A stretch of 64,000 nt of DNA from Alphaproteobacteria bacterium (lineage in GTDB: Bacteria; Pseudomonadota; Alphaproteobacteria; Micavibrionales; UBA2020). The stretch lies in assembly GCA_025934695.1 (NCBI GenBank), contig JAICWS010000002.1:973043-1037042 (forward strand). Reading direction: 5' to 3'. The translations under genes were made by a program, and so were the position numbers. This document shows, one piece after another, positions 1-64,000 of this stretch; the first letter of the stretch is position 1; each line of letters opens with the position of its first letter. The notes beneath the pieces were generated by a model that saw only the letters and a list, made by a program, of their open reading frames with translations, was not told the origin of the DNA and made no database searches.

Positions 1-78
1 CCAATCGACGCCGGTTGCGAGGGCGAAGACGAGTGCGAGGCTGCCGCCTGCCTTGGTGAGCAAAGATAGGTTGGACAT
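1..78 (-). CDS. Partial exported/membrane protein, N-terminus only
   Basis: The first 26 codons of a minus-strand gene that runs off the left edge. The ATG (76-78) is preceded by a good GGAG ribosome site at 87-90, which fixes the start. The visible peptide begins MSNLSLLTKAGGSLALVFAL, a short polar segment followed by a hydrophobic stretch typical of a signal peptide or membrane anchor. Function cannot be inferred from so little sequence. A copy of the TTT(A/G)C(A/G)ATATGTAAA palindrome lies about 115 nt upstream. Confidence 0.6.
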   Translation of the reverse strand, partial: MSNLSLLTKAGGSLALVFALATGVDW

Positions 79-192
79 TTTCTTTTCTCCATTACTGCTG
101 TGAGAGCCGTTTTGCTTATAAGCCATGTTCGTTCCTTGGGAGCTTGCCGCTCTTTTTCAAAGTTGGCGGCACACTACCTCGAATCAGAAGCG

Positions 193-208
193 TTTGCAAT
201 ATGTAAAT
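193..208. promoter_or_regulatory. Candidate operator, TTTGCAATATGTAAAT (site 1)
   Basis: An imperfect version of the palindrome TTTTACAATATGTAAAA that also occurs at 12325-12341 and 59705-59721. All three sites lie upstream of minus-strand genes; here it precedes the truncated gene at 1-78. A second GTAAA half-site follows at 215-220. The regulator is unknown. Confidence 0.3.
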
Positions 209-252
209 GAATTATGTAAATTTGCTGAGCGCGAACAGCTACTTAGCGGTAA

Positions 253-879
253 TTACTTCTGCCCGAACCGCAGCTTCGACAGCAGCTTTTTAAAGGGGTT
301 CGGCTTCTCCGCCTCGACGGGCAGGGCGGGGATGGGAGTTTCTGCAGGTGGGGCTTCCGGTTCGCCGCGGGAGAGGCGGCGCTTGAAATCGTCGAACTGC
401 TCGCGCAGCTGCTGGACTTCCGCCGCGCGGCCCGACAGGCGCTGGGCGGGCTGGACGATGGCTTCATCGACATGCGCGCCGTTGCGCAGCAGGATCTGGC
501 CGATCTCGGTCGAGGGGCGCTCACTCCCGGCTTTTTCGGCGAGGCGGTTGAACAGGGATTTCAGCGCCTCGGACGAGTCATCCGCCGGCTTCTTCGAATA
601 TTTCAGCACAGCTTCCAGCACGCCCGCGTCGCCATGATGGGCTGCATGCACGATCATATTGCTGATGACGCGCTCGAACGGCGGCTTGTCGCGGTCGAGG
701 TTCGGCAGGCTCAGGCTCTTTTCGATGACCTCGGGCCCATGGCGCATCATGCTGTGGAGATAATTGCCGAAGGCATGAAGGTAGCTATCTTCCGCAACCA
801 GCTTGTTGACCGTGTCGAAATCACGGCGGTCGCCGGCCTCAATCATCTGGATCTGGCGGTCGAAAATGGGGTCGGCCAT
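253..879 (-). CDS. Hypothetical protein with ankyrin-like helical repeats
   Basis: 208 residues, soluble, no signal peptide. Residues about 70-140 contain ankyrin-like helix pairs (for example HAAHHGDAGVLEAVLKY and IGQILLRNGAHVDEAI), the second of which has the usual LLxxGAxV pattern. A short coiled-coil-like stretch (AEVQQLREQFDDFKRRL) and a Pro/Glu-rich linker lead into a basic C-terminus (NPFKKLLSKLRFGQK). The start has a GAGG ribosome site 9 nt upstream. Function unknown; the ankyrin helices suggest protein binding. Other ankyrin proteins occur at 25446, 52121 and 58126. Confidence 0.75.
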   Translation of the reverse strand: MADPIFDRQIQMIEAGDRRDFDTVNKLVAEDSYLHAFGNYLHSMMRHGPEVIEKSLSLPNLDRDKPPFERVISNMIVHAAHHGDAGVLEAVLKYSKKPADDSSEALKSLFNRLAEKAGSERPSTEIGQILLRNGAHVDEAIVQPAQRLSGRAAEVQQLREQFDDFKRRLSRGEPEAPPAETPIPALPVEAEKPNPFKKLLSKLRFGQK

Positions 880-959
880 GGAGCTGCCTCTGACAAAAGG
901 AATTCAGGAAATGCCGCAGATTATCGTCCTGAAAAGATTGCGTCAATGCGGCCAGAGGG

Positions 960-988
960 TTGACAGGCATAGTCTGCGAAATTATGTG
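960..988 (+). promoter_or_regulatory. Candidate promoter of the peroxiredoxin gene
   Basis: TTGACA (960-965), 17-nt spacer, TATGTG (983-988). The -35 is perfect and the -10 matches 3 of 6. A second TTGACA at 1013-1018 and a small hairpin, CGCACC-ATTTT-GGTGCG (1032-1048), lie between it and the gene. Either -35 could be used. Confidence 0.35.
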
Positions 989-1093
989 AATAGGGTTAAA
1001 TCCATCCCTGCCTTGACAAGGCGGAAGCGCCGCACCATTTTGGTGCGCGTTGACGCGTCTGCGCGCGCATTTTTACAGAAAGGTGCAATCTCC

Positions 1094-1639
1094 ATGCTGA
1101 CAATCGGTAACAAGTTTCCTGAATTCAACCTGACGGCTGTCGTTTCGTCCGACCCGAAAACCGCTTTCAAGCCCGTGTCGAACGCGACCTACAAGGGCAA
1201 ATGGCTGGTCCTCTTCGCCTGGCCGAAAGATTTCACCTTCGTCTGCCCGACCGAGATCGCGGGCTTCGGCAAGCTCAACAAAGATTTCGCGGACCGCGAC
1301 GCGCAGGTCCTCGGCATCTCGACCGACAGCGACTATGTCCACCTCGCCTGGCGCCAGAGCCACAAGGACCTGAAAGACCTGCCGTTTCCGATGCTCTCCG
1401 ACATCAAGCGCGACCTTTCGCTCTCGCTCGGCATCCTGAATGACGCGGCCGGCGTCTGCAACCGCGCGACCTTCATCGTCGATCCGAACGGTATCATCCG
1501 GCACGTCTCGGTCAACGACCTGAAAGTCGGCCGCAACGTGAACGAAGTCCTGCGCATCCTCGACGCGCTGCAGACCGACGAGCTCTGCCAGTGCAACTGG
1601 ACCAAGGGCGAAGACACGCTGTCGAAAAAAGCGGCTTAA
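1094..1639 (+). CDS. Peroxiredoxin (AhpC/Prx1-type, 2-Cys)
   Basis: 181 residues. Reduces hydrogen peroxide and organic peroxides with a cysteine thiol. The peroxidatic Cys51 is in the hallmark FTFVCPTEI, and the conserved Arg/Trp region follows (LAWRQSHKD). A C-terminal ELCQCNW supplies Cys165/Cys167 as likely resolving residues, so this is a typical 2-Cys enzyme of the AhpC class. Translation is more likely from this ATG (AAAGG upstream, N-terminus MLTIGNKFPEF as in the family) than from in-frame ATGs further upstream. Monocistronic: its own promoter region and a strong terminator directly downstream. No ahpF, ahpD or oxyR is adjacent, so the reductant is unknown. Confidence 0.93.
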   Translation: MLTIGNKFPEFNLTAVVSSDPKTAFKPVSNATYKGKWLVLFAWPKDFTFVCPTEIAGFGKLNKDFADRDAQVLGISTDSDYVHLAWRQSHKDLKDLPFPMLSDIKRDLSLSLGILNDAAGVCNRATFIVDPNGIIRHVSVNDLKVGRNVNEVLRILDALQTDELCQCNWTKGEDTLSKKAA

Positions 1640-1659
1640 AGCTTTATCGCTTCATGAAA

Positions 1660-1690
1660 AGCCCGGCTCTTTCCAGAGCCGGGCTTTTTC
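1660..1690 (+). terminator. Rho-independent terminator of the peroxiredoxin gene
   Basis: Perfect 11-bp stem AGCCCGGCTCT / AGAGCCGGGCT with TTCC loop followed by a T-tract. Its stem core (GCCCGGCTC) is the same as in the next terminator at 2043-2077. Confidence 0.9.
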
Positions 1691-1753
1691 TTTGCCTCGA
1701 GGGTTTCGCTAACGCCCTGAAACTCCAGCAGGATCGATTACGAAAACAGCGTA

Positions 1754-1782
1754 TTGACATATTGTCTAAGCAGGCCTAAAAC
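1754..1782 (+). promoter_or_regulatory. Candidate sigma-70-type promoter
   Basis: TTGACA (1754-1759), 17-nt spacer, TAAAAC (1777-1782; 4 of 6). It is well placed for the small membrane protein at 1842, giving a leader of about 50 nt. Confidence 0.45.
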
Positions 1783-1841
1783 CGGGGTCGACTACCGCGG
1801 CCGATATCGTTCGCCCCGGAATTTCTGCAGGAGTAAGTAAA

Positions 1842-2027
1842 ATGGCAGATAATAAAAAAGAAGGCTTTTCGAAAAAATTCAACCGCGCCGCTAAAGGCGC
1901 CCTGATCGGTGCAGGCACGGCAGTCGTTGCTGCGGCGCTGCTGCCGGTCGTCACCGTCTCCGTTCCCGTCGTCGCGGCAGGCGCCGTCGTCGGCGCGATC
2001 ATCGCGCACAAGAACGGGCCGAAGTAA
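1842..2027 (+). CDS. Small alanine/valine-rich membrane protein
   Basis: 61 residues. A basic N-terminus (ADNKKEGFSKKFNRAAKG) is followed by one long hydrophobic, Gly/Ala/Val-rich segment (about residues 19-54) that could form one long or two hairpin membrane helices, then a short basic tail (HKNGPK). A good ribosome site (GCAGGAG) precedes the ATG and a strong terminator follows, so this is a real free-standing small gene. Function unknown; no antitoxin-like partner is next to it. Confidence 0.75.
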   Translation: MADNKKEGFSKKFNRAAKGALIGAGTAVVAAALLPVVTVSVPVVAAGAVVGAIIAHKNGPK

Positions 2028-2042
2028 CGAAGAACTTTTTAT

Positions 2043-2077
2043 AAAAAAGCCCGGCTCGCGAGAGCCGGGCTTTTTTC
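2043..2077 (+). terminator. Rho-independent terminator after the small membrane protein
   Basis: Stem GCCCGGCTC / GAGCCGGGC (2049-2057, 2062-2070) with GCGA loop, A6 before and T6 after, so it could work in both directions. Confidence 0.9.
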
Positions 2078-2092
2078 TTTTGCACTTTGGCT

Positions 2093-2206
2093 CCTTCTCC
2101 CGCGGTAGCGGGAGAAGGCGGGGGATGAGGGGCTTAGCAGTTTTTAAAAATGCGAAACACGGTTAAGCCCCTCACCCTCACCCTCTCCCGCTAGCGCGGG
2201 AGAGGG
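2093..2206. repeat. Nested palindromic repeat, family B (copy 1)
   Basis: Two terminal hairpins, CCTTCTCCCGC-ggta-GCGGGAGAAGG and CCCTCTCCCGC-tagc-GCGGGAGAGGG, flank an inner inverted repeat (GATGAGGGGCTTA against TTAAGCCCCTCACCC) around an AT-rich centre. The same architecture and core (CCCTCTCCCGC) recurs at 30791-30937, with a simpler relative at 55174-55214. It has no coding capacity. Confidence 0.8.
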
Positions 2207-2223
2207 AACAGGCTAGCTCCGTT

Positions 2224-2652
2224 TTACATCCCCGGCCCCTTCGGCTTCTCCGGCTCCAGGTCCTTGAAGAAGTCCATGTTGAAAGGCACCGGCTTTCCGA
2301 GCCACAAGGGGCACTCGATATGGTCCTTCCATTCGTCGCCGGTGCGCGGATGGACGAGGATGGACAGGCTTTCCTTGCGGTTCATCTGCAGCCAGCCTAC
2401 GATCTCGCCGAAGCTCTCCGCCTCGATGGTCATGCCGATGTTCTTCTGCGCGTGCGGGCCGACGAGGCCGACGCGGTGAACGCCGGAAACCGCGCCGGGG
2501 AAGCGTTCGTCGAGCTGCTTCGCGGTCTCGATCGCGTCGGCTTCTTTGCCGGGCTCGAAATAGATATGGACGTGGTAGGCCGTCACCTCGGGCGCGGGCG
2601 GCGCTGCGGGGCGGGACGAACTTGCATTGAACTTGAAGCTTTTGGTCGTCAT
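2224..2652 (-). CDS. DOPA 4,5-dioxygenase family protein
   Basis: 142 residues. Matches the small DOPA 4,5-dioxygenase family (extradiol aromatic ring cleavage in fungi and plants; bacterial members mostly uncharacterised). Hallmarks seen: YHVHIYF near residue 26 (His27, His29), His59 in SGVHRVG, and the C-terminal ILVHPRTGDEWKDH with His101 and His111, followed by PLWLGKPVPF. A strong AAGGAG precedes the ATG. The upstream small gene on the same strand ends only 26 nt away, so the two are probably co-transcribed, divergently from the LysR gene at 3079. The natural substrate is not deducible. Confidence 0.87.
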   Translation of the reverse strand: MTTKSFKFNASSSRPAAPPAPEVTAYHVHIYFEPGKEADAIETAKQLDERFPGAVSGVHRVGLVGPHAQKNIGMTIEAESFGEIVGWLQMNRKESLSILVHPRTGDEWKDHIECPLWLGKPVPFNMDFFKDLEPEKPKGPGM

Positions 2653-2678
2653 GATTTAACTCCTTAAAGGATGATGGA

Positions 2679-2951
2679 TTAACCGCGGAAAAAGCGGTTG
2701 CCGATGCGCCATTTGCCGTCACCGGCGTCGACGAGTTCGGCGTTGATGCGCGTGATTTTCGTGCTGTCGTCATCGCGCTGCGTGCCCGGCGCGACGAGAC
2801 GCAGATAGCTGTAGTGCATGGTCGCCTCGCGCCGCATCTCTTCGAGCACGGGATCCTTCGGGTCGGCGGGGTTCACGACCTTTCCCGCGAAGCGGTTGAA
2901 TGCCTTGCTGATGCCTGTGTCATGGTCGGCCCACCATTTCTTCTCATCCAT
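2679..2951 (-). CDS. Hypothetical protein, probable nuclear-transport-factor-2-like fragment or orphan
   Basis: 90 residues, soluble, no family recognised. The C-terminal half (ITRINAELVDAGDGKWRIGN) reads like alternating beta strands such as those of small NTF2-like proteins, but this is weak. The start has an excellent AAAGGAGAGG ribosome site. It is the first gene of a probable two-gene unit with the DOPA-dioxygenase-family gene and divergent from the LysR regulator; 127 nt separate the two starts, so that regulator may control it. Confidence 0.65.
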   Translation of the reverse strand: MDEKKWWADHDTGISKAFNRFAGKVVNPADPKDPVLEEMRREATMHYSYLRLVAPGTQRDDDSTKITRINAELVDAGDGKWRIGNRFFRG

Positions 2952-3078
2952 GGTACCTCTCCTTTGCTATTGGTTTTCCTTATGAAACCGGGCTTTCGCG
3001 GCCCGATAAGGAGAGACTAGCCGAGGGGCGCGGCATAGGTATAATATGAAGCATCAATATTTGTGATAGGTGAAAGCT

Positions 3079-3942
3079 ATGGTTCCGTCTCCTGCCGACC
3101 TGACGTATTTCGTCGAGGTCGCCAATACCCTGAATGTCAGCCGCGCGGCCGAGCGCCTCGGCATCAGCCAGCCATCCCTTTCGCTGGCGCTGCAGCGCCT
3201 CGAACACGCGGTGGGCGCGCCGCTGTTGACCCGCAGCAAGCGCGGCGTCGCGCTGACGCAGGCGGGCAAACAGCTGCTGCAGCAGGCGCGGCTCCTGTTG
3301 CAGTCGTGGGACGAGCTGCGGGCGGGCGCGCTCGCCTCGATGAACGAGATCCAGGGCAGCTATACGATCGGCTGTCACCCTTCCGTCGCGCTTTACCTGC
3401 TCGGGCGGTTTTTGCCGCAGCTGATGCGCGACCATCCGAAGCTCGACGTCCGCCTGCGCCATGATCTCTCGCGCAAAATCGCCGAAGATGTCATCAGCAT
3501 GAAGATCGACGTGGGCGTGGTCGTGAACCCGGTGCAGCACCCCGACCTTGTCATCCATCGACTGTGCGAGGACGAGGTAACGCTGTGGGCGGCGCCCGCG
3601 GCCAATCGTTCCGTCCTCATCTGCGATCCCGACCTGCTACAGTCGCAGTCGCTGCTGAAGAAGCTGAAAAAGGCCGGCATGGATTTTTCACGCACGATCA
3701 ATTCCAGCAGCCTCGAGGTCATCGCCGACCTGACCGCCCAGGGGTGCGGCATCGGCATCCTGCCCGCGCGGGTGGCGGACCGCGCCTTGAAAAAAATCGC
3801 CCGCGTGCCGAAGGCGCCGGTGTTCTTCGACGAGCATTGCCTCATCTACCGCGCCGAAAATAAAAATGTGAAGTCCATCCAGGCGCTGAACGCCGCCATC
3901 CGCGGCGTCTTCGAGGGCGAGAAGCAGAAAAAAGCGGCTTAA
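3079..3942 (+). CDS. LysR-family transcriptional regulator
   Basis: 287 residues. The N-terminal winged helix-turn-helix is clear: DLTYFVEVANTLNVSRAAE, then LGISQPSLSLALQRLE and the wing LLTRSKRGVALTQAG. The rest is a LysR substrate-binding domain. This ATG has AGGTGA 6 nt upstream; a GTG three codons earlier (3070) is the alternative. Divergent from 2951, so the likely targets are the DOPA-dioxygenase-family pair and itself. Its 3' end overlaps the convergent protease gene by 4 nt. Confidence 0.92.
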   Translation: MVPSPADLTYFVEVANTLNVSRAAERLGISQPSLSLALQRLEHAVGAPLLTRSKRGVALTQAGKQLLQQARLLLQSWDELRAGALASMNEIQGSYTIGCHPSVALYLLGRFLPQLMRDHPKLDVRLRHDLSRKIAEDVISMKIDVGVVVNPVQHPDLVIHRLCEDEVTLWAAPAANRSVLICDPDLLQSQSLLKKLKKAGMDFSRTINSSSLEVIADLTAQGCGIGILPARVADRALKKIARVPKAPVFFDEHCLIYRAENKNVKSIQALNAAIRGVFEGEKQKKAA

Positions 3943-4619
3943 TGCGAAGCCGCGGCCGCGCGGGCCAAAACGGCTTGCGTGAACTGCCGGCCGCCCTTGC
4001 CGCGCGGCTGCACGATCCACCAGCCATTGCGGTTGACGCTGTAAAGCGGCCAGTAGCGCGCGACGTCACTGTGCGTCGTGACGGTCTTTACCTGGTTGTC
4101 GAGGAACAGCGTCTGCCCGTCCTCGTCATAGACGACGAGGAGCATATGCAGTTCTTTCTTCTCGCGGTCGTAGACCATGGCGAGCCTTAAAGAATCTTCC
4201 GGCACGCCCAGGTAGCGCAGCCAGGCATATTTGGAAATCGCGTAATCCTCGCAGTCGCCGCCTTTGGCGAAGAATTCCTTGGGCGTCTCCCAGTAATCCG
4301 CGACGCCCCAGTTGTCTTCATCGGACACGTCGGGATAGGCGTTGACGGCGTCGTTGACGGCCGTCACCTTGTCTTTCAGGCTGAGGGCAGCGAATTCAGG
4401 ATGGTCAAGCCAGGGCTGCTGGGGGGACGGATCATCATCCATGCGGGTGACGACGCCTGCCCATTTATAAAAAACGGCGATATTCCTGCCGTGCGCCTCA
4501 TGCATGCCGAAGGGCGAGGGCGGCGCGGCATAGGCCAGCGCGCTGGCTTCATCGGCGCGGGCGGGGTGCGCCAGTATCAGGCAGGCAACTACCGGCAACA
4601 GGCATTTCCATGTAGACAT
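3939..4619 (-). CDS. Periplasmic transglutaminase-like cysteine peptidase (BTLCP family)
   Basis: 226 residues with a cleavable signal peptide (MSTWKCLLPVVACLILAHPARA). The BTLCP catalytic triad is intact: Cys123 in GGDCEDYAISKYAWL, His158 in ELHMLLVV and Asp174 in LFLDNQ. The best-known member, LapG, cleaves surface adhesins under control of the c-di-GMP receptor LapD. No LapD-like or giant adhesin gene is in the window, so the substrate is unknown. Unlike LapG it has a long N-terminal region with MDDDPSPQQPW before the catalytic core. Tail-to-tail 4-nt overlap with the LysR gene. Confidence 0.88.
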   Translation of the reverse strand: MSTWKCLLPVVACLILAHPARADEASALAYAAPPSPFGMHEAHGRNIAVFYKWAGVVTRMDDDPSPQQPWLDHPEFAALSLKDKVTAVNDAVNAYPDVSDEDNWGVADYWETPKEFFAKGGDCEDYAISKYAWLRYLGVPEDSLRLAMVYDREKKELHMLLVVYDEDGQTLFLDNQVKTVTTHSDVARYWPLYSVNRNGWWIVQPRGKGGRQFTQAVLARAAAASH

Positions 4620-4890
4620 AAGCCGCGTTCCCTATGATTTCGAAGCGGCAAACCAATCGGTTCTTGCTGGAAATGTTCCTGCCCAGTTTGAGTGAAGTCG
4701 AAAACTGGAAAATGCTATCGACGATTGACGGCTCTACAGTTTTTACGGCTGGTCTTTCGCTGTGGCGGCTTTCCGGGCTACGATGGCGTCGACAAGGGCG
4801 TTCCGGCTGAAATCGGAGCCTAGAGGCACGAGCTGCTGCCGTTCTAGATTTTGGCGCGGCGCGGCTTAAGTAACGGGTATGGAGCAGGAC

Positions 4891-5616
4891 ATGCAAAAGG
4901 AGCCCGAAAAGCCCGATACCGAAGCGCTCTTGCGCGCAATAGCGGAGAAGCGCAAGGACGACCCGATGATCGGCATCAAGGTCGGATCGACCGAGGTGCG
5001 CCAGCGGCTTTTCCGCGCGCTCGATAACGATGAGGGCGTCCATGTCGAAACCGCGCTCGCCATCCTGGGATCGCTGGGCGGCTTCGCCTGCCAGATGAGC
5101 GTGCGCGAAGGCCTCGCCAAGGGCTGGCGCACGGCGGAAAAAAACGCATTCATGGCGGTCGAGGCCACGAACGGCAAAAAATATTATTTCGGCGACGCCA
5201 TTAACGAGCCGCTGGCGGAAGGCCCCTATTCGATCTGGAGCTTCGCGGCGGGCGCGGCGCAGTTGATGAAGAGCGAAGAGCTTCCCGATATCCAGCAAAT
5301 CTTCCAGCATGTGTCATCGACTATCGGGACGGATGACTTCGGCCTGCCGCGCTATCCCGAAGGGCATGCGCCAGAAGGCGGCACGCCCGCAAGCTGGGTT
5401 CGCCATTACTGGCCGGCGCTGATGCCGGTCGCCGCTGTTTTCTGCGAAAAGCCGGAAGAATGGCCGATCCTGTTCGGCGCGGCCATCCAGCAGGCGATTT
5501 TGCTGGCCGAAGGCGTGCTCGAGCCCTTCGTCGCCGTCTCCATCGTCATGGAAGCCGCCGTGCCGATGTCAAAAATCGACCCCGAGGAGATTTTCGGGCC
5601 TTTTTCACAGAACTGA
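4891..5616 (+). CDS. Hypothetical protein, 241 aa
   Basis: Soluble, largely helical protein of unknown family, no signal peptide. Start chosen at the second ATG because GGAG at 4881-4884 is correctly spaced; the alternative ATG is at 4879. Features: a stretch like LFRALDNDEGVHVETALAIL, a Gly-rich turn, then KKYYFGDAINEPL and a C-terminal hydrophobic segment (LFGAAIQQAILLAEGVLEPF). I do not recognise a catalytic motif. The preceding 270 nt hold no gene that I can support. Confidence 0.75.
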   Translation: MQKEPEKPDTEALLRAIAEKRKDDPMIGIKVGSTEVRQRLFRALDNDEGVHVETALAILGSLGGFACQMSVREGLAKGWRTAEKNAFMAVEATNGKKYYFGDAINEPLAEGPYSIWSFAAGAAQLMKSEELPDIQQIFQHVSSTIGTDDFGLPRYPEGHAPEGGTPASWVRHYWPALMPVAAVFCEKPEEWPILFGAAIQQAILLAEGVLEPFVAVSIVMEAAVPMSKIDPEEIFGPFSQN

Positions 5617-5834
5617 TAATGAGCCCCTCAAGGGACGCGGCATTGTTCCCGCATACTTTTCTGTGCCCAGAACGGTAATAGCGCTGCCAAAGCCATCTCG
5701 ATTAAGAGATCCCTCTGACTTCTCGGCGCCCAAAACTATGTAGAACAAAGGCATACCTCCTTTTAATTGCCATAATCATACAGAAATGGTAGACTTTCAA
5801 ACATCGGCGATTATTGGTTTTCAGGGAGTGAATT

Positions 5835-6380
5835 ATGCAAGAGGCTATCAAAGATATCTGGGAGAATGGGTTCGACGATTACATGAACCGCAATGGGGTA
5901 AGCAATTTCTCTTTCGTTATAGGTGGATTCATTGGAACGCTGGGCGTTGCCCTTTGTGTGGGGGTGCTTGGCCTCGGACTGCTGGGCGCGGCGCTAGGCG
6001 GGGGTGCCGCCACGATGGCGATGGCGATGAATATCGCCGTTCCCGGCCTTTACGCCATGACCGCCGGCGCGGGCATCTGGGCTGGCGCCTTGGTCGTTCA
6101 TGATGTCGCCGCCGCAGCCGTCAACGGCGCCAAGTGGCTGTTCCACCGCCGGGGCCATAATGACGAAGATAATGACGCGAATCCCGCGCCGGATCATGGG
6201 GAGGTTTCGCCCCCCAAAACTCGTTCCGGCCTGTTTTCGCGCAAGGCTGCCAAGGATTTCAACAGTGAAGCGCCGGTTGCTGCCCCTAAGGCCGATCCTG
6301 CTCGTTGCGAAACCGACATCCTCTTGCGGACGCAGCCAGCCAGCCCTGTTCTCATCCCATGCGCGGCGCCTCCCCTTTAA
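5835..6380 (+). CDS. Hypothetical membrane protein
   Basis: 181 residues. A short N-terminal amphipathic region is followed by two or three hydrophobic helices between residues about 25 and 100 (GVALCVGVLGLGLLGAALGG; AMNIAVPGLYAMTAGAGIWA), and then a polar, low-complexity cytoplasmic tail with acidic and proline-rich stretches. GGGAGTG upstream of the ATG supports the start. No family recognised. The last 30 residues look poorly constrained. Confidence 0.65.
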   Translation: MQEAIKDIWENGFDDYMNRNGVSNFSFVIGGFIGTLGVALCVGVLGLGLLGAALGGGAATMAMAMNIAVPGLYAMTAGAGIWAGALVVHDVAAAAVNGAKWLFHRRGHNDEDNDANPAPDHGEVSPPKTRSGLFSRKAAKDFNSEAPVAAPKADPARCETDILLRTQPASPVLIPCAAPPL

Positions 6381-6744
6381 GTGAGTGTTCGATGCCGAAA
6401 ATCAACGCGGCAAATTTTCAGGCGTCGCCCGCGGCGCGGCGCGGAAACATTTTGGCGCAACTGACACATGAAGAGTCTCTGGACGTTGCGCATCGCCGGC
6501 GGAAGCATGCGCCGCCGATGGATTTGCATATAAGCTGAAATCGACACAGCCGGACCGTGCGGGAAGAACCGCTGCGGATCTTCGCTGCACCGCAGCACAA
6601 TTTTCTGTCGCCAAGTCATTGGTTTTTAGCATTTATTTAGAACGCTTTTTCATTGGCAGACGGGGCATTCTGCTTTAACTAATTGCTCATGCCTCAAGGG
6701 GTAAGATTGAAGCATCCACCATCGTCATTTCTCAGGGTTTCCCC
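6381..6744. other. 364-nt intergenic region before the glutamate dehydrogenase gene
   Basis: No supported gene. A 48-codon open frame (6392-6538) lacks a ribosome site. The last 120 nt are AT-richer (AGCATTTATTTAGAACGC; GCTTTAACTAATTGC) and probably contain the promoter of the downstream gene, but I cannot assign -35/-10 boxes with confidence. No riboswitch-like structure was recognised. Confidence 0.5.
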
Positions 6745-9700
6745 ATGTCAAAATCGCCGCAAAAAGACCGCCTGATCCAGAACGCGCTGATCGCCTCGCG
6801 GGACGTGAAGGGGATGGCGAAGGAAAAGCAGTTGCTGCACGAATTCCTGGGTGCCTTCTATCAACAGGTCCCGGCGGACGACCTGGCGGGCTGGAAAGCG
6901 GAAGACCTTTCCCGCGTGGCCGGGACAATGTGCGATTGGGGCGCCGAGCGCAAGCCGGGCACGCTGAAGGTGCGCGTCTATAACCCCGACCAAAAGCGCG
7001 ACGGCTGGAACATCCCGCATACCGTCATCACCATCGTGAACGACGACATGCCGTTCATCATCGATTCAATCGTGTCGGAACTGACATCGCAATCGCTCTC
7101 CATCGACGTGCTGTTCCACCCGATCCTCTCGGTCGCGCGCGCGGGCGACAAGCTGCAGTCGGTGCAGGCGGGCAAGGTCGCGGACGCGCCGCTCGTGGAA
7201 TCTTACGTGTATATCCAGCTCGAGCAGATGCTGACCACCGACGCGGCGCGCAAGCTCACCAGTTCTCTCGAACAGGTGCTGGGCGACGTGCGCGCGGCGA
7301 CCGCCGACTGGCGCAAGATGATTTCCAAGGTCGACGCGGTGACCTCCTTCAACGAAGGCTATACGCGCAACCACGACAAGCACGACGTCCACGAAGCGCA
7401 GGAATTCCTGACCTATCTCAAGAACAACAATTTCACCTTCCTCGGCTACCGCGAGTACAAATTCACCGGCGAGAACGGCAAGACCACGTCGGAAGTCGTT
7501 GACGGCGCGGGCCTGGGCATCCTTAGAAACGGGCGGCAGCTGCACTTCGGCCAGGGCGTCGACAGTCCGGAGGTCTCCGCGCTCAAGCAGGCGCGCTGGC
7601 CCGTCATGGTCAGCAAGCTGATCGACCATTACGCGACGGTCCACCGCCGCGTGCCGCTGGACGCGCTCATCGTCAAGATGATCGACAAGAGCGGCGCACT
7701 CGTCGGCATGCACCTCTTCGTGGGCCTCTTCACCTCCTCGACCTATTCCTGCCGCACCAGTGAAATTCCCGTCGTGCGCCAGAAGGTCGCCGAGACCATC
7801 GAGCGCGCGGGCTTTATCCGCGGGACGCACGATTACAAGTCGCTCGAGCATATCCTCGAGAAAATGCCGCGCGACGAATTGTTCCAGGTCTCGTCCGAAG
7901 ATCTTGCCGAGCTCGCGCTCGGCGTGCTGCACCTTCAGCTCAAGCAGCGCGTGGCGCTGTTCGCGCACCTCGACCCGATGGGCCAGCATATGTCCTGTCT
8001 CGTCTATGTGCCGCGCGACCGCTATAACACGCGCTTCCGCGTCAATGCCGCGCGTCTGCTCGAACAGGCGATGCAGGGCAAGGTCACGAACTTCTTCACG
8101 ACGCAGGATGACAGCGCCTATGCGCGCCTGCTGTTTACGCTACGCCTCGAAAAAGGCGCTGCCGGCTTCGACCGCGACGCGGCCGAAACCCAGCTTATCG
8201 AACTTTCGCGCGAATGGGACGAGCGGCTGAAAAAGGTCCTGATCGACGTCTACGGCAAGATCAAGGGCGCCGAGCTCGCTTTCACCTACGGACGCGCCTT
8301 CCCCGCGAACTATCACGAATCCATCCTGATCGGCAACGCCGTGCACGACATCCGCCAGCTCGAGACGATGGTGCACAACGAGGCGACGGATGATATCTGC
8401 GTCGAATTCTACCGCCTGAACAAGGCGGCGCCCGGCGAATTCCACCTCAAGGTCTATCACGAAAGCAGACCTGTTCCTCTTTCTGAAATTCTGCCCGTTC
8501 TCGAGAACATGGGCTTCCGCTCGATGTCGGAAATGCCCTACGAGGTCAAGCCGCATGGGTATGAAGGCGTCATCTGGATCCACGATTTCACGCTGAAGGG
8601 CGATCCCGGCGTCGAGATCGAGAAGGTGAAGGAAAATCTCGAAAGCACCTTCATCGAGGTCTGGCGCGGACGCGCGGAGAACGACGGGCTCAACCAGCTG
8701 GTCCTGCGGGCGAATTTGAGCTGCCGCGAAGTGAACGTCCTGCGCACCTATTCGGGTTACATGCGCCAGGCGCGTTCGCCCTACAGCCGCACCTATATCG
8801 AGCAGACGCTGGCCGCCTATCCGCACATCGCGCTGCAGATCGTCGAGATGTTCAAGGCCATGCATGACCCGAAAGCGGGCGCGAAATCGGCCGAAAAAGG
8901 CCGCCTGATGGGCGAGAAGATCATCGAAAGCCTGCAGAACGTCTCCAAGCTCGACCACGACCGCATCCTGCGCAGCCTCAAGACGCTCGTCGAGAAAACC
9001 CTGCGCACCAGCTATTTCCAGACCGACGCGGAAGGGCAGCCGAAGACGCACTTGGCAGTCAAGCTCGACAGCGAGAACATCGCCGAACTGCCGCTGCCGC
9101 GTCCGCATGTCGAAATTTACGTCTACAGCCCGCGCGTCGAGGCCATCCACCTGCGCGGCGGTGACATCGCACGCGGCGGGATCCGCTGGTCCGACCGCCA
9201 CGAGGATTTCCGCACCGAGGTCCTGAGCCTCATGAAGGCGCAGATGGTGAAGAACACCGTCATCGTGCCGGTCGGCGCGAAGGGCGGCTTCGTCGTCAAG
9301 CAGCCGCCGAAAGCGGGCGGACGCGAGGCCTATCAGGCCGAAGGCATCGAGTGCTATAAAATCTTCGTGCAAGCGCTGCTCGACCTCACCGACAATAACG
9401 TCAAGGGCAAGGTCGTCCGGCCCAAAGATGTCGTGTGTCATGACGGCATCGACCCCTATCTGGTCGTCGCCGCCGACAAGGGCACGGCCACCTTCTCCGA
9501 CATCGCCAATGGCATCTCGCTGAAAAACAATTTCTGGCTCGGCGACGCTTTCGCCTCGGGCGGCAAGACGGGCTATGACCACAAGGGCATCGCCATCACT
9601 GCGCGCGGCGGCTGGGAATCCGTCAAGCGCCACTTCCGCGAAATGGGCAAGGACATCCAGAAGGAGCCCTTCACCTGCGTGGGGGTGGGCGACATGGCTG

Positions 9701-11571
9701 GCGACGTCTTCGGCAACGGCATGCTGCTCTCCAAACAGATGCGGCTCTTGGGCGCCTTCAACCACGTGCATATTTTCGTCGATCCGAACCCTGACGCCGC
9801 GTCGAGCTTCGCGGAACGCCAGCGCATGTTCAAGAACCGCCTGGGTTGGGACGGCTATGACAAGGACAAAATCTCGGCAGGCGGTGGCGTGTTCGAACGT
9901 TCGGCCAAGACCATCAAGCTATCCTCGCAGGTGCGCAAGTGCTTCGAGATCGACGCCGACAGCGTCACGCCGGACGAACTCATCCGCGCCATCCTGAAGG
10001 CGGACGCCGACCTCATGTGGCTGGGCGGCATCGGCACCTTCGTCAAATCCTCGCGCCAGAATAATGCGGACGCGGACGACAAGACCAACGACAATCTGCG
10101 CGTCGACGGCCGCGATTTGCGCGTCAAAGTGGTGGGCGAGGGGGCGAACCTCGGCGTGACGCAATATGCGCGCGTCGAATATGCCCGCAGCGGCGGACGC
10201 ATCAACACCGACTTCATCGACAATTCGGGCGGCGTCGACTGCTCGGACCATGAGGTCAACATCAAGATCCTGCTCAGCGACGTCGTCGCCAAGGGCAAGC
10301 TCTCCATGGAGGCCCGCAACAAGCTGCTTGAGGATATGACGGACGATGTGGCCGCGCTCGTGCTGCGCGACAACTACCAGCAGACGCAGTCGCTGTCGCT
10401 GCAGGAGCATCTCGCGAAGGATCAGCTCGGCCTGCATGCGGATTTCATCCGGTACCTGGAGAAATCGGGCCTGATCAAGCGCGCGCTCGAAGGGCTGCCC
10501 GACGACGAGACGCTCAACCGCCTCGCCAAGGAGCGCGGCGGGCTGACGCGGCCGGAATTGTGCATCCTGACCTCCTGGGCGAAGATCGATATCTTCAACG
10601 AACTGTTGAAGACGAACATCCCTGACGATCCGACCATGGAAGGCCTGCTGTTCGATTACTTCCCCAAAGTGCTGCACAAGTACAAGGCGGAGATCGAAGG
10701 CCACAAGCTGCGCCGCGAAATCATCGCGACGCAAATTGTCAACATTCTCGTTAATCGCATGGGCCCGGTTTTTGTCATGTCACGCATGCAGAAAACCGGC
10801 GCGGCGCTGGCCGAAGTCGTGAAAGCCTTCATGATCGTGATGCGTTCCTATGAATTGCCGGGCCTGTGGGCCAGCATCGAGGCTCTCGACAACAAGGTGC
10901 CCGCGCAAGCGCAGATCAAGGCGCTGAACGAAGTATTCCAGGTGGCCAAGCGCACCGTGACCTGGTACCTGCGCTTCGGCGGCAACAACCTCGATGTGGC
11001 GGGCGAGGTCGAGGCCTTCCAGCCCGGCGTGGACTTGCTGCAGAAATCCATCACCAAGATGGTGCCGCAGGACGTGCGCCAGTCGACAGCGGAGATGGAG
11101 CGCGACTTCACGTCAGCCGGCATGCCGGCGCCTTTGGCCGCGCATATCGCCACGCTCAAGCTCTTGTCCTCGGCCAGCGATATCATCAGCATCGCGCGCC
11201 GCACCAAGGGCGACATCAAGGCCATCGCCGAAACCTACTTCAACGTGGGCGAGCGCCTCGGCCTCGGCTGGTTGCGCCTGAAAGTCTCCGGCATCCTGCC
11301 CGCGAATTCCTGGCAGGCCCGCGTCATGGGCGGCCTCACCGATGATTTCTACATCCACCAGGCGGCGCTGACGTCAGCGATCCTTTCGACTCTTAAGAAG
11401 GGCGCGAAACCGGGCAAGGACGCGGTCGACGATTGGTTCGCGGCCAATACCGACCGCACGGGCAAGATCGCGCAGATTGTCGCGGATCTCAAGGTCCAGG
11501 CGAAGGTCGATCTCGACATGCTCGTCCTCGCCAGCCAGCGCATCGGGCAGCTCGTCCACCAGGCAAAGTAA
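6745..11571 (+). CDS. NAD-specific glutamate dehydrogenase, large (about 180 kDa) class
   Basis: 1608 residues, full length for this class. Oxidatively deaminates glutamate to 2-oxoglutarate and ammonia with NAD+, feeding the TCA cycle. The N-terminal half (about 1-700) is the regulatory part typical of the class. The catalytic core starts near 811 with GGIRWSDRHEDFRTEVLSLM, then KNTVIVPVGAKGGFVVK (lysine-rich active site), followed by GVGDMAGDVFGNGM near 981 and the nucleotide-binding GEGANLGVTQYARVEY near 1132. It stands alone and faces the thioredoxin-domain gene, whose stop is 14 nt away. Its size and type are widespread in alphaproteobacteria, which supports the taxonomic guess. Confidence 0.97.
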   Translation: MSKSPQKDRLIQNALIASRDVKGMAKEKQLLHEFLGAFYQQVPADDLAGWKAEDLSRVAGTMCDWGAERKPGTLKVRVYNPDQKRDGWNIPHTVITIVNDDMPFIIDSIVSELTSQSLSIDVLFHPILSVARAGDKLQSVQAGKVADAPLVESYVYIQLEQMLTTDAARKLTSSLEQVLGDVRAATADWRKMISKVDAVTSFNEGYTRNHDKHDVHEAQEFLTYLKNNNFTFLGYREYKFTGENGKTTSEVVDGAGLGILRNGRQLHFGQGVDSPEVSALKQARWPVMVSKLIDHYATVHRRVPLDALIVKMIDKSGALVGMHLFVGLFTSSTYSCRTSEIPVVRQKVAETIERAGFIRGTHDYKSLEHILEKMPRDELFQVSSEDLAELALGVLHLQLKQRVALFAHLDPMGQHMSCLVYVPRDRYNTRFRVNAARLLEQAMQGKVTNFFTTQDDSAYARLLFTLRLEKGAAGFDRDAAETQLIELSREWDERLKKVLIDVYGKIKGAELAFTYGRAFPANYHESILIGNAVHDIRQLETMVHNEATDDICVEFYRLNKAAPGEFHLKVYHESRPVPLSEILPVLENMGFRSMSEMPYEVKPHGYEGVIWIHDFTLKGDPGVEIEKVKENLESTFIEVWRGRAENDGLNQLVLRANLSCREVNVLRTYSGYMRQARSPYSRTYIEQTLAAYPHIALQIVEMFKAMHDPKAGAKSAEKGRLMGEKIIESLQNVSKLDHDRILRSLKTLVEKTLRTSYFQTDAEGQPKTHLAVKLDSENIAELPLPRPHVEIYVYSPRVEAIHLRGGDIARGGIRWSDRHEDFRTEVLSLMKAQMVKNTVIVPVGAKGGFVVKQPPKAGGREAYQAEGIECYKIFVQALLDLTDNNVKGKVVRPKDVVCHDGIDPYLVVAADKGTATFSDIANGISLKNNFWLGDAFASGGKTGYDHKGIAITARGGWESVKRHFREMGKDIQKEPFTCVGVGDMAGDVFGNGMLLSKQMRLLGAFNHVHIFVDPNPDAASSFAERQRMFKNRLGWDGYDKDKISAGGGVFERSAKTIKLSSQVRKCFEIDADSVTPDELIRAILKADADLMWLGGIGTFVKSSRQNNADADDKTNDNLRVDGRDLRVKVVGEGANLGVTQYARVEYARSGGRINTDFIDNSGGVDCSDHEVNIKILLSDVVAKGKLSMEARNKLLEDMTDDVAALVLRDNYQQTQSLSLQEHLAKDQLGLHADFIRYLEKSGLIKRALEGLPDDETLNRLAKERGGLTRPELCILTSWAKIDIFNELLKTNIPDDPTMEGLLFDYFPKVLHKYKAEIEGHKLRREIIATQIVNILVNRMGPVFVMSRMQKTGAALAEVVKAFMIVMRSYELPGLWASIEALDNKVPAQAQIKALNEVFQVAKRTVTWYLRFGGNNLDVAGEVEAFQPGVDLLQKSITKMVPQDVRQSTAEMERDFTSAGMPAPLAAHIATLKLLSSASDIISIARRTKGDIKAIAETYFNVGERLGLGWLRLKVSGILPANSWQARVMGGLTDDFYIHQAALTSAILSTLKKGAKPGKDAVDDWFAANTDRTGKIAQIVADLKVQAKVDLDMLVLASQRIGQLVHQAK

Positions 11572-11585
11572 ACGATGTACTTTGC

Positions 11586-12284
11586 TTAAGGCGTAGGCCC
11601 ATCCGCGCAGAAGAAAGGGCTTTGTGGCGTCGGTGTGACGCGCTTGCCGGAAGCATCGACCAGCTTTTCGCCGGGCAGGGCATTGGCGATCGCCTGCGCC
11701 GCCTCGGCCGTCATGTCGATGGAGATGCCATGCAGCGTCTTGGCGGGGTCGATTGGTCCCATGCTCACGCCGCGCACGTCGTCGCTGGCGAAGAAGGGAA
11801 GGGCCGCTTCCGTCACCTTGTCGTACATGTCTCCCGCGACGTCCCACATCTGGTTCCTGTCCTCGGGCATATTGTCGACGACGATGCCATAGCGCGCGAC
11901 CGTTTTCGGCGCGGCCGCGGCACTGAAAGCCTTGCCCAGTTTCTTTTCCATCCATTCGCGGACGGCGCCTTTCGAGCGCGGGCCACCCATCATCACGCCT
12001 TTGAGTTCGCCCTGGTCGAACAGCATCATCGCGGGAATGCCCTGGATGCGGTTGTCGGCCATGAAGCGGACGGCGGGATTGCTGTCGCCGCCGTTGGCGC
12101 GAGCCTCGTCGCGGTCGAGTTTCACGATGCGGGCCTCGCCCTTCAGGTCCTCGGCCAGCGCGTCGATGACGGGCGACATCCAGACGCAGGGCGCGCAGCC
12201 GGCGCCGAAGACGTCGATCAGCATGGGTTTCTTTTCGTCGCGGACGATGGCGTCGAAGATTTTGCTGGGAATGATGTCGGCCAT
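11586..12284 (-). CDS. Thioredoxin-domain protein with unknown C-terminal extension
   Basis: 232 residues. Residues 1-115 are a thioredoxin fold: DVFGAGCAPCVWMSP with redox pair Cys30/Cys33, and the cis-proline loop GIPAMMLF. The pair is CAPC instead of CGPC, which is expected to change the redox potential. No signal peptide, so cytoplasmic. Residues about 120-232 (from YGIVVDNMPEDRNQMW) belong to no domain I recognise and end in a cysteine-containing tail (PQSPFFCADGP). A perfect TTTTACAATATGTAAAA palindrome sits 41 nt upstream of the start. Convergent with glutamate dehydrogenase. Confidence 0.85.
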   Translation of the reverse strand: MADIIPSKIFDAIVRDEKKPMLIDVFGAGCAPCVWMSPVIDALAEDLKGEARIVKLDRDEARANGGDSNPAVRFMADNRIQGIPAMMLFDQGELKGVMMGGPRSKGAVREWMEKKLGKAFSAAAAPKTVARYGIVVDNMPEDRNQMWDVAGDMYDKVTEAALPFFASDDVRGVSMGPIDPAKTLHGISIDMTAEAAQAIANALPGEKLVDASGKRVTPTPQSPFFCADGPTP

Positions 12285-12324
12285 GAGGATCCTCTTTGCT
12301 ATGAAAAATCGAGCGGAGTATAGG

Positions 12325-12341
12325 TTTTACAATATGTAAAA
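12325..12341. promoter_or_regulatory. Candidate operator, perfect palindrome TTTTACAATATGTAAAA (site 2)
   Basis: Two perfect 7-bp arms (TTTTACA/TGTAAAA) around ATA, 41 nt upstream of the thioredoxin-domain gene start. Related sites are at 193-208 and 59705-59721. This is the best conserved of the three. Confidence 0.4.
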
Positions 12342-12449
12342 GTCAAGGTAAATAGAACAGAACCTTGCCGGTGCGGGTCAGATGAATTACCTGAATGAAT
12401 TCAGGCGGAAAGGGAAATGGCGTCCGGGGTTTCATCTTCGCCTTATTTT

Positions 12450-12486
12450 CAAAGGCGCGCTGAGGGCTTAGCCCGGCCTTTTTTGC
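12450..12486 (+). terminator. Possible attenuator upstream of the RND operon
   Basis: AAAGGC and GGCCTTTTTT flank an inner GGGC-tta-GCCC stem, giving a hairpin with a T6 run on the plus strand. No plus-strand gene lies just upstream of it, so if functional it would attenuate a leader of the efflux operon. The stem is imperfect. Confidence 0.3.
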
Positions 12487-12571
12487 ATGATTTGTGCATA
12501 TGGCCACGTATAACTTACGGAAGCGTCCGCGCCCGCCAGGGAAAAGGCGACGCTTTATCAACCGGGCAATT

Positions 12572-13696
12572 ATGACATCCATGAAAAAACTCGTCTTCAT
12601 CATCGCGATTTTGGCCGTCGTTGGCGCGGTCGGCTGGCGTCTCTATGCGCGCTTTCATCCGCAGGATAAATCCGCCGGACATCCGCCCGTGCTTGTCAAA
12701 TCCGCTCCGGCCGAGCGCAAGGACGTCCCGCTGGAAATCAGCGCGGTCGGCACGATGGTGCCCTACCAAACCGTCGGCGTGCGCGCGCGGCTCGACTCTC
12801 AAGTCATGAAAGTCCTGTTCCATGCGGGCGACGAGGTGAAGGAAGGCGACCTGATGTTCGTCCTCGACGACCGCCCGCTGAAGGCGCAGATCGCGCAGGC
12901 GCAGGCGAACCTCGCCCACGATAAGGCGCAGGAGCAGAACCTCGAGATACAGTACGAGCGCGAGGAAAGCCTGAACAAGAAAGGCTTCGAAACCCAATCC
13001 AACGTCGATCAGGCCAAGGCCGCCTGGCAGGCGCAGGCGGCGCAGGCTGCGGCCTCGGACGCCGCCTTGCAGAACCTGCAGGTCCAGCTTCAGTACACAC
13101 AGATCCAGGCGCCCATCAGCGGGCGCGCGGGCACCGTCGCCCTGACTGTCGGCAACACGGTCAAAGCGAACGATCTGCCGATCGTGACCATCAACCAGAT
13201 CCGGCCCATCTGGGCGCAGGTGTCGCTGCCGCAGAACGAGATCGGTCTCTTGCGCGCCGCCATGGAAAAGGGAACGGTCGCGGCGGTCGCGAAGCATGAC
13301 GGCTCCGCCAAACCGGAAATCGGCAGGCTCGATTATCTCGACAATGCGATCGACAATACGACCGGCACCATCGCGGCGCGCGTGCTGTTCGACAATGCCG
13401 ATGAAACGCTGTGGCCCGGCATGTTCGCCGACGTGACCCTCACACTCGGCGTCGAAAACCAGGCTGTCGTGGTGCCCGAAGTTGCGATCCAGCACGGTCC
13501 CGAAGGCGAATTCGTTTACGCCATCGTCGACGGCAAGGCGGTCAAGAAACTCGTCAAGACCGAGCGCATGGTGGGGGCAGAAGCCATTATCAAAGAAGGG
13601 CTGAACGGCGGCGAGCAGGTGGCGACCGACGGGCTGCTGCGCCTCGAAGACGGGGCCGCGGTGACGGTCGAGAACAAGCCCCAGGACAAGACATGA
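12572..13696 (+). CDS. RND efflux periplasmic adaptor subunit (HlyD/AcrA family)
   Basis: 374 residues. An N-terminal single-pass anchor (MKKLVFIIAILAVVGAVGW) is followed by the biotinyl-lipoyl half-motif (VLFHAGDEVKEGDLMFVLD), a long helical hairpin (AQANLAHDKAQEQNLEIQYE ...) and the second lipoyl half with TQIQAPISGRAGTVALTVGN. These are the expected parts of a membrane fusion protein that bridges an RND pump to an outer-membrane channel. Start placed at 12572; ATG 12581 is also possible, and no strong ribosome site decides it. The stop overlaps the next ATG (ATGA), so the pair is translationally coupled. Confidence 0.93.
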   Translation: MTSMKKLVFIIAILAVVGAVGWRLYARFHPQDKSAGHPPVLVKSAPAERKDVPLEISAVGTMVPYQTVGVRARLDSQVMKVLFHAGDEVKEGDLMFVLDDRPLKAQIAQAQANLAHDKAQEQNLEIQYEREESLNKKGFETQSNVDQAKAAWQAQAAQAAASDAALQNLQVQLQYTQIQAPISGRAGTVALTVGNTVKANDLPIVTINQIRPIWAQVSLPQNEIGLLRAAMEKGTVAAVAKHDGSAKPEIGRLDYLDNAIDNTTGTIAARVLFDNADETLWPGMFADVTLTLGVENQAVVVPEVAIQHGPEGEFVYAIVDGKAVKKLVKTERMVGAEAIIKEGLNGGEQVATDGLLRLEDGAAVTVENKPQDKT

Positions 13697-16600
13697 ATAT
13701 TTCTGAATTCTGCATACGGCGGCCGGTCTTCACGATCCTTCTCATGACGGCGCTGCTCGTCGGCGGCCTGTCCGGCTACAAGGCGCTGCCGGTCAGCGCC
13801 CTGCCGCACGTGGACTATCCGACGATTTCCGTGAACGCCTCGCTGCCGGGCGCCTCGCCCGAGACGATGGCCAATGCCGTGGCAACGCCGCTGGAACGCC
13901 AGTTTTCGACCATCGCCGGCATTGACTCGATGACCTCTTCGAGCTCGCTCGGCTCGACCAATATCGTCCTCACCTTCAACCTGTCGCGCAACATCGACGG
14001 CGCGGCGCTCGACGTGCAGACCGCGATTTCCTCCTCGCTGCGGGACCTGCCCAAGGAAATGCTGACACCGCCCACCTTCAAGAAGGTGAACCCAGCCGAC
14101 GCGCCGGTCTTGTATCTTTCCGTCTCGTCGGATTCGCTGCCGATGAGCCAGGTCGACGAATATGCCGACACGGTGTTGAGCCAGCATATCTCGACGTTGC
14201 CGGGCGTCGCGCAGGTCAATATATATGGCGAGCAGAAATACGCCCTGCGCGTCAAGCTCGACCCCGACAAGCTGGCGGCGCAGAACCTGAGCTTCGACGA
14301 CGTCAGCAACGCGGTCGCCGCATCCGCATCGAACGCGCCCATCGGCATTATCAGCGGCCAGAAGCAGCTGTTCAACCTTTACGTCGGCGGCCAGCCCAAG
14401 AATGCGGCCGGCTTCATCAACACCATCGTCCTGTGGAAGAACGGTGCGCCCTTGCGCCTGAAGGACGTGGCCCAGGTGACCGACGGCGTGCAGGACGAAC
14501 GTTCTTTCGCCGCCGCCGACCTCAACCCCGCGGTGGTGCTGGCCATCCAGCGCCAGCCCGACGCCAATACGATCGAGGTCGTCGACCGCGTCCGGGCGAT
14601 CCTGCCGAAACTCACGGCCCAGATCCCCTCGGCCGTCAAGGTGACGCCGCTCTTCGACCGTTCCGTCGGCGTGCATGACGCGGTGCACGACGTGCAGAAA
14701 ACCCTGATGATCACGATCAGCCTCGTCATCGCGGTGATCTTCCTGTTCCTGCGCGACGTCCGAGCGACGATGGTGCCGGCGCTGGCCGTGCCGCTCTCGA
14801 TCATGGCGACCTATGGCGTCATGGCGCTGCTCAATTTCTCTATCGACAACGTTTCTCTTCTCGCGCTGACTCTATGCGTGGGCTTCGTCGTCGATGACGC
14901 GATCGTCATGCTCGAGAATATCGTGCGACACATCGAACACGGAATGAAGCCGTTCGAGGCGGCGCTTAAGGGCGCGAAGGAAATCGGCTTTACCATCATT
15001 TCCATCACCTGTTCGCTGGTGGCCGTGTTCATCCCCGTCCTGTTCATGGGCGGCATCGTAGGCCGCGTGCTGAACGAATTCGCGGTCACCATCAGCGTCG
15101 CGATCCTGGCCTCGGGCCTGATTTCGCTGACGCTTACTCCCATGCTGTGCAGCCGCGTGCTGCATCCCGGCCATAAGGAAGAGCGCGCCTGGGCGAACCG
15201 GCTGGAAGCGGCCTTCCAGTGGATGCTGTCGCATTACGATACGTCGCTGCAATGGTGCCTGAAGCACAAGCGCGTGATGCTGGGCGTAACGTTCCTGACG
15301 CTGTTTTTAAGCCTTGTCGCCTTCGCCTATGTGCCCAAGGGCTTCTTCCCCGAGGAAGACACGGGCTTCATCCGCGGCTCGACCGAGGCGGCGCAGGACA
15401 CGTCCTACGCCACCATGCTGGCCAAGCAGACGCGCGTGGCCCAGATCGTCATGAAAGACCCCGCGGTCAAGCACGTGTTCTACGCGGTCGGCAACGGCTC
15501 GTATAACACGGGGCGCATCTTCATCGCGCTGAAACCGAAGGGCGAGCGCCCCTCGGTGCAGGAGATCATGCGCCGCCTGAAAAAAGAGACCGCAACCGTC
15601 GAGGGGCTCGCGGTCTACCTGCAGCCGGTGCAGAACTTCCAGATCGGCGGGACGCAGTCGAAGAGCCTTTACCAGTATACGATTTCGGGCAGCGATCTTG
15701 ATCTCCTCTACGGCTGGTCGCAGAAGCTTGAGAAGGAGCTGCAGCAAACCAAAGGTTTCGCGGACGTGACGACGGATTTGCAGCTGCGCAGCCTTGAGGC
15801 TTACGTAACGCCCGACAGCGACAAGGCATCCTCCATGGGGCTGACCAACGATACGATCCGCCAGAGCTTGTATAATGCCTTCGGCGACCGGCAGATCGGC
15901 AGCATCTATACCTCGACCAACGACTACGAGATCATCGTGGGCGTCGACGACAAGGAAAAGACCCAGCCCGAGGACGTCGGCAAGCTCTACATGCGCGGAA
16001 CCGGCGACAAGCTGGTGCCGCTGAACGCGATCGCCGGCATCACGCGCAAAGAAGGCCCCTTGTCCATCAACCATAACGGCCAGACGCCGTCGGTAACGAT
16101 TTCCTTCAACCTGGCGCCGGGCGAATCCTTAGGGACCGCGGTCGATGCCATTGACGCCGTCAAGAAGAAGATCGGCATGCCCGACAGCCTGATTGGCAAC
16201 TTCCAGGGCAACGCGCAGGTGTTCCAGGACACGGCGAAGGGGCAGGGGCTGCTCATCGGCGTGACGCTGGTCGTCATCTACATCATCCTCGGCATGCTCT
16301 ATGAAAGCTTCATTCACCCAATCACGATCCTTTCGGGCCTGCCCTCGGCGGGCATCGGCGCGGTCTTGTCGCTGCTGCTGGCCGGCATGGATTTGAGCGT
16401 CATCGCCATCGTCGGCGTCATCCTTCTCATCGGCATCGTGAAGAAGAACGCGATCATGATGGTCGATTTCGCCATATCCCTGCGCGCCGAAGGCAAGTCG
16501 CCGGAGGAGGCGATCTACCAGGCCTGCCTGCTGCGCTTCCGGCCCATCATGATGACCTCGCTCTCGGCCATTTTCGGCTCGCTCCCCATCGCGATGGCGG

Positions 16601-16779
16601 TGGGCGCGGGCGCCGAACTGCGCCAGCCGCTGGGGGTGAGCGTCGTGGGCGGGTTGCTGACCTCGCAGCTGCTCACGCTCTACATCACGCCGGTCGTTTA
16701 CCTCTACCTCGAGAAGTTCAACGAGCGGCGCGTGCGCAAGCACGAACCGCCCCCGCCGCCAGTGGCCCTCGCTGCCTGA
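13693..16779 (+). CDS. RND multidrug efflux transporter permease (HAE1, MdtB/MdtC-like)
   Basis: 1028 residues. Starts MNISEFCIRRPVFTILLMTA, the classical HAE1 N-terminus, and has twelve predicted transmembrane helices with two large periplasmic loops. The proton-relay pair Asp401-Asp402 is present in GFVVDDAIVMLENIVRH, and the repeat of this motif appears near the C-terminus (LIGIVKKNAIMMVDFA). Sequence style is closest to the MdtB/MdtC branch, but here there is a single pump gene. Uses the proton gradient to expel drugs, bile salts or metabolites through an outer-membrane factor; none is encoded here, so a TolC from elsewhere must be used. 4-nt overlap with the adaptor gene. Confidence 0.95.
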   Translation: MNISEFCIRRPVFTILLMTALLVGGLSGYKALPVSALPHVDYPTISVNASLPGASPETMANAVATPLERQFSTIAGIDSMTSSSSLGSTNIVLTFNLSRNIDGAALDVQTAISSSLRDLPKEMLTPPTFKKVNPADAPVLYLSVSSDSLPMSQVDEYADTVLSQHISTLPGVAQVNIYGEQKYALRVKLDPDKLAAQNLSFDDVSNAVAASASNAPIGIISGQKQLFNLYVGGQPKNAAGFINTIVLWKNGAPLRLKDVAQVTDGVQDERSFAAADLNPAVVLAIQRQPDANTIEVVDRVRAILPKLTAQIPSAVKVTPLFDRSVGVHDAVHDVQKTLMITISLVIAVIFLFLRDVRATMVPALAVPLSIMATYGVMALLNFSIDNVSLLALTLCVGFVVDDAIVMLENIVRHIEHGMKPFEAALKGAKEIGFTIISITCSLVAVFIPVLFMGGIVGRVLNEFAVTISVAILASGLISLTLTPMLCSRVLHPGHKEERAWANRLEAAFQWMLSHYDTSLQWCLKHKRVMLGVTFLTLFLSLVAFAYVPKGFFPEEDTGFIRGSTEAAQDTSYATMLAKQTRVAQIVMKDPAVKHVFYAVGNGSYNTGRIFIALKPKGERPSVQEIMRRLKKETATVEGLAVYLQPVQNFQIGGTQSKSLYQYTISGSDLDLLYGWSQKLEKELQQTKGFADVTTDLQLRSLEAYVTPDSDKASSMGLTNDTIRQSLYNAFGDRQIGSIYTSTNDYEIIVGVDDKEKTQPEDVGKLYMRGTGDKLVPLNAIAGITRKEGPLSINHNGQTPSVTISFNLAPGESLGTAVDAIDAVKKKIGMPDSLIGNFQGNAQVFQDTAKGQGLLIGVTLVVIYIILGMLYESFIHPITILSGLPSAGIGAVLSLLLAGMDLSVIAIVGVILLIGIVKKNAIMMVDFAISLRAEGKSPEEAIYQACLLRFRPIMMTSLSAIFGSLPIAMAVGAGAELRQPLGVSVVGGLLTSQLLTLYITPVVYLYLEKFNERRVRKHEPPPPPVALAA

Positions 16780-16901
16780 CCCTCGTCAGATTTCGCTAAT
16801 AATTCCAGTACCCTCTGGCCTCCCGAGGTTATGGCAAAGCCGGTTTCCAATATCTTAACCGGCCCGGCTCTAAAATGATAATCGGGGAGAAAGGGTTTTC
16901 C

Positions 16902-17582
16902 ATGAAGGTCCTCGTTGTCGAGAACAATCCCGAGCTGCTGAAGCTTCTGACGCATCTGCTGGAGAAAGAAGGTTTTTCCGTCTTTTCCGCCGAAACGGGG
17001 AACGACGCGCTGACGCTTTACGAGCAGCGCCGTCCGGCCATCATCTGCCTCGACATCATGCTCGACGATATCTCGGGCTTCGACGTCTGCCGGAAGATCC
17101 GCAAAACGGACAGTGAGGTGCAGATCCTCCTGATCACTTCCAAGTCGCGCCAGGTGGATATCAACGCCGGCATGCAGGCGGGCGCGAACGATTATATCGT
17201 CAAGCCCTTCGACCTGGCCGACATCACGGCCCGCATCCGCGAAGTGGCGCGCCAGATCGTCGCCGCGCGCAGCCCCGCCGCTATCGACGAGGCGATCCAC
17301 TTAGGATCGCTGACCGTTTTCCCCGGACGTCTCTGCGCCGAGCGCGGCGGCGACAGCATCGACCTGTCGTTGCGCGAAATCGAGCTTCTCAAGGCCTTTT
17401 ACAACAACAAGGGCAAGGCGCTGTCGTCCCGGGCGCTCCAGGATTACTGCTGGAGCAGCGCAGCCGCCGCCGATGGTTCGGCCGTGGACTGGGCCATCAA
17501 GCAATTGCGCAAAAAGGTCGAGACGGACCCCGCCAATCCTGAGTTGATCCGGAGTGATCCCAGCGGATACCGTTACGGGTAG
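16902..17582 (+). CDS. OmpR-type response regulator
   Basis: 226 residues. Receiver domain 1-115 with phosphoacceptor Asp51 (IICLDIMLDDISG) and Lys101 (IVKPFD); the usual acidic pair at positions 7-8 is Glu-Asn, a conservative change. C-terminal winged helix (LSLREIELLKAFYNNKGKAL ... VDWAIKQLRKKVE) binds DNA. The start at MKVLVVENN has a GGGGAGAAAGG ribosome site; an upstream in-frame ATG (16875) is less likely. It lies 10 nt before the hybrid kinase gene, so the two are probably an operon and partners, and could regulate the RND pump directly upstream. Confidence 0.9.
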   Translation: MKVLVVENNPELLKLLTHLLEKEGFSVFSAETGNDALTLYEQRRPAIICLDIMLDDISGFDVCRKIRKTDSEVQILLITSKSRQVDINAGMQAGANDYIVKPFDLADITARIREVARQIVAARSPAAIDEAIHLGSLTVFPGRLCAERGGDSIDLSLREIELLKAFYNNKGKALSSRALQDYCWSSAAAADGSAVDWAIKQLRKKVETDPANPELIRSDPSGYRYG

Positions 17583-17592
17583 CGAACCAGCC

Positions 17593-19878
17593 ATGATCAA
17601 AAAAGACCAGCTTATCCTCTACGCCGCCAACCATCGCGGGGTGCTGGCCAATACCATCGTTTTCGCCTCGGCGTTCTTAGGTATTCGCCATTACATGTAC
17701 GGCTGGCCGAAATATTTTTTTTCCGGTGGCTGGACGGACGGCCTCGCCGCCAATCCTGGCCTGTCCTGGTGCGAGGAATTCCTGCTGCTGGCGTTCTGCG
17801 TGGGGATGCTGTGGCGCCAGCGCGCGCTTTACGCGAAACTGGCGTCGGGGAAATTCAAGGAGGCCGATTGCTGGCGACTGGTCGCGAAAGTCACCATCAA
17901 TAAAGTGGCCTATCTCGTTCCATGGCTGGTTTTCATGTTCATGCCGCTGCTGCTCAAGCTGGGGGTGGCGGGGCAGCTTTACTTGCACATATTGGGATAC
18001 GGCTTCGTCTTCGCGCTCACCGCCGCCAACGCTTCGGCCAGCGCGCCGGTCCTGCCGCTCCTGATCTTCGACATCGCGGTGCCGGGCGGCTTCGCGTTAC
18101 TTATTACTCTCATCAACTATCACATCGACGTGACGGCCTACATCGGCGGCACGGTCGTCGTTTTCTGCGTCTACGCCTTCTTCATCGGCGAGAAAATCCG
18201 CCAGTCGACGCTGCAGCTCATCGACAGCAAGATCCAGATGCAGCAAAGCGCGCGCCGTGCCGACGAGGCGAACCGCGCCAAGTCCAGCTTCCTCGCGCTC
18301 ATGAGTCACGAGATCCGCACGCCCATGACCGGCATCTTCGGCATGATCGACTTCCTGCGCGAGACCAACCTGACCCAGGAGCAGAAGGAATTCGTCGTCA
18401 CAATACGTGATTGTTCCAAAACGCTGCTGAATACGCTCAACGACATCCTCGACTTCTCCAAGATCGAATCCGGCAAGCTAACGATTTCCAAGATCAACTT
18501 CAACCTGCACGCGGTGCTCGAGAATTCGGCGCGCATCCTGCGCGAGATCGCGGGCAACAAGGGGCTCGAGCTGATCATCGAGATCGATCCCACCGTGCCT
18601 AAAATGATGCACAGCGACCCCCACCGGCTGCAGCAGGTCGTCATGAACCTCGTCAACAACGCGGTCAAGTTCACGGAGAGAGGGTCGGTCGAGCTGCGCG
18701 CCTTCTACATGGAGACCGAGCAGCCGCGCATCCATATCGAGGTGCGCGACACCGGCATCGGCATCTCGCCGGACAATATCACCAAGCTCTTCAGCGCCTT
18801 CAGTCAGGCTGACGAGTCCATCGCGCGCAAATACGGCGGCTCCGGCCTCGGCCTGTCGATCACGCGCAGCCTGATCAAGATGCTGGGCGGGCGCATTGAC
18901 GTCATGAGCGAGGAGGGCAAGGGCAGCACCTTCTGGTTCGAAATCCCCTACGAGACCCCGCTGCAGGGCGCAAAGAGCGAGGAAGAGGCCAGCATCCCCG
19001 ACGCGCCGCCGCAAAACATCCTCGTGGCCGAAGACAATCCGGTCAATGCCCGCATCATCACCCGCATGCTGACGCACAAGGGGCACAAGTGCATGGTCGC
19101 GCCGGACGGCGATGCGGCGATCAAAATGGTGCAGGAAGCCGATTACGACCTCGTTTTCATGGACGTGAACATGCCCGGCCGCAACGGCTATGACACCACC
19201 CGCGCCATCCAGGCGCTGGGGCCCAAGTTCAAGAAGATCCCCATCATCGGCCTGTCGGCGAACATCCTCGAGGAAAGCGTCAAAAAATGCTACGAGGCCG
19301 GCATGCAGGGCCACATTGGCAAGCCTTTCGCGCCCAAGGACATTTATGCCGCTATCGCCGATGTCGCGGCGGCGCAGGGGAAACGCGTGCGTCCGGAAGC
19401 GCCGGCGCCCGCGCCGGCACAGACGCCGGCTCCGGTACCCGCACAAAGCCAGGCGACGCCGCCCTGGGTCGCGCCGCCGCCGCGCAAACCCCAGACAGTC
19501 AAAACCATGGCGGAAGTGCAGGCGGCCATCGCCGATGAAATGGGCCCGGCTTACCTGAAGGAAATGGTCGAGGGAAATATCAAAGAAGCCGCGCGCCTCA
19601 TGGACCATGTGCATAAGGAATTCGCGGCGCAGGAATTCACAGCGGTCGGAAAATCCGCGCACGATCTCAAGAGCATCAGCGGATTAATCGGCATGCAGAA
19701 GACGAGCGCGGCCGCGGCGGCGATCGAGGCTGCCTGCCTTGCGGGAGAACATGCACTCTTGGGCGAATCCATCGCGCATCTCGATCACTTGCGCAAGGAA
19801 GAGGGGCATGAAGCCGAACGCCTCTCGCGCGGAGAACCGCATGACGACAAATCCTCGCGCTTCATGGCGCATAAATAG
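17593..19878 (+). CDS. Hybrid sensor histidine kinase with receiver and Hpt domains
   Basis: 761 residues. Order: six or so transmembrane helices (about 18-215), HisKA with His239 in LMSHEIRTPMTGIFG, HATPase with NLVNNAVKF, DTGIGIS and GGSGLGLSI, a receiver domain with Asp524 in VFMDVNMPGRNGYD, an Ala/Pro-rich linker (about 610-645) and an Hpt-like module with His690 in KSAHDLKSISGLIG. This is a BarA/ArcB-style phosphorelay architecture. The membrane sensor part has no large periplasmic loop, so it probably senses something in or near the membrane. The Hpt can pass phosphate to the response regulator encoded just upstream. Confidence 0.92.
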   Translation: MIKKDQLILYAANHRGVLANTIVFASAFLGIRHYMYGWPKYFFSGGWTDGLAANPGLSWCEEFLLLAFCVGMLWRQRALYAKLASGKFKEADCWRLVAKVTINKVAYLVPWLVFMFMPLLLKLGVAGQLYLHILGYGFVFALTAANASASAPVLPLLIFDIAVPGGFALLITLINYHIDVTAYIGGTVVVFCVYAFFIGEKIRQSTLQLIDSKIQMQQSARRADEANRAKSSFLALMSHEIRTPMTGIFGMIDFLRETNLTQEQKEFVVTIRDCSKTLLNTLNDILDFSKIESGKLTISKINFNLHAVLENSARILREIAGNKGLELIIEIDPTVPKMMHSDPHRLQQVVMNLVNNAVKFTERGSVELRAFYMETEQPRIHIEVRDTGIGISPDNITKLFSAFSQADESIARKYGGSGLGLSITRSLIKMLGGRIDVMSEEGKGSTFWFEIPYETPLQGAKSEEEASIPDAPPQNILVAEDNPVNARIITRMLTHKGHKCMVAPDGDAAIKMVQEADYDLVFMDVNMPGRNGYDTTRAIQALGPKFKKIPIIGLSANILEESVKKCYEAGMQGHIGKPFAPKDIYAAIADVAAAQGKRVRPEAPAPAPAQTPAPVPAQSQATPPWVAPPPRKPQTVKTMAEVQAAIADEMGPAYLKEMVEGNIKEAARLMDHVHKEFAAQEFTAVGKSAHDLKSISGLIGMQKTSAAAAAIEAACLAGEHALLGESIAHLDHLRKEEGHEAERLSRGEPHDDKSSRFMAHK

Positions 19879-19886
19879 CGCTCGGC

Positions 19887-20687
<801 letters not shown>

Positions 20688-20796
20688 GCTGTTTCATCCT
20701 TTCAGGCGATGTGAGTTTCCAATGCGCTAACGGCGCGGGCGGGTTTCAATTCCCGCGCGGGAAAGGATCCCGCGAATGAGCACAATAGCTGTTTCC

Positions 20797-20910
20797 ATAC
20801 CGGCGAAAGCCGGTATCCAGTTAATGAATTTACTACCTCATTACAATGCGCGCTTTGCGCGCATTGCCGAGATAGAAGTTGTATGACTGGACCCCGACTT
20901 TCGTCGGGGT
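20797..20910. repeat. Nested palindromic repeat, family A (copy 1)
   Basis: Terminal hairpins ATACCGGCGAAAGCCGGTAT (20797-20816) and ACCCCGACTTTCGTCGGGGT (20891-20910), each followed or preceded by complementary CCAGT/ACTGG. A third hairpin, ATGCGCGCTTTGCGCGCAT, lies in the centre, and TAGAAGTTGTAT sits before the right end as in other copies. Occupies most of the 299-nt gap between two minus-strand genes. Confidence 0.8.
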
Positions 20911-20986
20911 GGTTCATTTTTATTCCTGGCAAATCTGGATGGCGGCTTTCGGTATGGGATCGATTTTATTAGTGGGGGACTTGGGA

Positions 20987-21973
20987 CTACCGGGTCGCCG
21001 CCAGCACCTTGAACCCATCTTCGACCGCGATGCTACGCCACGACCCGAATTCTTCTTCCAGCACCTCTTCGTAAGGCAGGTGCTTGTTCGCGACCATCCA
21101 GAGACCGCCACCGGGACGCAAAGCCTGCGCGGCCGCCGTGATGAACCGCTTGCCGATCGCGGGGTCGGCGTCCATCAGGTCGTGGAACGGCGGGTTCATG
21201 ACGATGGCGTCATAGGCCTGCGGCACTTTTTCTGACAGCAAGTCGTGCCAGAAAAATCCCGTCTTTGCCGCGAAGGTCGCGAGATTGGTGCGCGCCGCCG
21301 CCAACGCATTGTCATCGGCCTCGAACAGGTCGAGGCGGGAAACATCCGGCGCGGAGGACAGAATGTGATGGCTGAGATATCCCCATCCCGCGCCAAAATC
21401 GGCCACGCGGCCCGCCAGTTTTGGCAGGTGCTTTGCCAGCAAGGCCGAGCCTTTGTCGAGACGGTCGCTGCTGAAGGTGCCGGGCAGGGTCAGCAAGCCG
21501 CTTCCTGCCACTGGCCGAAGCACATAGCTGCGTTTCCACTCCGCGACCACCGCCGGCAATTCTTTCGGGCGCTCGACCGCTGCCAGGCGGCAATGGTTCT
21601 TGCTGTCGCTCCAGACGAGGCCGAAATGCTCTTCCAGCAGCGCGGCATAGCGTTTGCCGCCGCGGTCGTTGCGGGCGACGGCCAGCAGCGTGCCGCCTTC
21701 GGACAAGCGCATCAGGGCCTCGGCCAGCAGCCCGCAGGCCCATTCCGCCTGGCGGGGCAGGCTGAGGGCAACGCAGCCCGCTTGCGCATCCGGCCAGGCG
21801 GGCGCGGCGGCAATGCCCATGCGCTGCAGCGCCAGCACTTCGGGCCGGAAGTTATGCACGGCGGCGACCGGCGATGGCTGCCGCAGGGCGGCGCAGGCCT
21901 CGGGCAGCACCCAGACCAGGGGTGTCCTGAAAAACGATGCGGCACGGGAGATCAGGGTTTCAGTGGGCGTCAT
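20987..21973 (-). CDS. RsmC-like class I methyltransferase
   Basis: 328 residues. SAM-binding motif I VADFGAGWGYLSHHIL near 190-205 and the N6/N2-methyltransferase motif NPPFHD at 260-265, preceded by PGTFSSDRLDKGSALL, which is characteristic of RsmC (16S rRNA m2G1207) and RlmG. The N-terminal half is a degenerate second methyltransferase-like domain, also as in RsmC. It probably modifies a guanine base in rRNA; the exact position is inference. Lone gene, no operon partner. Confidence 0.87.
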   Translation of the reverse strand: MTPTETLISRAASFFRTPLVWVLPEACAALRQPSPVAAVHNFRPEVLALQRMGIAAAPAWPDAQAGCVALSLPRQAEWACGLLAEALMRLSEGGTLLAVARNDRGGKRYAALLEEHFGLVWSDSKNHCRLAAVERPKELPAVVAEWKRSYVLRPVAGSGLLTLPGTFSSDRLDKGSALLAKHLPKLAGRVADFGAGWGYLSHHILSSAPDVSRLDLFEADDNALAAARTNLATFAAKTGFFWHDLLSEKVPQAYDAIVMNPPFHDLMDADPAIGKRFITAAAQALRPGGGLWMVANKHLPYEEVLEEEFGSWRSIAVEDGFKVLAATR

Positions 21974-22143
21974 GGAAGCTTAAGCCTAAGGATAATTTCG
22001 ATTTTTCAAAGAAAAATTGAGGCAATTGCCATAAGAAGTTTTTTGCCTTTTCACGCCCGCCGAACTTGGAATTTTCCCAATCGCCTCAATATTCAAAAGG
22101 ACGGGGTTTTCGGCCAAACGGCCATAGTCAGGGGAAAGAGACG

Positions 22144-24462
22144 ATGCGGGGGTTTGCCGCGGCTGTCATTGCGGTTGGAATCATAATCTTTCAGGGCGCG
22201 GCCTTTGCCAAAAGCGTCAATCCCGACGCCAATTCCAGACAGGATATCCTGATCGGCGCGACGCCCGCGGTGCAGGCCACGGCGGCCGATGGCGCGGGCG
22301 TGACCGTCGGCGTGATCGATACCGGCCTGCAGTCCGCCTGGACCGGTTTTGAGCATGTCGATACGGCGGACGCCTCCTGCCTGATCTTCGCCTGTGCCTC
22401 CAGCCTTGCCCTCAATGATGACAATGGTCACGGCACTTTTATCGCCGGCGAAATCGCCGGCAGCCTGCCGCAAAAGGGACTGACCGGCGTGGCACCCGCC
22501 GCGACCTTGCTGCCGGTCAAGGTTCTCGACCAGAACGAGCAAGGTTACGGGGCGGATGTCGCCTCCGGCATCGTCTATGCGGCCGATCACGGCGCGACGG
22601 TGCTGAACATCAGCATTGGCCCATCCGGCAGCCCGCAGGAGCGCGCCGGTTTTTATCAGGGCATCGCGAGCGCCGTCAACTATGCGGCGACCAAGGGCGA
22701 TGTCATCGTCTTCGCAGGCGGTAATGACGCGGTGGCGGCGCTCGGCACGCTGCAGGTCAGCGGTTTCACCGACGCGGCGCTGCAGCGCATGATGTTCGTG
22801 GGCGCGACCAGCGCCTCGATGGGCAAAACCTCTTTCACCAACACGCCCGGCACTGGCGGCTTTGTTTCCAATACCGGGCAGTTCTACGCCTTGAGCAAGA
22901 TGTGGGTCATGGCCGACGGGCAGAATATCACCGGCGCCGGCATTGCTTATGACCCGATCACACATGCCTATGACTCGACCGCCGTTATGTCCGGCACCTC
23001 GATGGCGGCGCCGCAGGCGGCGGGGGCGGCGGCGCTGCTGGCGGCGCGCTGGCCTTATCTCGTCGCGCAGGGCACGATCGCGCAAATACTGGAAACATCC
23101 ACGAAAGATCTCGGCGCGCGCGGGCCGGATGCGACCTATGGCGACGGCTTCTTGCGCGTTGATCTCGCCATGAAGCCGATCGGCACGCTGACGACGCCAA
23201 CAGGCGGAACGACAGGCGCTTCCGGCTCGACAGGCGGCACGGCTCATGGCGGCCGCGGCGCGCGCATGATGGACGTCTCGGGCAGTACGATCGTCGCGGG
23301 CGGGGCCTTCGGCAATCTGGGCGGCCTGTCGAAGGCGCTCGCGCATGTCTATGCCTTTGACAGTTTCGGACGCGACTTCCCCTTAAGCGGCTCCGTCTCC
23401 GTCACCTCGAAGAACGCGCGCGCTTCCCTGTCGCCCGCGACACGAAAGGTGCTGGGTGATACGGCATCGGGCCAGCGCCAGGTCGTCAGCCTCGATGGCG
23501 GCAACTGGCTGGAATTTTCGGGCGCACCACCGTCGGCCGCGTCAAACATCATGTTCACGCAAAGCGATCCGGGACAGTACCGGCATCCGGACTGGACCTA
23601 TGCATTCTCGGAAGGAGACACTTATCTCGGGGGCGGACACGGCGATGGGGCGGCGATGCTGCTCAATGACGCGCGCTGGGGCCGCGACAATGCCTTTTTC
23701 GGCACCGATGCCGGCGTGTCGGGATCGCTGATGGGCCTGGTGCCCGATGCCGACTTTACCATGGCGGCCCGCAACCTCGGCAATGGCAGCCGCTTTTCCT
23801 TCGGCTATGCGCGCTCGTCCGCCAGCGGATATTTCGACGGGCTCGACGACAGCCAGTCGGCGCAGGGCGCCTTCATGGCCTATACGTTTTCGCCCATCAA
23901 GCGCCTGAAGATGTCGGTCACCGCCTCGGGCCTGTCGGAGAAAAATATGCTGCTGGGCTCGCAGAGCGCCGGCGCGCTGGCGCTCGGCTCGGCCAATTCG
24001 ACCTCTTTCGGCCTCGGCGCGAATTATGACCTCGGCAAAGGCTTCAGCCTCGGCTTCGATGCGGCCTATGCGGTCACCTCGCCATCGGGCGCGCAGAACA
24101 GCCTGATCGGCAATATGTCGCGCCTGGACAGCCGCGCGGTCGGCTTCGCGCTTGCCAAAAGCGACATCTCGAGAAAAGGTGATAAGCTTGGCATCGAGGT
24201 GTCGCGTCCCTTGCGCGTCTATGCTGGCAGCGCGACTCTGACCGGCGCGACCGGGACTGATGGCTTCGGCAACCCCGTCATCACCAGCCAGCGCCTCGGC
24301 CTGACACCCGGTGGAACGGAAACGGATTTCAGCGTGCTTTACTCCCTCCCGCTCGATGAAACGACGACCGGCAGCCTGATTCTCTCCGGCCGGCAGAATG
24401 CCGATGACGTGCAGGGACAGCATGATGTGGCCGCCGTGATCCGCCTTAAACACAACTTTTAA
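22144..24462 (+). CDS. Subtilisin-family (S8) autotransporter serine protease
   Basis: 772 residues. Signal peptide to about 22. The S8 catalytic triad is complete: Asp59 (VGVIDTGLQ), His96 (DNGHGTFIAGEI) and Ser286 (SGTSMAAPQAAGAAAL). After a Gly/Thr/Ser-rich linker near 355-375, residues from about 510 to the end have alternating strands and finish in LKHNF, as expected of a type V autotransporter beta-barrel. So the protease is exported to the cell surface. The passenger is short, with no long beta-helix repeats, resembling SphB1/AprE-like maturases. Start has GGGGAAAGAG upstream. A hairpin terminator follows. Confidence 0.92.
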   Translation: MRGFAAAVIAVGIIIFQGAAFAKSVNPDANSRQDILIGATPAVQATAADGAGVTVGVIDTGLQSAWTGFEHVDTADASCLIFACASSLALNDDNGHGTFIAGEIAGSLPQKGLTGVAPAATLLPVKVLDQNEQGYGADVASGIVYAADHGATVLNISIGPSGSPQERAGFYQGIASAVNYAATKGDVIVFAGGNDAVAALGTLQVSGFTDAALQRMMFVGATSASMGKTSFTNTPGTGGFVSNTGQFYALSKMWVMADGQNITGAGIAYDPITHAYDSTAVMSGTSMAAPQAAGAAALLAARWPYLVAQGTIAQILETSTKDLGARGPDATYGDGFLRVDLAMKPIGTLTTPTGGTTGASGSTGGTAHGGRGARMMDVSGSTIVAGGAFGNLGGLSKALAHVYAFDSFGRDFPLSGSVSVTSKNARASLSPATRKVLGDTASGQRQVVSLDGGNWLEFSGAPPSAASNIMFTQSDPGQYRHPDWTYAFSEGDTYLGGGHGDGAAMLLNDARWGRDNAFFGTDAGVSGSLMGLVPDADFTMAARNLGNGSRFSFGYARSSASGYFDGLDDSQSAQGAFMAYTFSPIKRLKMSVTASGLSEKNMLLGSQSAGALALGSANSTSFGLGANYDLGKGFSLGFDAAYAVTSPSGAQNSLIGNMSRLDSRAVGFALAKSDISRKGDKLGIEVSRPLRVYAGSATLTGATGTDGFGNPVITSQRLGLTPGGTETDFSVLYSLPLDETTTGSLILSGRQNADDVQGQHDVAAVIRLKHNF

Positions 24463-24540
24463 TCGCCCTTTTACGGCTGGAAACTCCATCTCTATAGCCA
24501 TTTCCGTGTCATTTCAATCACTTGTCATGCGTTCAAATAT

Positions 24541-24574
24541 AGTTCCCCCGCGCCCCTAAAAAGGGGAACTTTTT
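24541..24574 (+). terminator. Rho-independent terminator of the autotransporter gene
   Basis: Stem AGTTCCCC / GGGGAACT with a 14-nt loop (an alternative inner stem CCCCT-aaaa-AGGGG is possible) followed by TTTTAT. Confidence 0.75.
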
Positions 24575-24633
24575 ATGCTGCGAATGATTAGTTGCCCCGC
24601 GAAATGACCCACAACGAACAAAGGTGTGTTTAC

Positions 24634-25284
24634 ATGACCTCGGTATGCCTCGTAGGAAAAGATTGCATCGCGAAAGAAGGCCTGAAAGGGATGCTTGCGC
24701 GCGCTGAAATGCCGGTTTCGGCTGAATATGATGACTCGTCCAGCCTGCACCTGCAGCAGGCGCCCACGCCTGACTCCCTGATCATCAACATCGACACCGG
24801 CGTGGCCGAAGTCGATGGCGACATCATCGAGGCGGTGCGCCGGCAGAAGACGACCTATCCGCAAAGCCGCGTGGTGATCGTCAGTTCGCGCCGCGACGTG
24901 CCCGCCATCTCGGCCGCCTTTTCGACGGGCGCGGATGGTTATATCCTGCGCGATATCTCCAGCGACGGGTTGATCGGCTCGCTCAAGCTCGTCATGAGCG
25001 GCGAGAAAGTCTTCCCGACCTCGATCCTGCCCTCGGGTACTTCCGTCGCGCCGGCGAACACCGATGCGGCGCCGCGCCGCTCGCCCTTGTCCGCGCGGGA
25101 AATGGGCATCATCCGCCATCTCGCGGCGGGCGAGTCCAACAAAGCTATCGCCATCGCGCTCAATATCCGCGAGGCGACGGTGAAGACGCACGTGAAAAAG
25201 ATCCTGAAGAAACTGGGCGTGGCCAACCGCACCCAGGCGGCGGTCTGGGCGATCGCCAACGGCTACGACAAGCCGCTTCAATAA
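24634..25284 (+). CDS. LuxR/NarL-type regulator with degenerate receiver domain
   Basis: 216 residues. The C-terminal helix-turn-helix is canonical: SPLSAREMGIIRHLAAGESN, AIALNIREATVKTHVKKILK and KLGVANRTQAAVWAIANG. The N-terminal half follows a receiver fold (VCLVGKDCIAKEGLKGML ... GADGYILRDIS), but the usual acidic pair after beta-1 is Gly-Lys and the conserved lysine near position 106 is Arg. Asp54 might still be the acceptor. It is therefore likely phosphorylation-independent or atypically regulated. The ATG at 24634 has AAAGG at a usable distance; in-frame ATGs at 24592 and 24604 are less likely. No kinase gene is adjacent. Confidence 0.87.
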   Translation: MTSVCLVGKDCIAKEGLKGMLARAEMPVSAEYDDSSSLHLQQAPTPDSLIINIDTGVAEVDGDIIEAVRRQKTTYPQSRVVIVSSRRDVPAISAAFSTGADGYILRDISSDGLIGSLKLVMSGEKVFPTSILPSGTSVAPANTDAAPRRSPLSAREMGIIRHLAAGESNKAIAIALNIREATVKTHVKKILKKLGVANRTQAAVWAIANGYDKPLQ

Positions 25285-25289
25285 AGATT

Positions 25290-25335
25290 GTTTCCGGTAT
25301 CGCCGCTTCCATCACGGAAGCGGCGATATGGAAAC
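25290..25335 (+). terminator. Long hairpin after the LuxR-type gene
   Basis: TATCGCCGCTTCC / GGAAGCGGCGATA with outer TTTCC/GGAAA pairs and loop ATCAC. There is no T-run, so it may be a rho-dependent or mRNA-stabilising structure rather than an intrinsic terminator. Confidence 0.4.
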
Positions 25336-25445
25336 AAAATCATACTGTTACGCTTGGCTATTCGCCGGCGATTGTGTAAGTTCCAGCATGCCTTAACCAG
25401 ACCAATCGCCGCCCGCTTTTTTACGCGGGCCTGACGGAGTTGCGC

Positions 25446-26054
25446 ATGCTGCCCAAAAACGATTTAAGACATTCATTTCCTTCCAGCCCGCCGCCGGCGC
25501 CTTCGCCGGACGACGTGGAAAGTTTCTGCCATGCGGCGCGCGACGGCGACAAGCCGGCCGTTGAAAAATATCTCGACCAGTTCGGCGCCGCCATCGTGAA
25601 CGCGCAGGACACCATCAACGCGCGCGCCATTACCTGGGCCGCCTTCAGCGGCCATGATGAAGTCGTGAAGCTGCTGCTCGACCGCGGCGCGGATATCAAC
25701 GCGCACGGCACGAACGGCAAGCCCGCGCTGACCTGGGCTGCGGAAATGGGCAAGGTCGAAGTGGCGGCGCTGCTGCTTGATCGCGGCGCGTCGCTGGAAG
25801 AGCGGGACGATACCGGCACCACGCCGCTCGAGGCCGCGCAGCGTTCCAGCTACCAGCCCATCAATGACCTTTTCACCCAGTGGACCGACGACCGTGCGCG
25901 GGAGTTGCGCGAGGCCGAGCAGCGCAAGGTGCTGAAAGAAGAACAGGAGGCCCGCGCCGCCGTGGCGGAGCGCCTGCGCAAGCTTAAGGAAGGTGCCGGC
26001 AAGCTCAAAATCGTGCCGGAGTCGAAGCGCGGCAACAAGGGTCCGCGCCGCTAA
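25446..26054 (+). CDS. Ankyrin-repeat protein
   Basis: 202 residues, no signal peptide. Three ankyrin repeats between about 25 and 135: GDKPAVEKYLDQFGAAI, AFSGHDEVVKLLLDRGADIN and EMGKVEVAALLLDRGASLEE, followed by DDTGTTPLEAAQ. The C-terminal third is a charged helix (LREAEQRKVLKEEQEARAA) with a basic tail. Start at 25446 is fixed by GGAG 6 nt upstream. Partner unknown; ankyrin repeats mediate protein binding. Confidence 0.88.
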   Translation: MLPKNDLRHSFPSSPPPAPSPDDVESFCHAARDGDKPAVEKYLDQFGAAIVNAQDTINARAITWAAFSGHDEVVKLLLDRGADINAHGTNGKPALTWAAEMGKVEVAALLLDRGASLEERDDTGTTPLEAAQRSSYQPINDLFTQWTDDRARELREAEQRKVLKEEQEARAAVAERLRKLKEGAGKLKIVPESKRGNKGPRR

Positions 26055-26091
26055 AATAGCTTATTATTTTCAATGTATTGACTTTGCGGCC

Positions 26092-26121
26092 TTGACCGCG
26101 GGTGCCACTTTATATTATACA
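26092..26121 (+). promoter_or_regulatory. Possible promoter of the 26272 gene
   Basis: TTGACC (26092-26097), 18-nt spacer, TATACA (26116-26121). It lies in an AT-rich patch (TTTATATTATACATAAC) in an otherwise GC-rich region and would give a leader of about 145 nt. Confidence 0.3.
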
Positions 26122-26271
26122 TAACGCTGCAAGGGCACCTATTCGGTCAGGCGGTTTTCTCCCCGGTTCTCCTTTCTCGCCTGTCACCTGCGCTTCTTTG
26201 TAAAAGAGCCGAAGCTGTTTTTTTGTCGCGTAGACGACGCGGCATAACGCAATTTGACGTGGGAGAGATCA

Positions 26272-26901
26272 ATGACCAACATCACACCGGAACCGGCAGG
26301 CCAACAGACGCCGCAGGAGAGCACAGAATCAAAAAAGCCGGATGATGCGCCCGCTTTCAAATTGTCAAAAAAGCAGAAGGGGCTCGGCCTCGCCGCCCTT
26401 TTCGCGGCGACCGCGCTCATTCCGGGTCCGCTCGGCATGCCGGTGCGCGGCTTGTTCGGCGCCGCCGCGGAAGCGCCGGGGATGATTTACATGATGCACA
26501 AGGACGAGGAGATGTATCTTGGCAATCCGAAGGTCGCGGACGCCCGCAACGGCACCTGGACTGTCGATGCCGCGCCCTATTCGAACGCCACCGAAAAGGA
26601 CGGTATTCGTTTTACAGTAACGCCCAGTCTTCTCGATCAGGCTTGGTCGACCGCCAACGGGAAAGGAAAGTTCCGGCCCGAGATTGTGACCGCGCCTATC
26701 GCGCCGATGCGCGACGGCGAAATGAAGAAATACAAAGTCACCTACCATGGCACCCTGCGCTCGCTGTTTGAATCGGGCCCGAAAGATGCGGTGCTTCTCG
26801 ATGTAAAGGAAGTTCCGCCCGAGCCGCCGAAGACCGCGCGCAGCGGCATCCCCTTCGCCTGGCCCCCCGGCACCTGGAACAAGGCGTTCTCGCCGTTTTA
26901 A
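26272..26901 (+). CDS. Hypothetical single-pass membrane protein
   Basis: 209 residues. A polar N-terminus (about 1-35, rich in Thr, Gln, Pro and Lys) is followed by a weakly hydrophobic segment (GLGLAALFAATALIPGPLGM), then a soluble domain of mixed alpha/beta character ending in a Pro/Trp-rich tail (IPFAWPPGTWNKAFSPF). No conserved catalytic residues recognised. GGGAGAG ribosome site 6 nt upstream of this ATG; an in-frame ATG at 26254 lacks one. Followed by a family A repeat, so it is probably transcribed alone. Confidence 0.7.
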   Translation: MTNITPEPAGQQTPQESTESKKPDDAPAFKLSKKQKGLGLAALFAATALIPGPLGMPVRGLFGAAAEAPGMIYMMHKDEEMYLGNPKVADARNGTWTVDAAPYSNATEKDGIRFTVTPSLLDQAWSTANGKGKFRPEIVTAPIAPMRDGEMKKYKVTYHGTLRSLFESGPKDAVLLDVKEVPPEPPKTARSGIPFAWPPGTWNKAFSPF

Positions 26902-26920
26902 ATCAAGGCAAATATCTGTG

Positions 26921-27004
26921 CCACCCCGATGAAAATCGGGGTCCAGCCTCAAATTTTATGCGATAGAAGTTGCATAAACTGGACGCCAGCTTTTGCCGGC
27001 GTGG
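26921..27004. repeat. Nested palindromic repeat, family A (copy 2)
   Basis: Left hairpin ACCCCGATGAAAATCGGGGT (26923-26942) followed by CCAG; right end CTGG then ACGCCAGCTTTTGCCGGCGT (26983-27002), with one mismatch in its stem. The inner sequence GATAGAAGTTGCATAAACTG matches copies 1 and 3. It lies between convergent genes and could end transcription of both. Confidence 0.8.
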
Positions 27005-27017
27005 TTCGGATAGTCAA

Positions 27018-27554
27018 TTAATTAAACCGGTATCTCACGCTCAGGAACGGCGATGACACCACGACGCCGGCCTTATTGTCCTTTTTCATGTCCTGAGCGA
27101 TATAGGGGAGGGCGGCCGCCGAAACGCCGGCGTCCCAATTTTTGCGCTCGATCAGGACAAGGCGCGCCTCGGCCGCGATCAGCGGCACCGGATAAGAGCG
27201 ATAACCGGAGACCAGCCCCAGCGCGCCTGTGAATTCAAACCGGGTCTGTCCCGCGACCGGCACGATCCAGGGCTTCGTCACCCATGCGCCGCCGATGGAG
27301 GTGCGCCGTTCGCTGTTGGGTGTCAGCACATACAGACCCCAGGTGCCTTCGCCCTCGGTCGTGAGCTTGACGATGCCCAAGGCATGATGCTGGTTGAAAT
27401 TGATCGGCCCGGATTGGAAGTGATGCGACCAGATGGGTCCGCCCTCGACCGTGACGTCCTCCACGGCCCAGGGATTACCTGTGTCCGCGCGGGCGGCGGG
27501 CGCACAGGCAAGGCATGCCAGCACAAGCGACAGGAGTATCCGTTTCACGATCAT
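27018..27554 (-). CDS. Exported protein, probable small outer-membrane beta-barrel
   Basis: 178 residues with a clear signal peptide (MIVKRILLSLVLACLACAPAARA). The mature part consists of alternating hydrophobic strands (TWGLYVLTP, RFEFTGALGLVSGY, AEARLVLIE) and ends FLSVRYRFN, close to the aromatic-terminated last strand of outer-membrane barrels. Length and strand layout recall the PagP/lipid-A-modifying barrels, but no catalytic residue pattern is convincing. It lies 121 nt downstream of speD on the same strand, separated by half a family A repeat; it may or may not belong to the polyamine operon. Confidence 0.7.
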   Translation of the reverse strand: MIVKRILLSLVLACLACAPAARADTGNPWAVEDVTVEGGPIWSHHFQSGPINFNQHHALGIVKLTTEGEGTWGLYVLTPNSERRTSIGGAWVTKPWIVPVAGQTRFEFTGALGLVSGYRSYPVPLIAAEARLVLIERKNWDAGVSAAALPYIAQDMKKDNKAGVVVSSPFLSVRYRFN

Positions 27555-27646
27555 TCACTTTCTCCGCTGAAGTGCTGAGAAAGAGTAGTCCCTAAAGGAT
27601 GAAAGCGTCAATCGTCATAAATGTGTAGTCTCGCCATTTGTGCCGT

Positions 27647-27667
27647 AACCCGGCGAAAGCCGGGGTT
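27647..27667. repeat. Solo half of a family A repeat
   Basis: AACCCGGCGAAAGCCGGGGTT is a single hairpin matching the terminal hairpins of the family A elements, here without its partner arm. It sits between speD and the exported protein gene. Confidence 0.6.
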
Positions 27668-27675
27668 GCGACAGT

Positions 27676-28068
27676 CTACACGGCGGCAACCGCGCGTGAA
27701 TTCTCGACACCGCGGCGGTGCGAGGAGATCTGGTGCCGCACGGGGTGGAATATCCTGACGAGTTCCGCCGCCGCCTGATGCGCGTCGCAGCTGCCGCAGA
27801 CGAAGATGTCGAGCGCCATGTAACCGGTTTCGGGCCAGGTGTGGATGCTGATATGAGATTCGGCGAGGATGGCGACGCCCGTCACGCCGCTTTGCGGCCC
27901 GAAGGAATGCAGCATAATGTCGAGCACGGTGGCGCCGCAGGCTTTCGCGGCCGCGCGCAAGGCCTGTTCGACGGCCCCTAAGTCCTGCGCGTGTTTCGCG
28001 CCCCAGAAATCGAGCAACAGGTGCATCCCCGGCGCTACGTAGGACGATAGAGCAGGATTTTTTTCCAT
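27676..28068 (-). CDS. speD: S-adenosylmethionine decarboxylase proenzyme
   Basis: 130 residues, the short prokaryotic class. Self-cleaves to form a pyruvoyl cofactor and makes decarboxylated SAM, the aminopropyl donor for spermidine synthase. The signature AESHISIHTWPE is intact: cleavage before Ser71, with His76 and Cys91 (FVCGSCD) in the expected catalytic places. The start (AAGGA ribosome site) lies 34 nt inside the upstream membrane-protein gene, so the two are translationally linked. Last gene of the polyamine/SPFH cluster. The C-terminal 15 residues beyond the core are unconserved in type. Confidence 0.95.
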   Translation of the reverse strand: MEKNPALSSYVAPGMHLLLDFWGAKHAQDLGAVEQALRAAAKACGATVLDIMLHSFGPQSGVTGVAILAESHISIHTWPETGYMALDIFVCGSCDAHQAAAELVRIFHPVRHQISSHRRGVENSRAVAAV

Positions 28069-29135
28069 TCCGAATCCTTCAGGTTATGCTTCCAGATAAA
28101 GGCGTCCAGCAGGTAATGCACCGACTGCGGCAGCGCCAGCAGCGGGACGAGCCAGATCATGATGTATTCCGATTTCACCTGCGGCAGGTAGCGCGAAAAG
28201 CCGAACAGCGCCCCATGCTCGCGCCAGACGAAGCCGTCCCACACGCCTTCCTCGAGGAAGGCGAGGGCGAAGAGCAGCGCGATATAGAAGGGGATCATCC
28301 GCAGGCTGAAGAAGCGGCTGATGAAGCGAGTGATATAGGGCGCGGCATTTCCGCGCATGTCGCGCTGGTTGCGGCCGTAAATCCAGATCAGGGCCATGTA
28401 CGGGATGCCATGCGCGACGACATTCGTCGCGGTAAAGGCAAGATCGTTGTTGAAAATGACGATGCCCGCGGACCACGATAGTGCGGTGCCGAGCAGCAGC
28501 AGGTTCTTGGGCACATTCACCATTCCGTCTTTGCGTGCATAATAGATTTCCTTGACGGCATAGGCCGCCATCACCGCCGCGAATAGCGCGCCCACGATTA
28601 TCCCCAGTGCCGGCCAGTCGACATAGAACAGGTCGCCGTCGATGAACCACGACAGGCCCAGCTTGTGGCAGTGCCACCAGGCGAGCGGAAACAGGGTGGC
28701 GAGGTAAATGGCGGCCTGGTCGATCAGCCGCGTGAATTTCGGGCGGCTGCGTTCGCCGCGCGCGTAGATCATCATAAAGCCATATTGCTGGCGGATAAAA
28801 TGGAAGACGGCGAGATAGGCCAGCACCCGCCAGAAGGTGAAGCCGCTGACGCTGTAAAGCATGACGCCTCCAATCCAGGCGCCGAGCGGCGCGAGCGTGT
28901 AGAGCGAGGGGCGTTTCTTCAGCTCTTCCTTATCGAGATAGGTGCGGAAGATGGTGGAATAGACATGGCTTACATCAACGCCGACGATCAGCAGCAGCCA
29001 CAGCCAGGGCGGCGTGCCGTCGGTCAGCGCGATCTGGTCCCGGAACAGCACGACCAGCACCGTGATGATGAAGGCGGGACCGACGATAAAGCCGAGGTCG
29101 GCGGCGCGCGAGGCGATCCAGGGCTGCTTCACCAT
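28035..29135 (-). CDS. Histidine-rich multi-spanning membrane protein of the polyamine cluster
   Basis: 366 residues with about eight to nine transmembrane helices and no signal peptide. No family named with confidence. Polar motifs lie at helix ends: VDVSHVYSTIFRTYLDKEE (His57), LAVFHFIRQQYGF (His112), WWHCHKLG (His155, His157), NVVAHGIPYMALIW (His242) and PQSVHYLLDAFIWKH (His340, His350). So many membrane-embedded His/Asp residues suggest a metal-dependent integral-membrane enzyme (compare fatty-acid hydroxylases or Brp/Blh oxygenases) rather than a carrier; that is inference. The ATG follows the stop of the FAD oxidoreductase by 1 nt and its 3' end overlaps speD, placing it firmly in the operon. 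Confidence 0.85.
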   Translation of the reverse strand: MVKQPWIASRAADLGFIVGPAFIITVLVVLFRDQIALTDGTPPWLWLLLIVGVDVSHVYSTIFRTYLDKEELKKRPSLYTLAPLGAWIGGVMLYSVSGFTFWRVLAYLAVFHFIRQQYGFMMIYARGERSRPKFTRLIDQAAIYLATLFPLAWWHCHKLGLSWFIDGDLFYVDWPALGIIVGALFAAVMAAYAVKEIYYARKDGMVNVPKNLLLLGTALSWSAGIVIFNNDLAFTATNVVAHGIPYMALIWIYGRNQRDMRGNAAPYITRFISRFFSLRMIPFYIALLFALAFLEEGVWDGFVWREHGALFGFSRYLPQVKSEYIMIWLVPLLALPQSVHYLLDAFIWKHNLKDSEWKKILLYRPT

Positions 29136-29136
29136 C

Positions 29137-30762
29137 TCACAGCTCCGTCTCGTAAGGGATTTTGTGGTATTTCAGCGTGCGCTCCGCCGCATCGACGCCG
29201 CGGGTATAGGCTTCCTCGAAGATCGAAATCCCGCTGAGGTCCGAATGGGCGCGGAAGATCGGCGGCTTCTGCGCCATTGCCTTGCGCCGCGCCGCGCCCC
29301 AGATAAAGCCCGGGGTCGGACGCACCATGGCGTGCCCCCAGATCCAGACGTCGAGGTTCTCGACATGGCCTTCGACTTCGGGGTGGACGGCGTAGAGTTC
29401 TTTCAGGAAGATATCGCGCCAGTCTTCATAGCTGCGCGCCAGCGCCTCGGCGCGCGCGGCTTTCGGTTCGGCATGATTGAGCGGCCAGTAATAGGTGAGG
29501 ACGGTGCGCAGCGGCACCATTTCGGTGTTCTGGTGCGTGGCGACGACATAGCCCAGCAGTTTGCTGTCGTAAATCATGTTGTCCCATGCAAGGTCGACGC
29601 CCTTGCCGGCCGGTAGTTTCGACAGCGTCACGTTGGCGACGACCCAGGGGGCGTAGGAGAAATCATTTGCCGGTATTGCTTTATCGTCGAGTAGCCGCGC
29701 CGCGATGAACTGCGGCGTCGCGACAATGACGGATTTCGCCGAGATACGCTTTGCTTCGCTGGTCTTCTGGTCGAGGTAATCGACATTGACGCGGGCGCCG
29801 TCCTGCTTCACGCGAAAGGCGAGTGTGGAGGGGATGATATTGTCCTTGATCGGCTCCATCAGCCTGTGGGCGAGGAAACCATTGCCTTCCGGCCAAGTGA
29901 CGAGGCCGCCCGGCGCGGCATTGGCGGCGGTGCCGGTGCGCGCGGCGAAGTAATGCATGCCGGCCCAAGCGGAGGTCTGGTCGAAGGACGACCCGTAATC
30001 GTCACGGCAGCAGTAATCGACATACCAGCGCAGCGGCTTCGAGGTGTAGCCTTGCGCATCCATCCAGTCCTTCATGCTGAGCGTGTCGTATTTCAGCCAG
30101 TCGGGATCCTGCGAACTTTTATCCACCGGGATCGCGAATATTTTCTTGCCGTCCCTGCCGCGCTTGTTCTTGAAACTGTCGGTCAGTGCGAAGAAGGCGC
30201 TGTATTGGCGCTTGTCGTCTTCCGTCAGCCCCAGGTTCGGCACCATGCCGTCCTGCCAGCGGCCTTCGATGAACAGCCGTTCGTGCGGATCGGAACAGAG
30301 GAAATATTCGTCATAAATCGGCAGGCCTTTGTCGTCATGGCCCTTGATGATGCCGAGTTCCTCGAACAGTTTTTTCGGTGCGCGCGACTCATCGGTCAGC
30401 AGCGGCACATAATGCGCGCCCCAAGGGTAAGCCGAAGTTGCGTTCCTGCCGCTTGAGGCGTTGCCGCCGGCTTGATGTTCCAGTTCCAGCAGCGCGAAAT
30501 TGGTATGGCCCGCTTTCTTTAGGCGATATCCCGCGCCAAGGCCCGCGATGCCGCCGCCCACGATGACGACGTCCTTTTGAATTGTGCTGGAAATAGCAGG
30601 GAACGTGCCGCCGCGCAACTGGTGGCCGATTTTCGCCGATGCGCCGAGTATTTTGCCCGTCACCGCAGGCTGTTCCGCAGCCGCAGGCAGAAACCTGCCG
30701 AAGCCCAGCGCCGTCGCCAGCGCCGCGCCCATGCCGAGAAAGCTGCGCCGCGAGACTTTCAT
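29137..30762 (-). CDS. Tat-exported FAD-dependent oxidoreductase (amine-oxidase-like)
   Basis: 541 residues. N-terminal twin-arginine signal VSRRSFLGMGAALATALGF directs the folded flavoprotein to the periplasm. The dinucleotide-binding motif VVIVGGGIAGLGAGYRLKKA is followed by LLELEHQAGGNASSGRN, as in the flavin amine-oxidase/NAD_binding_8 superfamily. A conserved-looking AYPWGAHYVP loop follows. Substrate unknown; its place between speE and speD suggests a polyamine or related amine. I start at the ATG giving MKVSRRSF; a TTG three codons upstream (30771) is an alternative. A family B repeat separates it from speE. Confidence 0.88.
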   Translation of the reverse strand: MKVSRRSFLGMGAALATALGFGRFLPAAAEQPAVTGKILGASAKIGHQLRGGTFPAISSTIQKDVVIVGGGIAGLGAGYRLKKAGHTNFALLELEHQAGGNASSGRNATSAYPWGAHYVPLLTDESRAPKKLFEELGIIKGHDDKGLPIYDEYFLCSDPHERLFIEGRWQDGMVPNLGLTEDDKRQYSAFFALTDSFKNKRGRDGKKIFAIPVDKSSQDPDWLKYDTLSMKDWMDAQGYTSKPLRWYVDYCCRDDYGSSFDQTSAWAGMHYFAARTGTAANAAPGGLVTWPEGNGFLAHRLMEPIKDNIIPSTLAFRVKQDGARVNVDYLDQKTSEAKRISAKSVIVATPQFIAARLLDDKAIPANDFSYAPWVVANVTLSKLPAGKGVDLAWDNMIYDSKLLGYVVATHQNTEMVPLRTVLTYYWPLNHAEPKAARAEALARSYEDWRDIFLKELYAVHPEVEGHVENLDVWIWGHAMVRPTPGFIWGAARRKAMAQKPPIFRAHSDLSGISIFEEAYTRGVDAAERTLKYHKIPYETEL

Positions 30763-30790
30763 GTTGCGCAAGCAATAATTGGAGGGTGTG

Positions 30791-30937
30791 GGACAATCCC
30801 TCTCCCCCCGCCCTCTCCCGCGACAGGCGCGGGAGAGGGAGCCAGGGCGGCTCTTTTTGCAACAGGAGGTTCAATGAGAACGCAGCTGTTCCCTCTCCCG
30901 CCGAAGGGCGGGAGAGGGTTAGGGAGAGGGATTGTCC
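30791..30937. repeat. Nested palindromic repeat, family B (copy 2)
   Basis: The outer arms GGACAATCCCTCTCCC (30791-30806) and GGGAGAGGGATTGTCC (30922-30937) are perfect 16-bp inverted repeats. Inside each arm is a hairpin: CCCTCTCCCGC-gacag-GCGCGGGAGAGGG type (30811-30839) and CCCTCTCCCGCC-gaag-GGCGGGAGAGGG (30891-30918). It fills the gap between speE and the FAD oxidoreductase and could reduce read-through within the cluster. Confidence 0.85.
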
Positions 30938-30952
30938 TGAACTCGATCATTC

Positions 30953-32464
30953 TCAATACACCAGGTACTCGCCCCATTCCTGGTCGAAATAGCGCACCAG
31001 GGCCTGGTCGTCGAGGCGCTGGATCTTGGTCTGCACCTTCGACATGTCGGGCGGGAAGGAGAACATCAGTTTCGCCGATTCCGGGTTGAGGAATTTGAGA
31101 CCGTCGACAAAATGATCGGGCATGTCGTAATTGCCCAGCGACGCCATCACGAAACCCCATTCGCCGAACGAGGGGACATAGACGTGGAACGGATAGGTCT
31201 TGAAGCCTACGCTTTCCATCGTGTTGTTTACGCACCAAAATGTTTTCCGTGCGATCAGCGGCGAGGTGCTTTGCACGGTGACAATGCTGTGGTCGGTGAT
31301 GACGCTCTTCAGCTGGCCGAAAAAGGTCGTCGAATACATCTTTCCGATGGAATAGTTCGAGGGATCGGGCACATCGACAAAGACGGCGTCGAAAACCGGG
31401 TGCTTGTCCTGGCGGCTGACGTCGCGCAGCCAGACGAAGGCGTCCTTGTTGATGATGGTCAGCTTAGGCGACAGCAGGGAGTCGTTATTCAGGCTCGTCA
31501 ACAGCTCGTTCTTCGAGAACAGCAGCGTCATCGCGGGGTCGAGGTCGACCATCGTCACATGATCGACCGATGGGTATTTCAGGATCTCGCGCAGGGCGAG
31601 GCCGTCGCCGCCCCCGATGATGAGAATATCTTTCGGGTCCTTCAGCGCCGCCATGGAAGGATGCACCAGCGCCTCGTGATAGCGGTATTCATCGACCGAG
31701 GAGAATTGCAGGTTGCCATTCAGGAACAGGCGCAGGTCTTTCTGTGTCTTGGTAATGACGATGCGCTGATAGGGCGTCGATTCCGCGAATATGACGTTCG
31801 AATAGATGCCGTTTTCGGCAATCGTCATCAGTTTTTCGGAATAGATGAAGCCGAAGGTGAGCGCAATCAGCGTCACGATGGCGACCGCCTTGTGCACGTG
31901 CAGCGCGTGGACATGTTCCTTCACCGCATAGAGCAGCCAGATGGCGACGCCGACGTTGAGCATGCCGAACATGAAGCTGGATTTGACGAGGCCGAGGTAG
32001 GGCACCAGCACCAGGGGAAACAGCACCGAGGCGAAGAGCGCGCCGAGGTAGTCGAAGGCCAGCACGCGCGAGACGAGGTCGCGGAACTCGAACCGGTCGC
32101 GCAAGATTCGCAGCAGCAAGGGGATTTCGATGCCCACCAGGACGCCGATGACGCCGACGATGAAATAGAGCACGAGGCGGAAGGAGGTCACATGCTCGAA
32201 CAGCATGAATAGCACGATGGCTGAACAACCGCCCACCGCGCCGACGAGGATCTCGACGCGGATGAAATAGCCAAGCAGGTTGCGGTGGATATATTTTGTC
32301 AGCCACGAGCCGATGCCCATCGCGAAGAGATAGCTGCCGATGACGGTCGAGAACTGCGTGACCGAGTCCCCCAGCAAATAGCTGGCCGCGGTGCCCGCGA
32401 TGAGCTCATACACGAGCCCGCAGGTCGCGATGATGATGACGGATATCAGCAGCATTGAGGGCAA
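30953..32464 (-). CDS. speE: Membrane-anchored polyamine aminopropyltransferase (spermidine synthase)
   Basis: 503 residues. Residues 1-205 form about seven transmembrane helices; residues about 220-503 are a spermidine synthase domain that transfers aminopropyl from decarboxylated SAM to putrescine. Seen: IIGGGDGLALREILKYP (282-298) for the SAM analogue, VTMVDLDPAM with Asp307, and the catalytic loop FVDVPDPSN. The TTG start at 32464 is preferred because AAGGAGAG lies 6 nt upstream; the first ATG is three codons on. The soluble enzyme (about 290 residues) is the usual form; this long membrane form is also known in bacteria. Follows DUF350 by 18 nt. Confidence 0.94.
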   Translation of the reverse strand: MPSMLLISVIIIATCGLVYELIAGTAASYLLGDSVTQFSTVIGSYLFAMGIGSWLTKYIHRNLLGYFIRVEILVGAVGGCSAIVLFMLFEHVTSFRLVLYFIVGVIGVLVGIEIPLLLRILRDRFEFRDLVSRVLAFDYLGALFASVLFPLVLVPYLGLVKSSFMFGMLNVGVAIWLLYAVKEHVHALHVHKAVAIVTLIALTFGFIYSEKLMTIAENGIYSNVIFAESTPYQRIVITKTQKDLRLFLNGNLQFSSVDEYRYHEALVHPSMAALKDPKDILIIGGGDGLALREILKYPSVDHVTMVDLDPAMTLLFSKNELLTSLNNDSLLSPKLTIINKDAFVWLRDVSRQDKHPVFDAVFVDVPDPSNYSIGKMYSTTFFGQLKSVITDHSIVTVQSTSPLIARKTFWCVNNTMESVGFKTYPFHVYVPSFGEWGFVMASLGNYDMPDHFVDGLKFLNPESAKLMFSFPPDMSKVQTKIQRLDDQALVRYFDQEWGEYLVY

Positions 32465-32482
32465 GGCCGTCTCTCCTTCGCC

Positions 32483-32713
32483 TTAACCGTGTATCGCAGC
32501 CGAGATGATCATCGAGATGCCGATGATCATGGCGGCGAGAAAGATGGAGACGGCGACGTTCTGCTTTTCGACGATTTCCTTCCAGACGCTGACTTTCGGC
32601 GTCACAATGTCGAAGATGCCGTAGCTGATCGCGAAGGCGATAAGGCCGACGATGGAAAAGACCAGCGCGCTGATCATGCTCGAGAGCAGTTTCATGTTGA
32701 ATATGTCTTCCAA
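32483..32713 (-). CDS. DUF350 family small membrane protein
   Basis: 76 residues, two transmembrane helices (MISALVFSIVGLIAFAISYG; VSIFLAAMIIGISMIISAAI). One unit of the DUF350 (YjfL-like) family, whose role is unknown but which is repeatedly found beside DUF4178 and SPFH genes. TTG start: AGGAG is 6 nt upstream and overlaps the TAG stop of the preceding 45-codon gene, so translation is probably coupled. ATG at 32695 is an alternative. Many DUF350 proteins hold two tandem units; this one has only one. Confidence 0.87.
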   Translation of the reverse strand: MEDIFNMKLLSSMISALVFSIVGLIAFAISYGIFDIVTPKVSVWKEIVEKQNVAVSIFLAAMIIGISMIISAAIHG

Positions 32714-32722
32714 GATATTCTC

Positions 32723-32860
32723 CTATTTGTGGTAATGGTTGGCGGTTTTGCTGGCCGTGCCCTGGCCCATGAAGTACGAGGCCCAGACGATGCCGTTGAC
32801 GTTCGCATAGGCGAAGGCGAGAAGGACGACGGCGGCGTAGATGACGAATTTAAGGGACAT
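32723..32860 (-). CDS. Small single-helix membrane peptide (45 aa)
   Basis: 45 residues; begins MSLKFVIYAAVVLLAFAYAN and ends with a polar tail KTANHYHK. One transmembrane helix. It fits exactly between its neighbours: the ATG lies 2 nt after the stop of the DUF4178/zinc-ribbon gene and its TAG stop is part of the AGGAG ribosome site for DUF350. No independent ribosome site, so it relies on coupling. No family known; I consider it a real gene that automatic callers would often miss. Confidence 0.65.
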   Translation of the reverse strand: MSLKFVIYAAVVLLAFAYANVNGIVWASYFMGQGTASKTANHYHK

Positions 32861-32862
32861 GT

Positions 32863-34200
32863 TCAATTATCCGGGGCGAAATCGCTGTTGGACCAGCGCG
32901 TTCTTTCGAACGAGCTTCGTTGCATCCACTCGAACGCGGGCCAGATCGCCAGCAGGGCGAGCGTGATAAAGAAATTGCTCCAGGGCGTCGTGCCCCGCGT
33001 CAGGCGCACGTCCATGGTCATGGGCAGCCCCTTGTCGAACAGGCCTGAGTCGACGTCGTAAACGACGCGGTAGGTGCCGGCGGGAACGGCAGAGAAATAT
33101 TCGGTCGACCACTGGCCGCCCTCGCTCCAGTAGCCGTCGGAGTCATAGCCGTGCCAGTATTCGATCGCCTGGCGCATATTGTGGGTCTCGGCGCTCGTGT
33201 CTTCCCCGGAGCCTGCCTGTTTCACCAGCGAAAAGCCGTATTCCGCCCAGTCGTTATCGACAGGCGCGTAAGAGGCGACCTCGATATTGGTCTTCGACGG
33301 GATCTCGAACGGGTCCGAGGTGAAATCGCGCGAGCGGTCGGTGAACATATGCGTTTCGTTGATGGTGAGCACGCGCGCCGGATGCGAAGCCGCCATCGTC
33401 GAGATATGGATGAAAAGGGCGATGCCGAAGGCGACGGCGGCCGTCGCCGTCAGCCAGCCGAGATGGTACGGGTTGGGCTGGTTCGGGCCGACGCCCTTTC
33501 TCCAGGGCAGCGCGTGCGGCGGCTGGAACGCGTTGCGAATCACGTCCGGCTCGACATATTCGCACATCGAGGTGACCTCATCGCCCTCGGTATATTCGAA
33601 CGACAGCATATAGGGCGGGCAGACGTAATCCTCGGTATGGGCGCGATCGCCTTTCTTGATGCGCCAGTAAAACTCGCCCTTCACGTACTGGACGGTAGGA
33701 TCGTCCTGCAGAAACGGCTTGAACTTGAGCTTGTCGAGCCAGACCTCGCAGTTGAAGGAAGGCTTCTCGAACTCCTGCTTGATCATCTTCACGAAGCTCC
33801 AGTGCCCGTCCATCTGCACAAGGAAGCGGAAGCCCTGGTAAGGATTGAACAGCAAGTATTCTTCCCAGAAATAAACGCCGGTCTTGTCGCTCTTCAGCGT
33901 ATATCCGATGACCTCCCAGACGGTATTCTGGAGCTTGCCCCGCATGCCGATCTCGAGCGGCGTTTCGCGGATCGCTTGCGAGGCCTGCTGGATGATCGAG
34001 AGGTTGCCGTCGGCGACGTCGACGACCGAGCCGCAGTTCGCGCAGACGGCGGTCATGGTGGCGCCCAGCGCGCGCAGCTTGATCTGCCCGCCGCAGTTGG
34101 GACAATTGAAGACATGGACGGATTTGACGAAGGGCATCCCGGGCTTGGGCGCCGGCTTTTCGGTGGGCAGAGGCAGGTCGGGCGAGGTCGCGTCGGTCAT
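32863..34200 (-). CDS. DUF4178 protein with zinc ribbon and membrane-flanked outer domain
   Basis: 445 residues. Order: Pro-rich start, zinc ribbon with Cys33/36 and Cys53/56 (FNCPNCGGQIK; VCANCGSVVD), DUF4178 domain (about 70-235; WEEYLLFNPYQGFRFLVQ), a transmembrane helix near 260-280, an extracytoplasmic beta-rich domain (about 285-405) and a second helix near 415-435. So cytoplasmic DUF4178 is tied to a periplasmic sensor-like domain. The start ATG overlaps the stop of the upstream DUF4178 gene by one base (TGATG). DUF4178 has no known activity; it occurs with SPFH and DUF350 genes. An in-frame upstream ATG (34248) would sit inside the neighbour. Confidence 0.88.
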   Translation of the reverse strand: MTDATSPDLPLPTEKPAPKPGMPFVKSVHVFNCPNCGGQIKLRALGATMTAVCANCGSVVDVADGNLSIIQQASQAIRETPLEIGMRGKLQNTVWEVIGYTLKSDKTGVYFWEEYLLFNPYQGFRFLVQMDGHWSFVKMIKQEFEKPSFNCEVWLDKLKFKPFLQDDPTVQYVKGEFYWRIKKGDRAHTEDYVCPPYMLSFEYTEGDEVTSMCEYVEPDVIRNAFQPPHALPWRKGVGPNQPNPYHLGWLTATAAVAFGIALFIHISTMAASHPARVLTINETHMFTDRSRDFTSDPFEIPSKTNIEVASYAPVDNDWAEYGFSLVKQAGSGEDTSAETHNMRQAIEYWHGYDSDGYWSEGGQWSTEYFSAVPAGTYRVVYDVDSGLFDKGLPMTMDVRLTRGTTPWSNFFITLALLAIWPAFEWMQRSSFERTRWSNSDFAPDN

Positions 34201-34880
34201 CACCAGCCCTCGAAATGGCGGTAGTTGGAACAGCGCAGGTCGTTCCATTCAACATAGCTGCCCTCGAAAACGCGCGTGCCGTCGTCACCCACTTCGATCG
34301 AGGCGAATTGCCCCGCGCCGTAAATGAGGTCGAGCGACCAGGTCTTGCGCCCTTGCGGCGCGCTGAAGGGCAGCTCGCCTTCCGAGGCGATGCATTCAGC
34401 CTGCTTGACGTCGACGATCTTGTACTTGGCGAAGCGCAAGCCGATACTATGTCCGAGCAGTCCCGCCGCAGAGCCCGGATCGGCCAGGCGCGCGGCCAGC
34501 TGGGCCACCGCGCCCTTGTGCACCTCATCCAGGTCGCCGGTCGTCTCGAAACAGGGCGCGTAAGCGCCCTGCGCCTCCGCCAGCCAGCCCTTGCGCATGT
34601 CGTCCGACACCATGAACCATTCGTTCCACGAGCCGTCCTGCCAACCGATGCGCATGCGCCCCACGATGCCGAAGTGCACGCCCTTGTAATAACCGGCGGC
34701 GCCGATCTGGAACGGGCTCATGTCGTCGGGCAGTTGCGCCATCGTGCCGATGCTCTTGATGCCCTCGTCCTGGCGCACGACCATGGTGCGGCAGTAGGGG
34801 CAGACAGCATAGGCCGCGATGCTGGTGCGGAAAGGGATTTGTGCGCCGCAGGTAGGGCAGGGGAAGTTGGTGATCGGCAT
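34200..34880 (-). CDS. DUF4178 protein with N-terminal zinc ribbon
   Basis: 226 residues, soluble. Zinc ribbon with Cys8/11 (PCPTCGAQIP) and Cys27/30 (VCPYCRTMVV), then two DUF4178-like strand-rich segments (YKGVHFGIVGRMRIGWQDG and KYKIVDVKQAECIASEGELP), ending near SIEVGDDGTRVFEGSY and EWNDLRCSNYRHFEGW. It is a smaller paralogue of the next gene without membrane helices. Six nt after the SPFH gene and overlapping the next gene by one base. Confidence 0.87.
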   Translation of the reverse strand: MPITNFPCPTCGAQIPFRTSIAAYAVCPYCRTMVVRQDEGIKSIGTMAQLPDDMSPFQIGAAGYYKGVHFGIVGRMRIGWQDGSWNEWFMVSDDMRKGWLAEAQGAYAPCFETTGDLDEVHKGAVAQLAARLADPGSAAGLLGHSIGLRFAKYKIVDVKQAECIASEGELPFSAPQGRKTWSLDLIYGAGQFASIEVGDDGTRVFEGSYVEWNDLRCSNYRHFEGW

Positions 34881-34886
34881 GGCGGC

Positions 34887-35882
34887 TTACTTTATCTTCG
34901 CCAGCAGCTCCGCCTTTTTCTTGTCGAACTCGTCTTGCGACAGGATGCCTTTGGCCTTAAGCTCGCCCAGGCGTTCGATCATCGCGACCGGATCTTCATT
35001 CGCGCCGCCGCCGTTTGCGCCCATGCTCGTGCCCATGGCCTGGCTCATCATCTGGCCCATGGCCATGCCTGCGCCGATGCCTGCGCCCGCGCCGGCGATG
35101 CCGCCGGGGTTTGCCGCCGCGACCGAAATGCTGTCCGCCGCCTGGAACTGCGCGTATTTCTGGAGATCGCCGAACATGCGCATCGACGAGAGCTTGTCGA
35201 GTTGCTTCTCCATTTCCGTGGGAAGAGAGATGCTTTCAACGAAGAAGTTTTTCAGGTCGAGCCCGTAATTCTTGAAGGCAGGCGCGATCGCGTCCTTCAG
35301 CTTCTGCGAAAAATCGCCTTGGTTCGCCGCCATATCGATGAAGGCGACGTCTGACTTGCCGAGGAAACTCGCGAGCGATGTGATGACGGCGGCGCGCAGC
35401 TGACCTTCCGCGTTCTCGACCGTATAGCGATCGGTCGTGCCCGACAGCTTGTTGAAGAACACTTCGAGATCCGCAATCTGGTATGAATAATTGCCGAAAG
35501 CGCGGATACGCAGGGGACCGAATTCCTTGTCGCGCACGGTGATCGGCTGCGCAGTGCCCCATTTCTGGTCGGTCTGCTCGCGCTTGCTGAAGAAATAAAC
35601 GTCGGACTTGAATGGAGATTCAAACGCCTTGTCCCAGTTCTTCAGGTCGGTCAGGATCGGCAGGTTCTTGGTGTTGAGCGTATAGGTGCCGGCCTCGAAC
35701 TTGTCGGCGAATTTGCCCTCGTTGAAGAACACGGCCGCCTGCGTTTCGCGCACGATCAGCTGACCGCCGTTCTGGATTTCCTTGTCCGCGAAGGGAAAGC
35801 GCCAGGCCAGCGTTCCGGGCCCGTCTTCGGTCCACTGGATGACGTCAACAAACTGCTTGGAAAGAAAATTTTTCAGACCCAT
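34887..35882 (-). CDS. SPFH-domain protein with C-terminal SHOCT (YdjI-like)
   Basis: 331 residues, no transmembrane helix. Resembles the YdjI/virion-core-like branch of the SPFH (stomatin/prohibitin/flotillin) superfamily, which forms membrane-associated oligomers: start MGLKNFLSKQFVDVIQWTED, then GGQLIVRETQAAVFFNEGKF and FGNYSYQIADLEVFFNKLSG. A Gly/Ala/Met-rich linker (about 255-290) leads to a SHOCT helix motif (IERLGELKAKGILSQDEFDK), common on proteins targeted to membranes. First gene of the cluster; the 100 nt upstream are AT-richer, with a TATATAATG patch, and likely hold its promoter. Confidence 0.9.
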   Translation of the reverse strand: MGLKNFLSKQFVDVIQWTEDGPGTLAWRFPFADKEIQNGGQLIVRETQAAVFFNEGKFADKFEAGTYTLNTKNLPILTDLKNWDKAFESPFKSDVYFFSKREQTDQKWGTAQPITVRDKEFGPLRIRAFGNYSYQIADLEVFFNKLSGTTDRYTVENAEGQLRAAVITSLASFLGKSDVAFIDMAANQGDFSQKLKDAIAPAFKNYGLDLKNFFVESISLPTEMEKQLDKLSSMRMFGDLQKYAQFQAADSISVAAANPGGIAGAGAGIGAGMAMGQMMSQAMGTSMGANGGGANEDPVAMIERLGELKAKGILSQDEFDKKKAELLAKIK

Positions 35883-35982
35883 TTTGGCCCCCCGGCAATA
35901 ACGAATGGAAATAGGATTTCAGGATACGGCGAAAGGGTGAGGGAGTCTATATAATGCGGCCTGTCCTGATTTTTCGTAAGGT

Positions 35983-36450
35983 CTATTCCACCGCGGGCGC
36001 GTAGCGGCCTTTCATGCCGTTCAGGTAGGGCACGAGTTCGTCTGCCTGCCAGCCGTAGGTATTGGGCAGCAGAATGGATTTCCTGTTCGGATCGTTGAAA
36101 GAAATTCCCACGACCTGCACTGGCTTGCGCGTGGTCTGGAGCTCGACCGGTTTGAACGACTTGATCTCAGCCCATTTCAGCGTGGATTTCGTTTTTCCAT
36201 AGCGGAAAGACAGGCTGTCGCGCGTGAGTTTCAGGTAGGCGTGGCCCGTCAGCATCAGGAACGGGTTCATCAGCATCAGGTACGAGAGACCGCCGAAGAT
36301 GATCACCGCGGCAAAGGCGATCAGGCGCACGACAACACCGTCGCGGAAACATTCGGCGATGCTGATCAGGAACAGCGCGCCAACCAGCAGCGATTTGTTT
36401 TCCCACCTGGGGTAATAGATTTCCTCGCCGGCGGTGGCGGTGCGCATCAT
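35983..36450 (-). CDS. Membrane protein with PH-like (STM3941-like) domain
   Basis: 155 residues. Two hydrophobic segments (SLLVGALFLISIAEC and VVVRLIAFAAVIIFGGLSYL) are followed by a strand-rich cytoplasmic domain that reads TRDSLSFRYGKTKSTLKWAE, IKSFKPVELQ and VVGISFNDP, like the small membrane PH-like STM3941 family. Function unknown. Starts 7 nt after proA (AAGGA site), so it is the last gene of a proB-proA unit and lies just upstream of the SPFH gene on the same strand. Confidence 0.72.
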   Translation of the reverse strand: MMRTATAGEEIYYPRWENKSLLVGALFLISIAECFRDGVVVRLIAFAAVIIFGGLSYLMLMNPFLMLTGHAYLKLTRDSLSFRYGKTKSTLKWAEIKSFKPVELQTTRKPVQVVGISFNDPNRKSILLPNTYGWQADELVPYLNGMKGRYAPAVE

Positions 36451-36457
36451 CGTTCCT

Positions 36458-37708
36458 TCAGGTTCTGATCTGTCCGTCGCCGCGGACGATCCATTTATAG
36501 CTCGTCAGCGCGTCGAGGCCCATGGGGCCGCGGGCGTGGAGTTTCTGCGTCGAGATGCCGATCTCGGCGCCCATGCCGAACTCGCCGCCGTCGGTGAACG
36601 AGGTCGGCGCGTTCACGTAAACGGCGGCGGCATCCACCCGCGCTGTAAATGTGTCCGCGGCCTGCTTGTCCTCGGCGACGATGGCTTCGCTGTGCCGCGA
36701 CGAATGGTGGCGAATATGGGCGAGCGCGTCTTCCAGTGATGCGACCGATTTCACCGACATCTTGTACGACAGGAATTCGCGCCCGTAGTCCTCGGACCGC
36801 GCATGGTGCAGCAGCTTTTCGGGATAGGTTTTCGCAAGCTGCGCAAAAGACGGCTCATCCGCAAAAATCTCGACGTCTTTTTCCGCCAGCGGCTGGATCA
36901 GCGCGGAAAGGTCCTTCAGCCGGTCTTTGTGGACCAGCAGCGTATCGAGCGCATTGCAGACGCTGACGCGACGCGTCTTGGCATTGTGGACGATGCGTTT
37001 GCCTTTTTCCAGGTCCCCGCTCTTGTCGAAGTAGGTATGTACGATGCCAGCGCCTGTTTCGATGACCGGCACCTTCGCGTTCTGGCGCACCCAGTCGATC
37101 AGCTGCTGGCTGCCGCGCGGAATGCAGACATCGACAAGGCCGACGGCCTCGAGCAGCACGGTCGACGCCGCGCGGTCGGGCGGCATTAAATGCACGGCAT
37201 CCGACGTCACATTATTCAGGGTCAGTGTGTGGCGGATGATCTCGGCCAGGATGGCGTTGCTGTGCCAAGCTTCCTTGCCGCCCTTCAGCACGCAGGCATT
37301 GCCGGATTTGAAGCAGAGCGTGAACACATCGACCGTGACATTCGGCCGCGCCTCGTAAATCACGCCAACGACGCCGAGCGGCACGGAAATCTTTTGCAGA
37401 TGCAGGCCGTTCGGCAGCGTCCGCTCCAGCAGCGACAGGCCCAGCGGCGAGGGCAACTGCGCCACTTTCTCGACATCATTCGCGATGCCGTTGATGCGCT
37501 GACCGGTCAGCAACAGCCGGTCATAGCGCGGGTCGTCCTTGGGCATGGCGGCCAGATCTTTTTGGTTAGCCGCCACGATGACTTCCGACTGCGCGCGAAG
37601 CTGGGCGGCGAGCGACATCAGGACGGCTTTGCGCCGCTCCTCGTCGAGGGCGGCGACGTCGGGGGCTGCGTCCTTGACGCGGCCTATGTCGGCGAGAACG
37701 CTATCCAT
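36458..37708 (-). CDS. proA: Gamma-glutamyl phosphate reductase (glutamate-5-semialdehyde dehydrogenase)
   Basis: 416 residues, full length. Second step of proline synthesis: NADPH reduction of glutamyl-5-phosphate to the semialdehyde. Aldehyde-dehydrogenase fold with the active cysteine in RRVSVCNALDTLLVHKD, plus LPLGVVGVIYEARPNVT-like strand (SVPLGVVGVIYEARPNV) and the C-terminal TEFGMGAEIG-type signature (GGEFGMGAEIGISTQKLHAR). The start (MDSVLADIG) lies inside the last codons of proB, an 8-nt overlap, so the pair is coupled. Confidence 0.96.
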   Translation of the reverse strand: MDSVLADIGRVKDAAPDVAALDEERRKAVLMSLAAQLRAQSEVIVAANQKDLAAMPKDDPRYDRLLLTGQRINGIANDVEKVAQLPSPLGLSLLERTLPNGLHLQKISVPLGVVGVIYEARPNVTVDVFTLCFKSGNACVLKGGKEAWHSNAILAEIIRHTLTLNNVTSDAVHLMPPDRAASTVLLEAVGLVDVCIPRGSQQLIDWVRQNAKVPVIETGAGIVHTYFDKSGDLEKGKRIVHNAKTRRVSVCNALDTLLVHKDRLKDLSALIQPLAEKDVEIFADEPSFAQLAKTYPEKLLHHARSEDYGREFLSYKMSVKSVASLEDALAHIRHHSSRHSEAIVAEDKQAADTFTARVDAAAVYVNAPTSFTDGGEFGMGAEIGISTQKLHARGPMGLDALTSYKWIVRGDGQIRT

Positions 37709-38774
37709 TGATATGCAGCTGGTCATAGTGGATGAATTCGGGCTTGCCCTTCTGGCCCATGTATTCGCGCAGGCGCTCGGCGCCGTAACGCGCGATGCCG
37801 ATGCCGATCTTACGGCCATCGGGCGCGGTGATTTCGATCAAATCGCCTTTCCTGAAGTCGCCTTCGCAGTCCGCGATGCCGACGGGCAGGATGCTGACCG
37901 CGCGCTCGCCCTGGCGCAGGATATCGAGCAGCGGGCCATTGACGCCGATGACGCCGACGCTTTTGGCGTCGCTGAAGGCCATCCATTTCTTGATGTTCGA
38001 CTTGCGCCGGGCGGGAAGGATGGTCGTACCAAGCTGCTCGTCCTTGATGATGCGCGTGATTGCATCCTTTTCGTCCATGCTGACGATATGCGTGGTGATG
38101 CCCAAGGTCGACATGCGCCGCGCGGTGCCAAGCTTGCTCTGCATGCCGCCGCGGCCGGCGGCGCTTTTTTCCGTCCCCACTTCCGGCCAATCGTTGCTGC
38201 CGGGGTCGATGACGGGAATGACTTTCGCGCCTGGCGTATCGGGGTGGCCGTCGTAAATGCCGGCGACATTGGTCAGGATGATCAGCTTTTCGGCATTCAG
38301 CTGCGCCGCGATCAGGCCCGAGAGCTCGTCGTTGTCGGTGAACATCAGCTCCTCGATCGCGACGCTGTCGTTTTCGTTGATGATCGGGATGATGTTCTTC
38401 TGTCCCGAAATCTCGCGCAGCAGGCGCGCGATATTGAGATAATGCTGGCGCGTCTGGAAATCCTGCTTGGTCAGCAAGAGCTGCGCGGTCGCGATGCCGT
38501 GCGGCCGGAACAGCCGCGCCCAGGCCTGCATCAGTTCCGGCTGGCCTAGCGCCGCGAGAACCTGTTTCTCGCCGATCTCGCTGCCATAATCGCGTTTCAG
38601 CAGCTCCTTCGCCACGCGCCGGCCCGAGCCGACCGCGCCCGAGCTGACCAGCGCGACATGGTGCCCCGCCTTCTGCAAGGCCGCGACCTGCGCGGTCAGC
38701 GACGTCAGCTCCTTTTCCCGCAGCCTGCCGCCGTCGAGAATGGCCTGCGTGCCGATTTTAATGACGATATTCAT
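37701..38774 (-). CDS. proB: Glutamate 5-kinase
   Basis: 357 residues. First step of proline synthesis: ATP phosphorylation of glutamate, feedback-inhibited by proline. Amino-acid kinase domain (MNIVIKIGTQAILDGGRLRE; HVALVSSGAVGSGRR; IIPIINENDSVA; ELSGLIAAQLNAEKLIILTN; GRGGMQSKL) and a C-terminal PUA domain (from about 275; IGVNGPLLDILRQGERAV). The ATG at 38774 has AAGGG upstream; in-frame upstream Mets are not needed. Glutamate for it may connect with the glutamate dehydrogenase in the window, but no regulatory link is seen. Confidence 0.96.
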   Translation of the reverse strand: MNIVIKIGTQAILDGGRLREKELTSLTAQVAALQKAGHHVALVSSGAVGSGRRVAKELLKRDYGSEIGEKQVLAALGQPELMQAWARLFRPHGIATAQLLLTKQDFQTRQHYLNIARLLREISGQKNIIPIINENDSVAIEELMFTDNDELSGLIAAQLNAEKLIILTNVAGIYDGHPDTPGAKVIPVIDPGSNDWPEVGTEKSAAGRGGMQSKLGTARRMSTLGITTHIVSMDEKDAITRIIKDEQLGTTILPARRKSNIKKWMAFSDAKSVGVIGVNGPLLDILRQGERAVSILPVGIADCEGDFRKGDLIEITAPDGRKIGIGIARYGAERLREYMGQKGKPEFIHYDQLHING

Positions 38775-38864
38775 AGCGACCCTTTTGGAAAACATTCTAA
38801 GCCAGGGACGCGGTGAAACAAATGATTTTGATAGAACGGACGGGCACAAGGCCCGGGGGCATCT

Positions 38865-39107
38865 TCAGGAATGCCGGTCGAGAATATCGCGGACCTGTTT
38901 ACGGTCAACCGGCTTTTCGGGCTTTTCCGCCGCGAGGCCGTTGAGCACGGCTTCGAAGGTCATTTCCTTGGGCAGGTGCGACGCCTTGTTGAAATACTGC
39001 GCAAGCGCCAGATCGAGCGGCGAATTAGCCGCGACGCGATCGGGCGCCGGCTCGACGCTGTTGAACGTGGAGAGCAGTTCCTGTTTTACCTGCTTGATGT
39101 CTGTCAT
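38865..39107 (-). CDS. Hypothetical small helical protein (80 aa)
   Basis: 80 residues, acidic, soluble, no family recognised. Contains LDLALAQYFNKASHLPKEMT and ends PEKPVDRKQVRDILDRHS. AAGGGC lies very close to the ATG, so the ribosome site is not ideal. It lies 73 nt after the next gene upstream on the same strand, possibly the end of a three-gene unit running 40243 to 38865. The 90 nt on to proB hold nothing recognised. Confidence 0.6.
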   Translation of the reverse strand: MTDIKQVKQELLSTFNSVEPAPDRVAANSPLDLALAQYFNKASHLPKEMTFEAVLNGLAAEKPEKPVDRKQVRDILDRHS

Positions 39108-39180
39108 GCCCTTATTTTAAACCTGTTGCGGCCCGCGGGCAATGGCGCGCTATCCCTCTGAGGGAACGGGAGTTTTCCAG

Positions 39181-39705
39181 TTACAACTGGAAATCCTTAC
39201 CCGTGACGGGTTTGGGTTTTTCCGGCGCGGGCGGCTTTTTCAGTTCGGCCAGGTAAAGCTCCATAACCTGCGCGGCCATGTCGCTCTGCACTTCCGCTTT
39301 CATGCGGGTAATGGCCTGGATGGTGGCTTGCGTCAGGTCCTTGAACTGTGGCGCGCTCGTGGTGGTCTTGCCGACCTCGCGCATTTTGGCGACGACATTC
39401 ATGCCCGCCTGCAAAGCCTTCGGACCGTCGGCCGAATTCTGGAGCTGCCCGAAAGCCATCTCAATCGTCAGGCTCGACAGCGCCAGGCGTTTGAGCGCTG
39501 CTTCGCTGCCGTTCACTTCGGATGGCAGGGGCCGCGCGCGCAGGGCTTCGGCGGCCGCATGCATGGGCTTCGCGATGGAAGGCTCTTTGAGCGACGCCAC
39601 GTCCATCGCCATGCTGACCTCGTCGCGAAACCGCGACACAGCCGCGTCGTAATCTTTCAGCAGCTGCTTATCCGCCTCGGTCTTGACGTCGAAAAACGTT
39701 CCCAT
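39181..39705 (-). CDS. Hypothetical helical protein (174 aa)
   Basis: 174 residues, all-helical in appearance, no signal peptide or membrane helix. Contains repeated Ala/Met-rich helices (QDMA-type: LKRLALSSLTIEMAFGQLQN; AITRMKAEVQSDMAAQVMEL) and a Pro/Lys-rich C-terminus (KKPPAPEKPKPVTGKDFQL). No family recognised. Strong AAGGAGCG ribosome site that overlaps the stop of the SRPBCC gene upstream, so these two are co-translated. Confidence 0.68.
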   Translation of the reverse strand: MGTFFDVKTEADKQLLKDYDAAVSRFRDEVSMAMDVASLKEPSIAKPMHAAAEALRARPLPSEVNGSEAALKRLALSSLTIEMAFGQLQNSADGPKALQAGMNVVAKMREVGKTTTSAPQFKDLTQATIQAITRMKAEVQSDMAAQVMELYLAELKKPPAPEKPKPVTGKDFQL

Positions 39706-39718
39706 GGCTTTGCGCTCC

Positions 39719-40243
39719 TTATTTCTTCTCGACGACGTTGGCCAGCTGCGAGAGGCCTTTTTCGTACTGTTTGCCGATCATGTCATCGCAGTTCATGACG
39801 AGGCCCATGGCCTTCGACATGAAGTTGTTGCGGCCCGACATGGACCAGGTGACGAGCGTCTTGCCGCCTTCCGGCGTGAAGGTGAATTCGACCGCGTTGG
39901 TGGCGGCGAAGGGACGGCGGAATTCCAGCTTGATGCGTATCAGCTCATTGGGCTTGCTGTCGGTGATGGTCATGGTGCCTTCGCCGACCTTGTTGTTGCC
40001 CGACCAGCTGAAGACGGCGCCGACGCCTTCCGGCGCGCCGGAATGGATGTTTTTCGCGTTCGGGTCCAGCTTCGCCCAAGGCGACCAGGCGTCCCATTTA
40101 TGCAGGTCATTCACCTGCGCGAAGACATCGGCCACGGGCGCAGCGATAGCGGCCTTGCGCGTGACGCTGAAAGTGTCGGGACGGCTTTGCGCCGCGGCGA
40201 TGAAGCCCAGGAGCAGGACGATCACGATGATGGCGACCAGCAT
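39719..40243 (-). CDS. SRPBCC-family (polyketide cyclase/START-like) membrane-anchored protein
   Basis: 174 residues. A short N-terminal hydrophobic segment (MLVAIIVIVLLLGFIAAAQS) anchors or exports a SRPBCC domain: SVTRKAAIAAPVADVFAQVN, then LHKWDAWSPWAKLDPNAK and the strand FTFTPEGGKTLVTWSMSG, ending in a long C-terminal helix. This family holds hydrophobic ligands in a deep cavity; the ligand is unknown here. Probable first gene of the unit with 39705 and 39107. The ribosome site is weak (GGGGAGACG about 13 nt away). Confidence 0.85.
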   Translation of the reverse strand: MLVAIIVIVLLLGFIAAAQSRPDTFSVTRKAAIAAPVADVFAQVNDLHKWDAWSPWAKLDPNAKNIHSGAPEGVGAVFSWSGNNKVGEGTMTITDSKPNELIRIKLEFRRPFAATNAVEFTFTPEGGKTLVTWSMSGRNNFMSKAMGLVMNCDDMIGKQYEKGLSQLANVVEKK

Positions 40244-40367
40244 AAAGAAGACACGTCTCCCCTTGGATAGAGATCATTGAAACGGCTGCGAGGAGAATTG
40301 CCTGTTCCCGCGCGGAAAGTCAATCAAACCCAAGGCGTTACACAGCGGGCAGATTGCATAATACTTA

Positions 40368-40396
40368 TTGACATTATGGCAAATTGTAACTACCAT
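40368..40396 (+). promoter_or_regulatory. Candidate promoter of the 40423 lipoprotein gene
   Basis: TTGACA (40368-40373), 17-nt spacer, TACCAT (40391-40396; 4 of 6), 27 nt before the ATG. Best sigma-70-like match in this 179-nt gap between divergent genes. Confidence 0.45.
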
Positions 40397-40422
40397 CCCG
40401 CCTTGTTATTCGAAGGACGCCC

Positions 40423-41796
40423 ATGCCCTGGTCAACCCCATCGCCGCACAGTCAACACCGACATCGCCGCTTCCTGTCCGCAGTCTTCTGCGGCGCGGCG
40501 CTGATGCTCGGCCTGGCGGGCTGCGATCGCAAACCGGAAACGCCGGAGCCGCAAAAGACCGCGCTGGCCGAACCGGCGCCGGATACGCCGTCGGCGGCGG
40601 CGCTGCCATCGGCCGCTCCGGCTCCGCCCCGGGCGCGCAGCTGCGCCGAATACCGGCCCGGCGTCGCACACCAAAGCCGGAAACTGACAGCGGGCGAAAT
40701 ACGGCTCGCCCAAGGCCTGTTCGGTGACCGCCTCGATCTTTCCTGCGCGCGGATCGACCTTTTCCCGGCGGGAAAGAATCCAGGCATGCAGGTCGCTGCG
40801 GGCGAGAAGGACAACATCGAACTCGACGGAAACGCCTACGCCTCCGCCGACTACAGCCGGGAGGGACGCGAGAAGTTCGGCGTCTTCATCCAGGGGCTGA
40901 CCTACCTGTGGCAGAACCAGACGGGCGAGCAGGACACGCGCGGCAACCCGAACAAACAATATTACGACCTCGACACGCAATATTCTTTCGAGGATTACGG
41001 CTGGCAGCAGCAGGCAGACATCATGGAAGATTATGCTCTCCGGTTCCTGCACCCCAGCCGCCATTCGCGCTGGCTGCCACACGACTACGGTGGCGACCGG
41101 AGCGACACCGATCCCGTCCTCCAGTCGCTGGTCGAAGATTATTTTCCGGCGGCGCGCGAGATGCGCGAAGCCTATGCGCAGGTAGAGACGCGTGCGATGA
41201 CGCCGGGCGAAGCCGCGCTGATCCGCTCCATCTTTGGCGATGCGTTGAAGCAGGAGGGCGTCAGCCTCAACTTCCATCCGGAGTCCTACACAGATGCCGC
41301 CGGCACGACCTCGTCGGCGGAGGCGGCGGATTTCTGGGGCAAAGGCCAGACCTCGGCCGACTTCAGCCGGGAAAAGAGCGTCGACCGGTTCGCGACCTTC
41401 GTGCACGAGCTGACGCATGTCTGGCAGTTCCAGACCGACTGGCAATATACGGTCACCGGGGACGAAGACGACGATTCAAAAGACGAGCTGGTCAATTACA
41501 AATATCCGCTCGAGAAAAAATATAAATTCAGCGATTACGGCGTCGAGCAGCAGGCGGCGATCATCGAGGATTACGCGCGCCATTTCCTGCATCCAGCGCA
41601 TGAATGGTACTACTTGCCGCTCGTTTACGGCGAGGCGGGCGCCAGGGCAAAAGAGGGCTTATTGATGAAAGTCGTCGAAGACCAGTTCCCGGCGGCGAAA
41701 CAGGCGCGGCTTGCCTTCGCGCAGCAGCATCCGGCGCAGCCCGCAGCCGAAGCGCCGATGCGCTTCAGGATCGTCGGCGGCGTTCCATCCTCATAA
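40423..41796 (+). CDS. Lipoprotein with two copies of a zincin-like (HExxH) domain
   Basis: 457 residues. A lipobox-like ALMLGLAGC ends at about Cys34, so it is probably a lipoprotein. After a Pro/Ala linker, two homologous halves follow. Copy 1: KLTAGEIRLAQGLFGD, ADYSREGREKFGVFIQGLTY, LDTQYSFEDYGWQQQADIME, YALRFLHPS. Copy 2: AMTPGEAALIRSIFGD, ADFSREKSVDRFATFVHELT, KYKFSDYGVEQQAAIIED, YARHFLHPA. Only copy 2 has the metalloprotease helix FVHELTHVWQFQTDW; the corresponding FIQGLTYLWQNQTGE in copy 1 has lost His and Glu. HELTHVWQ is typical of VgrG/eCIS-associated zincin-like domains. Ribosome site GAAGGACG. Confidence 0.85.
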   Translation: MPWSTPSPHSQHRHRRFLSAVFCGAALMLGLAGCDRKPETPEPQKTALAEPAPDTPSAAALPSAAPAPPRARSCAEYRPGVAHQSRKLTAGEIRLAQGLFGDRLDLSCARIDLFPAGKNPGMQVAAGEKDNIELDGNAYASADYSREGREKFGVFIQGLTYLWQNQTGEQDTRGNPNKQYYDLDTQYSFEDYGWQQQADIMEDYALRFLHPSRHSRWLPHDYGGDRSDTDPVLQSLVEDYFPAAREMREAYAQVETRAMTPGEAALIRSIFGDALKQEGVSLNFHPESYTDAAGTTSSAEAADFWGKGQTSADFSREKSVDRFATFVHELTHVWQFQTDWQYTVTGDEDDDSKDELVNYKYPLEKKYKFSDYGVEQQAAIIEDYARHFLHPAHEWYYLPLVYGEAGARAKEGLLMKVVEDQFPAAKQARLAFAQQHPAQPAAEAPMRFRIVGGVPSS

Positions 41797-41813
41797 CCAA
41801 GGAGAGATTTTCC

Positions 41814-43340
41814 ATGAAAGAAGAATTCAATTTCGAAAGCGAAGTGGGGCGCCTTGCCCAATGCGTGTCGGATAAAAATTGGCGCGGCTGCGAGGAGCCG
41901 TTGAAGAAGCTTGCGGAAAATCCGCAGCATGAAGATGTCATTCCCACCGTCGTAAACACGGTGGATTACCTCGCCGAAAAATCCGGACCGCAATCCACGT
42001 TGTACCTGATCCATGGCCTGCTCGACGGCATGAAAAGCCCCGCCTCCATCGACGGCAATTACCTCCAGGCGAAGCTTGTCGAGAAGTGGGATGAAACGCT
42101 CGACATCGGGCTGGTGAAGCAGCACGATTCCGTGCTGGATTATCTGGGCCACGCCTGCCAGAAAATCGCGGCGGACCATCCGTTAAGCACGCTCGTCGTT
42201 CCGCGCTGGGAAAAGGCCATCGATGCCGGCTGGCCGCTGGCCGATTTCGATCTCCGCTACCGGCTCGCGGTCGACCACGACATCGAAAATCCCGTCTTCC
42301 GGCACGCGGTGCTGAAGCGGCTCGCGTTGCTGAAAGATACCGAGGCCGAGACGGTGTTTAAAATGCTGACCGAGACCTTCGACCGCGGCGGTTTCTACGG
42401 CTTCTTCGAAAAAGACCGGGAGAGCGTGGGCCTGATCGCTTCGACGCTTGCGCATATCCTCGACGCGGGAAAACTTCGCCTGACCGGAAAGCAAAGGGAG
42501 GACGTCGCCTGGAAGCTGATTGCGAGCTGCAGCGGCTCGGACGCGGCCGCCGAACAGACCGGCGCGCGGATCTACATGGAGATCGCGGCGAAAGAAAAAG
42601 ATCCGCAGAAGGCCTTCAACATGTACCAAGGCGTGGTGGAGCGCCGGAACTCCCACATTGCGGCCGAAAGCCGCGCGGCGGCCGAAAAGATCCTCGACCT
42701 TGCCGACGCCGGAATGCTCGGGAACCAAAGAAGCGACGGCAGGGACGTCATGCAGTGCCTGTCCGAGCGGATTTTCACCCCCGCGCTGAAAGAGGAAACG
42801 AAGGACGAGGCGCTGGCCGCGCGGGCCGCAGCAACGATGCTCGGCCGCGTGCGGGCCGCCCTGACGGGGCCCGAGGCCCGTTCCGACTATATCCATTTCA
42901 ACAATGCGATCGCGCTGTACGAATACTTCCCGCTCGCCGATCCGCGGTCAGCCGAAGTGAAAAATCTCTGGGAAACCGCGCTGACCGCAAACTATGCTGT
43001 CGGCGACGATTACCGCACGCGCCAGATGGGCTGGATGCTCGACGCCGCCGCCCGCAAGGGCGATACGCTGCAGGAAGCGCTGGCGCTGAAAGAGTGGCGG
43101 GATGGCATCGACGCGGTCGCGCAGAAATACCCGCAGCAGGCGCAGCGGACGGTGAACGAAATCGTCATCAACGCGGTGCATTACAAGCCCGGCTCGGCGC
43201 TGCTGGCGGTCGCGCAGGCGAAACTGCCCGAGATTGAAAAACTGCTCCCGCCGCCCAAGCCGAAGATGCCCGAGAAAATGGGCAGCGAGGATTTCCTCAA
43301 GATGATCGGTAAGAAGAAGGAAAAAGGCTTCAAGCCGTAA
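41814..43340 (+). CDS. Hypothetical helical protein (508 aa)
   Basis: 508 residues, all-alpha repeat appearance (TPR or HEAT-like solenoid; e.g. LKKLAENPQHEDVIPTVVNT, LKRLALLKDTEAETVFKM, AAKEKDPQKAFNMYQGVVE) without clear consensus. No signal peptide, ends in a Lys/Pro-rich tail (PPPKPKMPEKMGSEDFLKMI). Family not recognised. AAGGAGAG ribosome site 7 nt upstream; 17 nt after the lipoprotein gene, so probably co-transcribed with it. Confidence 0.75.
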   Translation: MKEEFNFESEVGRLAQCVSDKNWRGCEEPLKKLAENPQHEDVIPTVVNTVDYLAEKSGPQSTLYLIHGLLDGMKSPASIDGNYLQAKLVEKWDETLDIGLVKQHDSVLDYLGHACQKIAADHPLSTLVVPRWEKAIDAGWPLADFDLRYRLAVDHDIENPVFRHAVLKRLALLKDTEAETVFKMLTETFDRGGFYGFFEKDRESVGLIASTLAHILDAGKLRLTGKQREDVAWKLIASCSGSDAAAEQTGARIYMEIAAKEKDPQKAFNMYQGVVERRNSHIAAESRAAAEKILDLADAGMLGNQRSDGRDVMQCLSERIFTPALKEETKDEALAARAAATMLGRVRAALTGPEARSDYIHFNNAIALYEYFPLADPRSAEVKNLWETALTANYAVGDDYRTRQMGWMLDAAARKGDTLQEALALKEWRDGIDAVAQKYPQQAQRTVNEIVINAVHYKPGSALLAVAQAKLPEIEKLLPPPKPKMPEKMGSEDFLKMIGKKKEKGFKP

Positions 43341-43433
43341 CGAACGCCTGCCGTTTTCCAGAACGCCTTGCCTTCTCCCTTTGTGAGTGCATTTTAATTT
43401 TAATTAGCTGCCTCAATCGGATAGTCTTGCCTC

Positions 43434-44114
43434 ATGCGTGTTCTGCTGATCGAAGACGAACAAAAGCTTTCCGAGATCGTCGCCCGGGTTTTCCGCTCCG
43501 AAGGCTTCGTGACCGACGTCGCATCCGACGGCGCGCAGGGGCTGGAGCTGGCCATCTCGCGCGTCTATGACGTCATCGTCCTCGACATCATGCTGCCCAA
43601 GCTCTCCGGCACCGAGGTGCTCGAGGGCATCCGCCGCAACAACCGCCGCGTTCCCATCATGATGCTGACCGCCAAGGATTCTCTCGGCGACAAGATCAAG
43701 CATCTCGATTCCGGCGCCGACGATTACCTGACGAAGCCCTTTTCCTCGGCCGAACTGCTCGTGCGCATCCGGGCGCTCTTACGCCGCGCGCCCGCGCTGC
43801 TCGAGGATACGATCAAGGTCGGCGATCTCGAAGTCGACAGGCTATCCAAGCAGGTGCGCCGGGCCGGCAAGCGCATCGACCTCTCGGCCAAGGAATACAT
43901 GCTGCTGGAATACCTGGCGATGAACGCAGGGCGGGTGCTGTCGCGGACCATGATCCTCGAGAACGTCTGGGGCCAGAGTTTCGACGGGCTCACGAATGTG
44001 GTCGAGGTCTATATCCGCTATCTTCGCAACAAGATCGACAAGGGATTCGAGAAGAAGCTGATCCGCAACATGCGCGGCGTCGGTTATATCCTGGGCGACG
44101 AAGAAAATTGCTGA
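43434..44114 (+). CDS. OmpR/PhoB-type response regulator
   Basis: 226 residues. Receiver (MRVLLIEDEQKLSEIVARVF; Asp51 in VLDIMLPKLSGTEV; DDYLTKPFSSAELLVRI) plus winged-helix output (DLSAKEYMLLEYLAMNAGRV, VVEVYIRYLRNKID). Close in style to the CusR/QseB/PhoP group. No visible ribosome site, so possibly a leaderless or weakly initiated mRNA; the upstream 50 nt are AT-rich (TTTTAATTTTAATTAGC). Overlaps the kinase gene by 7 nt. Targets not deducible. Confidence 0.93.
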   Translation: MRVLLIEDEQKLSEIVARVFRSEGFVTDVASDGAQGLELAISRVYDVIVLDIMLPKLSGTEVLEGIRRNNRRVPIMMLTAKDSLGDKIKHLDSGADDYLTKPFSSAELLVRIRALLRRAPALLEDTIKVGDLEVDRLSKQVRRAGKRIDLSAKEYMLLEYLAMNAGRVLSRTMILENVWGQSFDGLTNVVEVYIRYLRNKIDKGFEKKLIRNMRGVGYILGDEENC

Positions 44115-45508
44115 ACCCGCGGTCCATCCATTTCCGCCTCGTGATGTGGTATATCGTCATCACGATCCTTGTCAGCGCGGCCGTCGGCGTCATTATCTAT
44201 CAGACGGTGCGCATCCGCATCTATGGCGAGGTGGCGGAAGTGTTCCGCCTGCGCTCGCTCAACATCGGCGAAAACATCCTGCCGCGCCTAAAGAACGAAA
44301 CGCCTGACCAGGTCGGCGAGGATATCGAGCACCAGTTCTATCCCGAAGCCTCCAACCGCTTCATCCGCATCACCGACAAGGATCACAAGATCGTCTACCT
44401 GTCGGGCCCGCCGAAGGACGGGCATTTCGATCCGGCCAACATCCAGATGTCGCCGGTCGACATGGCGCGCGGGAGCTACATGAAGGTCGGCGACAACATA
44501 CCGTTCTTCGTTGTCTCGGTGCCCGTGATCGCCAACGGCAAGAGTTACCTCATCGAGATGGGGGGCGAGGCGGACGTAATGGAATCGACGCTTTACAGCC
44601 TGATCTCGACGCAGCTGGCGCTGCTGCCCGCGCTGGTGCTCATCCTCTCGGGCGGCGGTTTGATCCTCGTGCGCCGATCGCTCGCGCCGGTCGACGCGCT
44701 GCGGCGCACGGCTGCCCGCATCACCTTTGGGAACCTGAAGAACCGCTTGCCTGTCGCGCGCACCGGCGATTCAATCGAGTACCTGTCGCTGACGCTGAAC
44801 CAGATGCTGACCCGTCTCGAGGACGCCTACGAGCAGTCGGGCCGCTTTGCCGCCGACGCCGCGCACGAGCTGCGCACGCCGCTCGCCATCATGCGCGGCG
44901 AGCTTGAATCTTTCGCCCTCGAAAAGCAGCTGGCGGCCCCCTTGCGCGAACGCGTACTCAGCATGCTCGAGGAGTCCGAGCGACTTACGCATATCACCGA
45001 TATGCTGCTGGCCATGTCGCGCCTCGACGCCGGCGAGTCCAAGGTCAGGGACGAGATCTTCGACCTGGCGGCGCTCGTCCGCGACACGGCGGATCAGATG
45101 GCGCTCCTGGCCGAGGAAAAGGATATCGCGCTCGACATCCGCGAGGGCGAGGGCGTGGCAGTGCGCGGCGATCCCGCGCGCCTGAAGGAAGTCGTCGTCA
45201 ATATCCTCGACAATGCCATCAAGTACACGCCCGCCAGCGGCAACGTGGAACTCAGCGTCTTCTCGCAGGAGGATAAAGCGGTGCTCGAGGTCAGGGACAA
45301 CGGCATCGGCATCCCGAAGGAGGCGCTGCCGCATGTGTTCGAGCGTTTCTACCGCGTCGACAAGGCGCGCTCGCGCGAGGAAGGGGGCACGGGCCTTGGC
45401 CTGTCCATCGCCCAGTCAATCTGCCACGCGCACCAGGGCAGCATCGAGATCGAAAGCGGCGAGGGGCAGGGAACGCTCTGCCGCGTCCTCCTGCCCCTCG
45501 CGGCGTGA
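44108..45508 (+). CDS. Sensor histidine kinase (HAMP, HisKA, HATPase)
   Basis: 466 residues. Transmembrane helix (LVMWYIVITILVSAAVGVII), periplasmic sensor of about 140 residues, second helix (LALLPALVLILSGGGLILV), HAMP linker (RRSLAPVDALRRTAARIT), HisKA with His253 (DAAHELRTPLAIMRGEL), HATPase motifs NILDNAIKYTP, DNGIGIP and GGTGLGLSI. Start is an unusual TTG that overlaps the stop of the response-regulator gene; the first ATG lies 36 nt on. The layout matches heavy-metal/envelope sensors such as CusS. Partner of the regulator just upstream. Confidence 0.93.
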   Translation: MLNPRSIHFRLVMWYIVITILVSAAVGVIIYQTVRIRIYGEVAEVFRLRSLNIGENILPRLKNETPDQVGEDIEHQFYPEASNRFIRITDKDHKIVYLSGPPKDGHFDPANIQMSPVDMARGSYMKVGDNIPFFVVSVPVIANGKSYLIEMGGEADVMESTLYSLISTQLALLPALVLILSGGGLILVRRSLAPVDALRRTAARITFGNLKNRLPVARTGDSIEYLSLTLNQMLTRLEDAYEQSGRFAADAAHELRTPLAIMRGELESFALEKQLAAPLRERVLSMLEESERLTHITDMLLAMSRLDAGESKVRDEIFDLAALVRDTADQMALLAEEKDIALDIREGEGVAVRGDPARLKEVVVNILDNAIKYTPASGNVELSVFSQEDKAVLEVRDNGIGIPKEALPHVFERFYRVDKARSREEGGTGLGLSIAQSICHAHQGSIEIESGEGQGTLCRVLLPLAA

Positions 45509-45515
45509 GATATGT

Positions 45516-46223
45516 TCAGAATACGAAAGGGATGATGCGCCATGGCGTGCGCTTCATATAGGCAGCATAGGCGGGATCGCGCGACAGCAGCTTTTCCTCC
45601 GCGCCCATGCGGCCGAATTCGAGCGCCATCCAGGCGGCCATGACGGCTGCGTTGAACAGCGTGAAATTCTGCACGAGAAAACCGGACGAGGCGAGGACAT
45701 AGCCGGCGTAGATCGGATGACGGATATAGCGGTAGATGCCGCCTGTCTTCACGCCACGGTTGGCCGCGACCATGCCGAAGCTGTTGTTGAGCGCCAGCAG
45801 CCCCGTGATCGACACGCAGATGCCCACGAACTGCAGCGCCTCGGTGATAGCGAAATCATGCACCGCGGCAGCCGGGCGCAGCAGCAGCGGAATCGCCGTG
45901 CCGGCCGTGGCGACGAGCCAGTCGCGCGGCGAGGTGTTCGCTTCCTGCGGCGGCGTCGTGCGCGCCAGGAAGAAGAAGGCGAACATGGTGGTGAGCGCCA
46001 CCATTAAAAGCGAGCTGATGCGGTCGTTATGGCGGTAGTCGAGGATTAGGGCGGCAGCAGAAAGCACGTAGACGGCGCTGCCGACGAAATTTAGGCCGGT
46101 TTCGATCAGGCGGCGCAGCAGCTTCTGCCGCGGCGCGGGACCCGGCAGAGCCTGTTGCGGGGGCGTATGTTCGTAATTGTTCCAGCCGTCGTAGGTCCCC
46201 GTCCCGCGTTTTGCTCTGAGCAT
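45516..46223 (-). CDS. Isoprenylcysteine carboxyl methyltransferase (ICMT/PEMT)-like membrane protein
   Basis: 235 residues with about five transmembrane helices. C-terminal signature of the PEMT/ICMT superfamily: GGIYRYIRHPIYAGYVLASS and FGRMGAEEKLL near the end. Such proteins methylate phospholipid head groups or prenylcysteines, and many bacterial members are uncharacterised. The ATG at 46223 has GGGG at 7 nt; an in-frame upstream ATG (46274) is less likely. Tail-to-tail with the sensor kinase gene, 7 nt apart. Confidence 0.85.
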   Translation of the reverse strand: MLRAKRGTGTYDGWNNYEHTPPQQALPGPAPRQKLLRRLIETGLNFVGSAVYVLSAAALILDYRHNDRISSLLMVALTTMFAFFFLARTTPPQEANTSPRDWLVATAGTAIPLLLRPAAAVHDFAITEALQFVGICVSITGLLALNNSFGMVAANRGVKTGGIYRYIRHPIYAGYVLASSGFLVQNFTLFNAAVMAAWMALEFGRMGAEEKLLSRDPAYAAYMKRTPWRIIPFVF

Positions 46224-46599
46224 TTTTTTCCCCTTTGAATCCGAGCTGCTGAATCGATGCGCTCTTCCTTCCATTTTACGGAGAGATGCTTGAGAAACAG
46301 TTAATAATGCGTAAAACTCTCATTTTCGAAAGTTAATTACCTCTCAGCAGCCTGCCGGAAATCTCTCGGAAATATGCCAGAAATAAAACTTTTTTTGATG
46401 GGCTCCAACTGCCGAAAATCACGGTCATCTCGTTGATTTTACGGTTTATGCTTAAAAATAAACGAAGAGTGAAGGTGCGCCTTAACAGGAAATTAACGGG
46501 AATTCGGCATGATGAGAATTAGATGAGGACAAATGATGCCCTCGATGAGAAGAACCTGAAAACCCCACATAAGACGCCCCCAACACGGGAGAGGAAAAA
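46224..46599. other. 376-nt AT-rich intergenic region between divergent genes
   Basis: Distinctly lower in GC than its surroundings (AGAAATAAAACTTTTTTTGA, TTATGCTTAAAAATAAACG). Probably carries the promoters of both divergent genes, but no -35/-10 pair is convincing. Short repeats such as GGAAATCTCTCGGAAATATG may be a binding site. No open frame with a ribosome site. A GGGAGAGG site lies before the DUF4402 gene. Confidence 0.5.
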
Positions 46600-47115
46600 A
46601 TGAAAAAGAGCCATTTAATCGCAGCGCTGGCAGCCGGCATGACCAGCCTTGTGGCCGTCGGCTGCGTATGGGCCGCGACTCAGTCCGTCACCGCGAACAT
46701 CCGTTTCGACACGCCGCTGACGATCACCAAGAACGCCGACATCAACTTCGGCTCCGTCACCGCCGCCAGCGCCACGACCTACCGCATCTCGACTGCCGGC
46801 GCGGTATCGACAGTCACGGGTTCGGGCGCCTATCTCTTCGGCACCACGGCGGCGGCCAACCTGCAGGTCGCGGGTTCGACCAGCCAGCTCGTGAATATCA
46901 GCGTCGGCAGCGAGGTTGCGAATAACGGCGTGACGATTTCCAACGAGAAATGCTCCTATGGCGGGGGCGCCGCCGGATCCTGCTCGATCACGGGCGCCGC
47001 CGCGCCCGGCGCCGGCAAAACGCTGCTGATCGGCGCCGATGCGGCGGCCGATGGCACTCAGACGGCCGGTTCCTCCGCGACGCCAAGCTTTACTGTGCAG
47101 GTCGTTTATCAATAG
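46600..47115 (+). CDS. DUF4402 exported protein (pilin-like/surface beta-sandwich)
   Basis: 171 residues. Signal peptide (MKKSHLIAALAAGMTSLVAV with GCVWA cleavage region; the Cys could also be a lipobox). The mature part is beta-rich and Gly/Ala/Ser/Thr-rich, with the DUF4402 opening LTITKNADINFGSVTA and the ending FTVQVVYQ. Members of this family are surface or secreted fibre-like proteins of unknown role. Excellent GGGAGAGG ribosome site. A 376-nt AT-rich upstream region suggests strong or controlled expression. No usher/chaperone gene is near. Confidence 0.85.
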   Translation: MKKSHLIAALAAGMTSLVAVGCVWAATQSVTANIRFDTPLTITKNADINFGSVTAASATTYRISTAGAVSTVTGSGAYLFGTTAAANLQVAGSTSQLVNISVGSEVANNGVTISNEKCSYGGGAAGSCSITGAAAPGAGKTLLIGADAAADGTQTAGSSATPSFTVQVVYQ

Positions 47116-47172
47116 GTTACTCCATTCCGGCTGCGCGCCCGGAATAGCTCCTAAAAGCCGCGTATCTGCAAT

Positions 47173-47201
47173 GAGCCGGTTTTCTACCCGAAAACCGGCT
47201 C
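47173..47201. terminator. Hairpin after the DUF4402 gene
   Basis: Perfect 12-bp stem GAGCCGGTTTTC / GAAAACCGGCTC around TACCC. There is no T-run, so it may be a stem that protects the mRNA end rather than an intrinsic terminator. An imperfect ATTCCGG/CCGGAAT hairpin precedes it. Confidence 0.4.
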
Positions 47202-47300
47202 AACCTATTGGAAATAAATGTCTTTATCCAGTAACCTTTCGTCAATAAACTCTTAAGGTAATTTCGATAAAATAGTGGTGCGCGTAAAAGCAGGGAATTC

Positions 47301-48812
47301 ATGGCGGATAACCCATCCACCACCACGCCCGAGGGGGAAACTCAAACCGGTTCTGCGCCCTACAGCCAGTTCTATGCGGGGCCGGGCCAGCTCGCCATCC
47401 AGACGAAAGCGAATGTCAGCGCGCCCGAAATCGTAGCCGCCGGGAATAATGCGCGCGCTGGCATCGATGCCGTTTCGAACCATGAAATGACGGTGCTGAC
47501 CGGGCAGCCGAGTTCCGTTTATCGCAGCAATCCGACAAGTACGGCGATTCCGGATTACGCCGGAGCCGTCGGCACCTTGTTGCTGGCGGACGACCGGGAC
47601 GTGGCCTCGGCGACAACCGACAACGAGCTTGCGCTGGCGCGCCAGGTCGGCGCCACGGCCAAAGCCACGGGTCTCGACGTCGGCCAGGTCAGCGTCATGG
47701 CGCGGCGGTATAAAGCCGCGGTCGCGCAGATTGCGATCACGGCCGAAAAAGGTTTCAGCATTCCGCCCACCTTACCGCCCACGCCGGAATCGCAGGATTT
47801 CGGCCGGCTGGCGGTGAACGCCATGCTCAACGGTACGGCCGCTCCCGGCGATGCGGACGAGATCAAGGCCGATATCCGGAAGCTCGCTGCCGACAGCCAT
47901 GTCAGCGAAGCCGAAGCGGCAAAGGCCGCGGGTACCTTCGCGCGGAATACGATGAACGCCTTCATCCAGACCCTGCTGGCGGTAAGCAACGAGTTCCAGA
48001 CTTCGACCCAGGAAATCCATAACGGATATGGCATGGCCTTCACCGGCGACAGCGTGGGCGGAGAAAATTACGCCGACGTGCCCAAGGCGGGCGATGCAGG
48101 TGCGCGCTCGCTATACGCGGCCTGGCTGGTCAATCCTGACGACATGCCGGCCAAGCCGCCGCCGGGACCCAAGGAACTGGGCGATTTTCTCGTGTCGCTG
48201 CATGAATCTGAGCACCTGAGCCGCAAGAACGATAAGATCGCGCCCGCCACGATATCCGCCATGGCCCAGTCGCAAGCAGGAGAAATCGATGCCGACAAGG
48301 CGGTCATGACCTTCCTCGACCAGCAACACGACACGGCATCGAAGAACTACTGGCTCCAGGCCCGCCAAGTTGATTCCTTCGCGGCCGGCGTGATGACCGG
48401 CAACCTGTCCCACGATACGGCGACCTTCCTGCGCGTGCAGCAGGCGACCGGCCAGCAGCTCGACCTCGACAAGTTCGACGCGGCGAAGATGCAACTTCTG
48501 GGCCGCCTCAATGGGAAGGCAAAGTTCACCGCGACCGGGCCGACGAACCGCGCGCCCGTCGCCGACGTCATGGGTGCAGTGCATGACGTCCTGGCCGACG
48601 ACAAGGCGCAGACCGATCCGTCGAAAAAGCTCTCGCCTATGCAGCGGGCCGAGGCGCAGTCGTTCTTGGCGGACGCGCAGGCGATGGGATACAAGGCGAA
48701 CCCGAATTATCCGAAAGCCGCACCCGCGGGCGTTCCGGTCGCTTCCTTTGGCAATACCGCGCCGGCGGCTGCTTCCGCGACTGCCATATCTCCGGCCCCA
48801 AAGGTGTCCTGA
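47301..48812 (+). CDS. Putative HExxH metallopeptidase-like protein, paralogue 1
   Basis: 503 residues, no signal peptide recognised. N-terminal region has APYSQFYAGPG and a helical middle. The motif FLVSLHESEHLSRKND supplies His301-Glu302-x-x-His305, followed about 27 residues later by GEIDADKAVMTFL, an acid-rich helix that could supply the third metal ligand. C-terminus (VMGAVHDVLADDKA ... PSKKLSPMQRAEAQSFLADA) ends in a Pro/Ala tail. Substrate and localisation unknown. Its stop overlaps the start of paralogue 2 by one base (TGATG). The best present call is a cytoplasmic or type-independently secreted zincin-like protein. Confidence 0.75.
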   Translation: MADNPSTTTPEGETQTGSAPYSQFYAGPGQLAIQTKANVSAPEIVAAGNNARAGIDAVSNHEMTVLTGQPSSVYRSNPTSTAIPDYAGAVGTLLLADDRDVASATTDNELALARQVGATAKATGLDVGQVSVMARRYKAAVAQIAITAEKGFSIPPTLPPTPESQDFGRLAVNAMLNGTAAPGDADEIKADIRKLAADSHVSEAEAAKAAGTFARNTMNAFIQTLLAVSNEFQTSTQEIHNGYGMAFTGDSVGGENYADVPKAGDAGARSLYAAWLVNPDDMPAKPPPGPKELGDFLVSLHESEHLSRKNDKIAPATISAMAQSQAGEIDADKAVMTFLDQQHDTASKNYWLQARQVDSFAAGVMTGNLSHDTATFLRVQQATGQQLDLDKFDAAKMQLLGRLNGKAKFTATGPTNRAPVADVMGAVHDVLADDKAQTDPSKKLSPMQRAEAQSFLADAQAMGYKANPNYPKAAPAGVPVASFGNTAPAAASATAISPAPKVS

Positions 48813-50287
48813 TGGCAGACGATCCGGTCACCACGGCCTATAGCAAATTTTACGCCGATCCGGATCACCGGATCGCCGACACGGTGAAATCAAACGTCAC
48901 GGCGTCCTCCATTCGCGCGGACCTGCCGCTCGCGCAAGGCGGCACCGACGTGGTGTCGGACCAGGAAATGGCCACGCTTACGGGCCGCGACAGCCATGTC
49001 TACCGCAGCAACCCGCTGGGACCGGAAGCGCCGGATTACAAGAGCGTCCTGGGGCCGCTGGTAACGATGATCGATAAAAAAGCCGCGGGCGCCCCCTGGG
49101 ACGCCGCCCAACAGCAGGCGGAAGACCAGCAGGTCCAGGCGATCGCGAGGGCGACGGGACTGGATGAAAACCAGGTCAGGAGCATCGCGCAACGCTATGA
49201 GGAAGCCGCGAAAGAGCGCGACGCCGGTCTCGGCCATGGTTTCGACCATGTGGCCGCGACGCCGCTCACCGAAGCCATTGGCGCGACGCTGGCCAGGCGC
49301 GCATTGGGCCAGCCGCTCTCCGCGGAAGAAGATGCGCAGCTTCAGGCCAATCTCAGGGAGTACGGGAAGGAAAACCATTTCCACCCGGGGCTCGAGCAGG
49401 AGGTGGCGCAGGAATTTATCATGCAGCAGCGCGCAGCGGTCAACAGGTCACATTTTGCGCAGCTCGACGACATGCAGACGGCCGCGGCGGCGGTGGTGAA
49501 CGGCCACGGCGACGCCTTCGTCCTCGACAGCGGCGACCGAGACCGCGCCGAGGTGCCGAATATCCCGGGACACGGCACGCGCGAGACCTTAAGCGCCTGG
49601 TTCATCAATCCCGACGACCCACCGCCGAACATGCCGCCGGGTACGAAGGAAATGGGCGAGTTCCTGGTGTCCCTGCACGAGTCCGAGCACCTAAGCCGCC
49701 GCGGCGATACTGTCGCGCCAGACGCGCTTTCAGGCGGCGCGAAGGAACAGGCGAACGAGATCGACGCCGACAAGGCGGTCATGCAATACCTCGATAATGA
49801 GCATGATCCGGCGGCCAAGAGTTACTGGCTGCAGTCGCGCGAGGTCGACTCCTTCACCTCCAACGTCGTGCCGGGCGGCATGCCCGAGTTCTCCCACGAT
49901 ACCGCGACTTTCCTGCGCGTCGAGCAGGCGACGGGGCGGCAGCTCGACCTCGACAAGTTCGACACCGAGAAGGCGAACCTGCTCCTGCGCGTGCAGGCGA
50001 AGGGTAACCTGCAGCCGACCGACCCGGATTACGGTCGCGCGAAGGTTTCCGATGTGATGGGCGCGGTGCAGGCGGTACTCGACGACGACAAGGCGGAGAA
50101 AGATCCGTCCAAAAAACTCTCGGCCCTGCAGTTGGCCGAAGCGCAGCAGTTCTTGAAGGACGCGGCCGCCATGGGCTACAAGCCGAACCCGAATTTTCCG
50201 CGCCCGGGGCCGGACAACAACGCGCCGGCAGGCGCCGCGCTAGCGGCTCCCCAAGCCGCGGCCAAGCCCGGAAATCCGGCCGCCTGA
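48812..50287 (+). CDS. Putative HExxH metallopeptidase-like protein, paralogue 2
   Basis: 491 residues; a tandem duplicate of the preceding gene over its whole length. Shared blocks: TAYSKFYADPDHRIAD at the start, EFLVSLHESEHLSRRGD with His289-Glu290-x-x-His293, NEIDADKAVMQYLDNEHDPA, YWLQSREVDSFTSNV, HDTATFLRVEQATGRQLDLD and the C-terminal DVMGAVQAVLDDDKAEKDPS. Many substitutions but identical motif spacing, so both copies appear functional. One-base overlap with paralogue 1 means co-translation. Ends in an Ala/Pro-rich tail. Confidence 0.75.
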   Translation: MADDPVTTAYSKFYADPDHRIADTVKSNVTASSIRADLPLAQGGTDVVSDQEMATLTGRDSHVYRSNPLGPEAPDYKSVLGPLVTMIDKKAAGAPWDAAQQQAEDQQVQAIARATGLDENQVRSIAQRYEEAAKERDAGLGHGFDHVAATPLTEAIGATLARRALGQPLSAEEDAQLQANLREYGKENHFHPGLEQEVAQEFIMQQRAAVNRSHFAQLDDMQTAAAAVVNGHGDAFVLDSGDRDRAEVPNIPGHGTRETLSAWFINPDDPPPNMPPGTKEMGEFLVSLHESEHLSRRGDTVAPDALSGGAKEQANEIDADKAVMQYLDNEHDPAAKSYWLQSREVDSFTSNVVPGGMPEFSHDTATFLRVEQATGRQLDLDKFDTEKANLLLRVQAKGNLQPTDPDYGRAKVSDVMGAVQAVLDDDKAEKDPSKKLSALQLAEAQQFLKDAAAMGYKPNPNFPRPGPDNNAPAGAALAAPQAAAKPGNPAA

Positions 50288-50428
50288 TCTGAACGGCGCT
50301 TACTGAAAATCCTCCAGACAACTCAGTAACAAGCTCAAATATTATGGAACATTTTTGACGGGAATCGCTTCCTCTGCTACGGTGTTATTGTACCACATAA
50401 AGTCATGAACAGCATAAGGGGATGCTAT

Positions 50429-51196
50429 ATGTTCAGAAGACTGGGGAACATCTACCGCACCTTTCGACAGACGCTCGAGGACGGCCATTACTGCGCGGAA
50501 GCGGGGTCCTTCTGGGCCGATCTTTTTGACGAACTGAAGGATAAATTTCCGCTGCCGAAGCTCGACGTTCTGGCCAAGCTGCCGACGCTGGCGAAACTTT
50601 TTAAAAGCAACCTGGTGTGGACGGCGGTCTTCGCCGCGATATCCTTCGAGAGCATGGTGGCGGGTGCGGCCGCGATCGCCGGCGCGGCCATTTCTTTCTA
50701 CGCGATGGAATATGTGCGCTGCCGCCGCTCGCGCGAGCAGATCATGACGGAAACCAACTTCGCAGGCCAGACCGTGCGCGGCAAGCGCGGCGATCTGCAC
50801 CGTCTCCACAAGGCGCAGGAAAAAATCTTAAGCCTCTCTGGCATCTTCAACGGTGTGGCGCCCGGAACGCGCGCCAAGGAAATCGCCGCTGTCATCGACA
50901 GCGTGCATGAGCAGCGCCGCCGCGTCCTCGTCGTCGACGGCGGCAGGTTCGGCGCGAGCGACATCGTCTACGATTTCTCCGAGCCCGACCGCAAAGCAGC
51001 AGCGCGGGACGCCGCGACCGGCCTGCAGGATGCCTGGGAGAACAAGCGCGAAGACGAAGTTGTCGAGCGCATTATCGCCCTCGAAAACGCCCTCCCGCCG
51101 CAGGTGAAGGAGAAGGTGAGGAAGAGGAAGGGGGATGTGATGCCGAAAATTGCCACGCGAACCGACGAGTTGGTTTTGCGGCCAGCCCTCCAATAA
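50429..51196 (+). CDS. Hypothetical membrane protein (255 aa)
   Basis: 255 residues. A hydrophobic stretch near 70-95 (VWTAVFAAISFESMVAGAAA / IAGAAISFYAMEYVRC) forms one or two helices; the C-terminal 150 residues are soluble, charged and probably alpha/beta (RRRVLVVDGGRFGASDIVYD). No family recognised. This ATG has AAGGGG 7 nt upstream; an in-frame start at 50405 is not supported. Followed by a family A repeat. Confidence 0.7.
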   Translation: MFRRLGNIYRTFRQTLEDGHYCAEAGSFWADLFDELKDKFPLPKLDVLAKLPTLAKLFKSNLVWTAVFAAISFESMVAGAAAIAGAAISFYAMEYVRCRRSREQIMTETNFAGQTVRGKRGDLHRLHKAQEKILSLSGIFNGVAPGTRAKEIAAVIDSVHEQRRRVLVVDGGRFGASDIVYDFSEPDRKAAARDAATGLQDAWENKREDEVVERIIALENALPPQVKEKVRKRKGDVMPKIATRTDELVLRPALQ

Positions 51197-51205
51197 AGAA
51201 ATGCA

Positions 51206-51319
51206 ACCCCGGCGGAAGCCGGGGTCTAGCATATATCAGTACTTTTGGCGGCTCCGCACATAAAACGGAACCGCCATACTTGCTGAAATATTCCAGGCCC
51301 CGGCTTTCGCCGCGGTTGC
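51206..51319. repeat. Nested palindromic repeat, family A (copy 4, diverged)
   Basis: Left hairpin ACCCCGGCGGAAGCCGGGGT (51206-51225) followed by CTAG; right end CCAGGCCCCGGCTTTCGCCG then CGGTTGC (to 51319). Between them is a third hairpin (GGCGGCTCCG ... CGGAACCGCC, 51247-51275), as in copy 1, where the central hairpin has a different sequence. Lies between convergent genes. Confidence 0.75.
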
Positions 51320-51327
51320 AATGTCAA

Positions 51328-51942
51328 TTAAATCCCGAACCCGCCCGGTTTCGGCTTGTTCTCGAACTTCTTCGCGAGTTCGAGCCATTGGGCTTCGGTG
51401 ATGATGAGGGTGCCTTGTTCCTGAGCGCGCTCGAGCTTGATGCCCGCGTCTTCGCCGACGACGACAATGTCGGTGTTTTCGGTGACCGAGCCCGCGACGC
51501 GCACGCCCAGCGTCCTTGCATATTCCTTCATGCGCGGGCGGTTGATCGACAGCTTGCCGGCGAAGGCGATGACCTTGCCGTCGAGGCTGGTGATGTTCGG
51601 CAGGGCGGAAGCGGCAGGCGCCTCCGGCGCAGGACGCGCGGCGCGCGTGAAGGCGTCGGTCGTGACGGGCGCCTCGGGCAGCTTCACCGGTTCTGGCTGG
51701 ACCAGCGCGGTTTCGACCAGGCGCTGGCGCAGTTCGGCGAGCGTGAAGTCCGGCGTCAGCAGTTTGCCGGCATCGTCAAATTCCAGCTCGATGCTCTGCG
51801 GCTTGTTGGTTGGCAGGGCGCGGCCGGCCCTTTCCTCGATGTCGCAGGCGAGCTGGCAGGATTCCTTGTCGGCATAAAAATCAGTGGCGGCACCGCCGTC
51901 TTCGGTTTTCCGGGTGACGTAGAAGAACTTGATAACCGGCAT
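51328..51942 (-). CDS. BRCT-domain protein
   Basis: 204 residues. The C-terminal 75 residues are a BRCT domain of the NAD-dependent DNA ligase type: LDGKVIAFAGKLSINRPRMK, YARTLGVRVAGSVTENTDIV and VVGEDAGIKLERAQEQGTLI, then ITEAQWLEL. The N-terminal half (VIKFFYVTRKTEDGGAATDF) looks like a small domain of unknown type, possibly substrate- or nucleic-acid-binding. Free-standing bacterial BRCT proteins without ligase are unusual. Start at MPVIKFF has GAGGGGCC upstream; an in-frame upstream ATG (51972) is less likely. Confidence 0.85.
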   Translation of the reverse strand: MPVIKFFYVTRKTEDGGAATDFYADKESCQLACDIEERAGRALPTNKPQSIELEFDDAGKLLTPDFTLAELRQRLVETALVQPEPVKLPEAPVTTDAFTRAARPAPEAPAASALPNITSLDGKVIAFAGKLSINRPRMKEYARTLGVRVAGSVTENTDIVVVGEDAGIKLERAQEQGTLIITEAQWLELAKKFENKPKPGGFGI

Positions 51943-52120
51943 AAGGCCCCTCTTCTGTAAAAATATCGGCACACCATAGAGGATTCGTCTCGTTATGTCA
52001 AAATTTATTTCTGATGTAAAACAATAGCTTAGTTTATTCTATCGATTCTATTTGACATAACTATAGAGAAGCAGATAAATAAGAGTGGTGAGATACTGAA
52101 ACCCGAACAGACATTGTTTC

Positions 52121-52948
52121 ATGCAACACCGTTTCAACGAACAATCCGCGACCCCCGAACAGCAGCGCCGGACGCAGGAGTTTGTGCGCGAACTCTATAA
52201 TGAGACGCCGGACGTGGCGAAAGCGCTGAAGCTGATCGCCTCAGGCATCGTCCTGAACGCTGACGTCGAGGGCTACGAAGCGCAGCTTCCGCCGCTCGCC
52301 CATGCGGCGGATCGCGGCCAGCTGGTGATCGTCAAGGCCCTTGTCGCTGCAGGCGCGGATGTAAACCTTTCCGGCAAATACGGCGAGGCGCCGCTGGAAG
52401 CCGCGGCTTTCTCCGGCAATGCGGACGTGGTGCGCTTCCTGATCGACAACGGCGCAAAGGTGAACCGGCAGGACCCGAACGGCCAGACTGCGCTGATGGA
52501 GGCGGTCGAGCAATCGCAGGAACAGGCGGCGCGCGTCCTCGTTGAAGCCGGCGCCGATGTGCTGCTGGCGGACGCCAATGGCCGAACGGTGTTCGACTAT
52601 GCCCGCGTGGCGCAAGCGCGGCAGCCGCTGGTGACGCTGCTGCGCGACAAATCCCGCGCAGAGAACGGCGGCGATGCGGAATTCAAGGAAGTGAATATTC
52701 TCGTCACGAACCCCAGGGACTGCAACGAACGCATCCGGCAGCGCAACTGCATCGTTTCGGCAGCCCTCGATCAGGGCGCCCGAGTGCTCGATTGCGACCC
52801 GGACATCTACTGCGCGCTGATTTCCTGCAACGACGCCATCCGCGACAAGCTGAAGCAGAAGTTTCCCGACGCCTGCATCGAAGATAATGGCGGCAGCTTT
52901 TATCATGACTGCGACCCATTTCCCCCGCCGCCGAAACCCGGCCTCTGA
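52121..52948 (+). CDS. Ankyrin-repeat protein with Cys-rich C-terminus
   Basis: 275 residues, no signal peptide. Four ankyrin repeats between about 40 and 170: PPLAHAADRGQLVIVKALVA (then AGADVN), APLEAAAFSGNADVVRFLID, QTALMEAVEQSQEQAARVLV, NGRTVFDYARVAQA. The last 80 residues hold six cysteines (DCNERIRQRNCIVSAALDQG; CDPDIYCALISCNDAIR; DACIEDNGG; HDCDPFPPPP) that may bind a metal or form disulfides. No ribosome site is visible at this start, so expression may be low or the start lies slightly elsewhere. Next gene begins 6 nt downstream. Confidence 0.85.
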   Translation: MQHRFNEQSATPEQQRRTQEFVRELYNETPDVAKALKLIASGIVLNADVEGYEAQLPPLAHAADRGQLVIVKALVAAGADVNLSGKYGEAPLEAAAFSGNADVVRFLIDNGAKVNRQDPNGQTALMEAVEQSQEQAARVLVEAGADVLLADANGRTVFDYARVAQARQPLVTLLRDKSRAENGGDAEFKEVNILVTNPRDCNERIRQRNCIVSAALDQGARVLDCDPDIYCALISCNDAIRDKLKQKFPDACIEDNGGSFYHDCDPFPPPPKPGL

Positions 52949-52954
52949 CGCACG

Positions 52955-53488
52955 ATGTATCTCGATTTTTCGCCATATTTCGACCTGCTGAAGCGCAAGA
53001 AGCCGCTGTCGGAACTCACCGACGCCGAAGTGGACCGCAAACTTTCGCAGCGCCGCGCGATCCTCGACAAGGACCGGCGCCGCAGTGACTGCATGATGGT
53101 GGCGGGCGCCGCCTATTTTTCCTTCCCGATCGCTGGCTTCGCAATGCTGGGCATGGGGCTGACCGGCGGCCTGCCGCTGCTGGGCGCCTTCGGCATCGCC
53201 TATGGCATTTATAAAGGCGGCGAAAAACTGCTCTGCGCCGCGACCGTCAAAGCGGTGCGCGACAAAATCGACCTCGAAGCCGAAGTCGAGGTGCGCGACG
53301 TCCGGCACGCGGCGCTCAAGGCCGAGACGGACCGCAAGCTCGCCGAAGAAAAAGCGCGCGCCATCGTCGAAGAGGCCGCGCGCGCCAAGGAAGCTTTCAA
53401 CAAAGCTATTAACGACGGGCTGCCGCTGGAGCAGGCGATCCAGATCCGGAAATCGCCGCTGACGCTCAAATCGCGCGCGGCTATGTAA
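52955..53488 (+). CDS. Hypothetical membrane protein with coiled coil
   Basis: 177 residues. Short soluble start, two hydrophobic segments near 50-85 (MVAGAAYFSFPIAGFAMLGM, PLLGAFGIAYGIYKGGE) and a long charged helix/coiled coil (about 100-155; LEAEVEVRDVRHAALKAETD, KAIVEEAARAK-like). Begins 6 nt after the ankyrin gene, so probably co-transcribed. No family known. Confidence 0.7.
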   Translation: MYLDFSPYFDLLKRKKPLSELTDAEVDRKLSQRRAILDKDRRRSDCMMVAGAAYFSFPIAGFAMLGMGLTGGLPLLGAFGIAYGIYKGGEKLLCAATVKAVRDKIDLEAEVEVRDVRHAALKAETDRKLAEEKARAIVEEAARAKEAFNKAINDGLPLEQAIQIRKSPLTLKSRAAM

Positions 53489-53541
53489 ATAAAACCCCAA
53501 AATTGGACATACGCGATTCAGCCGTGCTACCCTTGTCCTGA

Positions 53542-54186
53542 ATGAAAAGAGGCGTCAAAAACCGCGTATCATTCGGCCTGAGCCTGGGGTTGTCCGCCGC
53601 GGACGCCGCCACCCTGGCGCGGCTTTCCTCTCCCGAAAAGATCCAGGATTTCGTCTCGTCGCTCGCCATCAACCGTGAAAGGGAGGGCGACACCTGCCAG
53701 TCGGTCGCCACGACGCTGAAGACGGGCCAAGCCCATTGCATCGAGGGCGCTTTCGTCGCCGCCTGCGCGCTGTGGATGGGCGGGGCGGCGCCGCTGCTCA
53801 TGGACATGCAGGCGCAGGGCGATTGCGACCATGTGGTGGCGCTGTTCCGCAGTCACGGCTGCTGGGGCGCGATTTCGAAGAGCAACCATGTCTGGCTGCG
53901 CTGGCGCGACCCGGTCTACGCGTCCTTGCGCGAGCTCGCCATGTCTTACTTCCACGAATACACCAATGAAACCCGCAAGACCCTGCGCAGCTATTCGACC
54001 GCCTTCGATCTCCGGCGCTTTTCGCCCGGCGACTGGATCACCGCAGCCGACAATTGCTGGGACGTCGGCGCGGCCCTCGACGACAGCCGCCATTACGACC
54101 TCATCACCCCCCGCCAGTCGCGCCTGCTGAAGCGGCGCGACACCATGGAAATGCGCGCCGACAAGCTGGTCGAATACCGGGTTTAA
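53542..54186 (+). CDS. Hypothetical protein, possible transglutaminase-like fold
   Basis: 214 residues, no signal peptide. The middle contains GQAHCIEGAFVAACALW (Cys66), CDHVVALFRSHG (His97) and SNHVWLRWRDPVY (Asp123), an order and spacing compatible with the Cys-His-Asp triad of transglutaminase/NlpC-like folds. The similarity is from motif pattern only. It lies 53 nt after the previous gene, so the three genes from 52121 may form one unit. Followed by a family A repeat. Confidence 0.65.
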   Translation: MKRGVKNRVSFGLSLGLSAADAATLARLSSPEKIQDFVSSLAINREREGDTCQSVATTLKTGQAHCIEGAFVAACALWMGGAAPLLMDMQAQGDCDHVVALFRSHGCWGAISKSNHVWLRWRDPVYASLRELAMSYFHEYTNETRKTLRSYSTAFDLRRFSPGDWITAADNCWDVGAALDDSRHYDLITPRQSRLLKRRDTMEMRADKLVEYRV

Positions 54187-54210
54187 TCTCCATCTTACAT
54201 TAAAAAGCCC

Positions 54211-54305
54211 ACCCCGACGAAAGTCGGGGTCCAGTTCATGTAACTTCTACCTCATAAATTTAGCGATAGAAGTTGTATAAACTGGACCCCGACTTTCGTC
54301 GGGGT
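54211..54305. repeat. Nested palindromic repeat, family A (copy 3, best preserved)
   Basis: Left hairpin ACCCCGACGAAAGTCGGGGT (54211-54230) and right hairpin ACCCCGACTTTCGTCGGGGT (54286-54305). Adjacent inner arms CCAGTTCATGTAACTTCTA and TAGAAGTTGTATAAACTGG are complementary with three mismatches, so about 40 bp at each end can pair as one long cruciform, or each end can form its own hairpin. Left and right ends start and finish with the same CACCCC/GGGGTG. Confidence 0.88.
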
Positions 54306-54433
54306 GATGCCGTTGAGGTAACGGCTCCTGCCGCATATCTCATTGAATTCTCATTTTTATCCCCCCAATAGTGCTTGACCGGACTCGCGCGGGTGGAGGA
54401 TGGTGAAGCCCTAAAAAAAGAAGGGTGGAAAAC

Positions 54434-55150
54434 ATGACCGTCAAGGCAGAATGGAAAACAATCAAGGTATCCGACGGGACGGAAATGCGGCTCTACGTCG
54501 CACGGCCCGACGGCGTGAAGGGCAAGATCCCCGCCGTCATCGTCGTGCAGGAAGCCTTTGGCGTGAACAAGCATATCCGCAGCGTGACCGAGCGCGTGGC
54601 GGAGCTCGGCTATGTCGCGGTCTCGCCCGAGATGTTCCATCGTTCCGCGGCCCCGGGCTTCGAGGGCAGCTATGAGGATTTCAATACCGTCATGCCGCAC
54701 ATGAACGCGCTGACCGAGGACGGCATGATCGCGGACCTGAAGGCCGTTTACCAGTTCATCCAGGACGACGCCCAGGCGGATGCGGCGCGCACGGCCTGTA
54801 CCGGTTACTGCATGGGCGGGCGCACCTCGTTCCTTGCCAATTCCGTCCTGCCGCTTAAAGCAGCCGTGTCCTACTACGGCGGGCGCATTCCGCCGCTTTT
54901 GCAAAAGCACATCAACCAGCAGGCGCCGATCCTGTTCTTCTGGGGCGGGCTCGACAAGCACATCCCCTTCGAGCAGCGCCATGAAGTCATGAGCGCGCTG
55001 GATGCGGCCAGTAAACCCTATATCAACGTGGACTTCGCGAATGCCGACCACGGCTTCTTCTGCGAAGACCGCAAAGTCTATCACCCCGACAGCGCACGGC
55101 AGTCCTGGGCCCTGTTCACCCAGTTCCTGAAGGACCGTTTCGCGGCGTAA
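54434..55150 (+). CDS. Dienelactone hydrolase family protein
   Basis: 238 residues. Alpha/beta hydrolase with the dienelactone-hydrolase triad Cys126 (TGYCMGGR), Asp174 (WGGLDKHIPF) and His206 (NADHGFFC). Hydrolyses dienelactones in the modified ortho pathway in some relatives; many genomic members have other or unknown ester substrates. No aromatic-degradation genes flank it, so a broad esterase role is as likely. ATG at 54434 chosen (AAGG 9 nt upstream); a GTG at 54425 is the alternative. A monocistronic gene set off by repeats on both sides. Confidence 0.92.
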   Translation: MTVKAEWKTIKVSDGTEMRLYVARPDGVKGKIPAVIVVQEAFGVNKHIRSVTERVAELGYVAVSPEMFHRSAAPGFEGSYEDFNTVMPHMNALTEDGMIADLKAVYQFIQDDAQADAARTACTGYCMGGRTSFLANSVLPLKAAVSYYGGRIPPLLQKHINQQAPILFFWGGLDKHIPFEQRHEVMSALDAASKPYINVDFANADHGFFCEDRKVYHPDSARQSWALFTQFLKDRFAA

Positions 55151-55173
55151 GACCGTCTATGCTACAATGCAAG

Positions 55174-55214
55174 TCTCCCTCTCCCGCCATTTGCTTTGCA
55201 AATGGGGGAGAAGG
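55174..55214. repeat. Single-hairpin relative of family B repeat
   Basis: CTCCCGCCATTTGC-ttt-GCAAATGGGGGAG (55181-55210) inside CTCCCTCTCC ... GAGAAGG. It shares the CCTCTCCCGC core and trailing GGAGAAGG of family B but lacks the second arm. It sits between the dienelactone hydrolase and MFS genes. Confidence 0.55.
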
Positions 55215-55267
55215 AACAAAAGAAGCATGCTACGCTTCCGCCTAACCTCTCTTAAGATTGACTCGCG

Positions 55268-56692
55268 ATGACCACGCCCCACGTTTCCGCCACCGTCAAA
55301 CGATACCTGCCCTGGGTCGTGGCGACGGCCTTGTTCATGGAACAGCTTGATTCCACCATCGTGAATACGGCGGTGCCCTCGATGGCGGCGAGCTTAGGGG
55401 TCACGCCGCTCAGCCTGAAGGCCGTGGTGGCCAGCTATATTCTGTCGCTTGCGGTGAGCATCCCCGTCAGCGGCTGGATGGCCGACCGCTACGGCACCCG
55501 GCGCGTGTTCGCGACGGCGATCGCGGTCTTTACCCTGTCGTCCGTCCTGTGCGGCATTTCCGTGAGCGTGCCGATGCTGGTCGCGGCGCGGGTGCTGCAG
55601 GGCTTCAGCGCCGCCATGATGATGCCGGTCGGGCGCCTGACCATCGTGCGCACCTTCGCTAAATCAGAGCTGCTGGCCGCGATGAACTTCGTCATCATTC
55701 CCGCGCTCATCGGACCGCTGCTGGGTCCGACGGTGGGCGGTCTCATCGTCCACTGGATGTCCTGGCGCGTGATCTTCTTCGTCAACGTCCCCATCGGCCT
55801 CGCGGCGCAGGTGCTGATCCACCGTCACATGCCGAATTACCGCGGCGAGGCGTCGCGGCCGCTCGACGTGGTGGGGCTAATCCTGTTCGGCGCGGGCACG
55901 GCGCTGTTGTCCTGGCTGCTCGAGATTTTCGGCGAGCATATCATCGACGCCTCGACCGCGACCTTCCTGACGCTGACGGCTGTCGGCCTGATGGCAGCTT
56001 ATGGCGTTTATTCGGGCAAGGCGCCTTATCCGCTGTTGCGCCTCGCGCTGTTCAATATCCGTACCTTCCGCGTGTCGGTCGCGGGCGGGTTTGTCACGCG
56101 CATCGGCATCGGCGGCACGCCGTTCCTGCTGCCGCTCCTCTACCAGATCGGCCTCGGCATGCCGGCCTGGAAGTCGGGCATGCTGATGATGCCCTCGGCG
56201 CTCGCCGCCATGTTCATGAAGGTCATTTCGATTAAAGTGCTGAACCGTTTCGGCTATCGCCGCATCCTCGTCATCAACACGGTCGCGATGGGGCTGACGC
56301 TCGGCATGTATTCGCAGGTGTCGCCGGGCACGCCAATCCCGCTCATCATCATGCTGTCGCTGTCACAAGGATTCTTCAACTCGCTGCAGTTTTCGAGCCT
56401 GAATTCGATGGCCTATGCCGATGTCGACCAGAAAGACGCCAGCATGGCCTCGACGATTGCCAGCTCGCTGCAGCAGATGTCGCTCAGCTTCGGCCTCGCC
56501 TGCGGCTCGCTGGTGACGGCCTGGTATCTGGGCGGGCTGCCGCAGACCGACCATGTGGCGGTCATCGCGGCGCTGCACCGTGCCTTCATCACCATGGGCG
56601 CGGTGACCATGCTGTCCTCCGCCGCTTTCTGGACGCTTAAGGCCCATGATGGCGAGAGCGTCAGCCGAGGCGGCGCCGCCGCCGAAGCATAA
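55268..56692 (+). CDS. MFS transporter, DHA2 (14-TM, EmrB/QacA-like) family
   Basis: 474 residues with about 14 transmembrane helices. Proton-coupled drug or metabolite efflux. Signature motifs: N-terminal LFMEQLDSTIVNTAVPSMAA (motif D1, LDxTIVNxALP), GWMADRYGTRRVF (motif A), and VLQGFSAAMMMPVGRLTIV (motif B/C region). No adaptor (EmrA-like) gene is adjacent, so it probably works alone in the inner membrane. No clear ribosome site. A terminator follows directly. Confidence 0.92.
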   Translation: MTTPHVSATVKRYLPWVVATALFMEQLDSTIVNTAVPSMAASLGVTPLSLKAVVASYILSLAVSIPVSGWMADRYGTRRVFATAIAVFTLSSVLCGISVSVPMLVAARVLQGFSAAMMMPVGRLTIVRTFAKSELLAAMNFVIIPALIGPLLGPTVGGLIVHWMSWRVIFFVNVPIGLAAQVLIHRHMPNYRGEASRPLDVVGLILFGAGTALLSWLLEIFGEHIIDASTATFLTLTAVGLMAAYGVYSGKAPYPLLRLALFNIRTFRVSVAGGFVTRIGIGGTPFLLPLLYQIGLGMPAWKSGMLMMPSALAAMFMKVISIKVLNRFGYRRILVINTVAMGLTLGMYSQVSPGTPIPLIIMLSLSQGFFNSLQFSSLNSMAYADVDQKDASMASTIASSLQQMSLSFGLACGSLVTAWYLGGLPQTDHVAVIAALHRAFITMGAVTMLSSAAFWTLKAHDGESVSRGGAAAEA

Positions 56693-56730
56693 AAAAACCG
56701 GCGGCGCATGTTGCTGCCGCCGGCTCTTTC
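56691..56730. terminator. Bidirectional terminator between convergent genes
   Basis: Stem CCGGCGGC / GCCGCCGG (56698-56705, 56716-56723). On the minus strand it is followed by a perfect T7 run and ends transcription of the His-rich gene; on the plus strand a shorter T-tract serves the MFS gene. Confidence 0.8.
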
Positions 56731-56745
56731 CTGAAAACTTACGAA

Positions 56746-57024
56746 TTAGTGATGTTCGTGTTCTTCGGCTTCATGATGCTCGTCATAGTCGATCGCCGCA
56801 TGGAGCTCGCCCAGCGCGGTATCGATCGCCTTGATCGCCGCGACGCGGTGTCCACCGTAATCATGCGCGGCATGCTCGAGGTCCGATTTCGCATGCTCGA
56901 GCTTTTCCCGCGCCTTGTGCAGCTCGGGATGATGCTCGTGATGCATGTCGGCCAGCGTCTGCGTGGAAATGGCGAGGCCGGCCGCGAACACGATCGCCGT
57001 TGCAGTGCCCAGAAGTTTTTTCAT
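56746..57024 (-). CDS. His-rich small periplasmic protein
   Basis: 92 residues. Signal peptide (MKKLLGTATAIVFAAGLAIS, cleavage near TLA). The mature part is one or two amphipathic helices with 19 or so histidines, beginning DMHHEHHPELHKAREKLEHA and ending in DEHHEAEEHEHH. This resembles periplasmic metal-sequestering or metal-chaperone proteins (Zn, Ni, Cu), but could also be a coiled-coil filler. Strong GGAGAAAATCAC leader. Monocistronic with its own terminator. No metal-transport gene is next to it. Confidence 0.85.
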   Translation of the reverse strand: MKKLLGTATAIVFAAGLAISTQTLADMHHEHHPELHKAREKLEHAKSDLEHAAHDYGGHRVAAIKAIDTALGELHAAIDYDEHHEAEEHEHH

Positions 57025-57167
57025 GTGATTTTCTCCAATATGAATGGGATGGGACGCCGCCCTGACCCGCGGCTGTTCAAGTAACTCTATTGAGTATGGT
57101 GACGGCGTCAAGTATCCCGACCCGAAAGGGGGATGCCGTGGCGCATGAAACGCACGTTATGGTAGAT

Positions 57168-58004
57168 TTATTTTAACGGCTGTTTATGTTGCGACATGTA
57201 TTTCAGGTAGGCGATGATCAGATCGATCTCATCGTCGCTCAAGGCCTCGGCGCTGAAGCCCTTCATCCCCATCGCCTTCCAGGCGCGCAGGCTGGCCGGA
57301 TCGCGGATATACTGGTGCAGCGCCTTGGGCTGGAAATATTCGACCGCGCTTTTCGGCAGGTTGAGGTCGGGCCCGACCTCGGCGTCGCCCGCGCCGTTGA
57401 TTTTGTGGCAGACCATGCAATTCGTCGCGAACAGCGCGAGGCCTTTGAGCTCGGGCGCATCGGCGGGCAGCAACGCATCGACCGCCATCGCCGGCCAGCG
57501 TTTTTGCGGCGCGGGCGCGGAGGAAATTTTCACCACCCCATAGGGCCATTGTTCGGGGCGGATATCGTCCAGCGCCGGACGCAGCCAGACGACGTAAAAA
57601 GGGCCGGCGGTCTGCTGCTTGCCCGCCAGCTTCGGCCAGGGATGATCCGGCGGCTCGATAGCGAGATAGGCGACCGCGCGCTTATTGCTCGGATCGCGCA
57701 ACACCAGCGCCGCGGGCAGATCGGCGGTGAAACCGTCGGTCGCGACCGCCTGCAGCCCATAGCCCTGAGGCAGCGTGAAGCCGCGCGACAGGACCGCGAG
57801 GGGCAGGGCCTGGTAACTCATCGCATGGCCGTAGGCGGCGTCCTTGGGAATGCTGATGGTCACGGTGGCCGGATTATTCAGCAACTCTTGCGTGCTGAAC
57901 TGCTTTGTGGTGCCGCCGATGGATACCGTCAGGTCCGCGGCGGCGCAGGGACGCGCGAGCGTAAGAAGAACCAGAATGAGGGATATGAGAAAGGCGTTTT
58001 TCAT
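57168..58004 (-). CDS. Periplasmic c-type cytochrome
   Basis: 278 residues. Signal peptide (MKNAFLISLILVLLTLARPC). The N-terminal 160 residues resemble the small molybdopterin-oxidoreductase-like domain (VATDGFTADLPAALVLRDPS; AIEPPDHPWPKLAGKQ) without an obvious cofactor cysteine; the C-terminal domain binds one heme c through Cys196-x-x-Cys199-His200 (ATNCMVCHKI), with Met245 or Met247 as the likely axial ligand (KAMGMKGF). Probably an electron carrier. Lone gene, divergent from the ankyrin gene at 58126. Confidence 0.88.
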   Translation of the reverse strand: MKNAFLISLILVLLTLARPCAAADLTVSIGGTTKQFSTQELLNNPATVTISIPKDAAYGHAMSYQALPLAVLSRGFTLPQGYGLQAVATDGFTADLPAALVLRDPSNKRAVAYLAIEPPDHPWPKLAGKQQTAGPFYVVWLRPALDDIRPEQWPYGVVKISSAPAPQKRWPAMAVDALLPADAPELKGLALFATNCMVCHKINGAGDAEVGPDLNLPKSAVEYFQPKALHQYIRDPASLRAWKAMGMKGFSAEALSDDEIDLIIAYLKYMSQHKQPLK

Positions 58005-58125
58005 CCAGTTATTCTAACGGCTTGAGGTAAGGTCGGGGAGTCGCTTGATTTGACGCTTCCTATTATGGTAAACTGTATCTCTCTTTGAGATAAGCGATTG
58101 TAATTCAAAAGTTTTCGGGCGGTGT

Positions 58126-59184
58126 ATGGCGCTTTTCAAGAAACTTTCGCAGATATTTGGCGGTCACTCCGATCCGGCTCCGTCCGCGCCGCCGCCGGTC
58201 GAGGAAATCCGCCTCGACCAGAACCTCAGCGAAGAACAGAATATCGCGAACATCCAGCGCGCACTCGGCACCGGCGCGAACATCAACAGCAAGGAATGGG
58301 CCCGCCAGTCGCCGCTTTGCGTCGCGGCGGCGCTCGGCATGGAGAAGGTCGCGGCCTTCCTGCTCGATCACGGCGCCGACCTCAACCCCAAGGGCGAGCA
58401 GACACCGTTCATGTCGGCAGCGGCGACGTTCCGTCCGGACATGATGAAATTCCTTGTCGACCGCGGCGCGGATCCCAAACAGCCCGACAGCATTCCGCAG
58501 GACGCGATGACGAAATTCCTGCTCGGCGCCGACTGGCAGCACAAGGACGAGCCCGATTTCAAGGAGCGCGACCGTGCCTGCATGCAGTTCCTGCTCGACC
58601 GCGGGCTGACACCGCCCGACTGGGCGAAGCGAAAAGCCTATACCGAACGCGAGGGGCTGCGGTCTTTCTTTCCCGATCTCGGCGATGTGAAGAAAATGGA
58701 AGAGGCGGCGAAGAACGGCGACATCGCGACGGTCCGCCAGATGGTTGCGGACGGCATGCATCCCGACGAGCCGGGGCGCTGCGGCGGCATTTCGCCGCTG
58801 GACTATGCGATCCGCAAGGACAATGTGACGCAGGTGCGCTTTCTTCTTTATCGCGGTGCGGATGTCGAACTGGAATCCGGTGACATGACGCCGATTATGC
58901 GCGCGGCGAAGGAAGGTGCGAGAGGCGCTTTCATCGAGCTGCTGCGCGCGGGCGCGGATACGACGAAATTATTTACCTCCGACCGCTTTCCCGACACGAC
59001 GGTGCTGGAACTGGCAGAACAATGCAAGAAGGATCCCGGCATGAAAGATTTCGCGGAGGACATGATCGCGCAGCGCGACAATCTGCCCCCGCCGCCGGCC
59101 GAGCCGGAGCCGGAGGTAGCCACCGAGCGCAAGATCAGCATCGGGCATTCGCTTCACCTGAAGCTCAAGCCTTCCGCCACATAA
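58126..59184 (+). CDS. Ankyrin-repeat protein (352 aa)
   Basis: 352 residues. A variable start (LSQIFGGHSDPAPSAPPP) and ankyrin repeats from about 35 to 300: RALGTGANINSKEWARQSPL, AALGMEKVAAFLLDHGADLN, MMKFLVDRGADPKQPDS, AAKNGDIATVRQMVADGMHP, LDYAIRKDNVTQVRFLLYRG (then ADVE), MRAAKEGARGAFIELLRAGA (then DTT). A basic tail with a KISIGHSLHLKLKPSAT end. No signal peptide. Partner unknown. Confidence 0.88.
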   Translation: MALFKKLSQIFGGHSDPAPSAPPPVEEIRLDQNLSEEQNIANIQRALGTGANINSKEWARQSPLCVAAALGMEKVAAFLLDHGADLNPKGEQTPFMSAAATFRPDMMKFLVDRGADPKQPDSIPQDAMTKFLLGADWQHKDEPDFKERDRACMQFLLDRGLTPPDWAKRKAYTEREGLRSFFPDLGDVKKMEEAAKNGDIATVRQMVADGMHPDEPGRCGGISPLDYAIRKDNVTQVRFLLYRGADVELESGDMTPIMRAAKEGARGAFIELLRAGADTTKLFTSDRFPDTTVLELAEQCKKDPGMKDFAEDMIAQRDNLPPPPAEPEPEVATERKISIGHSLHLKLKPSAT

Positions 59185-59200
59185 CTTTTTCTGAAAGGTC

Positions 59201-59683
59201 TTAGCCCAACGCGTTGGCGTTCGCGGGAGCGCGCGGCTGCAGCCGGGGCGCCGCGGAAGCCACTTTCGGCGCGGGTTCCACGCCCAGCGCCTTGTCGAGC
59301 GACTGGACGTCGGGATAACTGCCCGAGATGATCTTCTGGAACTGGTCCGGATCCGTCTTCGCGAGGACGACGAGCTGGTGCGCCGCCCCGTCATGGACCA
59401 TCTGGTTGAAATCGAGCTTGGCGAGGGCGGTATTGCCGAACTGGTTCATGAAATTGATCGCTGTCTTCGCATCGCCGCCGAAATCGGCATCGGCCACCTG
59501 CTTGGCGCAGAGCGCCATGTCCTGCATGTCCTTCTTGTCGACGCCCAGCACCGAGAGGCCGAATGTTTCCTTCAGCGTGAACTTGCCCTTGCCCATGCGG
59601 GCAAGCGTGGCGCTGATTTCATCATTGCTGTGCTCGAGCAGCTTCGCCTTCTGCACGTTCTTAATGACATCTTCGACCCGCAT
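59201..59683 (-). CDS. Hypothetical protein (160 aa)
   Basis: 160 residues, helical, soluble, no family recognised. Contains MRVEDVIKNVQKAKLLEHSN, AINFMNQFGNTALAKLDFNQ and a Pro/Ala-rich C-terminus (KVASAAPRLQPRAPANANAL). Start at MRVEDVI chosen because the preceding 59 codons of open frame are AT-rich non-coding-like sequence containing the palindrome at 59705; AGGTCTC lies upstream. Tail-to-tail with the ankyrin gene, 16 nt apart. Confidence 0.65.
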   Translation of the reverse strand: MRVEDVIKNVQKAKLLEHSNDEISATLARMGKGKFTLKETFGLSVLGVDKKDMQDMALCAKQVADADFGGDAKTAINFMNQFGNTALAKLDFNQMVHDGAAHQLVVLAKTDPDQFQKIISGSYPDVQSLDKALGVEPAPKVASAAPRLQPRAPANANALG

Positions 59684-59704
59684 ATGAGACCTGCACCTTG
59701 ATAT

Positions 59705-59721
59705 TTTTACGATATGTAAAT
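59705..59721. promoter_or_regulatory. Candidate operator TTTTACGATATGTAAAT (site 3)
   Basis: Third member of the TTT(A/G)C(A/G)ATATGTAAA set, 22 nt upstream of the minus-strand gene at 59683, and 127 nt before the divergent gene at 59848. TTTAC/GTAAA arms are perfect around a 5-nt centre. Confidence 0.35.
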
Positions 59722-59847
59722 TGTACGGGATAAGGGTTAACAGTTGGTTAAACCAAGGTGCATCGGCGCAAGCTATTGATTGCGGGACCAATTCCGGCGC
59801 CCCTGACGAAAGCCGCGCAGCGCCTTCAATTTGAAGGAGGAGGAGCC

Positions 59848-60444
59848 ATGGCAGAGGCATCCGATAATTTCACCATGAGGATCACGCCCGGCGCGGCGGC
59901 GCTGCCGTTGCTCTACCTCTCGCTCTTCGTGGCGGGCGCCTTCGCGGCCGGCACCACGATGGCGGGAAGCGCCGTCCTTTTCGTGCTGGGTGCGCCGATC
60001 TGCCTGATGGCGGCGGTGCTGTTCGGCTACCATATCCGCATCGCGCGCGGCACGCTGTTCACGAGCACGACACCGCCCAAAAGCTATATCCCGCGCCGCC
60101 ATTCGATGGCGCTGGCCGATATCGCCGCCGTCACCATCGCCACACGCGATTATTTCGAGGTCAACGACCGCGATTTCACCGACGACGGGCTCAAGCATCT
60201 CCTGGTCCGGTATCGTACCATGCATGCCTACCGCTCGGAGAGCACGCTCGAGCCCTATACGCGGCGCAAGCCGATCCTGTTCGTGAAGGCGCGGCCCGAC
60301 GGCGGCGCGAATTTCTCCCTGCCGCTCGAGGCCTTTTCGATCCGTGACATCGAGCATCTCGCCGACACGCTACGCGTCAGCGGCGTCAAGGTGACCCTCG
60401 ACGACGCGGTGATCCTGCCGAAGAAGGCGGACGCTTACGTTTAG
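59848..60444 (+). CDS. Hypothetical two-helix membrane protein
   Basis: 198 residues. Two hydrophobic segments (ALPLLYLSLFVAGAFAAG and SAVLFVLGAPICLMAAVLFG) followed by a cytoplasmic domain of about 130 residues (LADIAAVTIATRDYFEVN; KPILFVKARPDGGANFSLPL), possibly PH-like. Excellent AAGGAGGAGGAG ribosome site fixes the start; an in-frame ATG at 59758 is not needed. Overlaps the 3' end of the next (convergent) gene by 4 nt. Similar architecture to the proBA-linked protein at 35983, without clear homology. Confidence 0.68.
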   Translation: MAEASDNFTMRITPGAAALPLLYLSLFVAGAFAAGTTMAGSAVLFVLGAPICLMAAVLFGYHIRIARGTLFTSTTPPKSYIPRRHSMALADIAAVTIATRDYFEVNDRDFTDDGLKHLLVRYRTMHAYRSESTLEPYTRRKPILFVKARPDGGANFSLPLEAFSIRDIEHLADTLRVSGVKVTLDDAVILPKKADAYV

Positions 60445-61841
60445 GCGGTTGAAAGGGCATCCGCCTGGACCAGCGCGTATTCCACCGCGCGGCGCAGGAT
60501 TGTGGGCGAGATGTAATGACGGTGAACCTGGTCGATGACCGCCATATAGAAGCGGCCGAACCAGTTCTTGCAATGGACGCGCGTGCCGAGCGTCATGTCG
60601 ATCCGGCTTCCGGATATTTCAACGCCGATGCAGGAGCGGAATGACAGATGTTTGTCATTGGCGCCCAGAACGACTTGCGCGCGCGTGTCCGTGGCGTTGA
60701 TCTCCTGGTCGAGAACGGGATACTGCCCCGCAAAAAGATTGTCCGTCTTCGGCGACAGGAGCGACGACACCGGACAGCCCAGTGGCGAGGTTCGCAGGCC
60801 GAGCGGCTTCACGAGGGTATTGCGCACGGCCATCAGGCGCGACACGCCGCGAGGCGCCGTGATGAGAAAGCCATCAAGCAGCGCCGCCATGAAGCGCGAG
60901 GCGCTTAAACGCCCCGTTTTCGCGCCGGCGACGGCAATGCTGAAAGTATCGTCGTGGTGGATGCGCAGGCCCGCAAGATGCCTGAGCAGAAGCGAGCCTT
61001 CGGGCGGTGCCTTCAGGGCCTTTACCTCGCGCTGCGGCCCCGCATAGGACAGGTAGCCGCCGGCATTTTTCCAATTGCCCCAGGCGCCGCGCAGGATGCC
61101 GGCGCTTCCCCGCACCGTGTTGCACACGAGGCGGTGGAAGGTGCCTTCTGGTGCATCGAGCGACAGGGCCGTCGTCGGGACGCCTTCCGGGCGAAAGTCC
61201 TTCGACGCCAGCAGCGCAGAGACGGCGGGGGGCGGCAGTTCGGTAAGACTGGGGATATCCGCCTCGTTGGCGATCACCTTCTTTTTCAGCTCATCCGGAA
61301 GGTTTCCTCCCAGCTCGTTCGTATGGCAGGACAGGGCGAAGAACACCGGATGCAGCGAATTGCGCGACAGCGGATAGAACTGGTGCCAGGTCTCGCCGCC
61401 GAAGCGCACGGCGAACATGCAATCGGGTGGAATATTGACAAAGCGCATGGCGCGCAGAAAATTTTTCGGGTCGCTCTCGATCTGTGCGGCGGAAGCGCTG
61501 GAAAAGCGCAACTGCGCCCCGCCGCTCCCTGAGACGGCGGTGAAAATGCGATGCCCGGCATGGCGATGGAAAGGATGGCCTTTCGGGCCCACGACGAAAG
61601 AATACAGAGAGGTCGCGTCGCCCTTCGTGAAATCCGTGCCGCCCAGCTTGGCCGAAGGCTCGTCCAGTTCGTCGATGAAGGCGGCATGATGGCGCTGGCG
61701 CGACGCGATGCTGGCAAAAAGATGGTTGCCGGCGCCGTGACCAAGTTGCGCGATCAGCGACACCTCAATCGGCAAACCGCCCGTCTCCGACGGAATGCGG
61801 ACGGAAGGAAAGGTGTCGACGACCTGGTTGAAACGCAGCAT
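60441..61841 (-). CDS. Cupin domain fused to a DUF2867-like domain
   Basis: 466 residues, no signal peptide. The N-terminal part (about 75-160) has a cupin-type His set, GHPFHRHAGHRIFTAVSGSG (His89, His92, His94, His97) and ETWHQF (His153), which would hold one metal. The C-terminal part (from about 300) resembles DUF2867: TSPLGCPVSSLLSPKTDNLF, DNKHLSFRSCIGVEISGSRI-like run and RVHCKNWFGRFYMAVIDQVH. Neither half is a full standard domain, so the enzyme reaction is unknown. A fusion of this kind is one I have not met. Start chosen at the first ATG; ribosome site weak. Confidence 0.75.
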   Translation of the reverse strand: MLRFNQVVDTFPSVRIPSETGGLPIEVSLIAQLGHGAGNHLFASIASRQRHHAAFIDELDEPSAKLGGTDFTKGDATSLYSFVVGPKGHPFHRHAGHRIFTAVSGSGGAQLRFSSASAAQIESDPKNFLRAMRFVNIPPDCMFAVRFGGETWHQFYPLSRNSLHPVFFALSCHTNELGGNLPDELKKKVIANEADIPSLTELPPPAVSALLASKDFRPEGVPTTALSLDAPEGTFHRLVCNTVRGSAGILRGAWGNWKNAGGYLSYAGPQREVKALKAPPEGSLLLRHLAGLRIHHDDTFSIAVAGAKTGRLSASRFMAALLDGFLITAPRGVSRLMAVRNTLVKPLGLRTSPLGCPVSSLLSPKTDNLFAGQYPVLDQEINATDTRAQVVLGANDKHLSFRSCIGVEISGSRIDMTLGTRVHCKNWFGRFYMAVIDQVHRHYISPTILRRAVEYALVQADALSTA

Positions 61842-61924
61842 GTGCCATGCCCTTTACAGAGCGTATTCCAGCACATTGCGCCGCCGGGCGCAACAGCGCT
61901 GCGCTGGCCAATAGCCGCAAGGGG

Positions 61925-63715
61925 TTAGCTCGGGTTGAGCGTGCCATAGCGTTTGGGCGCCGCCAGCGCGGGAGGGCTCGCCTGGCCAGTCCTGAGCGCG
62001 TCATGGCAGCGCTTCGCCATCGCGGGCGCGTCGATCTGCTTTCCGGCATAGAGGGCGGAATCGACGGCGAGGCAGCTTTCCTTCGCTGCAGTCCGCGCGT
62101 CGCCGGACAGGAAACGGTCCATTTCCTGCGCGATCGTTTTCAGCGCGGCGTTAACGGGCAGGCCCCAGTGCTGGTGCGCATAGGTTTGCAGGAATTGGCG
62201 GATGTCGTCGGGTGTCTTCGCGTGCATCAATGCCTCAAGCGAAATCCTGTCTTCGTTCGCCGAAACGGGCGACGGCGCGCGCATAGTGGCGGCGTTCTGA
62301 CGCGAGAGCTTATGCGACAGGTGGATCACGAGGCCCGCCAGCACGGCCACGGCGCCGCACAGCAGGGCGAGGATGATATATAATGTGTGCGGCACGGCGG
62401 GAACGGCGGCAGGCACCTGCGGCGCGGGCATGGTCGCCGTCGGCTTCTGACCCTGCGGCTGAGGCGCGGGTTGCGGAGGCGCCGGCTGCTGGCCCGGTTC
62501 GCCCGGCGCCACGTCGATGGTCTTGGCGGGAACGGTGGCATAGGCGATCTTGTTGTTCTCGACATCCCACCAGGGCACGCGGATTTCGGGCAGCGTCAGC
62601 TTGCCTTCCTTCTGCGGAATCAGCGTGAAGCTCTGCTGCCGCCAGCCGGAAACCTTGCCGTCGGTGCGCGGACTCTGGCCAATATCAGGTTTGTCGGCAT
62701 AGATGCGGAAATTACCCGAAGGATCGATGCGGCCCTCAAGGTCGGGCAGGACGGATCCCGTCGTGCCGATGGCAGACAGCGTCAATTTTCGCGTCAGCGG
62801 CTCGCCGACCTTTGGTTTCTGGGCATCGTCCCATTCATCGCCCAGCTTGAGCGCTGAGAGCGGCAGCCACGGGTCCATCGCCGCCGCGGGCTTGCGCACG
62901 TCGAGCGTGATGGGTCTGCTTTCAACGGCGAAAGGCTTCATCAGGCTCAAGCCGGGGAAGTTATTGAACTCCTGCATCATGTTGAACGGGTCGGGAATGT
63001 CGAAACCGAACGGGTTGCCGTTCTGGTGCTCCGACGACACGACCTTGCCGTGGAAAGCGAAGGCGGGAATCTCAAGCTTGCCGGGCTGGAGCGGCGTGAT
63101 GAGGTAGCGGATTTCGATGACCGTCGCGCGCGTGCCGCCGATGGTGGCGTCGCGCACTTCCGGTTTCCCCTGCGGCTCGACGACGGCATTGTCGACCTTG
63201 AAGTCGGGCGCGCCGACGTCGGCGATCTTCTTGCGGGCGACGAGCTTGACCGTCAGCACCACGGGCTCGTTCTGGTACGGATCGCGCTTGCTGATCTGCG
63301 CATCAACCGACAGGTCGCTGTCGGCGGAGGCGGGCGCGCTTTTGCCGACCTCGACCGTAATGGCTTCGGTGTGCAGCGTGCCGCTTTCGGTATCGATGGA
63401 GAGGGAAGGGATCGTCAGCGTGCCCGCTTTCTTGGGCAGCATCACGATGTCCCAGCTCGTCGTGTCCGACACTTGGCCATTGATAATATTCGTCTGCGAC
63501 GACTGGCCGCGCGAGACGATGGTGAAGTCGTTGTCCAGCGCCGAGACATCGGGATCGCCCTTCGGCTCGGTCCCCTCCACGCTGAGATCGAGCGTGACGC
63601 TTTCGCCGGCCGGAACAGTCGCACGGTCAACCGTCGCGATGAAGGAGGCCGCAAAGGCGGCGCGGCTGGCGAGAATGAAACAGAGGGCGGCGAGGGTGAT
63701 CAGGATTTTTTTCAT
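61925..63715 (-). CDS. batD: BatD (aerotolerance/oxygen-tolerance) protein
   Basis: 596 residues. Signal peptide (MKKILITLAALCFILASRAAFA). The BatD region begins with FIATVDRATVPAGESVTLDL and continues with immunoglobulin-like beta modules (VVLTVKLVARKKI; RYLITPLQPGKLEIPAFAFH), then a Pro/Gln-rich linker and one transmembrane helix (LYIILALLCGAVAVLAGLVI), leaving a cytoplasmic tail of about 120 residues. Bat proteins form an inner-membrane complex with MoxR ATPases and VWA proteins; the role in oxygen stress is known from Bacteroides and Leptospira-like systems and is uncertain. Start shares an ATGA overlap with the upstream VWA/TPR gene. Confidence 0.9.
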   Translation of the reverse strand: MKKILITLAALCFILASRAAFAASFIATVDRATVPAGESVTLDLSVEGTEPKGDPDVSALDNDFTIVSRGQSSQTNIINGQVSDTTSWDIVMLPKKAGTLTIPSLSIDTESGTLHTEAITVEVGKSAPASADSDLSVDAQISKRDPYQNEPVVLTVKLVARKKIADVGAPDFKVDNAVVEPQGKPEVRDATIGGTRATVIEIRYLITPLQPGKLEIPAFAFHGKVVSSEHQNGNPFGFDIPDPFNMMQEFNNFPGLSLMKPFAVESRPITLDVRKPAAAMDPWLPLSALKLGDEWDDAQKPKVGEPLTRKLTLSAIGTTGSVLPDLEGRIDPSGNFRIYADKPDIGQSPRTDGKVSGWRQQSFTLIPQKEGKLTLPEIRVPWWDVENNKIAYATVPAKTIDVAPGEPGQQPAPPQPAPQPQGQKPTATMPAPQVPAAVPAVPHTLYIILALLCGAVAVLAGLVIHLSHKLSRQNAATMRAPSPVSANEDRISLEALMHAKTPDDIRQFLQTYAHQHWGLPVNAALKTIAQEMDRFLSGDARTAAKESCLAVDSALYAGKQIDAPAMAKRCHDALRTGQASPPALAAPKRYGTLNPS

Positions 63716-64000
63716 GGCGTTTCTTCTGCTCCCTTTTTCGATTGGCGCATCGTCTCGATATAGAACTTGTTCTTGAGGAAGGATTCCGGGTCGTTCTGGA
63801 TGCGGTCGAGCCACTGGTCGGCGTTCACATCCCGCGCAGTGCGGCGGGTATCATGCGGCTGGCCCTGCTGCTGGTTCTCCGGCTGCTGATCCTGGCCTTG
63901 CTGGCCTTCAGGCTTTTGCTGTGCTTCCTGCTGCTGCTGTTGCTGGGTTTGGTCCTGTTTTTGCTGTTCCGCCTGCTTCTGTTCATCCTGCTTTTGCTCT
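63712..64000 (-). CDS. Partial VWA/TPR-type Bat protein (BatB/BatC), C-terminus only
   Basis: At least 95 codons entering from the right edge. The visible C-terminus is Gln/Glu-rich low-complexity sequence (repeats of Gln-Gln-Lys-Gln type) followed by the conserved tail DVNADQWLDRIQNDPESFLK and NKFYIETMRQSKKGAEETP. The QWLxxIxxDPxxxLxxKF tail is the characteristic end of BatB/BatC fused VWA-TPR proteins. The stop overlaps batD by 4 nt (ATGA), so the two are co-translated. The upstream moxR, DUF58 and BatA genes, if present, lie outside the window. Confidence 0.85.
   Translation of the reverse strand, partial: EQKQDEQKQAEQQKQDQTQQQQQQEAQQKPEGQQGQDQQPENQQQGQPHDTRRTARDVNADQWLDRIQNDPESFLKNKFYIETMRQSKKGAEETP

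Follow-up and report, generated by a model that had tools for sequence, protein, structure and literature searches.

A nine-gene operon at positions 27676-35882 of the 64,000-nt stretch of DNA that was analyzed (the window; contig JAICWS010000002.1 of assembly GCA_025934695.1, Alphaproteobacteria bacterium, UBA2020) is real and conserved, and the C-terminal lysine of a 45-aa membrane peptide that it encodes is the strongest clue to its role. We propose, with a probability of about 0.57, that the operon is an envelope protein-modification system, in which a SpeE-like enzyme would aminopropylate the terminal lysine of this tail and an FAD enzyme would oxidize the product. The finding of a lysine-ended tail in nearly every genome examined suggests that the SpeE-like enzyme decorates this lysine outside of the cytoplasm rather than synthesizing spermidine. 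A first-pass annotation of the same DNA had given the peptide no role. The features of the operon are as follows.

27676..28068, minus strand: speD, S-adenosylmethionine decarboxylase (TIGR03330, 115.8 bits)
28035..29135, minus strand: 366-aa polytopic membrane protein, with His, Asp, and Glu among the columns invariant over 66 sequences
29137..30762, minus strand: FAD oxidoreductase, amine-oxidase fold, Tat-type signal MKVSRRSFLG (Amino_oxidase 23.3 bits, above the Pfam gathering score of 19.8)
30812..30917, no strand: two intergenic hairpins in the speE-FAD gap
30953..32464, minus strand: speE, membrane-anchored spermidine-synthase-like aminopropyltransferase, 7 TM plus transferase domain (NCBIfam PRK03612 'polyamine aminopropyltransferase', NF002956, 628.8 bits, cut-off 472)
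32483..32713, minus strand: DUF350 two-TM protein ending ..AAIHG (PF03994, 50.7 bits)
32723..32860, minus strand: 45-aa single-TM tail peptide ending ..NHYHK, proposed acceptor (same position in 58 scored loci)
32726..32731, minus strand: codons of the C-terminal His-Lys of the tail (CAC AAA), followed by a TAG stop
32863..34200, minus strand: DUF4178 protein b, zinc ribbon-like N-terminus, DUF4178, membrane segment and further domain (PF13785, 35.8 bits)
34200..34880, minus strand: DUF4178 protein a, zinc ribbon-like N-terminus plus DUF4178 (PF13785, 41.7 bits)
34887..35882, minus strand: SPFH/band-7 protein with C-terminal SHOCT (Band_7_1 254.9 bits, SHOCT 34 bits)

All nine ORFs lie on the minus strand in the order and with the close spacing that had been described for a single cluster. 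The SPFH gene is followed after 6 nt by DUF4178a, which overlaps DUF4178b by 1 nt; spacers of 2, 9, and 18 nt then separate DUF4178b, the peptide gene, DUF350, and speE, while the FAD and 366-aa genes are 1 nt apart and the latter overlaps speD by 34 nt. The speE-FAD gap, given previously as 188 nt, measures 190 nt to the ATG at 30762 and 181 nt to an upstream TTG. Its repeat is a pair of perfect hairpins of 12 bp, both of the type CCTCTCCC..GGGAGAGG, which is present once more at position 2182 of the window and did not arise in 100 shuffles of the window. In L011, a close relative, just 7 nt separate the speE and FAD ORFs; judged from this single case, the hairpins seem to have been inserted. 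Pfam domains in the operon comprise Band_7_1 with SHOCT, two copies of DUF4178, DUF350, Spermine_synth, Amino_oxidase/NAD_binding_8, and AdoMet_dc, with none in the 45-aa peptide at E<=0.01; an own-genome search found DUF4178 only in the two operon copies. Simple hydropathy places a TM segment at residues 252-270 of DUF4178 protein b and none in the SPFH protein, where a Gly/Ala/Met-rich stretch occupies the site, between band-7 and SHOCT, of the two C-terminal TM segments of the published band-7/SHOCT variant (Ravi et al., 2024).

The C-terminus of the tail was scored in the window and in 57 of the best 80 loci matched by the 366-aa protein; this scoring excluded the other 23, in which DUF4178 or speE is missing. 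It is HK in 57 of these 58 loci, the window included, and HGK in the other one (L043); the background level of HK ends is 5 in 1706 ORFs of at least 150 aa. Picking the tail by position and hydropathy alone, with no use of the last residue, gave HK in 52 of 56 cases. The four other picks were L043 and three wrong overlapping ORFs in loci where the true peptide ends HK (L066, L070, and L077), and two loci with an HK peptide in the main scoring (L032 and L073) yielded no pick. Matches of a tail HMM ended HK in 28 of 29 cases, a count that is not fully blind because the profile takes in the tail. An artefact of an HK-directed search was discounted, since neither the picking by position and hydropathy nor the blind filter described below used the last residue. 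As the His codon, the Lys codon, and the stop differ among loci, the constraint lies at the protein level, and retention of HK for reasons of DNA sequence was likewise discounted. The tails are Gly/Ser/His-rich and flexible, with scarcely anything but the end fixed. A preferred end is by itself no proof of modification, because other operon products also show C-terminal preferences: HG in 45 of 53 DUF350 proteins, GW in 24 of 88 and 24 of 92 members of the two DUF4178 sets, and R in 26 of 50 SpeD proteins.

The speE fusion scores above the NF002956 cut-off in 44 of 398 Pseudomonadota genomes. Five of these, our own included, fall outside a set of 39 genomes from which 40 stretches were chosen irrespective of the 366-aa gene. 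A lysine-ended tail is present in 38 of these 40 speE-fusion loci, within the stretch itself in 37 and elsewhere in the genome in G618; in genomes G477 and G482, no tail and no DUF4178 were found. It occurs on three kinds of carrier: it can be a peptide of its own, form the C-terminus of a DUF4178 protein, or end a lipoprotein or small anchored protein, with a lipobox in 11 of 13 lipoprotein tails. In 7 loci other than the window, a tandem DUF4178 protein has an HK tail at its own C-terminus. Five of these fused proteins have one hydrophobic segment and that of L128 has an extra marginal one; that of L133 has two, so that its tail would face inside. A filter blind to the last residue retained 30 ORFs within operons, 28 of which, from 28 loci, end in K, and the two others lie opposite the FAD and speE genes, in antisense orientation. 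This filter thereby recovered a K-ended tail in 28 of the 40 loci, the others being below its thresholds or without a tail. A list restricted to K endings was used for L122, L126, L127, L136, L137, L142, L154, and L155, of which L122, L127, L136, L142, and L154 passed the blind filter as well. A 35-aa ORF ending HK in L159 was dropped as spurious, and this locus was counted via a lipoprotein ending GGK. Plasmid records contain a tail in 8 of 9 examined, ending in K in 8 of 8: four HK and one HGK where FAD is present, and three, none with His, where it is absent.

The His-Lys ending is closely correlated with the FAD gene. Sixty of the best 80 loci matched by the 366-aa protein contain the speE fusion, and the FAD gene is found beside speE in all 60. 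Because of this adjacency, in loci fetched via the 366-aa gene, a separation of the FAD and multi-TM genes from speE, the outcome that would count against a single cluster, is absent. Among the 39 speE-fusion genomes chosen irrespective of the 366-aa gene, the FAD gene occurs in 12. Operons of the FAD type are found in Mucilaginibacter and Novosphingobium, and Shewanella oneidensis, reportedly the source of the example in Ravi et al. (2024), has the FAD-less type. Among genomes with a tail, the ending is HK in 12 of 12 that have FAD and in 1 of 25 that lack it (Fisher p 7e-9, with genomes counted as independent and kinship ignored), the sole HK genome without FAD being G497, host of L133. A Tat-type RRx-hydrophobic motif precedes the FAD motif by at most 95 aa in 46 of the 57 homologues having the FAD motif.

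The AF2 model of SpeE (pLDDT 91.4) consists of seven long helices followed by a spermidine-synthase-like alpha/beta part. K/R residues are concentrated in loops 2, 4, and 6, a positive-inside pattern, and the topology predicted from it places the transferase domain in the periplasm. One mis-assigned helix would reverse this topology, although even then the tail might be modified in the cytoplasm and exported afterwards. Decarboxylated SAM (dcSAM) is made in the cytoplasm and we know of no export of it, for which reason a periplasmic transferase would be unusual. Residues D287, D364, D367, and R261 are identical in 76 of 76 aligned sequences, and the 7-TM part contains invariant acidic residues; R261, which lies next to the Tyr-His in the acceptor region, occurs in 0 of the 5 solved enzymes whose alignment was inspected (of 26 matched). 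The carboxyspermidine route was considered for the own genome and rejected (TIGR01047, 47 bits vs a cut-off of 409). As in PRK03612-type operons, DUF350 and AdoMetDC are neighbors of the 7TM-fused aminopropyltransferase.

From these observations we infer a mechanism in which SpeD would form dcSAM, and the 7-TM part of SpeE, with its invariant acidic residues, may pass or hold this cationic molecule. The enzyme, predicted to face the periplasm, would attach a 3-aminopropyl group to the peptide at the side-chain amine of its C-terminal lysine, that side chain being an aminobutylamine that resembles putrescine minus one amine. The Tat-exported FAD enzyme would oxidize the aminopropyl-lysine on the same side of the membrane, His-Lys being the ending associated with FAD, and the 366-aa protein is probably its partner in the membrane. 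The DUF4178, DUF350, and SPFH proteins might assemble and hold the complex. Whether many phyla share this scheme, with dcSAM passing through the SpeE membrane domain, the tail lysine being aminopropylated and, where FAD is present, oxidized, possibly to an aldehyde that crosslinks the envelope, is a more tentative matter, which we place a little short of even odds. Extracytoplasmic aminopropylation of a tail lysine would be unlike any modification described to our knowledge.

Three other readings were weighed against the observed pattern of operon conservation, terminal lysine, His-Lys/FAD correlation, tail-DUF4178 fusion, and Tat-type motif. SpeD and the membrane SpeE might make spermidine, with the FAD enzyme oxidizing free periplasmic polyamine and the peptide serving as an accessory subunit, as the family names of the enzymes and their retained catalytic-type residues would suggest. 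The own genome accords with this idea, since speD is its single AdoMet_dc match and no second strong Spermine_synth gene was found there besides speE. Nevertheless, neither the terminal lysine across three types of carrier nor the His-Lys/FAD correlation is explained by it, and a study of a polyamine-independent role reportedly found no spermidine synthase activity for such fusions, so that we regard spermidine synthesis as improbable.

It is doubtful, if less far-fetched, that the lysine-ended tail is an unmodified docking or sensing end, the charge and carboxylate of which are bound by SpeE, DUF350, or DUF4178 for complex assembly or polyamine sensing. Flexible tails with a fixed end do resemble C-terminal binding motifs, and the tail is fused to DUF4178 in the 7 loci described above. 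However, the partner common to all three tail types is the aminopropyltransferase, the known acceptor of its relatives is an aminobutyl amine, and a sister operon class combines a peptide-spermidine ligase with mostly GG-ended tails. A role of the YHK tail in binding metal or heme for the FAD enzyme and the 366-aa protein, within an electron-transfer complex unrelated to aminopropylation, would be in keeping with the many His-rich FAD-positive tails, the company of His-Lys and FAD, and the invariant His, Asp, and Glu of the 366-aa protein. This role is very improbable, as FAD-negative operons retain the lysine without the histidine and some HK tails, e.g., that of L016, have a single His.

The 366-aa protein was fairly labeled His-rich in the first-pass annotation: six His residues (H57, H112, H155, H242, H307, and H340) are invariant or nearly so. 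It has no Pfam or NCBIfam match at E<=0.01, and its AF2 model (pLDDT 94.7) has no PDB fold match at E<=0.001 in Foldseek, which is a sign of neither a new fold nor a difference. A UbiA-type prenyltransferase fold was too weak a match to use (best VIA-align Z 5.5, rmsd 6.1, 175 aligned). The gene was not seen in the 40 speE-fusion stretches chosen irrespective of it, and the protein has no match among plasmids. Few related genomes encode it: 7 of 55 near home, counting the own genome and one weak match, and 2 of 385 in the class, namely the own genome and one with a weak match.

Membrane-fused spermidine synthases are common, and the dedicated lysine-ended protein of nearly every operon examined is a concrete candidate for their acceptor, none being known to us. 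If true, aminopropylation of the tail would amount to a novel type of envelope protein modification and would account for the company that polyamine genes keep with DUF350, DUF4178, SPFH, and PspA stress genes. Alongside it, the YgiC/YjfC class would act on GG ends, and the two would make up a general scheme of polyamine-tagged envelope tails in bacteria. In searches of openly licensed literature, which do not establish absence from print, neither the 366-aa protein nor the lysine-ended tail pattern turned up; in the same literature, no aminopropylated lysine or protein and no C-terminal lysine for a SpeE-type enzyme were found.

PspA, by which phage-shock (Psp) systems are recognized, has no match in the own genome (PF04012, 0 of 1, vs 9 of 14 control genomes). 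Ravi et al. (2024, PMC11237479) have described a variant in which band-7/SHOCT goes together with AdoMet decarboxylase and polyamine oxidase, and the window operon, with band-7 plus SHOCT, AdoMetDC, an amine-oxidase-type gene, and no PspA, corresponds to it in these features. Their paper treats this variant along with the ATP-grasp group, in one paragraph, whereas the nine genes of the window include no ATP-grasp gene; in group two of the paper, DUF350, DUF4178, and a lipoprotein accompany a spermidine-synthase-like protein fused to 7TM. The main text is silent on lysine, a small peptide, and the periplasm, and no protein of the 366-aa type appears in its section 19. Thus, the earlier interpretation holds as to one cluster, the lack of PspA, and the link to PspA-type envelope operons, which is already published (PMC11237479). 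Its other parts fare differently: that the cluster makes spermidine is unsupported, earlier work on the fusion being cited in PMC11237479 for aminopropylation of substrates of another kind, and the FAD gene is no extra found in this genome alone, as a polyamine oxidase belongs to the published variant. SpeE resembles spermidine synthase (PF01564) in its transferase domain and catalytic-type residues, and differs from it in the 7-TM anchor, R261 in the acceptor region, and operon context.

Li et al. are said to have reported in 2019 (Biochem J) that a membrane fusion fails to complement a spermidine synthase mutant. They reportedly also described clusters of AdoMetDC with a membrane protein-spermidine synthase fusion and proposed an acceptor other than putrescine, naming none. 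Those clusters share speD, the membrane-fused SpdSyn-like protein, and DUF350 with the window operon, for which the lysine-ended tail protein is proposed as the acceptor. In the hypusine and deoxyhypusine of eIF5A, a protein lysine likewise bears an aminoalkyl group derived from a polyamine; in contrast to the proposed tail modification, this involves an aminobutyl group, a cytosolic setting, an internal lysine, and a different enzyme.

Peptide-spermidine ligase activity is ascribed to YgiC/YjfC by Pederick et al. (2023). In the sister operon class, a YgiC/YjfC-type ligase lies downstream of 21 DUF1190 proteins, 16 of which end in GG; 7 of the 28 DUF1190 matches, for which no ligase was scored downstream, were excluded (two of the 7 end GG, and L186 was taken from a wrong ORF). 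Like the window operon, E. coli ygiB-ygiC and yjfM-yjfC place polyamine chemistry by a Gly/Ser-rich-tailed protein with a preferred C-terminus, in their case GG, and the yjf genes have DUF350 and PspA neighbors. The chemistry differs, in that ygiC/yjfC encode an ATP-grasp ligase that acts on the carboxyl end, whereas the reaction proposed for the window operon would be a dcSAM-dependent transfer to lysine.

The nine genes listed for the operon by the first-pass annotation were all found in the window, by gene content and by domain and family matches. The features concerned are as follows:

27676-35882, minus strand: operon for an SPFH-SHOCT protein, two DUF4178 proteins (DUF4178a, DUF4178b), a 45-aa peptide, a DUF350 protein, a membrane-anchored SpeE fusion, a Tat-type amine-oxidase-fold flavoprotein (FAD), a His-rich 366-aa membrane protein and SpeD
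2182-2205, 30812-30838 and 30892-30917: short hairpin CCTCTCCC..GGGAGAGG, three copies, the last two between speE and FAD; 100 shuffles of the window yielded no copy
35983-36450: 155-aa protein directly upstream of the SPFH gene, with an STM3941 family match below the cut-off; found in none of the other best 80 loci carrying the 366-aa gene

The speE gene matches PRK03612 (polyamine aminopropyltransferase, NCBIfam) and speD matches TIGR03330. Neither Pfam nor NCBIfam has a family matching the 366-aa protein or the 45-aa peptide at E<=0.01. The window's own genome has one AdoMet decarboxylase gene and, besides the operon speE, two weak spermidine-synthase-like matches; a search of it returned no PspA match, as expected of the PspA-less variant proposed earlier. 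The reading favored here is that SpeD would make dcSAM, the SpeE-like enzyme would aminopropylate the terminal lysine of the 45-aa peptide's tail in the periplasm, and the FAD enzyme would oxidize the product.

A genome scan with the 366-aa family returned at least 583 stretches, at least 556 of them encoding a relative. Gene content was scored in the best 80 loci by running iterated HMM searches on the ORFs of each. FAD was present in 63 of these 80, speE in 60, DUF4178b in 57, DUF350 in 52, speD in 49 and SPFH in 22. The association of FAD with speE, first noted in the window, holds in this set, where all 60 speE-bearing loci also carry FAD. A recount left the main figures of the analysis unchanged. 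Going by record titles, among the hosts of the best 80 are Alpha- and Betaproteobacteria, Bacteroidota, Cyanobacteria/Melainabacteria, Leptospiraceae, Bdellovibrio-type bacteria and Acidobacteria; within the window's class the family is scarce (2/385, own genome counted), and it was found in none of 40 speE-fusion stretches from other Pseudomonadota. Several of the 20 loci lacking speE are short contigs. In six with Armatimonadota-type titles (L036, L039, L041, L056, L074 and L075), the 366-aa gene lies 3' of two genes of shared families, which in L036, the one locus run against Pfam, are a GSP_synth gene (glutathionylspermidine synthase type) and a GyrI-like gene, thus tying the 366-aa protein to two kinds of polyamine-type enzyme. 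Its invariant His, Asp and Glu residues tentatively suggest that it may hold metal or heme and pass electrons. In a Hydrogenophilales MAG (L026), a speD-like ORF follows the 366-aa gene, and speE and FAD were not found in the stretch.

A small ORF between DUF4178b and DUF350 encodes a protein with a lone hydrophobic segment and a tail of variable sequence, often rich in Gly, Ser and His. The protein ends in His-Lys (HK), mostly Tyr-His-Lys, in 57 of 58 scored loci (the window and 57 of the best 80); the sole exception (L043) ends in His-Gly-Lys. The Lys and His codons and the stops differ between loci. HK ends occur in 52 of 56 tails picked by position and hydropathy alone, in 28 of 29 picked by an HMM whose profile itself includes the tail, and in 5 of 1706 ORFs of >=150 aa from the same loci. 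Counting against a modified lysine, other families there have C-terminal preferences of their own: HG in 45/53 DUF350 homologues, where the TM helix finishes (window copy 32483-32713), GW in 24/88 and 24/92 of two overlapping DUF4178 sets, IK in 8/23 SPFH proteins and R in 26/50 SpeD proteins. The SpeE, FAD and 366-aa proteins have no dominant C-terminal dipeptide.

Lysine-ended tails also accompany speE fusions in other Pseudomonadota, where 44 of 398 genomes exceeded the NF002956 cut-off and 40 stretches from 39 of the 44 were examined. HK ends were found in L121, L122, L123, L125-L131, L133 and L156, and lysine without a preceding His in 25 loci, some tails of the 40 stretches having come from a list restricted to K endings. 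In L121, L123, L125, L128, L130, L133 and L156 the DUF4178 protein carries the tail as its own C-terminus, and the genome of L124 (G618) has a DUF4178 protein with an HK tail elsewhere than in the stretch. Lipoprotein-like carriers end in GK (12/12 in one sequence cluster, also L142), peptides in L134, L135 and L137-L139 end in R[IV]K, and small or DUF4178-borne tails in L136, L141, L149, L152, L154, L155 and L158 end in GGK or SGK. No tail was found in L148 and L151, whose genomes lack a DUF4178 match. A filter blind to the last residue passed 30 ORFs within the operons, 28 of them K-ended and the other two antisense to known genes, and two outside the range, one K-ended and adjoining DUF350 in L150, the other L-ended. 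A peptidase M50B-like membrane protein is encoded in one such operon (L136:13217-13888), its sequence cluster occurring in 4/40 loci.

The form of the tail correlates with the presence of the FAD gene. A FAD protein was detected at E<=1e-20 in 12 of the 39 speE-fusion genomes, all 12 with an HK tail; among the 27 FAD-negative genomes, 24 have other K-ended tails, one HK (G497) and two no tail (Fisher p = 7e-9, kinship ignored). Plasmid records gave 13 matches, of which 9 were examined: FAD-bearing records end in HK (two Novosphingobium, two Burkholderia) or HGK (Gemmatirosa), records without FAD in the stretch read end in RVK (Tritonibacter) or SGK (Ensifer, Alteromonas), and in Rhodovulum speE is truncated and the tail absent.

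Transferase, tail and oxidase are all predicted to lie on the same outer side. In the AF2 model of SpeE (pLDDT 91.4), seven long helices precede the transferase part. The loops that follow helices 2, 4 and 6 are rich in K/R (mean of 98 sequences) and those that follow 1, 3 and 5 are poor in it, which predicts an N-in orientation that places the transferase domain on the outer side. Acidic residues E20, D33, E113 and D138 of the membrane part are identical in 76/76 sequences, and E71 in 72. Positive charge flanking the peptide segment is higher on the N side in 41 of 56 picks by position and hydropathy, lower in 6 and equal in 9, three wrong picks included, and 11 of 13 lipoprotein carriers have a lipobox. 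An RRx-hydrophobic motif stands N-terminal to the FAD domain in 46 of the 57 homologues whose FAD motif was recognizable. Among 63 long homologues, 52 have it within their first 75 aa, and the other 11 mostly have a near variant (e.g., SRx, RK). In five of seven fused DUF4178-tail proteins, one hydrophobic segment separates the zinc-ribbon/DUF4178 part from the tail. The other two break the topology rule, L128 by an additional marginal segment and L133 by having two segments, which slightly lowers confidence in the favored reading.

Putrescine, the acceptor of spermidine synthase, and the lysine side chain share the same four-carbon amine end. Carried on a flexible tail, a C-terminal lysine can reach into an acceptor pocket of this type. 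R261, identical in 76/76 sequences here and in 0/5 solved enzymes with alignments examined, adjoins the acceptor-region Tyr-His, and could bind the tail's terminal carboxylate. Oxidation by the FAD enzyme could either free the aminopropyl group or yield an aldehyde.

E. coli YgiC and YjfC reportedly have peptide-spermidine ligase activity; their neighboring DUF1190 proteins (YgiB, YjfM) have GG ends. Among 21 DUF1190 proteins with a ligase of this type downstream (L171:3-416, L170:88-726, L172-L199), 16 end in GG, three in GS and two in SS, which suggests that the DUF1190 C-terminus is a natural ligase substrate. The operon class itself was described by Ravi et al. (2024; PMC11237479), whose paragraph on ATP-grasp operons includes variants lacking PspA, among them one that combines band-7/SHOCT with AdoMet decarboxylase and polyamine oxidase. 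They suggested that what is monitored may be the polyamine level or the aminopropylation of other substrates. The window operon departs from the exact wording of that paragraph, a mismatch counted against the favored reading. A literature search turned up no description of the lysine-ended tail. The operon is thus of a known kind; new are the tail and the way it correlates with FAD, together with the periplasmic topology predicted here and the 366-aa member.
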